Positions 1-64,000 of a stretch of DNA of 64,000 bases are shown in pieces. Under the pieces are notes generated by a model. That model made no database searches. It was not told the origin of the DNA and saw nothing but the letters and a program-made list of their open reading frames with translations. Numbering within the stretch: position 1 is the first letter of the stretch; the number at the start of each line of letters is the position of its first letter. The position numbers and the translations under genes were made by a program. Source of the stretch: Tubiluchus corallicola (Eukaryota > Priapulida > Priapulimorpha > Priapulimorphida > Tubiluchidae); assembly GCA_030141605.1 (NCBI GenBank), contig JAQGDQ010000070.1, positions 662,045-726,044 of the forward strand, given 5' to 3'.

Positions 1-76
1 ATTTTTACCGTGTACCAGGTCAGGCAGTAATCCCATGCCTACCTAAGTATGCTTCGTCTGAAAAATTCATACATAT

Positions 77-3145
<3,069 letters not shown>

Positions 3146-3515
3146 GCTGTTGCCGATTATCACATAGGCTAGTATAGGCTGCAGCCTAGGGCCCTCAAGC
3201 TTTGGTAACATTTGGTGAAAAAAATCTGTTTTTCACAAAGATTGTGTTGAAACACGTACTAATTTGGTTTGTATTAAATGGTAAAATAATGGTATTTCTT
3301 AAAGAACGTTTTTATTGGCAAACAAGAGATAGCTATTATAGTTTATTTAAAAAACTTGCAATAAGTTTACTTCAAGATATGTAAATGACGCTAAAATATA
3401 TCAAGAGTGAAAAATATTCAGGAGTCAAGAGGGGTGCGGAGGAGTTAAAGTGTAGCTCCGTCTGAGTGGGACCCCATAATTTTTACCTCGGGGTCATAAT
3501 GTCTAATCCACCCAT
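3146..3515 (-). mobile_element. Diverged hAT-type MITE, copy 2 of the 45,471 family
   Basis: This region matches the reverse complement of the element at 45,471-45,845 at both ends. One end shares the segment GGCTAGTATAGGCTGCAGCC (3167-3186) and the other shares TCAAGAGGGGTGCGG (near 3426). Its terminal repeats are badly eroded: the consensus CAGGGCCGGATTAT is seen only as a variant ending in GCCGATTAT, and the far end as CTAATCCACCC. I see no clear 8-bp duplication, so the ends are approximate. It appears to be the older of the two copies. Confidence 0.7.
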
Positions 3516-5205
3516 GAGCGCAGTGGTACAAATACTAATAAGGCTCAACTGTCATTATATTTAGACGTAAATTGAAATAGTTGTTCCACTGTGAGTGAGT
3601 GTGAACTTGGTACAAGTTTGAGGTGATACGTAATACTTAATAAATACGAATTGTGCTAACAAACTATTACTGTTCGAAGTCTAAAAGAGTGTAGGAAAAG
3701 TGTGGACATTTGTATAACGTAAGTGTAAACACCGAAACATGTGTGTGTTTAACCTTCTTCGGTACTTCTAAAAATCCAGGCTTGGCGACCATTACCTTGG
3801 TGAACCTGCAAAGTGGATGTCTAAGATACATGAGGTAACTGACTGTTGAGCTTTACAGGAATATTCCTGTGTTATGACATGAAGTAAATTGAGCTGGTGA
3901 AACATCTAGGCTTGCTTGGTATTATGCAGGTGCTGCAGGCATTTTCTACATTTATTCACTTTGTCGAACCACTGCATACCTTCTAATTCCAAAGTGGTTC
4001 TTGACATGGATATTGATTAGTTCAGTAATTAGCTCACTCTATCTGTTTGCGTAAATGTGTTTAATTAAACAGAGCTATCAATATTTGTACACTGTGTTGT
4101 AACAACATCGAGCACATCATATCCTAAAAACAGTCGCCTGGGAAACATACTCAGCAACATCAACACCGGGATGCTGCAGCTGATAATCAATAGAATGAGG
4201 AAATATTCTGTACAACATTTTACACGGTGCAGTTCAGGTGAAACCACTCGCTCGAAATATTAATGCCTTACTTGTTATCTTTATACATGTACATCGATAG
4301 GCACTTTAAATGAGTCATGTAATTTCTTCTTGTTCCATTTATCTATCCTACAAGGATATTTTTTAATAAACAACGTTTAATAAAAAAATTAGTTTTGCAC
4401 CTCGAACTTAATCTGTAGTTTCCGTAAAAACGAGCAGGGCCAGATTAAGACCTTAATAGGTCGTAAGCATTGAAAAGATTTATGATTATGTGTAATACAG
4501 AATAAAAACAATACTCAGCTGTAAAATGAAATTTTTTATCTTTCAAAATTAAATATAATATTTACAGTAAATGATAGAGCTTATAAAAGCAACAGTGATC
4601 TGTTTTCAGCTTCACCACATTTTTATAAGCAAAACCAGATTTGAAATATATTATGACACATTATATAATCAATCAATGTCATCATATGATGCCCATGAGC
4701 ATTGTAATATTGTAAACAAACACAGAAACTGCCACACGTATTTCGGTATGTTTTATTTTTGGGTAATTGTTCGAAACAAGATTTTAAAACACACCTGTAT
4801 GGGCCTTTTTTTCCATGAGGCCCTGAGCACGTCCTTATTTTGCTTAATGGTTAATCCAGGGCTTGAAAACGAGGCAGCAAAGAGTTGTGGAAGGACTTTT
4901 CTGTAACACTATATTATCTTGAAAAGCACATGAAAACGTACTTCTACTGCACTCATCATTCACAAACATGGAAAAAATCATCAAGTGGGCCATAAGTATT
5001 GCTGTAGTTATATAGAGAAGACCCACGAGTTATTTGTCGGATTCGGCATCAATATCTAAATGGATTCATAAATTATGAGCTTACAACTTATACTCGCGCC
5101 TGTCAACTTATATTCGCCCTGATTAGTACGCTTCTGTTACTTGGAGCTCGTCTATAAACAAGCGTAAATTGTCTGCATTGAAAACTTAAGAAAAGAATTT
5201 GTCTA

Positions 5206-5688
5206 ATGATTTTTGGCAAAGATTTGATTTCTTATGATAGTGCTCTGCATAAACTTAACCTGATTACTCTGGAAAATCGTAGTCAAAAATTAACTTGTAA
5301 TTTGGCTTCTTACATTATCCAGTACCATAGACACTTGCTTCTTCCTTTTCATCTTAGTGTAAGCAATTGTACTACTCGCAATTCTAATAAATTCGTCATG
5401 CCTAAAATTCAAAAAGAACTTTACAAACCGTTCAGCAATACCTGCTGTAATTAGAACCATAAGTAGTAATGAAGAACTTTTTTCTAAATTATAGTAATAG
5501 ATTTACTGTCACAATTGGTCTTATACTGCTTTACTTTACTCTCTGTAAGCAGTGCCTCTTGTATAATGTCTCATATAATTTTATGTTTTATTGTTTAATA
5601 GTCTTTTGACTCTTTTTCTATTGTTGTATCCAGTTGTTGCTGCTATGGTGTGACCTTTATTAAAAAAATCATTATTTATTTATTTACA
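5206..5688 (+). mobile_element. 5'-truncated LINE, C-terminal ORF2 relic and 3' tail
   Basis: The translation from 5206 reads like the extreme C-terminus of a CR1/Jockey-type LINE ORF2, with patterns such as LHKLNLITLENRSQ followed by a basic R-rich tail. The conserved end continues in another frame (AIPAVIRTISSNEELF, to about 5494), so there is a frameshift. The non-coding tail ends in ATTT repeats at 5671-5688. The reverse transcriptase core and endonuclease are absent, as in typical 5'-truncated insertions. It is a dead copy. Confidence 0.7.
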
Positions 5689-5714
5689 AAATCTAATAGA
5701 ATTTTATATCACAT

Positions 5715-5979
5715 CAGTGGTTCCCAAAGTAGGGGTAAATTACCCCCCGGGGGTAATATGGTTTTTTTTTGGGGGGGGGGTAACGGGCACCCCTCTGAAA
5801 ATTTTTAAAACTTCGCTCGGAATGCATTTTACGTAGTTTTCTTCTTGATTTTGCTTGCTTGTGGCATATACGTGTGTTTACTTTTTGAGTTGGAGAAGTA
5901 GTAATAGGTGGGGGGGGGTAATGGACACGACCGGGTTTCCCGATTTGGGTAACGGTCCGAGAAAGTTTGGGAACCACTG
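5715..5979. mobile_element. hAT-type MITE with 8-bp target duplication
   Basis: Terminal inverted repeats start CAGTGGTTCCCAAA and end TTTGGGAACCACTG. They are flanked by a perfect 8-bp direct repeat TATCACAT at 5707-5714 and 5980-5987, which is the hAT signature. The 265-bp interior carries poly-T/poly-G runs near each end and no transposase frame. It sits 27 bp after the tail of the LINE relic. Confidence 0.93.
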
Positions 5980-5987
5980 TATCACAT

Positions 5988-7179
5988 GATAAAATTGAAT
6001 CTCATTGAATCTATAAGCTCCTCACATATGAAGCTGGTTTGAATGGTTTGGTTAGACCTGGGTCACGTAATTGGGTCACGTTGTACGCCTAATTCTCTGC
6101 AGTGTGATTTGAACAACATCGGAGTAGGTGCTTAACTAAGTGCTTCATTAGCGTAACATGCTGAATCAATTATTCAAATTTCACAAGGCAGAAGCTGCCA
6201 AAATTTATCTAGTCAGAACTTAGTCCTCGGTATTTTCCGGGGCGCATTTATCAGATTCTAGATGTATAATTGTAAGACTCTGTCATTCTTTCTTAAGCGA
6301 AGACAGCAAGAACTTTCTCTTACACAAGACATTAAATTAAATTTAAAGACAAGATGATCAAATCTGCGAGTTATTTACGATCGTTACAGAATGACTAAGA
6401 CAGAGTGAAGCAGCAAAATGACCTACACAAAATGAAACTTCAGTGAGTCCTATTATCTTAGACGCACAACAACAATAATGCTAGTGGAAATAACCGCTTC
6501 ACGAAAACAACCTTGATGTGACCTTCCCAGTAGCTTTCCGTCTTGAGTGAACAAACATTTTGTGTAATGGAATCATTTATTATTGATAGAAGCCTGGTAA
6601 AAACGTTAGCTTGCATACCAGATAGTTTGTTCTCTCTTCTATAACCTTGGAGTTACCATGCCAAGATCGAAATTAATGATCCACACATTTTATCAGGTAA
6701 AAAACTTTGTATTCTGTTGACGGCATTGATCTTTTATCAGCTTTGCGCAAACGGGCGGGAATCTGCCTTTCCCTAGAAAAGAAAACTGTTCGCTTTGTGT
6801 ATAATTAGAAAATATTTTTGTAACTATAACACAAATAAATAACAGGAATAAAATAAATTGAATAAAATAACAGTTTTGTAATAACTAGGTGGTCTCAATA
6901 TTTTTGAAGTAGTTAACTTGTACAATCATAATAGACCTACATACACATTTATATGTATAAAACGAATGTTTATACATTTCAACAAACTAACTGGACTTGA
7001 GGCGTTTAACAAGTATTGCTGTTAATTTTGACTGGCTGTGGTAGCGCCGGAATATAGCTTCTTATTAAAATAATTTTCTGAGATAAAGCAGTGAACCGGC
7101 AGAGGTTGTTACGTTTCTCTTCACTTCATCTTGAATGAGCTACATGTCAATAAATGCAGTTATTCAAGAGCTGGTGCTA
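5988..7179. other. No gene seen
   Basis: AT-rich sequence without a supported coding exon, repeat or RNA gene. Confidence 0.5.
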
Positions 7180-7300
7180 CTATGATCGATGAAACAGCCC
7201 AGAAAAATTTTTTCTCGGTGACTACCCATCCATTTACTAACCAGGCCTGGCGTTAATACAATACTATGTTGTATTTGGCTAAGTTATAGCGAAGTGTTGC
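7180..7300 (-). mobile_element. SINE fragment with a 5S rRNA C-box-like segment
   Basis: On the minus strand, 7217-7250 reads CCTGGTTAGTAAATGGATGG followed by a GTCACC-type segment. This closely follows the conserved 3' half of 5S rRNA (CCTGGTTAGTA, TGGATGGG, then GACC). Similar segments occur at 30,104-30,137 and 31,264-31,300 (minus strand) and more weakly at 41,130 (plus strand). Three of them are followed by a GTTTCATC-like motif, which points to one dispersed family rather than a lone 5S pseudogene. Ends are approximate. Confidence 0.6.
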
Positions 7301-9864
7301 TATTTACATTATTGAACGCATGTGTTGTAATGTGTGAATAAGTTAAATCAAAGAATGTAATATCCGGAAGCGTTTAACCGTTAGCACACATACAAAAATC
7401 ACTGGCTAAACTAACTAAACAGGTAAAAGAGAGGCATCGTGTGATTCCAATAGCAGAGTAAGTCAGCAACGAATAATTGAAGCAAAACATGGCTGTGGCT
7501 GTGTAGTACTACTGTGATTATGATAATGACTAACAAACCAAAAAAGCAAAAGAATTAGGCTTATGGGATCCGTTATTAATAGCAATTAATCTATTCAGAG
7601 TTGCACCAAGACAAGATCAAACCATCATTGTAACAACGACGGAAACAATTCCATTGCCATGAAAAGTTTTTTTTAATGGTTCTGCTTGTTTTCCTTTCCG
7701 TCCCGCTCCGTTCCGTTCCATGACCTTTCCGTTACATTTCCTTTGATCTGTTCTGCTCTTCGCTTTCTTCGCATTCAACCAAGCTGCGTTGCTTTTCTCA
7801 GATATACATTAAAATCCTAAAAACCTGTCTGACGCGCAGCTTTGTTTTCAACGTCTGCATGACATCTTATTACAGCTGCACAGTTTTTCGAGAAAATGAT
7901 TCTTTCTTACTCTCTTAGACGCAGGTGCAGTTGTTACATTCACTACAAGAAACAATTCTCCTTTCGGTAAATCCGTAATTTCGTCTATTCGGTAAAAATC
8001 CAAGAATTAAATCTCTTATTCTCTTCATGTTCTGATCTAATCAGAAGAGTATGTTCTACTGAAACGTTCTGCCTTTTCGCGCGCAATTTCTCTGCTTCGT
8101 GGCGCATGAATTGTGAAAGTCAGGACTGACAAGCAATAAAGCTTAAATGAGTAGAAATGGCTTATTCTGATGTTATTGTGGAATGACAATAAATGATGTT
8201 TTTCAAGTACATTAGGCAGTTATTACTCAATGCGCTCTCAGTTTATACAGACAAAAACTGCACTCGTGTTTCACATTTTATTGTCTAGGCAGCAAAAACT
8301 GAATAAAACAAAATGCAGATAATTAGGGCTCACCGTACGTAATTTATAATTGATTAAATTTCTAAACATGAGTTTTATAAGAGGACAGCTCATTCATGTT
8401 AGAAAATAAGAATCCGCTTTGAAAATTTCATGTGAACACCCAAATGTTAAGCTACTGCAATTAATAATTAACATAATGGCATGATGTAATAACAAAATAT
8501 TTATATGGATGATACATGTTAAATATTTGTTCAACAACTGCATACAAGTTAACATTCACAAATATAACGGCAATGACTCTTTAAATATACCCTAATTATC
8601 ATGCCTTTTTAGCGACCAAAGTCCCACTTTCTCTCTAATTCACCTTACAGTGTCTATGTTTGCACGGTATAATTGGTCTATTACAAAGTGAACAGTAGAA
8701 CGTGAAGTAGGTCAGTGGAGAAACCTGCCCAATGTTCGTTAACTATTAAACGGTTCCCTTTGGAAATTGTAGTCACAATCGATTGCTCCGCGGTTTCACT
8801 TAGTGAGCCACGTGGAGCATCACTGTCCGGGAATACTCCTGGGATTTCTGTGCATCCTCTTCCTGCGCTCGTGTGAGTATTCCTAGTTGGCTTAGTGGAT
8901 CACGCACAAGCTTTTCCCAAGAGTCGGATTAACGTACAAGCAAACTGCTTTGGGCACCAAGGCGCAGGGGATCGTCACCAAGTTTGCAAAAAAATAATTG
9001 AAAACAGATGAAATTTAACCAAAGTATGCTAAAGACCATAATAGTCCTTCACTACTTAAAATGTGTTCTCATTCACTAGAGTCATTTAAATTTCCCATTT
9101 AACGCAAGTCTTTTTGCTTTTTTAAACTGATTTATTTAATTGAAATTTAATTTTGAAGTCAATAAAGAATTTAAGTATCATAAATTTCTGTACATGCATA
9201 TAGGCGTCACAGTAATAATTACACCGCATTTTGTTTTATCATTTCCTTTAACTATAGGATTGCTGGTAAGAATCTGTGGGTATTCATGGGAAGCATATTA
9301 ACTAAAAATAGGTAATGAAGATCATCAAAATCTGAAAAATAAAACATCCTGCACACTAAAGCACTTGCATTGGTGGTCTGATCTGGACTGGTGCGCCTGT
9401 CTCCCATTTGGCCGGTCTTGACTAATCTCCTTTCATAAGCTCAAACGGAATTGAAGAAAAATCTCAATAAGTTATCAATGATTTTTAAGCTCTGTGTATG
9501 AGTACGAGTCGTTTAAACGTTCTAGGATTTTCAAAGCTTCATTTACATATAGAGTGAATTTTATTATAATTTTAGGGACTTCGCCGTTTCTTACAGCTGG
9601 TTGAGTCTAGACTGTCCTCGTCGATCTTTATGTCGTAGAATTAAGTATTCAGGGTGTTTTTTAAACTGTTTGCATGGCTTCCAATTCTGATGTTGAAACT
9701 CGCCTTAGGGCACCCTGGCTCCATAGTACAACAAGTGTTTTAGCTGTTGAAAATCCTATGTTACATATACGGCACATTTTTGTCCAAGAATTTCTTTTAG
9801 CTTCTGCAGCTGTTACATAAAATTAAAAGGAACATCATAATTGTTACAACACTTAGCGCAACGA
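7301..9864. other. No gene seen
   Basis: About 2.5 kb of AT-rich sequence without a supported exon, RNA gene or complete mobile element. Confidence 0.5.
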
Positions 9865-9978
9865 CCAATTAATTGAAGGGAGGCATCGAAAAAAGTGACT
9901 TAACCACCACTTGAACTTGAACTTGAACCAGAACCTTGGAGTTTTCAGGGCAGAGCTGGTCAGAATTCTCATCCTAAT
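9865..9978 (-). mobile_element. tRNA-derived SINE relic, copy 1
   Basis: The minus strand reads CTGGTTCAAGTTC, a B-box-like sequence expanded into a CTTGAA hexanucleotide triplication, then GTTAAGTCAC, a T run and a GCCTCC segment. The order and spacing match the copy at 10,230-10,402. The A box is poorly preserved. Confidence 0.55.
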
Positions 9979-10229
9979 AGCGCGCAGTCAATCAGAACCA
10001 CTTATCTAACACTAGTGAAATTGCAGCAAAAATTTCCATAGTTATTTATGATCAGGCGTTCTAAATGTTAAACATCTGCTTGACACTGCATGGAGTTCTT
10101 ATTGTTAAATGTGTTAAAAATTGCCACACCAACAGCATACTGGTGCTCTTCATATGCTGAAATCTTCGAGATCCTCTAATCACGTAACTTTTTTAATACA
10201 CTTAGCCGAGGGAGTTGACCGTACATAAT

Positions 10230-10402
10230 CTTTTGCACCTTCCTGTTGAGTCTCTAATACACACTTGGTTTATTAGTCAGAGGAATTACAGATCACTAAT
10301 TAGTTGATGGAGGCGTTTAAAAACTGTGACATAACCAGAGCTTGAACCCAGAAACTTGCGCTTTCAGGGGGCACGCTCTGCAATTTGAGCTACTGGGTCA
10401 CA
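10230..10402 (-). mobile_element. tRNA-derived SINE, copy 2
   Basis: On the minus strand a tRNA-like head occupies about 10,402-10,325. It has an A box (TAGCTCAAATTGCAGAGCG) whose D stem pairs GCTC with GAGC, an anticodon-like arm with loop CCTGAAA (no U33), and a B box GGGTTCAAGCTC. GTGAC/GTCAC can pair as an acceptor. A non-tRNA body follows (GCCTCCATCAACTAATTAG) and is shared with the copy at 9865. This is better read as a SINE than as a working tRNA gene. Confidence 0.65.
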
Positions 10403-11970
10403 CCTACACCTGATCATAGTAAACGAAACATCGTCAGCAAGCTAATTCTTTACAAAAAGTGATGAAGACAGCAACTAGTGCACCAAAGACCCGAGGTAAA
10501 ACTGACTATGATTTTCCCAAAATCTAGCATACACATATTCCTAGAATCAGTGCTATTGATCAATAGTTACTGATTAATAAATAAAATTACACATCAAACC
10601 ATCAGCTATCTCAGCCTCTTCATTACGAAGCTGAATCGCCGCGGGGTTGTAATCCTGGTTTACTCAATAATCGCTACAAATGCTACCAAGACTGATTTCA
10701 TTCTTCTATTGATCACTGACTCTCTATGACCTAATCTACTTAGAGCTGTTACCATTTAATTTGTCTAGTGATTTACCGCTTGACCTTGAGTTGTAGTACT
10801 GGATTTGGTCCATCTCGATGCTGCATGGTAGCTTTGATGTAGAAGGGAATCATGTGAGAATCTTAGAACTTTTTATACGAAGCTTTGTTGGAGGTTTAGC
10901 TTTTAAAGTTTTAAGGGCAAACCTGATCAGAGCAGCTATAGTATTTTTTACTTTTCCTATCTTTGGTCCAAACTGAATAAATTTGTTGAATAAATGGCAA
11001 TAGGGGAAACAGGTTCTTGCCTTTTGGGGCACTGTTAAGTTTACAAAAGCAATTACAAAGTTTAACAGCGTACGATTTGGTTAACAAGCAGATAAGTGAC
11101 TATCAAGGAACAAAACAGTGAAAGAGTGATGCCATGTACCATACTGCTATCTGCATTTCTTGTTGATAATTTGGTCACTTGATATGCCAGTTTTTTCTCT
11201 CGGGCCTTGTACCTGTGAAACTTTTTGCCAGGAAATTGTTTGCGTTTTTTTCGTATGTTTCAAGAAGAGTTTCAGGCTGTGTCGTATTCGTAATGACTAG
11301 CAAATTAGTAACTGGCGAACAAAAATATTGTAAACCTTGTATAGACATTGAGCATTGACCATACTTGCACTGTTCCGTAATTGTTGTGCCTAGAAGCTAC
11401 AGCTAATGCTTGCTGTTACCTTCAAGGCGCATTTAATAAGCATGATTTCATTTTCTATACAGAAATTGAGTATACCTGCTTTATTAGCTGCGAGGTGTGC
11501 AATAATCATTTTTAGTTACATGGTGTAGAATAGTGCACTTGGCAATAGCACCGTTATCATTATTTTTGAACAGCAGTAGAATAAAGTTCGGCACAGACAT
11601 TTCAGCTGCGCAGCAAAAAGTTGTAATTTATGCTCAGAATTTTAGTTACACTATTTAATTTTAGTAATGTACTGTTTTGAATGTGAGCGCGCAGACATAC
11701 ATTTTATTGCACTACTATTAATTAAAACATAGTAGTTAACCATAAGAAAAAGGCATTTTCTTAATGAAGAGGCACTACAAAACACATAAAAGAGACAAAA
11801 GAAAAATTAATAAAGATAAATCATATATTTGCTACCATCTTTCAAGAAATTCAGTGACACTTGGAAATTGGGGACCAAACTTTATTGAAAAAAACTTTAT
11901 TGAACCAAACAATGACCAATGAGTTTACAGTGCAGATCAGATTTGTCACAATAATACAACGCGGTTAGTT
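10403..11970. other. No gene seen
   Basis: AT-rich, with no exon or repeat that I can support. Confidence 0.5.
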
Positions 11971-12060
11971 ATACAATACAATACAATGCAGTGCAATACA
12001 ATGCAATGCAATACAATACAGTGCAATATAATACAATACAATAAAATAAAATGCAACAAA
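11971..12060. repeat. Degenerate (ATACA)n pentanucleotide tract
   Basis: A run of ATACA, ATGCA, GTGCA and ATAAA variants over about 90 bp. Confidence 0.9.
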
Positions 12061-12064
12061 ATAT

Positions 12065-12240
12065 GATACGACGTTTTCGTTTCATCGGTTTTGTACCTAA
12101 TACCATTAGCTACTCCCACTACACCTCCTCCAACTGGCTGAAACTATTTCTGGTATGAAGTTCCATACAACGTTTTGGTTTCATCAGATTTATACGTAAT
12201 ACTGTTGACTACTCCCACTACCATTATTTCCACTGGCTCC
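12065..12240. repeat. Imperfect tandem duplication, period about 99 bp
   Basis: Two adjacent related segments. The first begins ACGACGTTTTCGTTTCATCG near 12,068 and the second ACAACGTTTTGGTTTCATCA near 12,167. Both continue through CTACTCCCACTAC and CCAACTGGCT/CCACTGGCT. It is an old local duplication of unknown origin. Confidence 0.75.
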
Positions 12241-13530
12241 GATTTGGAATTGCTAATATAGAATAAACATGACACAAATGTGTAGTTATTCACAGGTTTC
12301 TTGTTACAGGAATTTACTCAGTTGTCTTATACATTTTTGCATAATTACTATTACCTTTTTGTCAGTCATTTTATTCCTCTTTTTCCCTTCTATTCGGATA
12401 ACAAAAATACTTATTGTACGCTTTAAAGTTTAAACTGGAGCACACTTGTTTCATTTGTCCAATGCCCATGTCCAGTTCGACATGGCCCTATAGGCATCTG
12501 ATGCCTTCTTGTATAAACTTAGGCTCAAAAGTAACCAGTTTAACTGCCTCTGCATTATGATAGGTATATCTCATTTTTTCACACAGCAAAAAATAATGTT
12601 CTTAGTAACTCTTAAACAATAGTAACCAGAATCAGGAAACTTAGAGGGTAGACCACTTGGAATATGGAGTCAGACAATGGGATGCTTAAAAAGCAGGGAT
12701 TGTTTGAGGGTCCAAATGAAGAACCAAAATAGAGCAAACTGCTCACTCACAAATGAGCAAATATCCTGGACTAGGCATAGTCAAGTGTTAATTGGTCACA
12801 ATCACCAGTGCACACAAACTGTCACGTACGAGCGCAATCATCTATAGTTTTTGGAACCAGTAAACTACACTGAACTTGGCAGACTAACACAGTTATGCTC
12901 GCTGGTTAGGATTTGAAGTAACTGAGCCTTGTTTGTTATTGAGTGTAGCCAAAGGTAGCAGTAGATAGAGATCATCAAAATATGCAAATCGCTGCTTAGA
13001 TTCATTGCATAACATTGCTTATTATTCTAGTGCTATCTTCAGAAATTGTGTTTCATTAATGAGCCTAACTAATCGCAGTGACTGGGTTTCCATTGTTTTT
13101 TGTAAGTGACACTGGTTATTGTTATCCATCTATAAAAAACCGTTTTGCCAAACTTTTCGCAATACGAGTGTGACATAATAGTCTAAGCCTTTGCAAATTC
13201 GATATGCTGCAGAGATTGCTTGTGTATCCCAGTGCTCTATGTTAAAGCACTTGCAGAAGTGCTACTTTATAACCCTTCCGTGACTGTACGTTTTTTTATC
13301 ATTTCTTGGTAGTTTAGTAAATTTATAAGTCCTCTGGGATCCTTCAGTTCTGTTTGTCTTATCCTAATCCTGTCGCATCAAATACATGAAGTTGCCAAAC
13401 CCCTGGAGTGCTTAATGGCTGCTTGGGTTGAGTAAAGTAAAGGTAATCTATTTAAAATGTGTCAGCTAACTGATCATGATCTATAATAGTCGAGTGAGAG
13501 TTTTTGGAGTTTTACTGCTATTCGTTTAAT

Positions 13531-13531
<1 letters not shown>
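12241..13531. other. No gene seen
   Basis: No supported exon or repeat. Confidence 0.5.
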
Positions 13532-13574
<43 letters not shown>

Positions 13575-13608
13575 AATAATATAATATATAATATATATAT
13601 AAATTATT
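13532..13608. repeat. (TA)n microsatellite with LINE-tail-like flank
   Basis: A TA/TATAA tract followed by TTATTTGTCATTAAAA. That flank resembles the end of the antisense LINE at 17,509 (TTTATTTGCCATTAAAA after its own TA run), so this may be the severely truncated 3' end of a related minus-strand LINE. Confidence 0.6.
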
Positions 13609-15451
13609 TATTTGTCATTAAAATGGTTCACTCATTATAATAAAATTGAGTAAGCCTCAGCGTAATGTTAAAATAACAACACTGTCCAACACTATTTTTT
13701 TGCACAAAACTTTTCATTATACTAAAATTTTACATTATTTATTTTCTTTATATCTTTATGTATAACATATTAGTTCTTGCCATTATAATGAAGCACCTTG
13801 TAAATTTTTTATGATCAGTAGCAATCTGCTTTCAACGTGTACCTGGGCTTACTGTGCTCTTTTAGCTGCTTCGATGACGTAAAAACATTTACTGCCCTAA
13901 GATTGTCGCTAAAATCTTTTATGCCCTAATAAAATTAATTAAAATTTGCCATAAACCATTTTGCCATTGTGCACAGTAATTAGTTTATGGAGCAATTAGT
14001 TCGTCAAAGTGAGTTTGCGGGGAATTATTAATGGACGTATTACAAGGACTGAAGAGGATGTTTTCTCAACTGTGTTCATATAGATGAGCAATTTATTGAT
14101 CTAAGCATTCCATTATCTAGCCTTGCTGAAACCTTAGGTAGGTCTACTAGTAAACTTGGCCATCAATCCATTACTGTTTTTTTCAGTGCTCTTTCCATCG
14201 TAACCAAGAATTTCAAACAGAATCTTGTTATACGAAGCTGGAAATTGACTCAGTCGCAACTCACATTCCGTCTGTGTTAATTTTCAACAATATTCGTCCA
14301 TTAAAATTTTACTTTAACACAAAATGTGAAGCCAATTTTGACAAAGTGGTACATTCTACTGGAATCTTCGGAAATTACAGATTCCCACCCCCATAGATAG
14401 ACCTGCACAATACATGTTAATAATAATCCAAACAAATTGAATGAAACAAAAGAGATCGGATCAAATCAGGACGGGACGGGAATACAGGACACAGGACAGG
14501 ACATGATAGGCAAAGGCAAGAAGGCCAGGAAAGGCGAGGAGAGCAGAACAGAATACGACAGAACAGAACACTTCTTTTGTCCAAACTTGCCTGCGTTCAA
14601 ATGTGTCCTGTCTGAAGTTACAAGTATGTGTTTAGAATTTCCTGCTTCCAAATTTCCTGTACCCAAGTGTCCTGTGTCTAAAAATTGAAACAGCCTTACG
14701 TTTAAAATAAACTTATGGTGAAATATCCATATGTCTGCTATTGCTGCTTTGCGGGTTGCTGCTCGACGTGCTGGTTCTAGTGTACTGTTAAGGCTAAACA
14801 TCGCTACTGTTCCAGTCAATATGGCTGTCATACGTACACGCGCTTTTGAAACCCTTGTTACTGTAACTGCTACAACTGCTGTTAATGCATATCTAATCGC
14901 GTCTTGAAATAGGAATTGTTAACTTAAACGTTAAACTTCTTGTTTTTCAGAACAGATTGTTAGGTAGCTACAGCTATTTATAGATTGATCGGCAAATAAA
15001 TAGGTGGGTAAGTATTTGTAGATTGGTCGGTAGGCATAGGTATTTGTCGGTCGGTAGTGAATTATGATGAAGATGTAGTCATAATTTCATACAAGTAAAT
15101 GTTGAGTAGACAACTGCAAAACTATTTTAGCAGAGCAAGATAAAACACGATATTCTGGTTAAGGAGCAGCGATGAGGGAGGTGTGCGTGTCAGCTTAAGC
15201 CCCTCCAAGTTACGCGTGTGTCTGACGCCAGTAGGCTTAAGTAAGTACAGCTGATGAGGGGACGGGTGGGTTAAGTAAGTTTTAGATAGACAGGTTGATA
15301 TGTAGGAAGAAGGGTATGGGTAGGGTAGGTGGTTATGCACGTAGGCAAGAGGCCATGCAGGCAATAAATAAAATAGCATAATTAGGAAGCTGTAGTTAGA
15401 AAGGTATGGGTAAACGGAATATAGATGGGTAAGTACTAAGTAGACGTGATT
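13609..15451. other. No gene seen upstream of the syt14 exons
   Basis: A missing 5' exon of the synaptotagmin gene could lie here or farther upstream. I found no open frame that joins in the required phase (one base before the exon at 16,014). Short GGTAGG/TCGG-rich repeats occur at 14,980-15,060. Confidence 0.4.
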
Positions 15452-15502
15452 TATAGGTATCCGCCGTATAAGTAAAAAGCTTTGAAGAAACATGAGCCAA
15501 AG
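15452..15502 (+). pseudogene. Decayed duplicate of part of the syt14 transmembrane exon
   Basis: Bases 15,480-15,502 are identical over 23 nt to exon bases 16,143-16,165, in the same orientation and 663 bp upstream. Weaker similarity extends leftwards. The translation gives a YPP..K-stop-KALKKHEPK pattern against [14 protein letters not shown] in the exon, with an in-frame stop. The membrane-spanning part is not recognisable, so only the juxtamembrane portion survives. Confidence 0.6.
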
Positions 15503-16013
15503 ATTAGTGAGCAAATAAATGTGTAGGTGGTGAGGTTGCTATTTGCAGAGCTACTGTATTTGCAGATTTACTGCATAATACAGGACTTTACAATATGAGT
15601 ACGAGGTCCAGTAGGCAGGTAGGTAGTGACAACCAAGTGTCCATTGCCCAACAACCCATTGTCCATTGCACACGTTGTTCATCGTAAGCTTTCGTATTAT
15701 GAGCTTCGCATAATCATTTCTCCCACGTGGATCTCTTAATGGCAGCTTTCGTGTAACACGTGTTTTTTGCAAGTGTTAGCTAGCACTGTTGATTGACTAT
15801 AAATTAAGTTTACAGAGTATTTATAACAATAGACATTTATGTCAAACCCGCATTACCGTTTATGCACTAACTCTTTTGTTGCCCCCAAGGATTAGTTGAA
15901 TCACGAATGTTTTGAAAATTTTAGTTCTGTTGCTTACATCAGTGCATGGTTCAAGCTTCATCAGAATGATTCAGTATTCAACATTCTTATAATTATATTC
16001 ATTGTTATTTCAG

Positions 16014-16178
16014 TTCCTGTACAAGCCTACGCATTCCTGGGTTCAGTTGCAGCATTTTTGGTCATTTTGGTTGTTTTCTTCCTCTACTTGAACAAAAAGT
16101 TGTGTTTCACTGAAATCGGTGGTTTCCCGTGTTGTGATAAAACTTTGAAGAAACATGAGCCAAAGTCAAAGGAGCTTG
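16014..16178 (+). CDS. syt14: syt14 exon: transmembrane segment
   Basis: Acceptor TTATTTCAG, donor G|GTAAGTC, phase 1 at both ends. It encodes a hydrophobic helix of about 24 residues ([20 protein letters not shown]), then a basic stop-transfer LNKK and a Cys pair in GGFPCC that could be palmitoylated (inference). The layout matches the type III membrane anchor of Syt14/16. The start methionine must lie in an upstream exon that I could not identify. Confidence 0.93.
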
Positions 16179-19100
16179 GTAAGTCCTGTTATAAATTTGA
16201 AAAGCTTTCACATAATTATAGTTTCTTCGGGTAATCTGTCATATCGTTTTATCGGCATCTAGTCGCCTGGTCAATCTTTTTGGCAAACTAGGCGACCTTT
16301 TCTAGTAACCCAGTCCGAAGGAAATTAAATAGATAAAATAATTTCAATTGTAATTTTTACAATTGTACTGTATGTTTCACAATCTATTGTATCGCATACT
16401 CCTGTATGTTGAATTTACTCGAGTTTCTAGACTTTTTTATTCCTCATATCTGGGTTATGTTGTTTCTAATTTTTGTCTGCACTTCTCTTTCCATGAGTTT
16501 CATGTATAAAAGTCTAAAATTTGGCACAGTAATAATTAAACAGTCCCCATTTCTGCAAAAATTTGGTCTGTTGACTCATTGGTGTATAAATTTAATGAAA
16601 ACAACAGTGTAAAGTTCAGCAGAATTAACAAAATATTGAAATGCAGAATTAACAGATGTAGTCTAGTGTTTATCTTTCATGTGTTTTTGCATAATTAACA
16701 TGTTTGTGAATATTTTTTAGCCATGCATGTACATGTACTTTATGTTTACAACTTGAGTAAAGTAGCATAAGTGTAACTTAGTCTAGCAAACCAATGCAAT
16801 GTGGAGTAGCATGATGTCGCATTAGGTGACATAGCACAACACAATACAACAGTGACTACGAGAGAACATTTATGTAACTTGTTACGTGACTCAAGTAATC
16901 AGCTGTCTCATTGTGGCAGTTACATTACATTACATTACATTACAAGTTGGCAGTGGTTAAAATGATATTAATTACTGTATAGGGCCTAAATTATTTCCTG
17001 GCAACATGTTTTAATGAATATTTCATTTAAGCTGCATATAATGTACTTAATGATTTTAGATTACACCATGCTAGTTATTACATACAAACTACACATTATT
17101 AGTTTCAAATTACGGTACCTTGTACTTTACTGAACAGTGCATTATTACATAAGTTGTGCTATATAACACTCGTTTATCATTATTTTATAACTGTTGTTTG
17201 CAATTATTCTTTTTTCAGGAGAATCATGTTTTGGTACTAATCTTTGCTTTTTCCATGTGTGAACATGTGCTTTGTTCATTCGTTTACTCATATTGCACAT
17301 TTTGTTGTCACACACTTGCTCGTTTTGCGTTATTTACAATTACAAACATATTCATAGTGCATCATGAATTCTGTTGCATGCGTGTCAATTTTTGCATTGT
17401 TTTCTGTTAGACACACACTCGCCTCGCCTTTCCTTGTTCACTGCTAAGAATACTAATTTTGCATTGTTTTCTATTAGTCACGATGGCCCACTCATATATA
17501 TATATATAATAATCTTTATTTGCCATTAAAAACATTGATAATCACTGATAAAAACTTTATAGAGATAATCAATCAGTGTTAGTTAATAAAAACTTACACT
17601 GCTGAAGGCAAATGCGTCAGTGCAATCTAAACTACTGTGCAGTAATGACGAATAAAATCAAACATATTTACAACTATACACAAAAAAAATATAAAAAAAA
17701 ACTATGATTTAATTAATATGGCCGTGGGTATATGAATTCGGAATTAGTGTGTATGTTGTCGTACTGGTGTGATGGTATTTCATATCTGGTTAATATTAGT
17801 GATTTTAATTTTGTTTTAAATGCTGATAGGGACTTGATTTGTTTAGCCTGTAATGGTAGAGAATTCCAAAGTAAAATTGCTTGTTTGATTACAGAGTTCG
17901 TTCCATAGTGGGTATTTGTCCTAATTTGTTTTAGATTGAATGTTCTGGAATTAACGATAGGATTTGGAAAAAAGGTAAATCTGTTATTCTGGAATGGTTT
18001 GCTGATGTTGTTAATGTATTTAAATATAAAAAGCAGAGTAAAATATTTTTTGTGTGCTTCAATGATTGGGAATTTTAAAGTTTTTCTCAGGTTAGTTGTT
18101 GAAGCTTTGAATTTTTGTCTACCTGCCTTGTGTTTGTATGAGTACCCAGCTATCAATCTCAACGCATAGTTTTGAAGGAGATTTAATTTTAAGTAATTTT
18201 CTCTTTTGGTTTTTTGAAGTAGCGTACATCCATATAAGAAGTGTGGTAGAACTAAAGTTTTATATATTAGTGTTTTAGTTTCCTTTGTTAGTTGCCCTTT
18301 AACTTGTCGGAGATATGATGTGCTAGATGCCATTTTTGTGTATATGTTATTAAAGTGATCATCCCATGAAAGATTATTGTCTACTTGTATGCCCAGGAAT
18401 TTAACATTGTTAGTTTGTTTGATTACAGCATTATCTATTGTCAAAGTGGTTGATGATGCATCATTAGTATTTAATGAGGGTGACAGTATCATGAATTCTG
18501 TTTTGTCATTATTCATTTTTAGCTTGTAATGACTAAATGCCATATTTATATTTTTTATATCTTCTTCTAAATAATTTTTTGCAGTTTGGACATTTTCATG
18601 GGCTATGTAGATTGTAGTGTCATCAGCGTATTGCGTTATTTGTGAGTGTTTTAATACACTGGATATGTTGTTTATATATAGGCAAAATAATAACGGACCT
18701 AGTAGTGTTCCTTGCGGTATACCTCTGTTTAACGTGGCCCAGTCAGAAAAGTTGGTTGTATCTAACTTTACTCGTTGTTGTCTATCTTTGAGATAATTTT
18801 GTATCAGTTTTAACGATATCGAATCTAATCCGATTTGTTTTAAATTATCGTAAAGTAGTTCGTGATTAATGCTATCGAAAGCTTTACTTAAATCCAAAAA
18901 TGCTGCTAAAATGTATTGCTTGTTGTCTAAACTATGTCTCCAATTTTCTGTTGTGTGTATTAGGGCGTCAATGGTTGAATGGTGTTTACGGAAGCCAAAC
19001 TGATGTTTTGATAAAAGTTCATGTTTATTTACATATGAATTTATCTGATCATAAATTACCCTTTCCCAAACTTTGCCGAAACAATGGATTACGGAAATTG

Positions 19101-22100
19101 GGCGATAATTCATGGGATCACATTTTGGATCTTTTTTATGGATCCCAACTCACATTGTTTATTGTTAGTACATACTGTTCTGGCATTATTTTACTGAATA
19201 TTTGTTCAAAAATGCTAATGGCATTTATTTTGCTCTTACCTGTGCTCACCTTGCATTGTAAACCTGCTGTGCATGGTTTGTTATTTACCTGTTAATATAA
19301 CTTAAATAAGCAAATATTATGTACTCAACTTTCCTCTCACATAATGCTCTTGCTTTTTTTGTATTCATGAGTTTGCCATTTACCTTATTTATAAGTAAAA
19401 AGTTATTAAAAAAGTATCAATAATGATGGTTTTGTAAGTCAATAGTTCAATATTTGAAATCAGCTTGTATTATGAAATCCTAAACATTTACATAATGCTT
19501 AGTAGCATAAGATTTCATTGATAATTTCTCCTAGTTTTGCTGTGGTTACGGAATGAAAAGTACATAATTTCTATTCTACACAAGTGTAATTTTTATTGCA
19601 AATTAAGAGATTTTAGCTATGTTTTGGTTATTTTTCTAATTGTAGCTCTTCTGAATTAATTCTGTTTTCACAATTAATTCTAGATTTATTCATAGATGGC
19701 AGCATGAGTTAGTTGCGGGAATGTGGGCCTGTCCGTTACTGATATTGATTTGCATAATGTACTGTGAAATGTTTTCTGTATGCTTTCAGCAAGGCCTGTG
19801 AGAACTGAATATAAGTAACACTGTGATTACGCTGCACCACCATGCTCATTAGGTTTAATGGTAACAGCTGACGGTAATGATAACTGATGATCCCTTTATG
19901 CGGAGCATTTTTATTCTTAATTAAAATTTAATTACTCCAGTTTAAGGGAACTTCAAAAATGAAGAAACACTTTTTCTGCTGATCATTTCTAATTATTCAG
20001 TGACGAGATTTTAACAAATGCCGTGTTAGCAAGAGCTTTTTTTCAAGTTTATCCTCGATACCCATACGATTGTATTTTACTAATCACGATTTCTTTTTCT
20101 TCAAAGAGCTTTGTAGCTGCTGTGACTTCTATTACCTTTTTAATCTGTCGCTTTTGAATTTTTTCAGTGTTAGTTGCATTTAATACTTGTAATATTCTGG
20201 CGCAAAGATGTTGTGCAGAAATTAAACCATGTTTTGTACTTTATCTTCTTGTCTCCTTTTGTAGTGCAGGTCTCACTAAATTAATAATATTGAAGAACAT
20301 ATTACGTATTTATCAAATAGTTTAGGACATATATGCTGAAAGAATCATTTTGAAAAATAGCCACACTTTTTTATTATAAATTGTGAAAAACTGTAGAGTA
20401 AAACCTACATATGCATATGTGTGTATGTGTGTGCATGCGTGTGTGTAAGAGAGGAACAAAAAGAGAGAGAGAGAAAGGGAAAGGAAGAGAGAGGCAGGAA
20501 AAGAGGGAGGGAGAGAGAAGGGGAAAGGATACTGAGGGAAAGAAACAAGTGGGAACATGAGAAAACGATATAATTATTGTATGCCGTGAGTATATTTCCC
20601 ATAATGCCCATAATATGGCCCATAATCCATGTTCATTCACCAAAAATTACACCAGCAAATCGTGGAAAGGGTGCTAACCTCACTGCTTATATATATATAT
20701 ATATATAAAACCATATACTATAAAAAACATATACTACGTTAATAAGAATACCATTATACAAGTCAAATTCAATAATTTAAACTAAAGACAGAACATAAAC
20801 TTTGATGTATGAACCCAATGGTAAAAACATAAATATACATAAACACATATTTAAGGTAGTTACATACACACATAATATTTAATTTACATAAGTGATGTTA
20901 GTTATATATGTATATAATTTGTTTTTTAATTTATAATAATTACATCCTGGAACTGAAACATTTTACAATAAAATTACAAGCAACTTGGAGAATTTCGGAA
21001 TCGTTTGAGCCTAATAATAATTTTAGTTTCACATCTATTGCATACAGAGAGCTAATTTCTGTATAAAGGGTGTTTCTTTGCTGTTCATATCAACCGTTCA
21101 AATGTTATGTTACAGGTCGATCATACAACTACGATCAGGATCAGGACTCGTCAAGTGATAGTGATGATGAGATCTTGCGGCGATTACAAGAGTCCATGAG
21201 TGCTCATAGTATTCTCCGGGCATCAATCAGATCAACTACAGCGACAGTACTGCCACATCAGAATTCTGTATCAAAAGATCATGGAACGTGCGACGAACAG
21301 CGAGGCCTGATAAAGCAGGGTCAGCTGGATGGCCAAGGAATTGACGTGCAGGCAGGTACGGATGGCAGTCATTATCTGTGAAATATTTAAAGGCACACGG
21401 GTTTTAGTATTTCGTCTGTCTTGTTAATAGATGCCACCACGCTACGCATAATATATTATTACTGGTGCTGCTAACAGTTGATGTCGCCATCTGCTAAAAT
21501 TAGAATTAAACTAATGGAAGCTAGGGAAACTGAGTGATCAGATGGTTCTGTTGGAACGTTTAACCACAAACCCAGTTGTAAAATTAAAGTGTCCTAAAGT
21601 TTCACTTTTGGAATATTTCTGTAAAGATTAATTAACATATGCAGTGCTTGCTTGTTTCTACTTTTAAATGTTTTAGTAATAAGTCTTTTCACAGTTCCAG
21701 CAATTGATGATGATCGTGAAAAGGTCAAAGGTTAAGTGTACCAGACAATGCATTTGTGTACACTTGGCAATGCCTCGCAACCCATGCTGTTGTAATAGTA
21801 ACAGTTTTTGTAAGTGTCTGTCAAACGTCATTTCCGTGATGGATTTCTGTGGATATTTTTAACATTTCTGAACACCAATGCTCAGTGAATGTCTGAGGTA
21901 ATAGATTTGCAGAACTACATCAGAGTCTTGCTGTAGAGGCCAAGTGTTTCTTTATACATAAATAAGCTTAAAACCAGACAAAATACAAAAACCATAAAAA
22001 TTTAGGAAACACTTTTTATTTCAAATAAATTTTTATGATTTTTATATTCTTGTTTTAAAGTTTATTTTGAGTTTAAAATTTCTAAAAAAAATTTTTGCTT

Positions 22101-25100
22101 GCCTGAATGGCAGATATGGGACAAGAGCAGGACAGTGTGGATGCACTCTAGCAGTTACCCAGTAATTAGTTAATTCCTGATCTCTCTTCTGCAATGATGT
22201 AATTAGATTCCTGATCCTGCAGCATAATCCTACATATATTTCCCTTGAGTATGAGATGACCATATGCATGCATGTTTATTTCATGGTTGGACTGAAATAG
22301 TATTATATCACCATAGTTACATGATGCTTTTCTCTCTAACCTTGTATCAGTGGACACCATGGTGTAAATTATTGCATTGTTAATGACTTCAGATAATTAC
22401 TCTTGAGCTGTAATAAGATGAGTGTAGCATATTAATTGACTCACTGTTAGCCGTGTATTTTGGACACACAGCTACTGAAACTGTTGCTGTTTTACTATAT
22501 AAGCCTGAGCAGGAATGGATAGTTGGATATTAGAATGGTTTCAATTTAAAATTATTGTATTGTTCATCTGTGTGCATAGAATAATTCATTTTTAGTTTTA
22601 TGTCTGGTATGGAAAGGAGGAAAGCAGCATAAATTTTGGACAGTAAAAATGCGGAATTGCTTGATTGAAATCGAAATTCATCATAGATTTTGCTTTTAGA
22701 GCCTTTCCTGGATCACATTAAAAGTATGTGAATTGCAAAACAATTACATCAAACTAATGGAAAGAGAGACACACCACTTTTCCTAATGATTTAGTTTGCC
22801 TAGATGTTATTCTCTGAGGCCAAATAGTTCGTATAGTTTGCCATAATATGCGGACTGTTTGTGACTAGTTGTTTAGAGTGGGAAAAGTATTATTATTTAT
22901 TCGTTACACTCGGAAATGTTATTGTAATAATATTTTACACGAATTTTTTCCCATCGAAGCTTTTGCTCACTTCAATACAGAAAAATTTTACACACTTTAA
23001 TAGAAATCGTTATGTTAATCAGTAGTGTGCAAACCTTCTTGTGTATTGCTATATACAGTCAACCTCGGGTAGAAGGTACTTATAAGGGACCGTCAACGCC
23101 AGTCCTGATTTTTCGTAACGATTTTCCTTATAACAATCTTCGTATATAAGGTACTCGGATATAAGGGACGATATCTTCAAGATCCCGCATAATAGAAACT
23201 CAGGTAAATTACCCAAAAAGCCTATGCCGAAACCCCGCACTTGCCCGACTGTATTCCCTTAGACTACTACTAGTATTCCCTTGAACTTGGTAGTTCCAGG
23301 AACTTTCTGGAAACACGCACTGCACACGCATGATGCACCTCAGCTAATCACAATGTCCTGTGATAGTGAATTGATGGTTAAATGCTTACTCAGAAAGGTG
23401 AGGTACTTCTCATCGGAGTTTGAGCACGATACGGCTCCAAGTGCTTCGTGGATAGATCGCTGGAAGAAAAGGTGGAACATTGGGAAAATGTCTAAATCTG
23501 ATGAGGCCAGCTGTGTTAGTCACACCCTCAGTCTGACTAAACTTCGGCTATAAGGGACATCGGATATAAGAGACGATTTTTTCCGGTCCGGATGTGTCCC
23601 TTATATCCGAGGTTGACTGTACATGTACCAGTTTTAAACAAAAGCAATATGGAGGTTTGCTCCTGGAAGACTGAAGCTATTTTGATTAGTTTTTTAAAAT
23701 GGAAAATACAAGGTTTCATTTTTATAAGGGTGATAAACAGGCACCTACTGTTTTTCTCGAATTGAAAGGAGCTAAAGAAGAAGAAAAAGAAACTGTGCAT
23801 TGAGAGTTTTACGCCGCTGATACCCGAGGAGGGGAACTAGGAGGGAGACTATCCGTTGCTTGGAAACGAATCTCCATAGTCTAAAAATGTGATTAAGATG
23901 AATACTATGCAATTATGACAGCTTGATTTATTAGCTAATTTAATATCTTACCATGACTGTAATGCTTTACAACTGCACAGTTGTAAAATGAGTACGACAC
24001 CAAATATTATGTTACTTGTTACATAGGTCAAGATTCAGATTTGATTATAAATCTTGAAGACGGCGACCATCCTGGCGGCCATCTGACTATTGCAACTGAC
24101 CCACATGGACAATCTATGTCCAGTGCCGATGCTGCCGATGTCAGCGGCAATGAAGAGGACGATCAACCACTCCCAGAAGGGTCTGGTGGAAAATCGCCAA
24201 CTTTACCTTCTGGTCAGTGCATGGAAGCATCTGTACCGACGTTCGACAATCAGGCTTTCCGTGAGGACGAGACGGGTTTTGGGAAACCGGCGAGGTCACT
24301 GTCGGCTTATGGTGAAACAGCTGGTGCTTCTGATGCAGACGTGCGTATAATTTTAATGTTTTGTTTGTTTTTGGGAGCCATATTTTGTGCATAAATTATG
24401 TGGATTATGATAACTACACTTTTTTGTCTAACAATATCTTTTTCTTATTACCCTAAATAAAATCTTGTGGGATGATGATGGTGATGGTGATAGTGAGAGT
24501 TAATTTGTCAGTTAAGAGAAACAAGTACAGATGGCACTGCGGACGAAAATGAACACGCCTTTTCTCTGAGTAAAATTTTGTAATTTCATTATTTATCCTA
24601 ATTGTTGTGAAGGAGACAAGATCAATTTGTAAACCATGTGGTAGAATGCATGATGCAAAATGTTCCTGGAAAGAAAGTAGTGAAGTTGCAGCAGTGCACT
24701 TCGTTATCCATCCTAGTAGTAGGTAGGCTGGGATGACATCTAATTCTGGTGCAAATCTTTAGATTTTGATGATGATGGACGATAATGTCCTTATGGCTAC
24801 CACCCGAGAGATTTGTCTTCACAAGGCTCGCATGCTGTTGGACTTTTGTACCGCGTATGGTATGTTTGTGAATGATGAGAAAACAAAAACGATTGTTCTT
24901 AGCGATACTGGCGAAGACAAAGCTCCAATTGATTGTGGAAATTTTCAGATAATGTTATAGGACAACCATGTCAAGGTTTATTCATGCCTTATTAGTAAAT
25001 GATAATTTAAATATAATTGATAAAGATTTCAATGATATGTGGGCTTATGTAAGAAATAAGCAACCCAGTGTACCCAGTGTCTTTTGATTTGATTTAACTC

Positions 25101-28100
25101 TTTATTTCGATTTAATTTCATAGAATACATAACATACAATACGTACGTGTGTTTTAACCCAGATTTGAAACAGCCTTTAATAAACAGTGACACTGAATTT
25201 ACCCGTATTAGTACCACACCGGTTAAAGGTACAAACAGGAAGATGGTCAAGAATGCCACGAGAGAGAATTGAGTGTGGACTTGGTATTCGAGACGCAAAC
25301 CATGTGCTCTTCGTATGCCCCCTACCTGCTAGTAAAGTAAACGGTACTCGCCAACATTATAGTACTATACCAGAGTTAATTTTTGATGCAGAGCCTAGGC
25401 TACTCCACTTGAAATCAGTTTGCTGTGGAATTCCTAAAAGTGTTAAGTGTCTAAAAGTTCCTGACACTATAACCATGGCTCCTTTTTTTGTTGTAGCTGT
25501 TACTACTTCTGATCAATCGTTTTTCGAACTTAATTACTGCAAAACAATGAAAAAATATTATGTTCAGCCTGTTGAGTTTCCCAGTCAGGTATTCTCAAAT
25601 GTTCAATAACTTGTTTGATCATATGGTCATATAGCTGCATCAAAGAAAAACTACAGAAACAAGTAGGATAATCTGCGGTTTCACAAAGCTGTCACTAAGT
25701 TAATGACGTCGTTATTTCATTCACTTAACTATTAGTAACGACGTTGTTAAGTTAGTAATGGCTTTGTGAAACTGGGCCTTGGTATATTCCAAGGTGATTT
25801 GCATGATTGATGTTCAAAGTGATGTCAGTCTTGTCATAATAACAGGTGCTTTGAAAGAACTGTTAATATCAGCTTAGAACTTCATCAATTTCACAGCTTT
25901 GTGGTGCTTCATGCAAAAACTCTGCATTAATTTGAGATTTAGTTCTACAAAGACCCTTTGTGATTCTGTTTTTGTGACAGAATGACAAAGAGCCTTTGTC
26001 ATTCTGTGTTTAATATGTCTCCTTGGGGTATTAATGAATAAAGTTACGATCGTGTCATTCGTCAATGTCACCAATGACTTCTTATACCTTTTATCACGTT
26101 AATTGTCAAACCTTCAGGGGCACTTTTCGGAATCTATTCATCTTTTTTCACTTTGAAGTGATTTTGATTTGCAGTCGTCTCACTTTCAGGGTAAAGTTTT
26201 TATTAATCTCTTAATTCCCAACTGGTTTCATTTCAAAATTCTTGTATGTCAGTATGCTCTTTGATATCTACTTTTAATGCCTTGGTTGGCGAAATTTTCT
26301 AGTAATCGCATGTCTCAGAGTGAAAGCTTTTGCATAAAGCAAAGGTGCATCTATTCTTTGATGGACAGAATAATATTTGCCACATTGTTTTAACTGTTTT
26401 GTTGGCTTCAGAGACAATGTTATATCTAATTGTGACCTTCTATTCTACCTTGTATTCTTGTTTCTTGTCAGACATTGTTGCATTTTGCTCTGCATTGAAA
26501 AGTGATATTTGAGTGAGAGTAAATTTTGCAGTTACTTTAATTGCAGTTACTGCAATTTGGTCTGTTATTTAATGCTGTGTTGGCTTGTTGAATGTGTAGC
26601 ATTGTTTTTGAGTCGGCTTTGACCAGTAGTTAGCTGCTGCACATGAGCTAAATAAAAAAGTGACCAGAATGCTATTTGCATTTTACTCACACATCGTTAG
26701 TTTTTAAGCTCTAGCTCAAGGCAAAAAGATGCTATTGCAGAAGTCCGAATTTGACTCAGTCTGTGGATAGTCCATATCGACTTTGGTTTACAATATGCAG
26801 TGCAAAACCAGAGTGCAAGTTCACTGTTTTCTCTGCAGAAAGATTGAGTCGGTGTTGCAGTCAGATGACTTAAATTTAAGGAAGCAAATCCTTTCCTACA
26901 TTGCTGTTGTTTTATAGCTAAAAGAGTAAATGAGAATGTAAATATTGGACTAGATATCATGCGAAAGAACAACTTTTTAGTGCTCTTTTTTTGGAAGATA
27001 TTAAAGCATTTTTCCCGGAGAAACCCTAGAGGGTGAGGATATTAATCTTCCATGGAGTCTATGGCTAAGAATTTATCGGTAGAGTGGGATGCCTGGGACC
27101 GGATTTAATAACATGTTTCGTAAGAAACTTCATAGGAATTTTTTGTTTTTGTAAAGTTACAATCGCATTTAGCAACTCTCTTAGGTTACGAAACCTTTGT
27201 GAATTCCATACGACCGATCTTACAAATAAAACAATTCATAACAAGCTTTGTGAATCCGACCCTGTACTGTACTTGAAAATATCCATCTACTGCTGGTGAA
27301 TTTATCTTTTCGAATCGACTGTTTGATCTTGTGTCGAGAATACAAATGTCACAAGCTGTCCTAACCCACTTTACAGGGTTCCAAAATCGAGTTATTTATC
27401 TATAAGTTCAACTTAGTCTGAGAATCTGTATTTCTGTTTACACTTTCTGTAAATTTATATTTTCCCTGTATTTCCTGCCACAAATAGCAAAGGTGTTGTT
27501 TGGGTAAATGAGTAAATTCAACTTCAGCAAGAATTTAGTTCTGTACCTTCATCAACTACACGAAAATTAAAGATATTTTGAATTTTGAATGGTGTTCTAA
27601 CAAAAGTGTTCACTCTAACTGAGTATATGAACATTGAGCATGATTACACTTGCTCGCTAAAGTGATGGACTGTGCAAAATTCTATTTGCCCATTTTCTCA
27701 GCCCCAAGGGCCAAGGACAAAAATATGAACATCATCGTTAAGTCATTAGTGAAGCTGCTCATAGAATTTTTAAATTCGAATGCCAATTTGAATTTGGGTA
27801 TGAATTTCGTTCATGTTCGAATTCGATTTATATTTTTACTAACTAGGATTTCAAATAAGTTGTACAGTCAAATCTCGTTATAACATCCACCCACCCCCCT
27901 CCATAACGTCAGCCTTGTTTAATACCGATATTTTTAGCAAAACAAAATGTCTATATATGCATAGACACATATGTATTTATGTACCTTGTCATAATACCAA
28001 ACTTGCTTAATGGCAATTTTTTCTGGAGTCCCAAAGTGGGCTGTTTGAAGAGGGTTGACCATAAATTTTTAAGCATAGAGCTTTGTTGAACAAATTAACC

Positions 28101-31100
28101 ACATTGAATTTTATACCTGATAAATTAGATAATAATTCTTGTTAGAATGTATCTTAAAATGTATCTTAAAATCTTGAAAAAAAACTTTGAAATGTTCAGA
28201 TTGACAGATTTTTTTTAACTAAATAATGACTTTTATTTTTTAAAAAACTAGCTATGTTTGCTAATGTTTGCTTGCTGTACAAAATATTAGCACCTAAGCA
28301 ACCAACTCACATCTATAATCAGCTAAATTTTAAGTGTAATGTGATCACTTGGACCACTAGACAGTCGAATTTACTTTTTATTTCTACCGCAGAATAGAAT
28401 TGTGATACAAGATGGTTTATAGTCAGGGCGAGCAAGCATTACAATCAGTCTGCATTGGAAAGTGAATTAACTAAAATTACAAAATTTGAAACATTTAAAA
28501 GGCATTCAAGGAATTGCTTATAAATAGTTGTTAGCTATACTGTAGTGTGTTTTCTTTTTAAATCTAATCAAGCTTTACAATCATTTTTTCATCTAATAAT
28601 AATTATTTCTTTATTTTTTATGATTATTTAATATTTTTTACTTATTAATGCAGTTATAAATTGTACGAAGAAAAGCCTAAAAAACATTGGACATGAATCG
28701 ATTTCCGCGAAGATTCTATCTCAATACGAATTGAATTCAAATTTTGAAATTTGATTCCATTCTAATTCAGTAGTGTCAAGTTTAATTCAATTCGAATTTG
28801 CTTTTTCATAATAGGTGAACAGCTTTAGTCATCAGGAGTCGTGGTGTGTATTGTGAATTCTGAACAGTCATCCGGTCTGTTATCCATTAGTGCCATCCTT
28901 TGATCCCTCCTGTGATCCTTTAATGACAATGATAGGCTGCTGAGTTCTTGAATCCCTTGGGGTACTCTGTTTTTGTTTCTGTAATGCAAATTTAAACCGC
29001 GATTCATGTAGACTGTACTGTGTTTGCTTTACAACTGTAAACTTTACAGCTATTTTTATACATTAAAATGTAACATTCCTTGTTTTAGTTACAAACTTCT
29101 CAGCTTGTAAAGCATCATATGACCATTGCAGTGTCATTGTCGCTGTGTGTTCCGGATGTCGGAACCTCCGGGAATCAGTTTATGAACACTAAATGACTTC
29201 CTGCTCAGCTGCAACGGTTTTATCTTGTCAAGCTAGCAGTTCTTATCATTTTTCAAAAGCTTTTTTTGTTGGGGAAGTTTCAACAGTTGGAGAGCTAGAA
29301 GACAGCACACCAAGATTGATTGAACAAGGCACACACTGTCTGCTAAATCTTGAGGAAGCTGATGCAGTTCGAGTATGAATATGTTGGAAGATAGCAATAC
29401 ACTTGTAAATCTTCAAGTACGTAAAATCTGCCTAACAGTAAATGTAGTTGCACTGAGCAATGTTAGTGGCCAATAATTGGTTTTTCTTTACATCTTCATT
29501 GTTATCTCTGAAGTTTGAGAATCATCAAAACAATGGCGGCCAAATGTCATGTGGTTCACTGTTACTCATAATCAATTTCAGAATTCCGAATCGCATTTAA
29601 TTAGTGTTCAACATAGAAACTAGGTTAAAATTGTATAACTAATTACGATTGAAGCTTATGGTATTACGGGATTGATACCATGTTTTTCTAAATAAACAAC
29701 TACAGGGATAAAATACACTGCATCAAGAGGACTCTTAGCCGTCTATTAAACTTCTGTCAGGTTCCTTAAAAAATAGTTCTGTTCATCTATGAAGAATAGA
29801 AAGTATTCTTATGTCATTTACGTTTTAAACAATTTGATACCCATAAAGTCAGTATTCAGCACTTCATTTTAAGACCTGCTTATTGTATTGTAGCTATATT
29901 GTAGCTTATTGTAGCTATGACAGGATCAGCATGTAGCTCATTGTCTATGATAATTCTTTAGGATGAGATACCAAACTAGCAGAGGTTTATTAGTCACTTT
30001 CTGATGTATATACATCGTCCTTTACCGTTGCCAAGATTAATGCTTGGCGGTATTAAGGCAGATGAAGCTGCTAGAAACACCTATGCTAGAAATAGATAGA
30101 AGCAGCTATGGTGGTCACCTGTCTGTTTACTAGCCAGATGTAGCATTGATTAAGTTTTTTTGTTAAGAGCATGCCCTGATTAGCCTACTCAGCCACCCTC
30201 TTCCTTTAGTATGGCATAAAAATACTTACCGCAGTCTGCTAATGCCTTGCTTTGGTGTTTATTTGAAGCAAATAATTAAAAAAAGGCAACACTAGTGCTT
30301 TCTGCAATCAAGCTTGGAAAATGTACGACCAGAGCACCACAAGCAATTTCCCCACCTTCTCCTGGGCAATAAGCTCTGATTGAATTGCTTCGGTCAATAC
30401 AACGTGTTTTCCTCATGAAATATTAACGTTTACAGAATGCTTTGCGTGTGTGGGAAGGTGTGGTAGGGTGCATTCTGACTGTCGCCCTATTATGTTAATT
30501 TGTCACGTATTGATGTAACCCCTGTGATATTTGAGCAGCGTCAATGACAAACTGCTCCTGTTTGAGGAAGCCACGAGAAGCACTTCATTACCTCATATTA
30601 ACATGCTGTTGACGAGTTGGCTGTGCTGCGTATAGATGCGTATGTGTTCGTGGCTTCTAGACTAGTTCATCGTTTTGCGGAAGCAAGTGTTTGTGGTTTT
30701 TAGTGTGCTTGTTAGATCTTTGTGCCGGCCATGGATATAGAATTGGTATGAGTGTAGCACACTGGTGCACAGAAGTACAATCATTCCGCATGTTAGATGT
30801 TGGTGCTGACAACAGATATAGAGGCGCTGTGGGTGCTAGACATTCGTGCACAGCACTGATATTTGATTATAGTGGTTTTTAAATATTAATACAGATCACA
30901 TATTTAGACAAATCATCGTGTAACTTAATGATTTAAGTGTCGTTGATAGTAATCTGTGGCTGCACATTTCAAATGTGTTATTGTTTCTGTTGTTATTCGT
31001 ACCATTGTTATAGAATTATTGAAGTCGTTTACATTGCAAATTACTGATTCAATGCTTGCATTATTTGTAATCTTACGGACGTTATAACTACATTTTACTG

Positions 31101-34100
31101 CAGGTAGAGCCTGCTGGCATCAAATGTGAAATCAGTGTATGTACTAGATTAAACCTTAGTGCTAACCACAGATATACAAAGTCTAAGTGAAAGTCTTCAT
31201 TAGTTTACTTTGTCACCATAGTCACAAGGAAATATATGGCAAGTGAAACTGCTGTGAAGTGATTTTCCTGGCAGTCAACTATCCATTTGTTAACCAGGTT
31301 CACCATTACTTGACAGCAGTTAGGAGGCACAGACTATGAACATTCAACTACTCTTTTCACCCTAACTCCAGATTTTGGATTTTTACTTAGTTGTTTAATC
31401 TGCTCAGTTCTTTATTGGATGGAAACTGAGCTCTTCCAGTCTTTTGACTTTTGAGTCTTTGCATGAGGGACCTTCATATGCAAGACAGTCATAATAAGTA
31501 CAATATGTGCCTTTTCTAGTTTCATACGATCTGATGCCCACCTTGTTGTAAACTCCAATGTGTAGTTATGTATTGAACGAAATCACAGTGTATTAATTGT
31601 AACGCCAAACTGTGTATTACATCTGTAAATCTGATTTAAGTTTCTAATTAAATGTCCGTGAGCTCAGGATTACTGGTACTCTATTTCTAGACTTAGTTAC
31701 ACCTGTTACATTGCTTATATCAAGATCTTATGTTGAAACGGTGCAGTGAGGTTTACCGCTATGATTTATGTATGACATCATTAGTTCATTAGATGTCAAA
31801 CTAGCCATTTATTCTGAAAGCGTTCCGTTGCAATGGATCAATTAAGTCGTTTTGTCGTTTGCAACTGACTCACTGATTTGAATCTGCGTCTGCAATTATT
31901 TATTGTTAGTCAAACTCTGCAAAGTGAATGTCGTGTGGGTAAAATGAGACAAAAACATACGATTTCGTCTTGAATGCTAGTAATTATGTGTACATTGAAA
32001 CTAAGCTTTTCCCAGAGCAGGCCATAGACAACAAATGAATAGGAATGTGGCTGATACATGACTGTGAAGTGTTCTTTAAATGAATTTGAACATTTTTGAA
32101 AGTAGACGCCCACTGTTTGCCAAGTCAGCATGAGCGAATTTGATACTAGTCCCTCGGAGACATCCAGTAAGAGCAATAATGTAAGGATAAGATTCAAGGT
32201 AAGCTGCAAAACTCATAGTTCATACCTTGTTCATATAAAAACTAATTATGCATTTTTCATTCTCTTCTTTCGAGCAACTAATAAGAGTCCTTTTTATACT
32301 CTGATAAGAGTGCACAATGTAGTGTAGCAGGAGTAGGCTACTGTATGTCTATATTATGACCAGAGAACACTATGTACTATAACAATAGTACAGTACTGTA
32401 TTATGTATATATGCGCTTGTCAGATCTTTGTGCCCTCCATGGATATGGATATATAGAGAGTACTATATGTATAGTATATGTATAGTATATTATTGCACTA
32501 TATGTATAGTAAGAGCACACTATATACTGTATATGATTCCTCAAATACTGTAACAACAGTAACTACAGGAGTACAGTTTACATTGTAACAAGACTTACTA
32601 AATTCCATAACATGCTTGCAGCATGTCCGGTGTGATAGGAGTCATTAAATACTGCAACAATAGTTCACCACGTACTGCGAAGAGAGTCACGAAATCCTGT
32701 GACAAGAGTTACTATGACAAGTCGCTTTTGCTGTGACAAAAATACACTTAGTACTATGGAACACAGAAGTAGGCTACATTTTACATTGTGACAAGTGTAC
32801 ACTCTACGCTGTGACAAAAAAACACTATATACGTATATGTAACACCAGAGCTAGAGTAAATTATGCTGCAATGACAGTGCACTATATGTTGTGGCTACAT
32901 TTATTATAACATTATGCGTGTATACTAATAAATGGATTTTCTTTTCCATTCAAATATAAACGACCTTGCAAGAATGTGCTGTTCTAATGGATTAATGGAC
33001 CTGGGCCTTCCTACGTGTTGCCCACAAATAATGCCTTCATTATAACTTCACTGTAAATAATTAAACACCTTAGATTAAATTGTTGTGGGGATGCCACAGG
33101 AATCGATACCATTTATGCTGTGTCTGGCTTCATTCACGTTAATTGTTGTTTGTTTGTACTAAGAGTCTATCACTCTTATTGTTTTTAAGAAACAGGGCAA
33201 TTACGTCTCTTTGTTTCCAATAGCATCGTTTGATCGTCTTGAAACAAAATGAAATTTGAGATTAGTTGTGAACAACATGTAGACTCATTAATAATAGAAG
33301 TACATGTCCTGATACTAAATGAAAAAGGGGATTGCGTTGCTCTTCCACTCGTGTTAAGCAAATTCAATGGTTTTCTTTGCCGGAATTGTTGTTTTTCTTG
33401 TTTGTTGAACTAGTTAAACAAGTTGTGCTAGTCCAAATTGAGATAGATTTAGTAAAAAAGTGAGTTTTGATATCCTGTTTTACTTAAATTCGGGCTAAAG
33501 TTTACAATTCACAATACACAAAAAATTAGTAGAGTGTAGTGGACTAGGATTAGGGTTAGGATTTAGGGTTAGGGTTGGGTTAGGGATAGGATTAGGGTTG
33601 GTTTATGGTTAAGATCAGGATAAGTTATTTAAATTATTTGGAAAATTGTAGACTCGTTCCTAAATTCGTTATGTACAGTATAAGCATTGAAGGCCACCTC
33701 TGTGCTTACCCGTCATCTGGTGTAACAAAAGAGCAGTGATACTCTACCAACAAAACTTGTGAAGTTTAGAATGTTGACCAACAAGTTATTTTGTAAATGA
33801 GCATCATGATCAAGCAACAGTAGCAATGACAGTGACAGCAATTTCAGTGACAACAACAACAGTAACAACAATAACAGCAACAACAACAACAACCACAACA
33901 ACAACAACAACAACAGCAGCAACAGAGCAACAAGAACAACAACAGAAGCATCATTAAATAATTTTAGAAGATTACATTATTCTCACAATTTTATGCTTTG
34001 TTTTGGTAGTCTCTCCATTATGCATTTTTTAGCCATTAAAAGTTTTTTGTAAGTTACCTATGGCTTTTTGTTTACTATTTGACAGATCTGTTCTTAACAA

Positions 34101-37100
34101 GGTTAACCTTTTGGAACTGTTCTGTTTTGAGTTTAAAATGTGTTTTGTCCCTCATAGATGGCAGCGAAATTACTAATATTGCAAGCTGATGACAAAATCT
34201 TATAAATGTTTAAATATGTATGTTACATGACTGGCAATTATGTGAATGTATTCGTTTTATTGATTTCTTTTTAGGAACATTTGTTTGACGTGAGTGATCT
34301 CCAGGCGGAGCCACATTTGATATCCCGCTGTGGAACACTGCATATTACACAAAGTTACAATGTGGCCAAACGTAAAATGACCATTACAATATCGTGTGCA
34401 CGAGATATCCCATCTAAAGATCGGGGTGGAGCCAGTCAAACACAGGTGAGCACCTGCACCAACTAGCATGGAGCACTCTTTTGGCAGGCTTATTTTATGA
34501 GAATTCTCTCTGTTGTCTAACGTTTTATTATAAAATGATTGTGAACTAGCAAATCAGCACCATCCAATCATTATTACTATATTTTGGTTGCTTCAAACTT
34601 GTACCCTGGTTTCTACATTATTAAGAAATGCAAACTGCAGCTGAAAATTTTGTATAAAACAAACAAGCTATATCTTCATTAATTTTGCAAACGTTTTGCT
34701 TCGAAAAATTTTACGGCTCAAAGAGTTGCATTTTGTGTCTCTTCAGGAGCAAACGGGCAGAATTTATGGTTAGCATAATATTTCTCTACTCCCATGTCAG
34801 TGTTTTTTGCAAATAATGTCTCACTGTTTCGACATTATATTAAAATAAAGTTCGAAAATTGTTTTAGAAGCGATTAATACACAAAATTTGCAATTTTATA
34901 ATACACTAATGAGTTTGGAAGTGAAGATTCATGACCATGGCTCATGTTATTCGAATTATACATATGACTGCAAATAGTGCCGTTACATGCAGTAAATACT
35001 TGTAATGCTTTTTAACGTGACTGCAAATAGTGCGGTTACATGCATTTTAACACGACTGGAAATAGTGCAGTTACATGCAGTAAATACTTGTAATGATTTT
35101 TTAACACGACTGCAAATAGTGCAGTTACATGCAGTGAATACTTGTAATGCTTTTTTAACACGACTGCAAATAGTGAGTTACATGCAGTAAATACTTGTAA
35201 TGATTTTTTAACAGAACTGCAAATAGTGCAGTTACATGCTGTGAATACTTGTAATGCTTTTTTAACGTGACTGCAAATAGTGCAGTTACATGCAGTTAAT
35301 ACTTGTAATGATTTTTTAACACGACTGCAAATAGTGCAGTTACATGCAGTAAATACTTGTAATGATTTTTTAACGTAACTGCAAATAGCGCGGTTACATG
35401 CAGTAAATACTTGTAATGATTTTTTAACTTGCCTCTAAATGGCAGACAAAAAATCACTTGTTCATCATTGCAACTCCAACTTTACCAATGCCCAGTTTGC
35501 ACCATGTTATTAGAAATTACAGTAGGACAGTGCTTGACATTTTACACAATTTTTTTGCAAAACAAATTAATTAGCGCAAAAAAGTTCAAGTTCAAGATTT
35601 GCATAAATAAAAATTATTCTGGTTGTATATTTCTAGATATTAGCTATTTGAAGATATTGACTGTTTTTGTTCAAGGGTTCAGATAATTTATTCATTTGAG
35701 AAAAATCTGAGGATACCCGTGAAAAATGCTTAATTTACTGTACAAAGCGGTATAAAACACTTAATAAATTTACTCAAAATGCACACAAAACGTAGAAAAG
35801 TTTTTGACAAAAATATGATCATTACAAGGCTTGAGAACCCCTCTTAAAAAGGATCTTTTGGCTGCTTTTACCTGCAAATACTTTTTGAGATAAAAATAGC
35901 AAATGTTGCATAAAAAGTGAAATTTCTCATGGCCAGCAAGTTAATTAGGCGCAACAATGAAACTTAGTGCAACAAACAGTAATTGCACTATTTGCGGTTG
36001 ATTGAGTAGTTATTTCATTGACTTTTCTCTTTTATTGCCATTTTTAGGTTAGAGTTCTGTTGTTACCTCAGAAGAAACAAAAGTTCAAGACGAAAATACG
36101 TCCCGGTGTCAATCCGATTTTCAACGAGACTTGTGTGTTCAACAAGGTGGATCAAGGTAAAAAGTGTGAGAAAGCGGCAATGTTGAGTAGATGCTGCTGC
36201 AGTGTCTGTTTGTGCATACGGCTTTACTGAGTATATTGTTCCAGCTGAATATCATCGTTAACGAGGCAGCTGAGCTTATTTTTGAATTATTCACAATGTT
36301 GGCATCTGCCTTTTGTAATCTAGTCCTGAATGTTTAACAATCTTATGCTATTAATAATGCATTGTGTCATTAATGCATTTGATGTTTATTGATCGTGCAA
36401 TATCAGTGCTCGTAAATATCTCACGTTTTTCTATTCAGTCATGATATAAATAAGGACATTAAAATAGCATAAAACATTTGAAAATACTTTTCATTAAATT
36501 TTGTCATTTGGCATATGGAAGTGTATCATTACTTTTGGCTTACTCGCTTGCGCAGTAACTCTATAGAGTAGTCTATTTCACCCTGATGCTGGTCTCGTTC
36601 TTGTTCTTGTTGTTCATGTAATAAGTTTTTAGCCAGTTTTTAATATTGTGAGGTCATAATAGAGCCAGTCCATATTCTAAGTTTTTGTGAAAAACTGGAT
36701 CCATGGCAACAGCAGACTGTGTCCTAATTGACATATCCTGGCAGTTGTTTAGGAAAAACACAAAGCAACTAGCCAAATGCTTGACATTCTTGACTAGTTC
36801 ATAATTCATAATGACATCTGTGCCTGCATAGCTGTCTGCCAGATATTTATTTGAACATTCTGTACAATATACTTTAGTACTTTTGTTTTCATTTAAGAAA
36901 AACATTTAAAGAATATAATAAAGTTGCTTGATGGCATGTTATAAAGTAGTAATGGGCTTGAATGTATTAATAAATTAGGATATTGTGTAATTACTTTATA
37001 CTGTTTATAATTTGTTAAGGTCATTCGGTTATATTTTGTTACAGAGGATGTAGGAGGAATGGGAGTGAGGTTCCGGTTGTACGGCTGCGAGCGGATGCGC

Positions 37101-40100
37101 CGTGAGAGAATGATCGGGGAAGCAATAATCAGTTTTGCAATGCTCAATTTAGACGAAGAAACCACTCACGTTCTACACTTGGAGCCACGGAGTAACCTCA
37201 GCGTAAGTTGCATTTGGTTGCGAAGCTGTAGCAACCTTGTCAGTTTTGAAAACAGAAGTTGTACGCTTGTGTTTTGTGATTACACTAATCGAATCTCGGT
37301 TTCTGTTTTTTCTTCACTATGTTCAAGAAGAACCGAGCTTAACTGCTCATCCAAGACATGTCCAACTTATATGTTTCAACTACAAAAACTTCTATTATGA
37401 TTTGATTGATGTAACAAGCTACCAGTCTGGCGCAAAGTATGGTGCAAAATTCTTAGGTTTAGATCCAGAAATATGTAATGATAATAATTTTTGTTATAAC
37501 TGAAGTATTAAAAGTTTTTCTATATTTCTTGGATGTTATTCAGTGATAAAGATCCTTTTTATCATTTATTTATGATTTAGGAAACTTGTGCCAGCTGTTT
37601 TGAGTTTGTTTGCATATGTATTAATTACAGATCATTACATTTTGATTTACGTGCTAATCTCACGTTGATCTTCTGCCAAAGACATTTTGCAGTAAAAATC
37701 ATGTTATTTGTTTTTTTGTCAGTAAATTGCTACTATTAATACTTTCATAAGTTTCAATTAGCAGAGTTTTCTTATACATGGCACACAACATGGAAAATTT
37801 GTCTGTAACAATTTAGCTGACACAGATTTTTTCTCATGCGTGTATATACACTTTTATTGCAAACATTCTTCTCAAACATGCTTATTTTTCTGTCTAGCAC
37901 AAACTCATCCTGTTCCTGTATGCGGGCTCGGTACAAAAATTTGCATGGAACGAAACTAGATCAGACCAATAAAAAGCATTTATGTCGTCTAGTAAATGTT
38001 CACTGGGATTACCCAAAACAAAAGTTGCCTTGTATGGGCAAATGTTGCCTGGGATAGTTTTGCATCAGGCAATTTAGTTTATTGCAGACATATTTTTACC
38101 TCATGCCACTAGTATTGCTCTGTTCTTCCAGCACGGTGATTCCAGCGCAGATGTTGGTAGTCTATCGCGGAGTGATAGCGCATCATCCACTCAATCCATG
38201 CAGCATGGTGGAGTACCGGAGCTCATGATCGGTTTGTCGTACAGTGGTACTACAGGGAGGCTCCAAGTAGACATCATCAAAGGCAGTCATTTTAGAAATA
38301 TGGCTATGAATAGAGCACCTGGTATGCTTATTGATTGCTGGACATTGTTTATAATAATGCTAAAAGCTATCTTTAATAATAATAAAAGCTTTCCAGCCAC
38401 ATAAAGAGAGTCAAGTTGTTTCTCGCATGCAAAGCATTTTTACAGCTTTACATAATGTCGTTTATTACTAGATAATATAACAAGGCCTCCTCTTTGAACA
38501 TTGGCTGCTCTTGACCGTGGTAACGCTTGCTAAGTGCTTCAGTCATTATCATGGTATGCCCATTTTTTATGCCACTTAACTTGCAACCATTTCAAAATAA
38601 ATTTAAAAGAGAATATGTTATTGCATGAGAAAGACTTCGTGGCCAGCAGTTCAAAAACGAAGCTTGGACCTGTTCATTTTATAAATTCACTTTCAAATAA
38701 CTACTATACTACTCAAGTGTTTATTTCTTAATTTCGTATTTAAATGCCTGTGTCTCTCCACTGGCCTCATGTTTCACATTCTCTATGAAGGCATTTTTCA
38801 ATGTATTATGCATTTCTAATGCATCTATAGAAGTGTCTTTCATATATTTCACGTACAGGTAAAATATCTTATAATGTATTAATGTGTATCCAAACTTGGG
38901 CCTATTTTTAGCTTCATTTATTTCACTTAATTGTGTAATAAATTAAAATGCCTCTCGTGGTTTGTGAGTATTAGAAGCATGTACACGTATTAAAATATTT
39001 TTCATGGCTTCATGTTTCTGATGCATGTGGCAGTGGCATAGCTAATAGGTGAAAGAGGGGAGTAACTGCTCTCCCGAGCACATTTTTCAGAATTGGTGCC
39101 TTTTCAACAATTCATAATTGCAGTGACATATGTTCGGTTTATCCTAAACCTGTCCACATTGTCTGGGTTAGCTTTGCTCTCCATTAAAGGAGAGTTGACT
39201 ACTGAGGTGGATTATTTTAAAATTATTGATTACTTTGCTAGATGAAAGCGACTGCGGTAGTTCCTTCATCATACATTTTTCGCAATGCTTCATTTTGTTT
39301 TCATTTTACATTTAAAATTAAAATAATATAATAACAAGCATGTTTTTATTACGTTTTGAGATTTATGAGTTTTGCGCAGAGCTTTTTATTGCGTTTTAGT
39401 AAATGCAAAATAACAAATATGTACTTCCTTTAAAACTGTATCTTCCTCTTGTTTTAATTATAAACACAAAATTAAAATGTATAATCAATCAATGTGTTAA
39501 AAATGTGTCATTGTCCCTTTTCGTGTGCTTTAGAACTGGCTATGCCCCTGACATCTGGTGGGTGTGTTTCCTGACTTCAAATTTTTAACTTGTGTTTATT
39601 AAGGTGTGCTTAACCTATCCGTGTATCCCGTATTTCTGATTAATATGTAAGTGTCCGATATCCATTCATATATGTGTGCTTTTAATGCTGCGTATGTTTT
39701 ACATATTCTATGAAATATTTTTCATTGCTTCATGTGTTCCTCATTGTTTCCTGTATTTCAGATACGTATGTGAAGGTTTCTCTCATGGCTTCCAACGGTA
39801 CAGAAATGTCTCGCAGTAAGACGTCAATACGAAGGGGGCAACCTAACCCGCTATACAAGGAAACATTCATGTTTCAGGTATTATTATGTTTAGTGGCCAA
39901 CTATCTTGCCAACTGGTCTGATATTGATGTCAACTTTGACATAGTTTCACTACAGTAAGAAAGATCATTTAGCTTTCATTAACAGCTGATCCCAGATAGA
40001 CAATTCTACGCCTGTTATAAAAACAATGAAAATTTTCTAAACACATTCACAGACCAATGCCTTTGTTAGTTCATTAAACATTATAGTCTTACTGTGGTTT

Positions 40101-41631
40101 TTTTGAATTTATCATGCTAGAACTATTAAATGCAAAATCGGTTCTTGAGAGTGGCTTAAATGCTTGAAGAATAGCAATTAAAATTTATTGGCATTAGCAT
40201 GATGTGGGTTCACTACTCTGCTTCTGGAGCTAAGCTAGCCTTTGATTTGGGTGCAACTGTATGGGCATGCTATTCCTATTAGGGTACTTATCTCTTACAT
40301 CCTTATGAACATTCATGGAGTCTCTTATGGGGACTTTCTTTGAGGCCTTATCTATAACTTGGAATGACACTTAACCCAGTATCTCCTGCCCATGTCCTAG
40401 TGTTTCTACGCAAATTATGAAGAAAACAGGATTTCCTTATCGAATTTTTTATATTGTTATTGGTCAACATGTACTTAAGTGTTTAACGTCAGTAGTATAA
40501 ACGTGCTTAATACTATACACTTATACAAAGCTGAATCTTGCATTCATAATTTAATTACAATAATGCTTGAATTAATTCTTTTGAAAATGTCATCAAAATG
40601 CTCAATTGACAAATTGTCTTCACTAGAAAAAAGTCTTAAAAACCAAGTTGCTTTGTCCTCTTTTTTATCTACAACGAAATTGTTGTTATTGATTAGGACT
40701 TTTGCATTTGTTTTTGTTTTTGATTTCACATTTTTACAAAGACTCATTTGTTTAATTACTAAATGTTTGCCTTGTAATGAATGTATGTTTTTACCTCACA
40801 CCCTTAATCCTGTCAGTTTTTAAAAGTGTCACTTTGAAGAAATTGGATGCCCAGTTAAGCCAAACTAAATATGAAATTACGTATTTAAGGCTTTGCTATT
40901 TACTGTACCTATATTAAGAATGTACTTTGTCATTCTGAGTACTTTTTTGTTTCTTCCAGCTAAGTCACTGCTACACAGAGCAATTTAATTTTTGTATTAA
41001 ATTTTTATGGCACTAAGATAACATTTACTTAGCGTTTTAGTGAACATTTTGTTGATCAGTTCTAATTGTAGTCTCAAAACTTTCACAAGAGCATAATATA
41101 AGAAAGCCATGGTAGTTAGCATCACGAAAGATTGAGGTTGGAATATAGCTGAGTGGTCACAATGTGTGCTTGACTATGAAAGTTAACCATTGCCAATCTT
41201 GATTAGTAAAAGGCTTCTCTGCATTTTCCTGCACTAAACTTCATTTGGCTACTTCTGGTTCATCTCAGAGAATATTTATTTGTTGTGAGACAGATTCCAC
41301 AACCTACCACATTAGCGGTAGATTCTGCACTATTGAAGGCTCAGTTTCATTCCTGCCATGTTCCACGTGGATATAGTAACTGATTAGAAGACTCAGATTT
41401 AAGATTGTAATTAAAATGTTGTTTGTTTTGCAGGTGGCGCTGTTTCAACTAGCTGATGTGACGCTGATGGTTTCTGTGTACAGCAAGCGTAGTATGAAGA
41501 GGAAAGAGATGGTGGGATGGTTCTCCCTGGGGAAAAACAACAGTGGAGAGGAGGAGTTGAATCACTGGAAGGACATGAGAGAAAGCAAAGGGGAGTTGAT
41601 CTGTCGATGGCATGTGCTGTTAGAAGCTTAG
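16014..41631 (+). CDS. syt14: Synaptotagmin-14/16-like protein (multi-exon; first coding exon not found)
   Basis: Predicted atypical synaptotagmin, a membrane-anchored tandem-C2 protein of trafficking pathways. Coding exons: 16014-16178, 21116-21355, 24027-24340, 34275-34445, 36048-36156, 37045-37202, 38132-38321, 39762-39877 and 41434-41631, with GT-AG junctions and compatible phases. The order is a transmembrane helix, a long acidic/Ser-rich linker, C2A, a Ser-rich spacer, then C2B ending in the synaptotagmin WHxLL motif (WHVLLEA). Diagnostic Syt14/16 stretches include LNKK.CF..IGGFP after the membrane helix, [20 protein letters not shown] and [16 protein letters not shown] in C2B. Most acidic Ca2+-ligand positions of the C2 loops are replaced ([11 protein letters not shown] in C2[12 protein letters not shown] in C2B), so Ca2+-independent behaviour is inferred, as known for the vertebrate members. 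Exon use between 24,340 and 34,275 is uncertain. About 550 residues are visible. Confidence 0.95.
16179..17508. other. syt14 intron, left part
   Basis: Intron sequence with only a short (ATTAC)n run at 16,921-16,944. No further exon or element seen. Confidence 0.6.
16921..16944. repeat. (ATTAC)n microsatellite
   Basis: Four to five tandem ATTAC units inside the syt14 intron. Confidence 0.9.
17509..19250 (-). mobile_element. 5'-truncated LINE (CR1/Jockey-like), antisense in a syt14 intron
   Basis: A minus-strand non-LTR retrotransposon. An open reverse transcriptase frame covers 19,113-17,713. Beyond it, short RT-like sequence ([11 protein letters not shown] before NYRPIS) continues upstream but meets a stop, so the 5' part is lost or broken. 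The 3' end has AATAAA (17,520-17,515 on the minus strand) followed by a TA repeat tail at 17,494-17,509. No endonuclease domain is present. Both ends are approximate and I did not find a target-site duplication. Confidence 0.85.
17713..19113 (-). CDS. LINE reverse transcriptase, partial but uninterrupted ORF
   Basis: A 466-codon open frame. RT motifs in order: NYRPISVI at residues 2-9, [11 protein letters not shown] at 37-47, motif [11 protein letters not shown] at 71-80, motif [11 protein letters not shown] at 131-140 and the catalytic YADD at 162-165. [16 protein letters not shown] in the palm/thumb region follows, then a C-terminal region with the usual WNSLP segment. All catalytic aspartates are intact, so the insertion is fairly recent. 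The first methionine lies inside the RT domain and is unlikely to be a true start. CR1/Jockey-type placement is from motif style; a phylogeny would be needed for the clade. Confidence 0.93.
   Translation of the reverse strand: MNYRPISVIHCFGKVWERVIYDQINSYVNKHELLSKHQFGFRKHHSTIDALIHTTENWRHSLDNKQYILAAFLDLSKAFDSINHELLYDNLKQIGLDSISLKLIQNYLKDRQQRVKLDTTNFSDWATLNRGIPQGTLLGPLLFCLYINNISSVLKHSQITQYADDTTIYIAHENVQTAKNYLEEDIKNINMAFSHYKLKMNNDKTEFMILSPSLNTNDASSTTLTIDNAVIKQTNNVKFLGIQVDNNLSWDDHFNNIYTKMASSTSYLRQVKGQLTKETKTLIYKTLVLPHFLYGCTLLQKTKRENYLKLNLLQNYALRLIAGYSYKHKAGRQKFKASTTNLRKTLKFPIIEAHKKYFTLLFIFKYINNISKPFQNNRFTFFPNPIVNSRTFNLKQIRTNTHYGTNSVIKQAILLWNSLPLQAKQIKSLSAFKTKLKSLILTRYEIPSHQYDNIHTNSEFIYPRPY
20411..20560. 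repeat. (GT)n then purine-rich (GA/GGA)n tract
   Basis: An alternating TG/TA section at 20,415-20,447 is followed by about 100 bases of almost pure purine on the plus strand. Minus-strand open frames over it are low-complexity Ser/Leu/Phe artefacts. Confidence 0.9.
20685..20708. repeat. (TA)n microsatellite
   Basis: A simple dinucleotide run in the syt14 intron. Confidence 0.9.
21116..21355 (+). CDS. syt14: syt14 exon: acidic/serine linker, part 1
   Basis: Acceptor GTTACAG, donor GCAG|GTACGG, phase 1 to phase 1. It begins [19 protein letters not shown], an acidic Ser-rich block that also follows the membrane anchor in Syt14/16 relatives. The remainder is predicted disordered. The length of 240 bp keeps the frame into the exon at 24,027. 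Confidence 0.88.
21356..23053. other. syt14 intron
   Basis: No exon or element recognised in this 1.7 kb. Confidence 0.5.
23056..23619 (+). mobile_element. Tigger/pogo-type deletion derivative with CENP-B-like HTH remnant
   Basis: Perfect outer inverted repeats CAGTCAACCTCGG and CCGAGGTTGACTG are flanked by TA dinucleotides (23,054-23,055 and 23,620-23,621), as expected for Tc1/mariner-pogo elements. Subterminal TATAAGGGAC repeats occur near both ends. Inside, a plus-strand frame (about 23,281-23,553) carries [12 protein letters not shown], the pattern of the second CENP-B-type DNA-binding helix-turn-helix of Tigger transposases. The DDE catalytic domain is deleted. It lies within a syt14 intron. 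Confidence 0.88.
23281..23553 (+). pseudogene. Tigger transposase fragment (DNA-binding domain only)
   Basis: A 90-codon open frame inside the TIR element. The middle part ([12 protein letters not shown] through [13 protein letters not shown]) resembles the CENP-B/Tigger HTH module. The rest is out of register or non-homologous and the last residues run into the terminal repeat. It cannot encode a working transposase because the DDE domain is missing. Confidence 0.7.
24027..24340 (+). CDS. syt14: syt14 exon: acidic linker, part 2
   Basis: Acceptor TTACATAG completes a Gly codon with the previous exon, giving [15 protein letters not shown]. The exon encodes about 105 acidic, Pro/Ser-rich residues predicted to be disordered. 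The chosen donor GCAGAC|GTGCGT ends in phase 0, which fits the phase-0 C2A exon at 34,275. An alternative donor four bases downstream (C|GTATAA, phase 1) would instead fit a candidate exon at 29,287. The exact 3' end is therefore unsettled. Confidence 0.8.
24767..25610 (+). pseudogene. Internally deleted LINE ORF2 relic
   Basis: Bases 24,767-24,957 encode an RT motif-C region ([12 protein letters not shown]) followed by [18 protein letters not shown], a standard RT palm/thumb pattern. About 250 bp later (25,187-25,609) the frame gives [14 protein letters not shown] and HVLFVCPL, a C-terminal region typical of LINEs with an ORF2 zinc segment. The intervening several hundred bases expected in an intact element are missing, so it is a deleted dead copy. 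Its sequence differs from the antisense LINE at 17,509, so it is a separate lineage. Confidence 0.8.
25611..25671. other. Spacer between LINE relic and foldback MITE
   Basis: Short AT-rich stretch with nothing recognisable. Confidence 0.5.
25672..25777. mobile_element. Short foldback MITE
   Basis: A near-complete inverted repeat of about 105 bp. The left arm GGTTTCACAAAGCTGTCACT pairs with the right arm containing AATGGCTTTGTGAAAC, and the arms continue through TTAATGACGTCGTTA versus TAACGACGTTGTTAA. It would form a long hairpin with a loop of about 20 nt. No coding capacity. The superfamily is not determinable from the visible ends. Confidence 0.75.
27093..27264. mobile_element. MITE with GGATT-containing terminal repeats
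   Basis: The left end CTGGGACCGGATTTAATAAC and right end CTTTGTGAATCCGACCCTG are imperfect inverted repeats (CAGGGTCGGATT when reversed). Length is about 170 bp and there is no coding frame. I did not see a clean target duplication. Confidence 0.55.
27768..27842. repeat. GAATTCGAATT-rich degenerate repeat, left block
   Basis: Recurrent TTCGAAT/GAATTT/GAATTC words. A similar block occurs at 28,700-28,800, about 0.9 kb away. Confidence 0.55.
27865..28061 (+). mobile_element. pogo-like MITE, copy 1
   Basis: It starts CAGTCAAATCTCGTTATAAC after a TA and ends GAAGAGGGTTGACC. The interior shares TCTATATATGCATAGACA and CATAATACCAAACTTGCTTA with copies at 43,843 and (inverted) 54,613. About 197 bp, non-autonomous, within a syt14 intron. 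Confidence 0.82.
28700..28800. repeat. GAATTCGAATT-rich degenerate repeat, right block
   Basis: AT-rich sequence rich in GAATTCAAATT and TTCAATTCGAATT words, resembling the block at 27,768. Confidence 0.5.
29287..29372 (+). CDS. Candidate extra syt14 linker exon (uncertain)
   Basis: Preceded by a TTTTTTTGTTG pyrimidine-rich stretch and CAACAG, and followed by the donor CGA|GTATGA. It would encode 28 residues ([20 protein letters not shown] then LEEADAVR) starting in phase 1 and ending in phase 0, compatible with the C2A exon at 34,275 if the previous exon uses a phase-1 donor. Acidic composition fits the linker. There is no homology evidence, so it may be chance. Confidence 0.3.
30050..30145 (-). 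mobile_element. SINE fragment with 5S C-box-like segment, copy
   Basis: The minus strand reads CTGGCTAGTAAACAGACAGG then TGACCACC and, downstream, GCAGCTTCATCTGCC. The first part aligns with 5S rRNA CTGGTTAGTA and GGTGACCGCC. The second parallels motifs in the copies at 7180 and 31,225. Confidence 0.55.
31225..31310 (-). mobile_element. SINE fragment with 5S C-box-like segment, copy
   Basis: The minus strand reads CCTGGTTAACAAATGGATAG then TTGACTGCCAGGAAAA, following the 5S rRNA series TGGATGGGTGACCGCCTGGGAA, and then GCAGTTTCACTTGCC as in the other copies. Confidence 0.6.
32130..32198 (+). CDS. Candidate alternative first exon of syt14 (uncertain)
   Basis: An ATG opens a 23-codon frame ([17 protein letters not shown] then VRIRFK) that ends exactly at AAG|GTAAGC in phase 0, the phase needed for the C2A exon at 34,275. 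An acceptor-like CAG lies one base before the ATG. If used as a first exon it would give a soluble form without the membrane anchor. There is no homology support, and only the donor, the phase fit and the Ser/acidic composition speak for it. Confidence 0.28.
32340..32900. repeat. Degenerate minisatellite rich in ACTGTAACAAGAGT-like units
   Basis: Imperfect units of about 25-30 bp recur (TACTATAACAATAGTACA, TACTGTAACAACAGTA, CTGTGACAAGAGTTACTA, TGCTGTGACAAAAATACACT and similar), mixed with a TATGTATAG subrepeat at 32,460-32,520. It lies in the intron before the C2A exon. No exon is seen inside it. Confidence 0.65.
33545..33605. repeat. Interstitial telomere-like TTAGGG tract
   Basis: About ten TTAGGG, TTAGGA, TTTAGGG or TTGGG variants in tandem on the plus strand, matching the canonical metazoan telomeric unit with decay. 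Confidence 0.85.
33810..33950. repeat. Degenerate (CAA)n trinucleotide repeat
   Basis: CAA, CAG, TAA and ACA triplets over about 140 bp. The poly-Leu reading on the minus strand is an artefact of this repeat. Confidence 0.92.
34275..34445 (+). CDS. syt14: syt14 exon: start of C2A
   Basis: Acceptor TTTCTTTTTAG, donor CACAG|GTGAGC, phase 0 at both ends. It encodes [14 protein letters not shown] then [20 protein letters not shown], the first C2 beta strands (G.L.... Y....KL.V.I), and [19 protein letters not shown]. The Asp of the SDPYVKV-type loop is Gln here, so a Ca2+ ligand is absent. Confidence 0.95.
34963..35427 (+). repeat. Minisatellite, about 53-57 bp unit, 8-9 copies
   Basis: Tandem units of the form GACTGCAAATAGTGCAGTTA, CATGCAGTAAATACTTGTAA, TGATTTTTTAACAC. 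Copies differ by a few substitutions, and one copy is shortened near 35,030. It lies in the intron between the first two C2A exons. A lone inverted partial unit (AGTAATTGCACTATTTGCGG) lies at 35,979-35,998, just before the next exon. Confidence 0.93.
36048..36156 (+). CDS. syt14: syt14 exon: C2A middle
   Basis: Acceptor GCCATTTTTAG, donor CAAG|GTAAAA, phase 0 to 1. It encodes [17 protein letters not shown] then [19 protein letters not shown], corresponding to the VKVYLLPDKK..KT...P..NPxFNExF segment of C2A. Confidence 0.96.
37045..37202 (+). CDS. syt14: syt14 exon: C2A end
   Basis: Acceptor TTTGTTACAG, donor CAGC|GTAAGT, phase 1 to 0. It encodes [20 protein letters not shown] then the last C2A strands up to [10 protein letters not shown]. 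The loop that holds two or three Asp ligands in Ca2+-binding synaptotagmins is GCERMRRER here. RLYG..RM..E..IGE is a Syt14/16 family pattern. Confidence 0.96.
38132..38321 (+). CDS. syt14: syt14 exon: C2A-C2B spacer and start of C2B
   Basis: Acceptor GTTCTTCCAG, donor CCTG|GTATGC, phase 0 to 1. A Ser-rich spacer ([18 protein letters not shown]) precedes [20 protein letters not shown] and [16 protein letters not shown], the first C2B strands and loop 1. The Ser/Gln spacer and PE..IGL.Y..TTGRL order match Syt14/16. Confidence 0.97.
38402..39030. other. syt14 intron before hAT MITE
   Basis: No exon or element recognised. Confidence 0.5.
39031..39550. mobile_element. hAT-type MITE
   Basis: The left end CAGTGGCATAGCTA and right end TGGCTATGCCCCTG are inverted repeats. 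The 8-bp flanks GCATGTGG and ACATCTGG agree at 6 of 8 positions, as expected for an aged hAT target duplication. The interior of about 520 bp is AT-rich without a transposase frame. It lies in a syt14 intron. Confidence 0.72.
39762..39877 (+). CDS. syt14: syt14 exon: C2B middle
   Basis: Acceptor CTGTATTTCAG, donor TTTCAG|GTATTA, phase 1 to 0. It encodes [20 protein letters not shown] then [19 protein letters not shown], one of the most conserved Syt14/16 segments. The leading Asp (APDTYVKV) is at a position where I recall Asn in vertebrate members, so this one Ca2+-ligand position is acidic here. Confidence 0.97.
41130..41260 (+). mobile_element. Possible tRNA-headed SINE with weak 5S-like segment
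   Basis: An A-box-like TAGCTGAGTGG at 41,147-41,157 is followed about 45 nt later by GCCAATCTTGATTAGTAAA, which parallels GCCAGGCCTGGTTAGTAAA in the copy at 7180. The B box is eroded (AAGTTAACCATTG). It lies in the last syt14 intron. Assignment is tentative. Confidence 0.35.
41434..41631 (+). CDS. syt14: syt14 terminal coding exon: C2B end
   Basis: Acceptor TTGTTTTGCAG, phase 0, ending in TAG at 41,629-41,631. It encodes [40 protein letters not shown] and a final [21 protein letters not shown]. The loop-3 Asp residues are replaced by SKRSMKRK. The WHxLL terminus is the synaptotagmin C-terminal motif. Confidence 0.98.
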
Positions 41632-43842
41632 CGGATTCCAGATAAATAATTATTTAATTATTAGTGTTATAAAATAGGTAGAACAATATGAACTGCAAAG
41701 CACTCGGTTAAACATGTACTTCTGTTTATATAAAAAAAACTTTTAAGGGGCTGACAATTTACCCTATGTACAAATCAGTCTCTACATATATCCGTTAAGT
41801 GGCGTTTATGTAGCATCCAGAGTTGGATACTGTTTGAGGGATACGGAATAGATAAAATCGGATATATTGTTTTCAATGCACCCGTTTATGAAGCCTGCAT
41901 ATGTGTTATTCTTTTCCTGCAACTATTCCTATTCATTTTTTTCGCAGACTATCCCGCAAGCTGTTCCACAAGTGGAAAATGCATCCATGTACGCGTGCGG
42001 CTGCTACATAAATGCCACTTTAGTGTGTGCCACAGTCTGCAGTTAAATTTGCGTTTGCGTGTGGATGTTTGCGCATGTCATGCCTGTAAGGTCAAATTAA
42101 TGAACTCGGCACTAATATTAGTATTTGTTGAAAATGCATTGATTATTGCTATTAATACTTTATTCTGATGTAACCACAAGTTTTGGCCAAAAATATCTTG
42201 TATAACAGAGTCGTTTTAAAATCAGCAGGTGCCAAAGAATGCCGTGAATGTAGTTTATGGCGGAAAATTAGGTATACTTTACTGTTTCTTTCTATCAAAT
42301 TTATGTTATTATGTGAAATGGATATAGGACATTAGTTTCTGAAGATCGAACACATTCAGATTGCTTTGATTACATTCTTTTGGTTGGCAAAAAGTGTAGT
42401 CATTTGTCAATTCATAGTGCAGGCCTACGTTAATGTTGTTTTTGTGGTCAGAGTCAGCTGAGACTGCACAACATTGATTTGCAGTGCCACCTGTTAGTGA
42501 AAAGTGCAAACGTAACGAAATCAGTATTTTGAACTTCCTGGGTTTGTGAAATTTCAATTTTCTGAAGTCGTTAAATCTTTGTGGATTTCATCAGTACCCG
42601 AAATTGTAGTAGATTAAGTAAAATAAATAAACCTACCGAAACTTTGCAGTCACGTGAACAGTTTTAATCACCTTTGCTGGATTAAGCTGGTCTGGAGCTT
42701 GTAGCACATATTATAAAGGGTGCCCACAACAAAAGAAATCACAGTTATTTCCTTTTTGTCATAATCACCCATTCACAAAGCCAACAGCTAGCTAAAGATA
42801 ACTGATGCAAAATGTAGCAGCCATTATATGTATTGGTAAGGTAGGCAAAGGACTAAAGTAGTTTATGGACGATTATATGGCATAAATCTGTAGTTTTCAA
42901 ACATGTATCTAATTGCAAGATGACCGAATTGAACCTGAACTTTACTACGAGATAATTTTTAAATGGAACCAAAATGTTTTCACAAAAATTATGTCACAGA
43001 TATATATATACATGTTAATAAAAGTACATCTTATCTAAGTGTAAGCTCAGTAAGCACTTTTAGCACTTTTGCAGTCAGTCTAAAGGGTATTTAATAAAAG
43101 TGATTCACGCTAAAAGTAGACTACGAGCAGTATATCATGTGTATTTATAGGTACTTCAGTTACCTTAGGGCCCTTTCTAATTTTGACTTAATTTTCCAGG
43201 TGTTTTTAAATCTTAAGAGAATTAATGGTCTTGATATAATGGCACTCAAAACATTAATAATTAAAGATGCAATTCCCGATGCGAAAACATGCTGATTAAT
43301 AAACAGTTTCAATATGAGGCCCGTAGCATAATTATGCTACTTTTGCTACTATGTTAATTGAAACTCATACAAAAACTTGTTCTCCTATAACATGTCAACT
43401 CGTTAGTAAATTGTTGTAAATAACTGTGAATAATAATTTTTAAAATTTTATTATCATTATTTGTGAAAAGCTGTCATGAGAATTATTAGAGACTGACTTA
43501 TATAATTGTACATAAGGAAAATTTAAACACCAACTGTACAGATATCAAGTTTCGAGTGGTATGTTTAATTATGACATTCATAATTATGACCTAGTTGGGT
43601 TTTCATCTGTCCGTGTTATGACGTGATACACTCATAATTATTGTAACTATTTAAGCACAGCTGAGCGAAGACCTGTTCAATGTTTGCAATTAATTATTAC
43701 ATTTAATAAATGGCAGAGTCTAACAGTGTGAAACAATTTTGTTCGCTTTGTAAAATCTGTAGCATCAACATAAAGCAGTATGTGATACAATTTTCCATTT
43801 TGCTTGTAATTTTAGAAGCATGACTGCAAAGCACTATTTTGT
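41632..43842. other. 3' flank of syt14, no further gene
   Basis: This probably contains the syt14 3' UTR. AATAAA hexamers occur at 42,622-42,631 and 43,017-43,022, but AT-richness makes any one of them unconvincing. Confidence 0.45.
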
Positions 43843-43995
43843 ATGTGCCAATATCTCATTATAACATCCTCCCAACCTCGTTTAATGTTGACGTTTTTGG
43901 TAAAATAAAATGTCTATATTTGCATAGACATGTATATATTAATGTACCACGTCATAATTTTCCGTCAAAGTAAGCAGTATAAAGAGGCTTGACTG
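43843..43995 (+). mobile_element. pogo-like MITE, copy 2
   Basis: It shares CTCATTATAACATCCTCCCA, the segment TGTCTATATTTGCATAGACA and the right end GAGGCTTGACTG with the copies at 27,865 and 54,613. The left terminal repeat is eroded. About 153 bp. Confidence 0.75.
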
Positions 43996-45470
43996 CACAT
44001 ATGTGCTGCAGTTGCTAAAAATGCAACAAATTCGCATAGTTTAGAACTTTAGATAATTTTTACTATTTACTTAATGCTGATCAAATACTTTTTGAGACCC
44101 TTTTTCCATTGAAAAGGTGTGAAAAAGAAATGTTGTTCATGGGTAATTTGCTCATAGAATGAATCTCGTAATTATAAAAAACAGTAAACCAATATTGTAA
44201 GATAGTGACCACTCCATTGTTGATATATTAATGAAATGTAATTTGTTAATTAACTAATTAAATTAATTAATATAATTATCAGGCATCAGTGATGCCTAAG
44301 TTCAGTAAATCAGTATTTGTTCAAGATTTCGCAAACGTGACATTTACTTTTACAGTTAAAATAGTGCTAAAATTCAGTTAGCAATCAATTTTAATTATCA
44401 CAAATTGGCAAATCACCCTAAATGGTCACAGTCAAATATAATTTTCACCATTAATTACATAATCATTATACACTGTCTACAGGCACAGGGACAGTATCAT
44501 CAGTACGCACATATCAATTCTACAGAAAGTAATGCAAAACGTTAAACTGTTAGACAAAACAATTACGTTTATGCAACATGTACAGCTCTTCAAAATATAC
44601 AGATAAGTGAAAGTACACCTAGTACGCATCTTTGCACCTTGAACTACTCTACATCGTGCTAGTCTGCAAGATGCATACAGCTAGTCTTGCAAGCATATTC
44701 TAAAACTGCATTGGACACAATTTTAACACTGTGCTAGCAGAAGAACCCAACCACACCAATTTTGCAAGGTAGGTAATTAAATACTATGCAACCTTGGCAT
44801 TATTATTTAAGCGTATTTACAATAATTCATTGCAAAATTGGTCACAGGTTGACTTGAAATAACAAATTACAGATAAATTTGACACCGTGAAATGATGGAA
44901 TAATTATTGTTCTACTCAAAATGTACAGCAATGTTAGCGTAGTGCAAATTATAAGTAACCAATGGTTTACAGCTTTCTAGTTAGAATACTAAATGGAAGA
45001 CTACATACAACAGTGCCTCAAAATTTACCAACTGTTTGACAAATAATAATTATAATACATTCATACAACTACAAAGCATTAACCAATCTGAGCAAATGTT
45101 ATTTAATACAATATTATGCAGAATATATTATTAGTTGACAATAGATCATTCCCCAGAGCTCTATATTATATAATATAATTTTCCATATTGCACCATCTAT
45201 TATTGTTTGCAAATAATAAACTCTTGTATTTTACAATAACCGTAGGAGTAGAACAAAATTAGGTATAATGGTGTTTGTTGAGATATGGCTGTTTTGTGAT
45301 TAACCGTTCCACAATGAAAGCTCTAAGTACAAACATAATTATGTGGACATCAGACGTGCAGTCTGGGTCACTAAAATCCCAACCAGCAAGACAGTATAAT
45401 GTATGCGAGTACAGCAATCCCATAATATATGCACACTTTCGTAGTACACCTTAATGTGTTAAGGTGCTTG
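43996..45470. other. Intergenic, no gene seen
   Basis: AT-rich convergent intergenic sequence without supported features. Confidence 0.5.
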
Positions 45471-45845
45471 CAGGGCCGGATTATGTCCTTTTTGGGGCTT
45501 TTAGGCTAATGAAATTATGGTCCCCTTCAGATGGAGCCACTCACTAAATCGCCCGCACCCCTCTTGAATATTTTGGGCTCGTGATATATTTTAGCGACAT
45601 TTACATACCTTGAAGTAAACTTATTACAAATTCTTTAAATAAAATAGAATAGCTATCTATCGTTTGTTAATAAAAATATAATTTAAGAAATAACACTATT
45701 TTACCATTTATTGCAAACCAAATTAGCACGCATTTTAACACAATCGTAGACAAAAGAAAGACTTTTTACCAAATTCTTGAGTGTCCCTAAGCTTGAGGGG
45801 TACTAGGCTGCAGCCTATACTAGCCTAAACAATAATCCGGCCCTG
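45471..45845. mobile_element. hAT-type MITE (CAGGGCCGGATTAT family), copy 1
   Basis: Terminal inverted repeats CAGGGCCGGATTAT and ATAATCCGGCCCTG, nearly perfect. The flanking 8-bp GGTGCTTG and GATGCTTG differ at one base, consistent with a hAT target duplication. It is 375 bp long, and its interior shares several blocks with the inverted copy at 3146. No transposase frame. Confidence 0.9.
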
Positions 45846-47648
45846 GATGCTTGTGTGTCAAAGATTCAGTAAAGAAGTCTCATGATTTGGAGCAAAAAAT
45901 TTGGCAGGAATGGTGCATGCAAGTGGTGTGTTTTAGTTTGTTACCTTTTAGTTATCTTGCGGCTACACACTTCTATATGGTAGTTAAACTTGTATATATT
46001 TTGGACATTCGTGTTTTACAAGATAGTAAAATTCTGCAGTTAATCGAATTCCGCATCCTGAACGCTGTGGACAGCATGAAATTCATAAACACAAAGATGT
46101 TAAAGCCAACATAAATAATCACAATTTGTAGAATGTGGATATTGATAAAGAAGATAAAGCTATTTTATTTTCAAGTGTGGATACTGGTTCTAACACCAAA
46201 ACTTTGAACATTTAATTATTTTATAATCCACCTTTTTTAAACGACAGACCAGATGATTTTTGGTTAAAATATCATGGCCCACTACAAACCACACTTTACT
46301 TTTTAAAAGTATTAAATAAAGGATAAGGAAAGAATTCCACTAAACTGAAATCTTCATTAGAATACTTGTTTTTATATCATTTCCCACTCTTTGACAGAAT
46401 CCTCACCAATTTACAAAAAAACGTAAAAAACAAAGACTTGTTTGTTATCAGGCTACCTAGCCCACATGAAAAGTTCATCATGGTCCATTGGTTAGGAACA
46501 ACTGCTCTAAGAACTATTGAATGTTTACTTGCTATTTCACTCAGAGTTTCAAATTAATAAATTAATAAAAAATATGTGTATAAACTTACAAAGACCATCG
46601 TACAACTAGTTGAACAAATATTCACTCTGCATATCAGGAAAAACCAAAGCACTTACAACTGTTAAAAGTGCAAAATGCAACACCAATCAAATGTTAATTA
46701 ATGCAGAAGGCATCGGAAACTGACAAAAATTCAATAATATAAACAATTATGTAAGACCATTTAAATGCAGCATCACATATATGTTGCACCACACACATAA
46801 CCAGGAAAGTTTGAAAAAGTAAAATTTTCCTGAATACACCACAGTCACTTAATGCTGAAGAAATTATAATAATGGCAAGATACACAAGGGACACTTGTAC
46901 CATGCGAATTAATACAGAAGTAAAGTTTAACACTACCCACCACTTTTTCATAGATACATGTATGTACAACATATAGCTTTTTTAAGCTAAAACTAAATAA
47001 TATTAACTTTCAGTGCCCTGCAGTCTCATAACAAGTGCCCTTATTTACATTTCCCCATCATTTACACTGGTGCCTGGTTTTGTATAAATAATTGTTACAA
47101 GAGATCATGATCAATTCGCTGAGAAAAACAGTGGGATAACAGTGGCTAAAATAGAAGGAGATTAAATTTTCCATCTAGCAGGTCAGTTAGGAAAGGAGAT
47201 AATCAAACAAATTTCATTAGACTGATAAAAAATTTTCTTAACTCCTTCAGGACCATAAGCATTTTCTGCATTCTGCATGGTTCCTTGAAAAACTGCGCTC
47301 AATAATGTTTAAACAAACAATATGATAGAATAGTCAATATTCTCCTGAATACAACAGTACCTAATTTGTAATCATTTATTTATGCCTGTGTTCATACAGT
47401 AGCAGAAAAGTCATCGGTCTTATAAAACCTATTTTGAATGGTGCAGTTCTGAAGGAGTTAAGAGAACTTTCACAAACACTCAGACTTAGTTCCATAAAGT
47501 GACCATTACTTAAAAATACCATAGAAAATAAACCACCGGCGTGCAAGAGAAAGAGTACCCCTCAAATGCATGATCTCCTTGTTCACCGATTATTAGGCAC
47601 ACGATTCCGCCAAGAACGTAGCATCACATGCCTGTTGGAAAACATCTG
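45846..47648. other. 3' flank of arhgap1, no other gene
   Basis: This probably holds the arhgap1 3' UTR. A minus-strand AATAAA lies at 47,380-47,375, about 270 nt after the stop. I saw no other coding exon. Confidence 0.45.
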
Positions 47649-47816
47649 CTACCTGGTAAACACCACATCTGTACTGTCCAGCAGTATCATAGTGAAAGAG
47701 TTAATGGGTGCCATCGCTGAAAGAGAAGCCTGCGATTGCGACCAGATTAAATTCGGGCCAAAAACAATCGCCAAATTAGACGACGTCATCTTGTTTATAT
47801 CACTTTTCTCCATCAC
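47649..47816 (-). CDS. arhgap1: arhgap1 exon 13: RhoGAP end and stop
   Basis: Acceptor TTATAATTTCAG, phase 0. It encodes [29 protein letters not shown] and the last helix [18 protein letters not shown], then TAG at 47,651-47,649. N440 (in FGPN) is the conserved Asn that contacts the GTPase. The stop overlaps a GTAGCA donor-like site, but the protein already reaches the normal family end. Confidence 0.95.
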   Translation of the reverse strand: MMEKSDINKMTSSNLAIVFGPNLIWSQSQASLSAMAPINSFTMILLDSTDVVFTR

Positions 47817-50800
47817 CTGAAATTATAATGTCACAGATCACAAACAGGTGTCAACACAATAGCAGATCACAAATATGGAAAAACTAAAGTCAATTTATAC
47901 AGGCATTCACAGCATAAAAAGAAGAAAACAACTTATTAAAACTTTAAGTTACAGGATTTAAATTTGGAGACATGTTTTTTAACATTTTGTAACTTAGAGT
48001 GTTAATGAAACTTGTTTTCTTGTTACAAAATTAAAAAAATATAAAGAACTGAAAAAGAAAAAAGATTGTGACGATGACAATAATGATGTTGACAAAACGC
48101 AAAAGACAATAACTGCCATGTACCTATAGTACTGTTTAGCAATGCCTAAGAAACCACTGTTGAAAAGTCTCTGCTTAAATGAATTTAATCAGGTGTCAGC
48201 CTATTAATTTCTATTTGGAATGAGAGACAAACTACAGCATATTTAAAGCATTAAGTCTCAAAGGAATTATTTACTGTAATAATTTCAGTAGCTCCTTCCA
48301 ATCAGTCATAATTTAACAACCATCAGTCAGTGGCACGAACGAGATTTCTCTTGCCGATATAATTCATCTGATACACGAACCTGAAAATTCTTCGTGAAAG
48401 CTCTGAAATCAATATCACTCCCAATACAGCTTGTGTAATGATCACAAATTCTACGCACCTTCTGCAGGAATTCACAGATGCACTTCAGCAACTGATAATT
48501 GTCCTTCGGAAGTTTATTCACCAATTCCCGGACGTACATTACCTTCAACTCTGCTTTGTTGAGATCTGAAATGCCAGCAGAATCTTGCGTTTAATATTTC
48601 AATAAATAGTTTAACAACTAATACAGTGAATGAAAATTAATCAAAATTGATCTATTGTGTATATGACTTTTTCCATCAAAAATAATTTAATAGAGAAACA
48701 ATTACAAGGCAAAAATGTTTGCTAATAATCGATCATATGCTAGAACCACTGGTAATTGGTTGTATGACATGCAGTGACCTGTTAAGAGGATTTAATTTCT
48801 TGTTGTCATCCGTGTCATGCAGTTGTATGCAAAGCTCTCAGTGAACATGGCTATATAATTTCACTGCTTACCGTATTTTCCCATGTATAAGAGACCCTTT
48901 TTTGCTCAGAATTTTCACTTTAAAAATAGGGGGTCTCTTATACATGGGAGTATACAGCTGGGTCCTCAAGGCATGGAATGGTGTAAAGCCAGAGGTCATT
49001 ATTAAATCTTTCAAGAAGTGTGGCATCTCCAATGCCATGGACGGCACAGAGGACAATGCCATTTTTGAGCAGAGTGACTCCTCTGATGATGAACTGGCTG
49101 GAATTGCTGAAGGTCTGACTCCAGTTGATATTTTTGATGAGAGTGATGAGGAATTTAATGATTTCTATGATGAATAAAGTTATTCATTACCAAAAAACTT
49201 TTTTCCAGAATTTTTGCCTAAAAATTGAAGGGGTCTCTTATACACAAGGGTCTCTTATACATGGGAAAATACGGTACTTTTTACTAATGTACAAATGTAT
49301 ATATTTTTAGGCCTAATAAATAATAAATTATTAAATAAATAGTACATAATTAAAATTACCAAGTCATACTCTAACATATAACAAAAATTTGCTTTTAACT
49401 ACAAAAACTGTATTTTTTCTCGGAGTAACTTTTAATAAATAAACAACCTTTAATAAAAACCAAAAAGCATACACCTAAAAAGTACTAAATTGGATATCAA
49501 AAGGATAACAATTACTCTGTCATCTGTAAAGGTAGAAAAGGTACAAGGCACAAATAACTTGCAATTGCCCACATTGAATCTCGAGCCTACATAAGGAAAG
49601 AAAGTAGTTCTGTCAACCATGATGGTAATCATATTATGAATGATGAATAAAGAAAGTAGTACCATCAACTATGATGATGTCATCATAAAGATCGTATGTC
49701 ATAACAGGTTCTGGTAGCTCTCGAAGAAACTTTTTAAAGAGGACGGCAGCTAAGTTGATATCACCCAAGGAAACAAAATCTATAGACTGACCTGCAAGAA
49801 AAAGCAATCACCACTTTATTAGGAACTATATGCGTTTTTAAAGCATAAAATCATTTTTAGAAAAGCATTCTCAACACGTGGAATGATCATAATGACTTTA
49901 ACAGGTAGTCAGCTAAATATTAGATTAAATTACCATTAATTTTAGTAATTCATAAACAAAACTATGCATAATTATAATGATTATGCTACTATTTGATGAA
50001 TATAAAACAATACAAGGCAAATAATGCACAAAGTCAAACATAATCTTCTTATAATTTCTCATCTTAAAACAACTCAACTCAACTGATGTTTCATCGCTTC
50101 GACTTATGTTGCCATGGTAACGGACTTACCTTCGTCAATTTTTCGTTGCGTTTCTTTGATCGTTGCTGCGCCTGCAGATCTCCTAAATAATCCCTCCATT
50201 TCTAACCCTGACAATTAAACAATTATCAAGAATTAACAGTAATGTGAGATGCACATAATAAGCTTTACATGGTACTTCTAGTCTTAATTAAGTTCTCCGA
50301 AAACTGCTGAACTAACCTGCCTTGCAAGGTCCGAAAATGCTCTAAAAAGCATGTATTCTTAACAGGCATGTTAATAAACTTGGCAGTTAATTATTCCGAT
50401 CTGAAAATGCTAAAAATGTTAGGTGTAAACTCACCATATTCAGTTAAATAATCGATAATTTGCTGTAAAACTGGAGGGACTGGATTACCATTATTACGTT
50501 CTGTGAGCCTACGAAAAATCAATAATTTGTGATTATCCTAAATTGCAGAGCAGTAAGTTTTGAATGTCATCATCAAGCTTAAACAGCAGACATATTTACA
50601 TTAAAAGCATTAAAACTTTACATTAGTCAATGAGTAAAACCATTAAGGCTTAGCAAATATGCGGAACAACTAATGTGGCAGAGAATCACCGCAATGTTCT
50701 ACTGGATAAACACGTCTGCTTTAGAAAAGAGAAAGCAAGGTGGAATTTAATATTTTTTACAGTTTGCACCTTGCAAATTGGAATGCAGCACTTAATGGCA

Positions 50801-53800
50801 CAGTCTGCTTAACATAGTTACAACTGCATTGTAACTATACATAAATATGTAATCATTTGCATAATGTTACGAACAACTAGTTTAGCAGTTGCAAGTTTTA
50901 CTGATCAACATTTCATGCAGTTCTGATTAGGATAAAATACCCTGACATAATAAATTATTACGAAAAAATTACAAATAACCACTCAAAGGGAGCTATTACG
51001 ATAGATAAAAACTTATTATATAGCAATCTTACCTTTTCAATGACACACCAAACTGCTGTGTACTTAATATGTGTTCTGTATAGTGTGCACCAGTCTGGGG
51101 TTGCCATGTGCGTTTGTATCTCTCCATCATTCGTGCATCGTGTCTGAAACAAGGTTGCAGCAATTAATTTCATTAAAAAATCTTTCTATAATTGCAAACA
51201 TTTATTATCCCAAAGTAATTAGTGAAATGATATGTGACTGTTCAAGTAACATTTTTTTAACAATAGCTAACTTTGAAAAACAAAATTTGCAGTATAAACT
51301 TTTTCAGCTTTTCACACGTATAAGAAACTGGCAAATATGGTTAAGGATTACTATCATTTCTAATGAACAGAGCCAACCACTTTTATTTTTGTATTGAAAA
51401 TTATTACTTAATGGTTACTAAAAAACGATAAATATAGACACAGCATACCTCAACACGGGCTCTGGAATTCTTAGCTGATCAAAGTGCAGATGCATCTTGA
51501 GTTCCGTTAGGTAGTTTACGTACATAACCTTTTTACCAAATTTAACACTGAAAAATATGCAAATATAACAATTTGCATGTGGAATCTCAGTCTAGTATTA
51601 TAATCACTATTAATTACACGAATCTGCACTCTACATAAAACTAAAATAGCTGACAGAAGATCGTTAAAAGAACACTAAATTAAACACTAAAATAATCACT
51701 ATAATCTCACTAAAAGAAGAAGTACTAAAATAGTAAAAACTTTGGTATTTAAAGAAGACATCTACAAAATGTTTGAACAATAAAGAGCAAATGAATAATA
51801 AAAAGAATGAAGCAACAGGTAAACGAAAAACATGGCTGAAATCACATATGTGCTCATTAACAGGTGGTTCATATGACATTGTGATTTGAAAGATACTAAC
51901 CTAATAACAGGTTTAAATAAATTCCACACTAATCTTATAAAGTTTGTTGGATGGACTAAATATAAGGCCTTTAGATTCTTCTTATACCTGAAAAATAAAC
52001 AAAATAGAAAATTTAACTAAATATACTACACTTTAATTATTATAATGCATCAAGATGTATGCGTTTTATGAAATGTTTAACAAAACTCTAAACGTTTAAT
52101 ATTTCTTAACAACTGAACTGGCATTTAACCCAGCTCTTCACACACAGATTTTCTGTTGGCCAACCTCCAGTACTAAATTACATTAATACCTGACTTAAAA
52201 CAGGTGTCATGATGTGTTGGATGCATACATGGATATCTTACCTGGCACAATAAACAAATACACACTTAAGAAAATGTACACAAAAATTATATTACAAATG
52301 TAAAAATAAATTATATTACTGTTACTATAAAGGCAATCATACACTCAAAGTAATTTGCTAATGTACTAACAAAGAAAGCTAAGTGCTATAAAGCAGCACC
52401 CAAAAATGCATACAAAAATTACATTACTATTACTAAAACCTCTCATACACTCAGAGTATCTTCCTAATGTACTAACAAAGAAAGTTAAGCGCTATAACAC
52501 CAATATGTAAAATATAAACAATTTATTTACTTACTTCCTATCAAACATTTTATATGTCTGCCAAAGCCAGGACAGAGGAGGCTTGTTAGTGCTGCGCAGT
52601 CCATAGTGAAAGTACACGAGGCTATAATCATTCTCCACGTACTTATCCAAAGTGTACATCAAATACCTGAAATTTTCACAATTGCTTCCTGAGTTTCGGC
52701 ACACATTTAATTAAGATAATTAAATATTAATAAAAAACAAAGCAACATTAAGAATAATAAGGATTACAAATGTCAACAGAAGTGCACGTACACATTTCGA
52801 AAGTGTACAAAAATAAGATGCAAAGAATATGAGTGAAGGTACCAAGCAGTACAGTGTTGGGTTTGTGAAATAAAAACATGCACCTTGATAATGTACTCAT
52901 AAAACAGCTATAAACTCATATGATGTAGGGGATCTTACTTGTAGAATCTATCGTGGTTAAAGGTCTTGTTTGACGGCAGCTTACAAGCTGAGATTACTAT
53001 AACTTTACGCCCGTAGATGTCATCGCCTGAAATGCAGTAAAAAAACTCGTGACTGTGAAAGATAAAACTACAGACAGTAAAACTTCATAAACATTTGATT
53101 ATAAGAAACTCGTATAAAATTAGAGCTATGAAGTTTCTGTTTAGTGAACATTCGAGAGTTTAATATCTCACGTTTGCAAATAAAATGTTAATGACTGTGC
53201 ATCATTATCAAAAATGGCTGTTGGGGAAGAAAAGAATTTTAGCTGCAACTTTTCGAATTTTTTAAAAAATATTCTTAAAATGTGTACACCAGTGATTTAT
53301 TTGATGCCAACACTTTTGAAAGTCCACAAATTAACTCGCTAATTCTTCATTAAATATACTAATGCATAATAAGCTCATCCTCAACTCAAAATACATGCTG
53401 CATCCATTAAACATGAACGTGTGTAAGAAATATGGCCCATATTATATGGGATATGGATATATATTAGGCGAAACATGGTTTTAATTGGAAAGTTTTTCAT
53501 TGGTCGATGTAGAAGAGAATAAGCAGTAGGTAAACAGATCTGCTTGGAGGATTTTGATGCAACCCAGCTGATAGACCACACAGCAGTGCTATTCCGATTA
53601 ATTAATTTTATTGAAAGACGGTCGGCCGACTAAGCGCTCGAACATTATTGATTATTACGAACATTAACGTAATTGATGATTGTTTGTCGACAATAAGTGT
53701 AAGATTTTGCACACTTTGCCACTTGTTTCTGCCATTTAATTGGAGTGTCAATAGCAACAAATGCTGTTAGTAAAAATATTTTAATGAATATGCATGATAA

Positions 53801-56800
53801 TTTATACAAATGGAACAGTTACTTAGTAAAAGAAATTGCCAACGATTAAGGCTGAAAGGCTTAGAGTAAGGTTCAGTATGGGATATCTGTGTGCAACACT
53901 CGTCGTTTGTGACATTCTTACTTGATTTCCCGCATTGAGACGCAGGAAAGAAACAACAGGCAGATAATGTCTTAATATAATATTTTACACTGGCACAACT
54001 GTACAAAATAGTACGATCGATCATTAGTTGATGATCGATCATAACTGAATGTCAATGATCGATCATAACTGAGTCAATGATCGATCATAGAAATGAGACC
54101 GATTACCAACACTACCACATAGATCTCTGAACAGTTTGCTGAGAAGGCGAAAATCTCTTATTATTAACAGTTGTATTGTCAGCAAAATGTAACAAAAATA
54201 GCACAACCACCATTACCTGCAAACTCAACAATCCCATGTTCCGCAATGTCCATGAAGTCGTCTTCACGAGGTAGAAACTCGTCCGGCGTACCTAATTCTT
54301 TCTCAAAGTTTGCCTCGAGAAATCTCTTCTCCGCCTCGGAAGCGTCGGCTGCAATACTGATCTCCTCGGCAACCTCTTTCATCTCTGCAACGCAATCTGA
54401 TATGGTGGCGTCTGTAAGCATGCAACAACGACGCCATCACCAAAACAACATCAACACACCGCATGCAACATGCATTTGTTCAATTGAAGTAATTCCAGCA
54501 TGATTACCCGTTGTCATCGTAGAACAATCTGATTTCTAAGTTTCTGTTTACTCCGCAATATGCATAGATTCATAAAACATAATGTTCAACTGTACCACAT
54601 GTAATTAAAACACAGTCAAACTTCTTTATACGCCTACTTTGGGACTGTAAATGAAGTTGGCGTTAAGCAAGTTTGGCATTATAACGAGGTGCATTAATAC
54701 ATACATGCTTATGCAAATATAGATATTTTGTTTCGCTAAAAATATGGGCGTTAAGTGACGTTGGCATTAGAAAGGGGGTGGGGCATTATAATGAGGTCTG
54801 ACTGTATTCAAATATCTTTTTTTTCAAATTCTGTACAGTATCAAGAAATATCTGCACAAACACTGTAATGACAGACTGTAGAGAAAAGAAGTTCATGCCT
54901 TTATAAATCCCACTAGCTAGAAAATAACAGAGACAAATCCCCAATGATTCAAAATGCTACATCGAAAGTCTGTGCAATCCCAACCTCAATTTTGTAACAA
55001 TATTAAAAAATAATAACTGCGACTGCTATTAGCTATTAGTCAATACATGTATGTTATTTAATAATTACGTATACGGTTACTTGTAAAGTTAATTCTGACT
55101 TATGGAATAAATCCATGTTAATTACGAAAATTGTTAAACCCAATTATCACTACAAAAAAGAAACTGCATAAATCTAAATTTAGCCCAGCTTTAAACCAAT
55201 GCAGTCTGCTTAGTAACATCTCAAACTCTTAGCCTCTTGTAATAATGAAATGTTCAGTGCTGATTCAAGTTTCAATGTTTACATTTGTTCGAGTAATTAC
55301 TAATTATATTAAATTATTAATTAAATTTGTGCTTAAATTAGTCTTTTGCTAATTAATTACACATGCTGTAATTATCTTATTCATAATATTCTTAACCACA
55401 GCTATTTTAGGTTAAAAAATAATTAATCAGATTACATGTATTTAGTAATTTGACTCTAGCTTTCATGATTTCCTGAAAAGCAGGGCTGTCATTGTTTTAG
55501 CAACAACTTAAATTTTCTCAGCAAGACAAAAACTACAAAAGTTGTCCATGAATTAATTAAAAAACTGCAAGCCACAAAGACAGAAGCTCATTTAAAGCAA
55601 TACTCATTGCTTGGCAATTAGCAATAGCTAATTTATACCTACTATAGTGTATAAATTTCATGCACAGCAGGCAACTAGTGCAAAGACATAACAAATAACG
55701 ACAAAAATACTGCTATTCATAGTGATACATTGCAGAATTTAAAATTATTACGTAGATGTTTAATGCTCAAAAAACACTTGTAACATAACACTAGATAATG
55801 ATTATAACATAGGTGCTTTACAAATAAATGCAAAAGTGCCTTTATATTCAAAAGACTAAAACGAATTAGAATGAGGGTTAAAAATTGGAGCCAAAATTTA
55901 GCTTTCTTACAAAAGTTGCAATTACCTGATGCAATATATATTTTCTCATGTGTCACCACTGACATTTTACTTAACTTCTATCATTACCTTCTTCGATTGA
56001 TTGCTGAAGTTCACTGTCATCAAACTCCAACTGCGGCTCATCGCCCCACAATCCATCTTCTGGATTTGCATGTGCAAGAACTGAAAAATAATGGAAAACA
56101 CCAATCTTACGAGCCCTCAAAATTTACAGTGACTGAATAATTATTATTACATGCATCATAAATGTACTTTTTTCCAGGCCTCACAGAATTCTTCGTAGTC
56201 ATGAATGTAAGTTATAGGTGCAACCAGCTAGAACCAACATCGGATAACATTTCTTTGGGCATCGCTTAGTTCAGCCATGGCATCATCATCTTCATCATCA
56301 ACCATCAGTGCTTCATCAGCGGACAGTTTCAAAAGGCATTTGAGAGAGGACTGTTTACAGATAGTTACCATCTAGTTCCTTATTTTTTAGGATAAGGCAA
56401 TAAGGAGGTAATTCACCGGTGTAAACTAAGGAACTAAAGTGCCTTAACCGTTACCATTACCATCGAAGGATAGAGGTTAAGCTGATAAATAGCTTATAAA
56501 TCTCTCCAATCTTCTTTAGATTTTATAATTGTGTCTTAAAAGCAGCGGCACCCCACGATCATGGACTGTGTCGCAAAACATCTTACTGCCATTGGGGCAG
56601 TCTAGGATTGACAAACTTTTCTGGGTTGTCCTGCCAATGTCGATCTAATCAGGACTTAAACAGAGAGGGTTAGTGGCACTGATTACATTTTCAGGTAACT
56701 TATTCCATTCGTCAACAACCCTCATTAAAAGACTCTCTCAGTTTCTGCTCCATCTATTGGAGGCTGCTCTCCTACGATTGTATAAGTGTGTGTATATGAA

Positions 56801-57963
56801 GCTAGTATACGCTTACCATGTCAACATTATATGTACTTATTATGTCTTTATGTTTTGCGATTGCGATACTCGACTCTCCCCACCTATCAGAGGCGGGCAC
56901 CTTTACAGGGGGCAAAGTCTATTTTTCAGTAACGCTGATCTTTTAGTTGTCCTTTCCCACTTTAATGTTTTTATTTGTCTTTATCCTGTATTCCATGCAT
57001 TCGTTCACTAGATTTCTGATTTCTAGCAATCCTTCTTTTTCACTGTTCATTAATATATCCGAGTTCAATTTTTTTTCCATTCTCCATATCTGCCACATTT
57101 AAGCATATGTTTAGTAGTATCATCATCTTCCCCACACACTGGGCATAATAACTGATCCTTAAACTCATATGCTTGTTATGTATTTTAAAATTTAAACCTA
57201 AATTTCATAAGTTCAATCTCAGTACACTAACCGTTCCCTTATTTACTTGAACAATTTGGCAATGCTCCATATGTAAACTTTTATCACACCTAATTCTCAA
57301 AATTTCATCTTGATAAATATGCACATAATTAATTACTAATAGCAACATTATTTACAGGGTGGTTGACTTTGATAACTTTTAGTTCTTTGCCACCCTTTCA
57401 CCAATCAGTTTAATATCATATCTCAGATAAATTAATCATCATAATAATTTTGTTACATTGCATCATAATATCGTGTTATGCACTGTGTTTTTCTTCTTGT
57501 AAAAAGGTGATAAATGAAGATACTTATACTCTCTTATTAGTATTACTTATAGTTATACTTATAGTAGTTATACTCATACTTTTGTAAGGGTGACCTCTAG
57601 TACCACGATATGTCTGAGATGGAAATGTGGGAAACATTTTGCTAATATCATAGTAATCAAAACCTTTTAAGATGTAGAAGGTTTTGATCAAGTCCTGCCT
57701 CTTAAAGAGTTAAACATTTTAAAGTAGTTAGCCCTAGCCTCTTGATTCTGGTAGAGTATGGCAACTTGAACATTAATGTAGTACATTTAACTACACTGTG
57801 ATGAATTCTCACTCATTTTGTTCATTATTTTGCTAGTATTATGCAAAGTGTAGTGTCAGATTATACATTTTAATTTTTAAATTAATGCAATGATCGACGT
57901 ACCTTCGTTTTCTGGGTTTTGGTCTACAGCATCCTCTTTCTTGTTTGTGATAGCAGCGTCCAT
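47649..57963 (-). CDS. arhgap1: p50RhoGAP/ARHGAP1-like Rho GTPase-activating protein (complete, 13 exons)
   Basis: Predicted to stimulate GTP hydrolysis by Rho-family GTPases (Cdc42/Rho/Rac in characterised relatives), with an N-terminal Sec14/CRAL-TRIO lipid/protein-binding domain. Coding exons on the minus strand: 57963-57903, 56080-55988, 54411-54217, 53026-52939, 52666-52535, 51987-51901, 51547-51449, 51143-51033, 50508-50435, 50207-50130, 49791-49663, 48565-48459, 47816-47649. All junctions are GT-AG and the phases agree, giving 473 residues (human ARHGAP1 is about 440). Sec14 domain about 105-255, RhoGAP domain about 280-473. Arginine finger in GLFRRSA at R322; [10 protein letters not shown] supplies K359/R363; NLAIVFGPN supplies N440. 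An in-frame stop about 60 nt upstream supports the start. The Sec14-GAP linker lacks the PxxP-rich segment of the human protein. Confidence 0.97.
48459..48565 (-). CDS. arhgap1: arhgap1 exon 12: RhoGAP helices
   Basis: Acceptor GGCATTTCAG, donor AAG|GTGCGT, phase 1 to 0. It encodes [20 protein letters not shown] and [15 protein letters not shown], the LP..N...L..l..FL helix pair of RhoGAP domains. Confidence 0.96.
48871..49274 (+). mobile_element. Tigger/pogo-type deletion derivative with transposase C-terminus
   Basis: Terminal inverted repeats of about 27 bp (CCGTATTTTCCCATGTATAA...GAGACCC, mirrored at 49,248-49,274) are flanked by TA dinucleotides. An internal duplicate of the subterminal GGGTCTCTTATACA motif occurs at each end. 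The interior is almost entirely one plus-strand open frame (48,902-49,177) matching the C-terminal end of Tigger transposases: [20 protein letters not shown] followed by an acidic tail. The HTH and DDE domains are deleted. It lies in arhgap1 intron 11, opposite to the gene. Confidence 0.9.
48902..49177 (+). pseudogene. Tigger transposase C-terminal fragment, open frame
   Basis: A 91-codon frame with the Tigger signature W..V....[16 protein letters not shown] and an Asp/Glu/Ser-rich tail ([21 protein letters not shown]). It is uninterrupted, which suggests the deletion derivative spread recently or that the tail is preserved by chance. It has no catalytic residues and cannot transpose by itself. 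Confidence 0.75.
49663..49791 (-). CDS. arhgap1: arhgap1 exon 11: RhoGAP LRELPEP segment
   Basis: Acceptor TTTCTTGCAG, donor GATG|GTACTA, phase 1 to 1. It encodes [20 protein letters not shown] then [19 protein letters not shown]359 and R363 correspond to the conserved Lys and Arg that stabilise the catalytic arginine region. Confidence 0.96.
50130..50207 (-). CDS. arhgap1: arhgap1 exon 10: arginine-finger exon
   Basis: Acceptor TTAATTGTCAG, donor GAAG|GTAAGT, phase 1 to 1. It encodes [20 protein letters not shown] and RKIDE. The G-[IL]-F-R-[RK]-S motif carries the catalytic arginine finger, here R322. Confidence 0.97.
50435..50508 (-). CDS. arhgap1: arhgap1 exon 9: RhoGAP
   Basis: Acceptor TTTTTCGTAG, donor TATG|GTGAGT, phase 2 to 1. 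It encodes [24 protein letters not shown] (24 residues), the IPxVL.....YL element before the arginine finger. Confidence 0.95.
51033..51143 (-). CDS. arhgap1: arhgap1 exon 8: Sec14-GAP linker and start of RhoGAP
   Basis: Acceptor CTTGTTTCAG, donor AAAAG|GTAAGA, phase 2 to 2. It encodes [20 protein letters not shown] then a stretch ending QQFGVSLK, the start of the RhoGAP fold. No PxxP proline cluster is seen where human ARHGAP1 has an SH3-binding segment. Confidence 0.94.
51449..51547 (-). CDS. arhgap1: arhgap1 exon 7: Sec14 domain end
   Basis: Acceptor ATATTTTTCAG, donor TTGAG|GTATGC, phase 2 to 2. It encodes [20 protein letters not shown] then [12 protein letters not shown], matching KFG.K..YVNYL.EL......L.IP..V of p50RhoGAP Sec14 domains. 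Confidence 0.97.
51901..51987 (-). CDS. arhgap1: arhgap1 exon 6: Sec14 domain
   Basis: Acceptor TTTATTTTTCAG, donor TTAG|GTTAGT, phase 2 to 2. It encodes [20 protein letters not shown] then WNLFKPVI, the KNlKalYivHPT core strand and following helix. Confidence 0.97.
52535..52666 (-). CDS. arhgap1: arhgap1 exon 5: Sec14 domain
   Basis: Acceptor AAAATTTCAG, donor AGGAA|GTAAGT, phase 2 to 2. It encodes [38 protein letters not shown] and KMFDR, matching L.YTLD.YVE.DY.L.Y.H.GL...NKP.LSWL. Confidence 0.97.
52939..53026 (-). CDS. arhgap1: arhgap1 exon 4: Sec14 domain start
   Basis: Acceptor CTGCATTTCAG, donor TACAA|GTAAGA, phase 1 to 2. It encodes [20 protein letters not shown] then TFNHDRFY, the GDD..GRK.vV.SAC.lP motif of the BCH/Sec14 domain. 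Confidence 0.97.
54031..54090. repeat. Short tandem repeat of palindromic ATGATCGATCAT
   Basis: The 12-bp palindrome ATGATCGATCAT occurs three times (54,031-54,087) in units of about 19-25 bp with AACTGA.. spacers. A partial GATCGATCAT lies just upstream at 54,015. It is in arhgap1 intron 3. Confidence 0.9.
54217..54411 (-). CDS. arhgap1: arhgap1 exon 3: N-terminal region
   Basis: Acceptor GCATGCTTACAG, donor TGCAG|GTAATG, phase 1 to 1. Acidic, helix-prone residues ([20 protein letters not shown]) precede [16 protein letters not shown], the segment that leads into the Sec14 fold in p50RhoGAPs. Confidence 0.95.
54613..54804 (-). mobile_element. pogo-like MITE, copy 3
   Basis: Ends CAGTCAAACTTCTTTATA and TATAATGAGGTCTGACTG, with TA on the right side. 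The body is the reverse complement of the copy at 27,865 (for example CCTACTTTGGGACTGTAAAT here and the matching CCCAAAGTGGGCTGTTT there). It lies in arhgap1 intron 2. Confidence 0.87.
54805..55987. other. arhgap1 intron 2, remainder
   Basis: AT-rich intron with no further exon or element recognised. Confidence 0.5.
55988..56080 (-). CDS. arhgap1: arhgap1 exon 2: acidic N-terminus
   Basis: Acceptor TATTTTTCAG, donor GAAG|GTAATG, phase 1 to 1. It encodes [20 protein letters not shown] then [10 protein letters not shown], an acidic region. The phase fit and the acidic PQLEFDD-type composition support it. Confidence 0.9.
56228..56371 (-). CDS. Unidentified small open frame in arhgap1 intron 1
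   Basis: A 47-codon minus-strand frame ([20 protein letters not shown], then a [16 protein letters not shown] acidic stretch and RNVIRCWF-stop) with protein-like composition. After the stop the same frame continues with [16 protein letters not shown], suggesting a broken coding fragment or captured exon. I do not recognise the family. Confidence 0.25.
   Translation of the reverse strand: MVTICKQSSLKCLLKLSADEALMVDDEDDDAMAELSDAQRNVIRCWF
56600..56730 (-). pseudogene. LINE ORF2 C-terminal relic, 3' part
   Basis: The minus strand encodes [20 protein letters not shown], the stereotyped C-terminal motif of CR1-type LINE ORF2 proteins, preceded by a stop-interrupted [10 protein letters not shown]. 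It is the continuation of the fragment at 57,571-57,707 and is separated from it by an insertion of about 0.85 kb. Confidence 0.8.
57062..57163 (-). pseudogene. Different LINE ORF2 relic with CCHC zinc motif
   Basis: The minus strand reads [20 protein letters not shown] then LKCGRYGEW. The C-x2-C-x8-H-x3-C pattern is typical of the C-terminus of some non-LTR retrotransposon ORF2 proteins. It lies inside the sequence that splits the other LINE relic, so it inserted later. Confidence 0.65.
57571..57707 (-). pseudogene. LINE ORF2 C-terminal relic, 5' part
   Basis: The minus strand gives [20 protein letters not shown] then [20 protein letters not shown]. This is the R..GDLIETYKIL.G motif and following basic segment that precedes RVV..WN.LPE.V in CR1-type ORF2. 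It lies in arhgap1 intron 1. Confidence 0.8.
57903..57963 (-). CDS. arhgap1: arhgap1 exon 1: start codon
   Basis: The ATG at 57,963-57,961 is the first in-frame Met after an in-frame TAA about 60 nt upstream. It encodes [20 protein letters not shown], then the donor GAAG|GTACGT. The frame joins the exon at 56,080 as a Val codon. Confidence 0.92.
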
Positions 57964-58150
57964 ATTGAAGACTATTTTCGTTTTGCTAATAAAGGCGAAT
58001 TCATAATAATTAGGGTTCAGTTACCAGAACATCGATCACAAATTCATGTGCTTCGCTAAAATGTTAAAAATATTGACTGCTCCCACCGGAAATAATTAAT
58101 CACAAGCGGAAGTTTATGTGGCTCCTTCTATGGGATTTTCAGAAAATGTG
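57964..58150 (-). promoter_or_regulatory. Putative arhgap1 5' region with ETS-like motifs
   Basis: Two GGAA core sites with ETS-like context, ACCGGAAAT at about 58,084 and GCGGAAGT at about 58,106, lie 120-145 bp upstream of the ATG. No TATA box is placed convincingly. ETS sites near TATA-less starts are common in animal housekeeping genes, so this is inference. Confidence 0.3.
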
Positions 58151-58399
58151 ATGGTCGCTGTTTTTAGCCACTGTTTTTCTCGGGCGCTTCTCCGTTTCTC
58201 AAAATTGAAGTATTTCGGTGGTGATAGTGAGCACACCTGATGAACGTGAGGCAGCGATTGAGAAAAGACTGCCAGTCATTGCCACCGGAGAAAGAAATGT
58301 GTCATATACTGTACCATTTCGATGTCAAGTATAGTTAGTATAATTGTTGTGTTGGTCGACTTAGTACTAATACTATAATAGTAGACTAAATTTAATTCA

Positions 58400-58592
58400 T
58401 GTCGATTTTATTTTATTTTTACAGTTCTGCAGCAAATCGTAATTTGAATGCAGTATAACTTAAAAGTAAAATTGACATAATTATGGCAATCAGGCACTGA
58501 CCTTTAGTTTTTATCGCAGTATGTGTTGTTTTTATTATTATTGCCAATGTACCTGAAAGTAGTTTTAGTGCAATAAACTGAATTGAATTGAC
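58400..58592 (+). mobile_element. Probable LINE 3' end with GAATT tail
   Basis: GTGCAATAAACTGAATTGAATTGA has AATAAA (58,572-58,577) directly followed by tandem GAATT units, a typical 3' tail of CR1/L2-like LINEs. No ORF2 sequence is recognisable upstream. Confidence 0.45.
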
Positions 58593-58727
58593 ATAGATTA
58601 GATATTTTATGTTTCTTCCATGTAACAACATATTACATAATTAAATCTTTAGTTTTGTTAATTTATACAAGTATGACTAAGTAAGGAAAGATCATAGGAT
58701 AGACAATCTGCAAATAAAGATAGTACA

Positions 58728-58764
<37 letters not shown>

Positions 58765-59377
58765 ACATCTAGTCTTTTAGCCTTTATTACATTATTATTA
58801 TACAAATTATGATCGATACTGCACAAAATGTAAAGCATTAGACCTAGACAGAAAAAAATCAGACATATTAATAAAACAACCAGCTATTAGTGCGTAATTT
58901 ACATTATATTACGAAAATATTCAACCAGAATATACTGAACTCCAAAACTTTGTAACTGCGAAAATGTGCAAAATTATGTAACTGATGATAGAATTTTAAT
59001 GATGTCATAATATTCACATTGAACTTGAACTACTGTTTGATCGTTGGATATGAAAATGTGCTCTTAAGTTGCTATGTGGATGCCATGGACATTTCATTAA
59101 GTTCATTTTTTGCACATTTAATGATTGCGTTCTGCATCAAAATTTAAACATTTTGGCTTTGAAATTACAGTAGGCCGTTTTGTCTATAATGACCGTACTC
59201 TACTTGACAGCTACACCTTTGCAGTAAGACATGACTGCCTTTTCTGAAGATTATCACATGAACAAATTTTGTATCTAAGAATTTAGCTATACCATTTGTA
59301 CACATAATTACTGAGACCTATTTAGTTTTCCAGTAAAACTATAATAAGATAGCAAGAGAAATATGATAATCTATACG
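58593..59377. other. No gene seen, contains (TA)n at 58,732-58,762
   Basis: AT-rich sequence with one pure TA run of about 15 units. Confidence 0.6.
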
Positions 59378-61053
59378 CTTATATTAATATTCTTGGTATA
59401 TATATTTATTTATTTATATATATATAAGATTCGAGGCTACAGCCCGGACGAGGGCACCATTTGCGGCGATCTATATATCAAACGTGTCTTCTCATTGATG
59501 GTTTATTTTTCGAATCGGGCCCACCGGGAGGAACGGGGGGCGAAAACCCCCCAAAAATGGCCCTTTTTCGGCCGTTTTTTGCAAAAGTTATACGGCTGAG
59601 ATGTAGAGAACGGGAACGGGCCGAGGGGGGTGCTGGGTATGGATAGATAGCCCGTTCAGCGGTGGGTGTAGTAGGCATATTTAGAATTCCCGAGAGGGCC
59701 AGGGCGCCCCGCAACGGGCGTTTTCCCGGACCCAACTCGCGATTTTTTCGAAATTTTGACCAAACAGCATGCGGGAAAAACGTTCTAGCGGCGCCTGGTG
59801 GGACTCTCGGAAGGAAATATATAGCTCTTTACAAAGAGGAAGGACAGGGCTACACGATGATGTGGGATATATTTTAGGGCAGGTCCACCGAGAGGAGTAT
59901 CAACGAGTTAGTTAGGAGTTCTATTTTCGGCAATTTTCACTTAGAAAACAGCTGACGCAAAGGCATTGTTGTGACGTCATCCATTGTACTCTGTCTATAA
60001 TCTTATAACTTTAATTCAGCAAAAAGCTACAGGCTTTGCGTTAGTTAAACAAACAGTAGGCACGATGTTACGGGCTTTGTGTTATAAATGTGGACTAGGT
60101 AGGATGTTCGCGTATTATTGATTACACGTGTATTTATACGCAAAATCTTTTGCGGGGCCTTTGCTATTTATTATATTATAGCACATAGTTTCAACTTTGT
60201 GAAAAATGTTTGGAATGGTTTTGTTGTAATGCTGTGCTGTTGGTGCTTGTGCTATAGGTGTTGTCATCGTTGCCACCATCATCATCATCATCAACATCAT
60301 GATCACCACGTGAGGTGGTGGATTTGATGTGGTGTGGTGGTGGTGTGCTTTGTGTGTTGTGCTATGGATGGTGTGGTGGGGTGATAGGGTGTGTGGGGTG
60401 TGGTGTGGGTAGTGTGGTATGGAGTGGGTGGCGTGGTGTGTGGGTGGGTGGGTGTTGTGGTGCAGTGTGGTGTTATGGTGTGGTGCTGTGCGGTGTGATG
60501 TGGTGGAGTATTATGGTGTGGGTGGTGTGGTGTGGTGTGTGGGTGGTGTGGTGCAGTGGTATGGTGTGGTGATGTGGTTGGTGTGGTGTGGTGTGGTATG
60601 TGGGTCGTGCGGTGTGCTGCAGTGGTATGTTGTGGTGCGGTGTGGTGTGATGTGGTGGAGTGGTATGGTGTGGTGCGGTGTGGTGTGTAGGTGGGTGGGT
60701 GGTGTGGTGCTGTGCGGTGTGGTGCTGTGCGGTGTGATGTGGTGGAGTATTATAGTGTGGGTGGTGTGGTGTGTGGGTGGTGCAGTGGTATGGTGTGGTG
60801 CAGTGTGGTGGAGTGGTATGGTGTGGGTGGTGTGGTGTGTAGGTGGTATGGTGTGGTGCGGTGTGGTGTGATGTGGTGGAGTGGTATGGTGTGGGTGGTG
60901 TGGTGCAGTGTGGTGTTATGGTGTGGTGCTGTGCGGTGTGATGTGGTGGAGTGGTATGGTGTGGTGCAGTGTGGTGTGATGAGGTGGAGTGGTGTGGTGT
61001 GGGTTTTGTGTTGATTTGTGCACAAAATTCTTTTTGTGGGGTTTGGCTAGTCT
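59378..61053 (+). repeat. Large tandem unit, copy 1 (unknown element)
   Basis: A 1,676-bp unit. In order: AT-rich head (TTATATTAATATTCTTGG and TA/TTTA runs), a GC-rich CpG-containing block (about 59,430-59,900), a CRE palindrome TGACGTCA at 59,972-59,979, two related motifs TACAGGCTTTGCGTTA and TACGGGCTTTGTGTTA about 37 bp apart (60,030-60,083), a CAT triplet run with CACCAC/GTGGTG hairpin near 60,300, a G/T-rich minisatellite, and TTGTGCACAA near the end. No recognised protein; short open frames in the GC block are shared by both copies but have no known domain. Confidence 0.93.
60310..61015 (+). repeat. G/T-skewed minisatellite of copy 1
   Basis: About 700 bp composed almost wholly of G and T on the plus strand, built from GTGGTGTGG, GTGTGGGTGG and GTGTGATGTGGTGGAGTGGT modules. 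GGGTGGGTGGGTG runs (near 60,443) could form G-quadruplexes. Open frames here (Val/Trp/Cys/Gly) are artefacts. Confidence 0.97.
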
Positions 61054-62713
61054 CTTATATTAATATTCTTGGTATATATATTTATTTATATATATATATA
61101 TAAGATTCGAGGCTACAGCCCGGACGAGGGAACCATTTGCGGCGATCTATATATCAAACGAAAGGTCTCGATCTAGTGTCGTCTCATTGATGGTTTATTT
61201 TTCGAATCGGGCCCACCGGGAGGAACGGGGGGCGAAAAACCTCCAAAAATGGCCCTTTTTCGGCCGTTTTTTGCAAAAGTTATACGGCTGAGATGTAGAG
61301 AACGGGAACGGGCCGAGGGGGGTGCTGGGTATGGATAGATAGCCCGTTCAGCGGTGGGTGTAGTAGGCATATTTAGAATTCCCGAGAGGGCCACGGCGTC
61401 CCGCAACGGGCGTTTTCCCGGACCCAACTCGCGATTTTTTCGAAATTTTGACCAAACAGCATGCGGGAAAAACGTTCTAGCGGCGCCCGGTGGGACTCTT
61501 GGAAGGAGATATATAGCTCTTTACAAAGAGGAAGGACAGGGCTACACGATGATGTGGGATATATTTTAGGGCAGGTCCACCGAGAGGAGTATCAACGAGT
61601 TAGTTAGGAGTTCTATTTTCGGCAATTTTCACTTAGAAAACTGCTGACGCAAAGGCATTGTTGTGACGTCATCCATTGTACTCTGTCTATAATCTTATAA
61701 CTTTAATTCAGCAAAAAGCTACAGGCTTTGCGTTAGTTAAACAAACAGTAGACACGATGTTACGGGCTTTGTGTTATAAATGTGGACTAGGTAGGATGTT
61801 CGCGTATTATTGATTACACGTGTATTTATACGCAAAATCTTTTGCGGGGCCTTTGCTATTTATTATATTATAGCACATAGTTTCAACTTTGTGAAAAATG
61901 TTTGGAATGGTTTTGTTGTAATGCTGTGCTGTTGGTGCTTGTGCTATAGGTGTTGTCATCGTTGCCACCATCATCATCATCATCATCAACATCATGATCA
62001 CCACGTGAGGTGGTGGATTTGATGTGGTGTGGTGGTGGTGTGCTTTGTGTGTTGTGCTATGGATGGTGTGGTGGGGTGATAGGGTGTGTGGGGTGTGGTG
62101 TGGGTAGTGTGGTATGGAGTGGGTGGCGTGGTGTGTGGGTGGGTGGGTGTTGTGGTGCGGTGTGGTGTTATGGTGTGGTGCAGTGCGGTGTGATGTGGTG
62201 GAGTATTATGGTGTGGGTGGTGTGGTGTGGTGCAGTGGTATGGTGTGGTGCAGTGTGGTGTGATGTGGTGGAGTCGTATGGTGTGGTTGGTGTGGTGTGG
62301 TATGTGGGTCGTGCGGTGTGCTGCAGTGGTATGTTGTGGTGCGGTGTGGTGTGATGTGATGTGGTGGAGTGGTATGGTGTGGGTGGTGTGGTGTGTAGGT
62401 GGTATGGTGTGGTGCGGTGTGGTGGAGTGGTATGGTGTGGGTGGTGTGGTGTGTAGGTGGGTGGGTGGTGTGGTGCAGTGTGGTGTTATGGTGTGGTGCT
62501 GTGCGGTGTGATGTGGTGGAGTATTATGGTGTGGGTGGTGTGGTGTGGTGTGTGGGTGGTGCGGTGCAGTGGTATGGTGTGGTGCAGTGTGGTGTGATGT
62601 GGTGGAGTGGTATGGTGTGGGTGGTGTGGTGTGTAGGTGGTATGGTGTGGTGCGGTGTGGTGTGATGTGGTGGAGTGGTATGGTGTGGGTGGTGTGGTGT
62701 GTAGGTGGGTGGC
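61054..62713 (+). repeat. Large tandem unit, copy 2
   Basis: A direct repeat of copy 1 with few substitutions in the non-repetitive part. It has 16 bases (AAAGGTCTCGATCTAG, about 61,161-61,176) that copy 1 lacks, and its own CRE at 61,664-61,671. Its minisatellite (62,005-62,713) has a different module order. It stops within the minisatellite and lacks the TTGTGCACAA end of copy 1. Confidence 0.93.
62005..62713 (+). repeat. G/T-skewed minisatellite of copy 2
   Basis: Same module types as in copy 1 with rearranged order. It breaks off abruptly at GTAGGTGGGTGG before the unique spacer. Confidence 0.96.
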
Positions 62714-62903
62714 TGCATAGTACGAGCTATTAAATCTGGTCGCGGATTATCCAGAGTCACCAAAAATTTGAAAATGGTACCGCTGGTTCTTCGACCAAGC
62801 AACGGTTTATAGTAACATGCGGCAATAATAATCAGACCACCTCGAAAACAAGAGTTGCTTAAGATGTTATCCCTGGACTACGTTCTAAACGAAATAATTA
62901 TAT
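62714..62903. other. Unique spacer between direct and inverted copies
   Basis: About 190 bp of ordinary composition (CTGCATAGTACGAGCTATTA onward) with no match to the units and no recognised feature. It separates the plus-oriented copies from the inverted arm. Confidence 0.8.
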
Positions 62904-64000
62904 ACTAGCCAAACCCCACAAAAAGAATTTTGTGCACAAATCAACACAAAACCCACACCACACCACTCCACCTTATCACACCACACTGCACCACACCATA
63001 CCACTCCACCACATCACACCGCACAGCACCACACCATAACACCACACTGCACCACACCACCCACCCACCTACACACCACACCACCCACACCATACCACTC
63101 CACCACATCACACCACACCGCACCACACCATACCACCTACACACCACACCACCCACACCATACCACTCCACCACATCACACCACACTGCACCACACCATA
63201 CCACTGCACCACCCACACACCACACCACACCACCCACACCATAATACTCCACCACATCACACCGCACAGCACCACACCATAACACCACACTGCACCACAC
63301 CACACAGCACCACACCATAACACCACACTGCACCACACCACCCACCCACCTACACACCACACTGCACCACACCATACCGCTGCAGCACACCGCACCACCC
63401 ACACCATACGACTCCACCACATCACACCACACTGCACCACACCATACCACTGCACCACCCACACACCACACCACACCACCCACACCATAATACTCCACCA
63501 CATCACACCGCACAGCACCACACCATAACTGCACCACAACACCCACCCACACACCACGCCACCCACTCCATACCACACTACCCACACCACACCCCACACA
63601 CCCTATCACCCCACCACACCATCCATAGCACAACACACAAAGCACACCACCACCACACCACATCAAATCCACCACCTCACGTGGTGATCATGATGTTGAT
63701 GATGATGATGATGATGGTGGCAACGATGACGACACCTATAGCACAAGCACCAACAGCACAGCATTACAACAAAACCATTCCAAACATTTTTCACAAAGTT
63801 GAAACTATGTGCTATAATATAATAAATAGCAAAGGCCCCGCAAAAGATTTTGCGTATAAATACACGTGTAATCAATAATACGCGAACATCCTACCTAGTT
63901 CACATTTGTAACACAAAGCCTGTAACATCATGCCTACTGTTTGTTTTTGTTTAACTAACGCAAAGCCTGTAGCTTTTTGCTGAATTAAAGTTATAAGATT
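62904..64000 (-). repeat. Inverted copy of the large unit (continues past the window)
   Basis: From ACTAGCCAAACCCCACAAAA onward this is the reverse complement of copy 1 from about 61,050 back to 59,999: minisatellite (as C/A), CAT/ATG run, then the AT-rich part. Near 63,895-63,960 it differs from copy 1 by four substitutions and a 6-bp insertion, so it is diverged. The GC-rich block would lie beyond the window edge. Confidence 0.93.
62930..63665 (-). repeat. C/A-skewed minisatellite of inverted copy
   Basis: The same minisatellite in reverse orientation. The long minus-strand open frame through it has no biological meaning that I can support. Confidence 0.96.

Follow-up and report, generated by a model that had tools for sequence, protein, structure and literature searches.

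A non-autonomous canonical Helitron family in Tubiluchus corallicola whose arrays probably grew by repeated landing at the left ends of older copies

Three Helitron copies at the end of the contig

The window, that is, the whole 64,000-nucleotide stretch that we analyzed, closes with three units of a repeat, two in direct orientation and the third inverted, which from their sequence we identify as copies of a canonical non-autonomous Helitron family with no genes of its own. The family is new, and its kind is already known; the initial annotation had called the layout undescribed, which does not hold at the level of kind, where it matches a known transposon.

Unit 1 (59370..61050, forward strand) is a complete long-form element, with an A at 59369, a TC start, and a CTAG end that is followed by T. 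Its first base is 59370 and not 59378, as had been proposed. The left terminal sequence (LTS; TCTATACGCTTATATTAATATTCTT, 59370..59394, forward strand), delimited by lining up copies, contains the hexamer ATTAAT. Downstream, unit 1 comprises a CpG-rich body of 47% GC (59430..60137, forward strand) that is common to dispersed copies and in which no coding frame was found, an inner terminator (60138..60167, forward strand) that keeps its hairpin and ends in CTAT in place of CTAG, a G/T-rich minisatellite tract (60318..61005, forward strand), and the outer right terminal sequence (61021..61050, forward strand), which consists of a 7-bp hairpin at 61021-61038, 12 nt, and CTAG. Unit 2 (61051..62712, the end being approximate; forward strand) is also of the long form with a CTAT inner terminator. 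It adjoins unit 1 as CTAG|TCTCTTATATT and has no 3' end, being lost within its G/T tract at about 62712. The stretch that separates units 2 and 3 (62713..62904) is, on a reading of its letters, presumably host DNA that unit 3 entered. Unit 3 (62905..64000, reverse strand) is an inverted long-form copy with a complete 3' end, CTAG|TATATAATTATT, whose 5' part lies past the contig end, since the window (662045-726044) ends exactly where the 726044-base contig ends. The direct units start ~1.68 kb apart and are nearly identical, as first described, with gap-free stretches of 96-99% identity (repeat families D4-D6) and 96.7% identity in their 5' half. The third unit, which had been called both inverted and diverged, is indeed inverted, with 407-nt arms that are 99% complementary; it is not clearly diverged, and it is cut by the contig end.

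The base composition changes as sharply as had been noted, from 31% GC at 58001-59000 to the CpG-rich block, where the observed/expected ratio of CpG is 1.16, and then to the G/T tract. The CRE palindrome TGACGTCA, which the initial annotation had named, is present at 59972..59979, and it is among just 8 of 718 consensus 8-mers that are intact in all 36 units aligned. This invariance would speak for a promoter- or origin-type satellite with a function of its own, an idea to which we nonetheless give next to no credence, as the repeat has precise transposon ends at dispersed sites flanked by A and T; nor is such a satellite necessary to account for the array. The description as G-quadruplex-prone holds in a weak sense: the three G/T tracts contain 15, 17, and 16 G2-type motifs, whereas a four-run G3 motif occurs in none of the three. 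Reading frames that reach 150 aa or more within the repeat were judged by eye to be artefacts of the G/T tract, and scans of the window yielded no Rfam match and no tRNA. The early suggestion of a non-coding part of a larger mobile element thus came near the truth, in that the unit is a non-coding mobile element, although it is a non-autonomous Helitron in itself.

Copies across the assembly share canonical Helitron ends

Upon scanning the assembly (343.5 Mb in 2344 contigs) for copies, we obtained 43 scored matches to the repeat out of 2719 first-look candidates, as well as 238 outer 3' ends with at most one mismatch, compared to 0 for a reversed control pattern. Hence, the repeat is dispersed and present beyond chance. 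We analyzed two sets of loci. The first consisted of 20 loci, the best matches to the body of the repeat in the window. The second comprised 80 loci, taken as the first usable ones among 100 that were listed from the 238; 79 are listed places absent from the first set, and one came from further down (C1056). Because two neighbouring ends share one locus (C984), these 80 loci hold 81 ends. Near-duplicates occur within the sample (L109/L110 and L089/L097).

Both ends of the element became visible when copies were lined up. At all 18 non-tandem left ends in the 20 fetched loci and the window, an A precedes TC, and the left end reads A|TC, then variants (TCTACTA, TCTATACTC, TCTC) of one common TTATATTAATATTCTTGG. 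The right end reads hairpin, 12 nt, CTAG|T, with a T after CTAG at 28/28 outer 3' ends of the first set and 77/81 of the second (3 C and 1 A at the others), or 105/109 overall; as CTAG was within the search pattern, only this T counts as independent. The hairpin, with a 7-bp stem and a 4-nt loop 12 nt before the end, has a calculated DNA folding energy of -5.4 kcal/mol (z -3.2), and 2 of 200 shuffles were equally stable. In one of the exceptions (L049/L095), C instead of T follows the 3' end, which we take for insertion at an A|C site within an older left end, given that the left flank closely resembles part of a left end.

A 5'-TC, a CTAG-3', and a hairpin are the defining marks of canonical Helitrons, as set out in parts of PMC4778049 and PMC4067079. 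No target-site duplication is visible at the flanks of the lined-up copies (empty-site logic being used for left-end targets only), and Helitrons leave none. The asymmetric ends and the lack of a visible duplication in lined-up copies led us to reject an LTR, TIR, or LINE element, as the initial annotation had done, while its view that no Helitron has such a layout is overturned by the canonical ends across the same copies. Hammerhead/Penelope and satellite readings were abandoned after the ends became visible. Helraiser/Helibat of bats likewise have 5'-TC, CTAG-3', a palindrome ~11 nt before the end, and insertion at A|T, and AC is an occasional target there too, as at L049/L095 here (passages of PMC4778049 and PMC5876387).

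A likely read-through origin for the long form

Each long unit contains, ~800 bp from its start, another sequence that resembles a terminator and has its hairpin intact. These inner terminators end in CTAT in 30 of 35 cases, then continue with the same TTATTATATTATAGCA, and in CTAG|T in the other 5, followed by other sequence. Four of the five CTAG|T cases close a short unit of ~0.76-0.86 kb, and the fifth (L015) lies within a piece without a recognized left end; a "short" length of 2172 belongs to a long unit lacking its 3' end and is no short form. The make-up of the long form, with a G/T minisatellite and a new terminator, suggests that it arose by read-through. In the simplest history, the inner terminator would have lost its last G (CTAG to CTAT) with the hairpin kept, transposition would then have run on to a second, similar hairpin-CTAG end, taking the G/T minisatellite along, and the new downstream terminator would have become fixed, in an order of events that we infer. 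The 5'-truncated unit L094 is a candidate donor for the segment that was captured. Read-through also yields new 3' ends in Helraiser/Helibat, according to passages of PMC4778049 and PMC5876387, whereas bypass there was promoted by loss of the hairpin (PMC4778049) and here the CTAG changed while the hairpin was kept. The pair of CTAT and CTAG forms is thus a natural test of the role of the 3' tetranucleotide with the hairpin intact.

Arrays probably grow by insertion into left ends

In the second set, 30 of 81 3' ends (37%) directly adjoin the left end of a further copy, and 11 others fall within a copy or close to one. We consider it very probable that this non-autonomous canonical Helitron built its arrays by repeated landing at the left ends of old copies. 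One line of evidence is that neighbours resemble each other no more than dispersed copies do: adjacent same-strand pairs (n = 15) had a median identity of 0.938, compared to 0.956 for 599 pairs across loci (Mann-Whitney p 0.11), among loci picked by similarity to the window and with the diverged, non-abutting L010 included in the 15 pairs. In 14 of these 15 neighbour pairs, each unit has a relative in another place that is at least as close to it as its neighbour. The other line comes from the flanks, as a new copy that lands inside an old left end should have the severed piece on its opposite flank. In 4 of 8 arrays (L025, L092, L093, and L091 with L033), joining the flanks restores an exact left end, although the last case is ambiguous because the doubled 5' end is also found in single copies (L013, L014). 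At L095, the flanks rejoin approximately only; at L096, the new copy lies 13 bp in front of the old copy and not within it; and no left end was found for L094/L118 and L117 (2 of the 8 arrays). Where readable, these stubs indicate that the upstream units arrived later. Taken together, the lack of closer kinship between neighbours and the rejoined flanks argue that the arrays grow by insertion into left ends.

Alternatively, the arrays might be concatemers that arose from rolling-circle replication past the element end and were integrated in one piece. A circular intermediate would give the many exact CTAG|TC joins that make up the commonest kind of junction; Helraiser circles bear such joins (in passages of PMC4778049), and plant tandem arrays have been explained in this manner (in part of the review PMC12628747). 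We nevertheless find concatemers unlikely, as adjacent units are no closer than units of different loci, where sisters would be expected, as short and long forms are mixed within arrays (L011, L019, L025, L093), and as left ends interrupted by a junction have their lost piece beyond the other end of the insert, an arrangement not expected of a concatemer. Exact CTAG|TC joins fit left-end insertion as well, because the A|TC start provides an A|T site of its own, although they are no proof of it. One damaged junction is common to two L019 units, as a concatemer could explain; it suggests that these two were duplicated as a unit. Segmental duplication (or duplicated assembly) does occur here, for L109 and L110 lie 14 kb apart on one contig with nearly identical host flanks. 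As a general origin of the arrays, however, the multiplication of a single inserted copy, whether by segmental duplication or by unequal crossing-over, is quite improbable, since neighbours are diverged, forms are mixed, and junctions are varied, whereas a crossing-over array would repeat one junction, which is seen for the two L019 units only.

Concatemers and repeated insertion have been debated as origins of tandem Helitrons since the bat and maize papers, as part of PMC2267711 recounts. Adjacent Helitrons are on record for bats as well as maize. Those in maize are likewise head-to-tail, with CTAG|TC joins between unlike sequences, and were read as consecutive insertions; their order is left open in the passages on which we draw (PMC2267711), whereas here stubs, where present, mark the upstream unit as the later one. 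In Metarhizium/Fusarium, one Helitron likewise precedes the 5' end of a second by 2 bp, and a tandem row of three occurs, but these have non-canonical, Helitron2-like ends, amount to a handful of cases, and come with the mechanism left open in the relevant passages (PMC5148889). Plant centromeric Helitrons (Xiong et al. 2016, as cited in part of the review PMC12628747) also form tandem arrays, but the copies there are truncated, numerous 5' ends accompany a single 3' end, and rolling-circle amplification was the explanation given; the junctions described here keep their 3' ends, and the units differ. For TE dimers in Drosophila, the same review favors insertion-site preference in the part that treats them. 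The many junctions of the present family could decide between concatemers and repeated insertion from sequence alone.

The preferred target resembles the left end

Host insertions favor A|T-N4..7-ATTAWT, a pattern that 18 of the 29 host flanks in the second set carry, compared to 1.6% of A|T sites in a background of 11327 such sites in the host part of the window. The strict form ATTAAT, which was defined on the first 17 non-tandem flanks and then counted in the second set, is found at 12 of 29 host flanks, compared to 0.69% of A|T sites. Composition-preserving shuffles gave a mean of 0.55 and a maximum of 4 in 5000 for ATTAAT, and a mean of about 1.15 and a maximum of 8 in 5000 for ATTAWT. 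In the first set, 10 of the 17 3' flanks that are non-tandem have ATTAAT within offset 4-9, whereas 0.85% of A|T sites in general do. The widening to ATTAWT was made after 60 of the 80 second-set loci had been seen, and among the 9 host flanks unseen at that point 6 match, 2 of these being near-identical duplicates of each other. With the first flank base counted as 0, ATTAWT is almost missing outside offsets 5-8, in a check that counted as host 2 flanks later classed as in or near a copy. Eleven of the 29 host flanks lack ATTAWT, and TTA-like microsatellites, found at 11 of 81 flanks, are a further AT-rich kind of target.

At its own left end, A|TCTCTTAT-ATTAAT, the element bears the target motif at offset 8. 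By scaling, A|T sites of the ATTAWT type number ~1 million genome-wide, so that by arithmetic copies occupy at most ~0.3% of them, and left ends contribute at most a few thousand (given the 2719 first-look candidates). The motif is thus too common to account for the 37% of ends that are tandem, which makes recognition of the full left end a better hypothesis than the hexamer alone. We hypothesize, with about even chances of being right, that A|T sites with ATTAWT at +6 to +9 are picked for their likeness to the element's own left end, and that arrays consequently grow 5'-ward.

In the mechanism that we propose, a Helitron transposase supplied from elsewhere would nick A|TC at the left end, one strand would be peeled off until the 3' hairpin and CTAG stop the process, and the ends would be joined into an A|T site without target duplication, a pathway modeled on the Helraiser literature. 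If the same DNA-binding surface of the transposase read both the target and the left end, the left end of an old copy would be a favored target, and repeated landing there would build up head-to-tail arrays, with upstream units younger than downstream ones. A precedent of a kind exists in the HUH transposases of IS200/IS605, where the transposon's own end sequence helps to choose the target, as we propose here; these are prokaryotic and have no helicase, and serve as an analogy only. Helraiser/Helibat share a preference for AT-rich sites that is strongest on the 3'-flank side (passages of PMC4778049 and PMC5876387), and in the present family this 3'-side preference is resolved to ATTAWT at offset 5-8, matching the left end. 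Literature searches for Helitrons with ATTAAT, and on Helitron ends, targets, and tandems, turned up no paper whose title states this target rule; subscription papers lay outside their scope, so that novelty is unproven. The family yields a concrete hypothesis for target choice by the transposase, and left-end mimicry, if general, would account for tandem Helitrons throughout eukaryotes with no need for concatemers.

A Rep domain in the assembly near a related 3' end

A working transposase with the same two ends was not found upon running a Helitron Rep model over the assembly and inspecting frames and ends around its sole match, which lies on contig C2069. This Rep domain is closest to Helraiser (7lcc, E 2e-67), the sole PDB sequence found, and its nearness to a canonical element bears on whether the family could be a Helentron/HINE (Helitron2-type), to which minisatellite-bearing elements of molluscs and insects usually belong. 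In favor of that kind, its members often contain internal tandem repeats, as parts of PMC4067079 and PMC12628747 describe. Its insertion sites, however, are TT or T-rich and its ends lack CTRR in the account drawn from PMC4067079, in contrast to the A|TC and CTAG|T seen here, which together with the canonical Rep domain makes this assignment very improbable.

Around the match on C2069, no frame of at least 130 aa follows the Rep frame and no helicase frame was seen, 20 kb contain no LTS-like string, and folding did not predict a hairpin at the related 3' end. This 3' end lies 5.6 kb downstream of the Rep domain on the same strand, with 77% identity over the last 84 bp and ~360 bp related to the family of the window. 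In this diverged relative, the terminator is followed by T-GTATA-ATTAAT.

The CRE palindrome TGACGTCA, located at positions 59972-59979 in the first unit of the window and at 61664-61671 in the second, was unbroken in all 36 aligned Helitron units, including one that retained only ~75% overall identity, and it was among the 8 of 718 8-mers that were conserved throughout this set. The array is preceded by a simple (AT)n run at 58731-58763, an ordinary microsatellite.

Upon searching the assembly, we detected a single Helitron Rep domain (L030:4862-5575, on contig C2069), which matched Helraiser with an E value of 2e-67. Within the window, a 478-aa frame on the minus strand (17713-19149) contains an RVT_1 reverse transcriptase domain, matched at E = 7.9e-40, and looks like a non-LTR-type remnant.

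In one unit (L094:1-2276 and L118), the right half, comprising the G/T tract and the terminator, is preceded by unrelated sequence and the usual body is absent, as would be found either in a 5'-truncated copy or in the source of the captured segment. On contig C823, two Helitron 3' ends (L109 and L110) lie 14 kb apart within nearly identical host flanks, a likeness that reflects either a segmental duplication or a duplication in the assembly.
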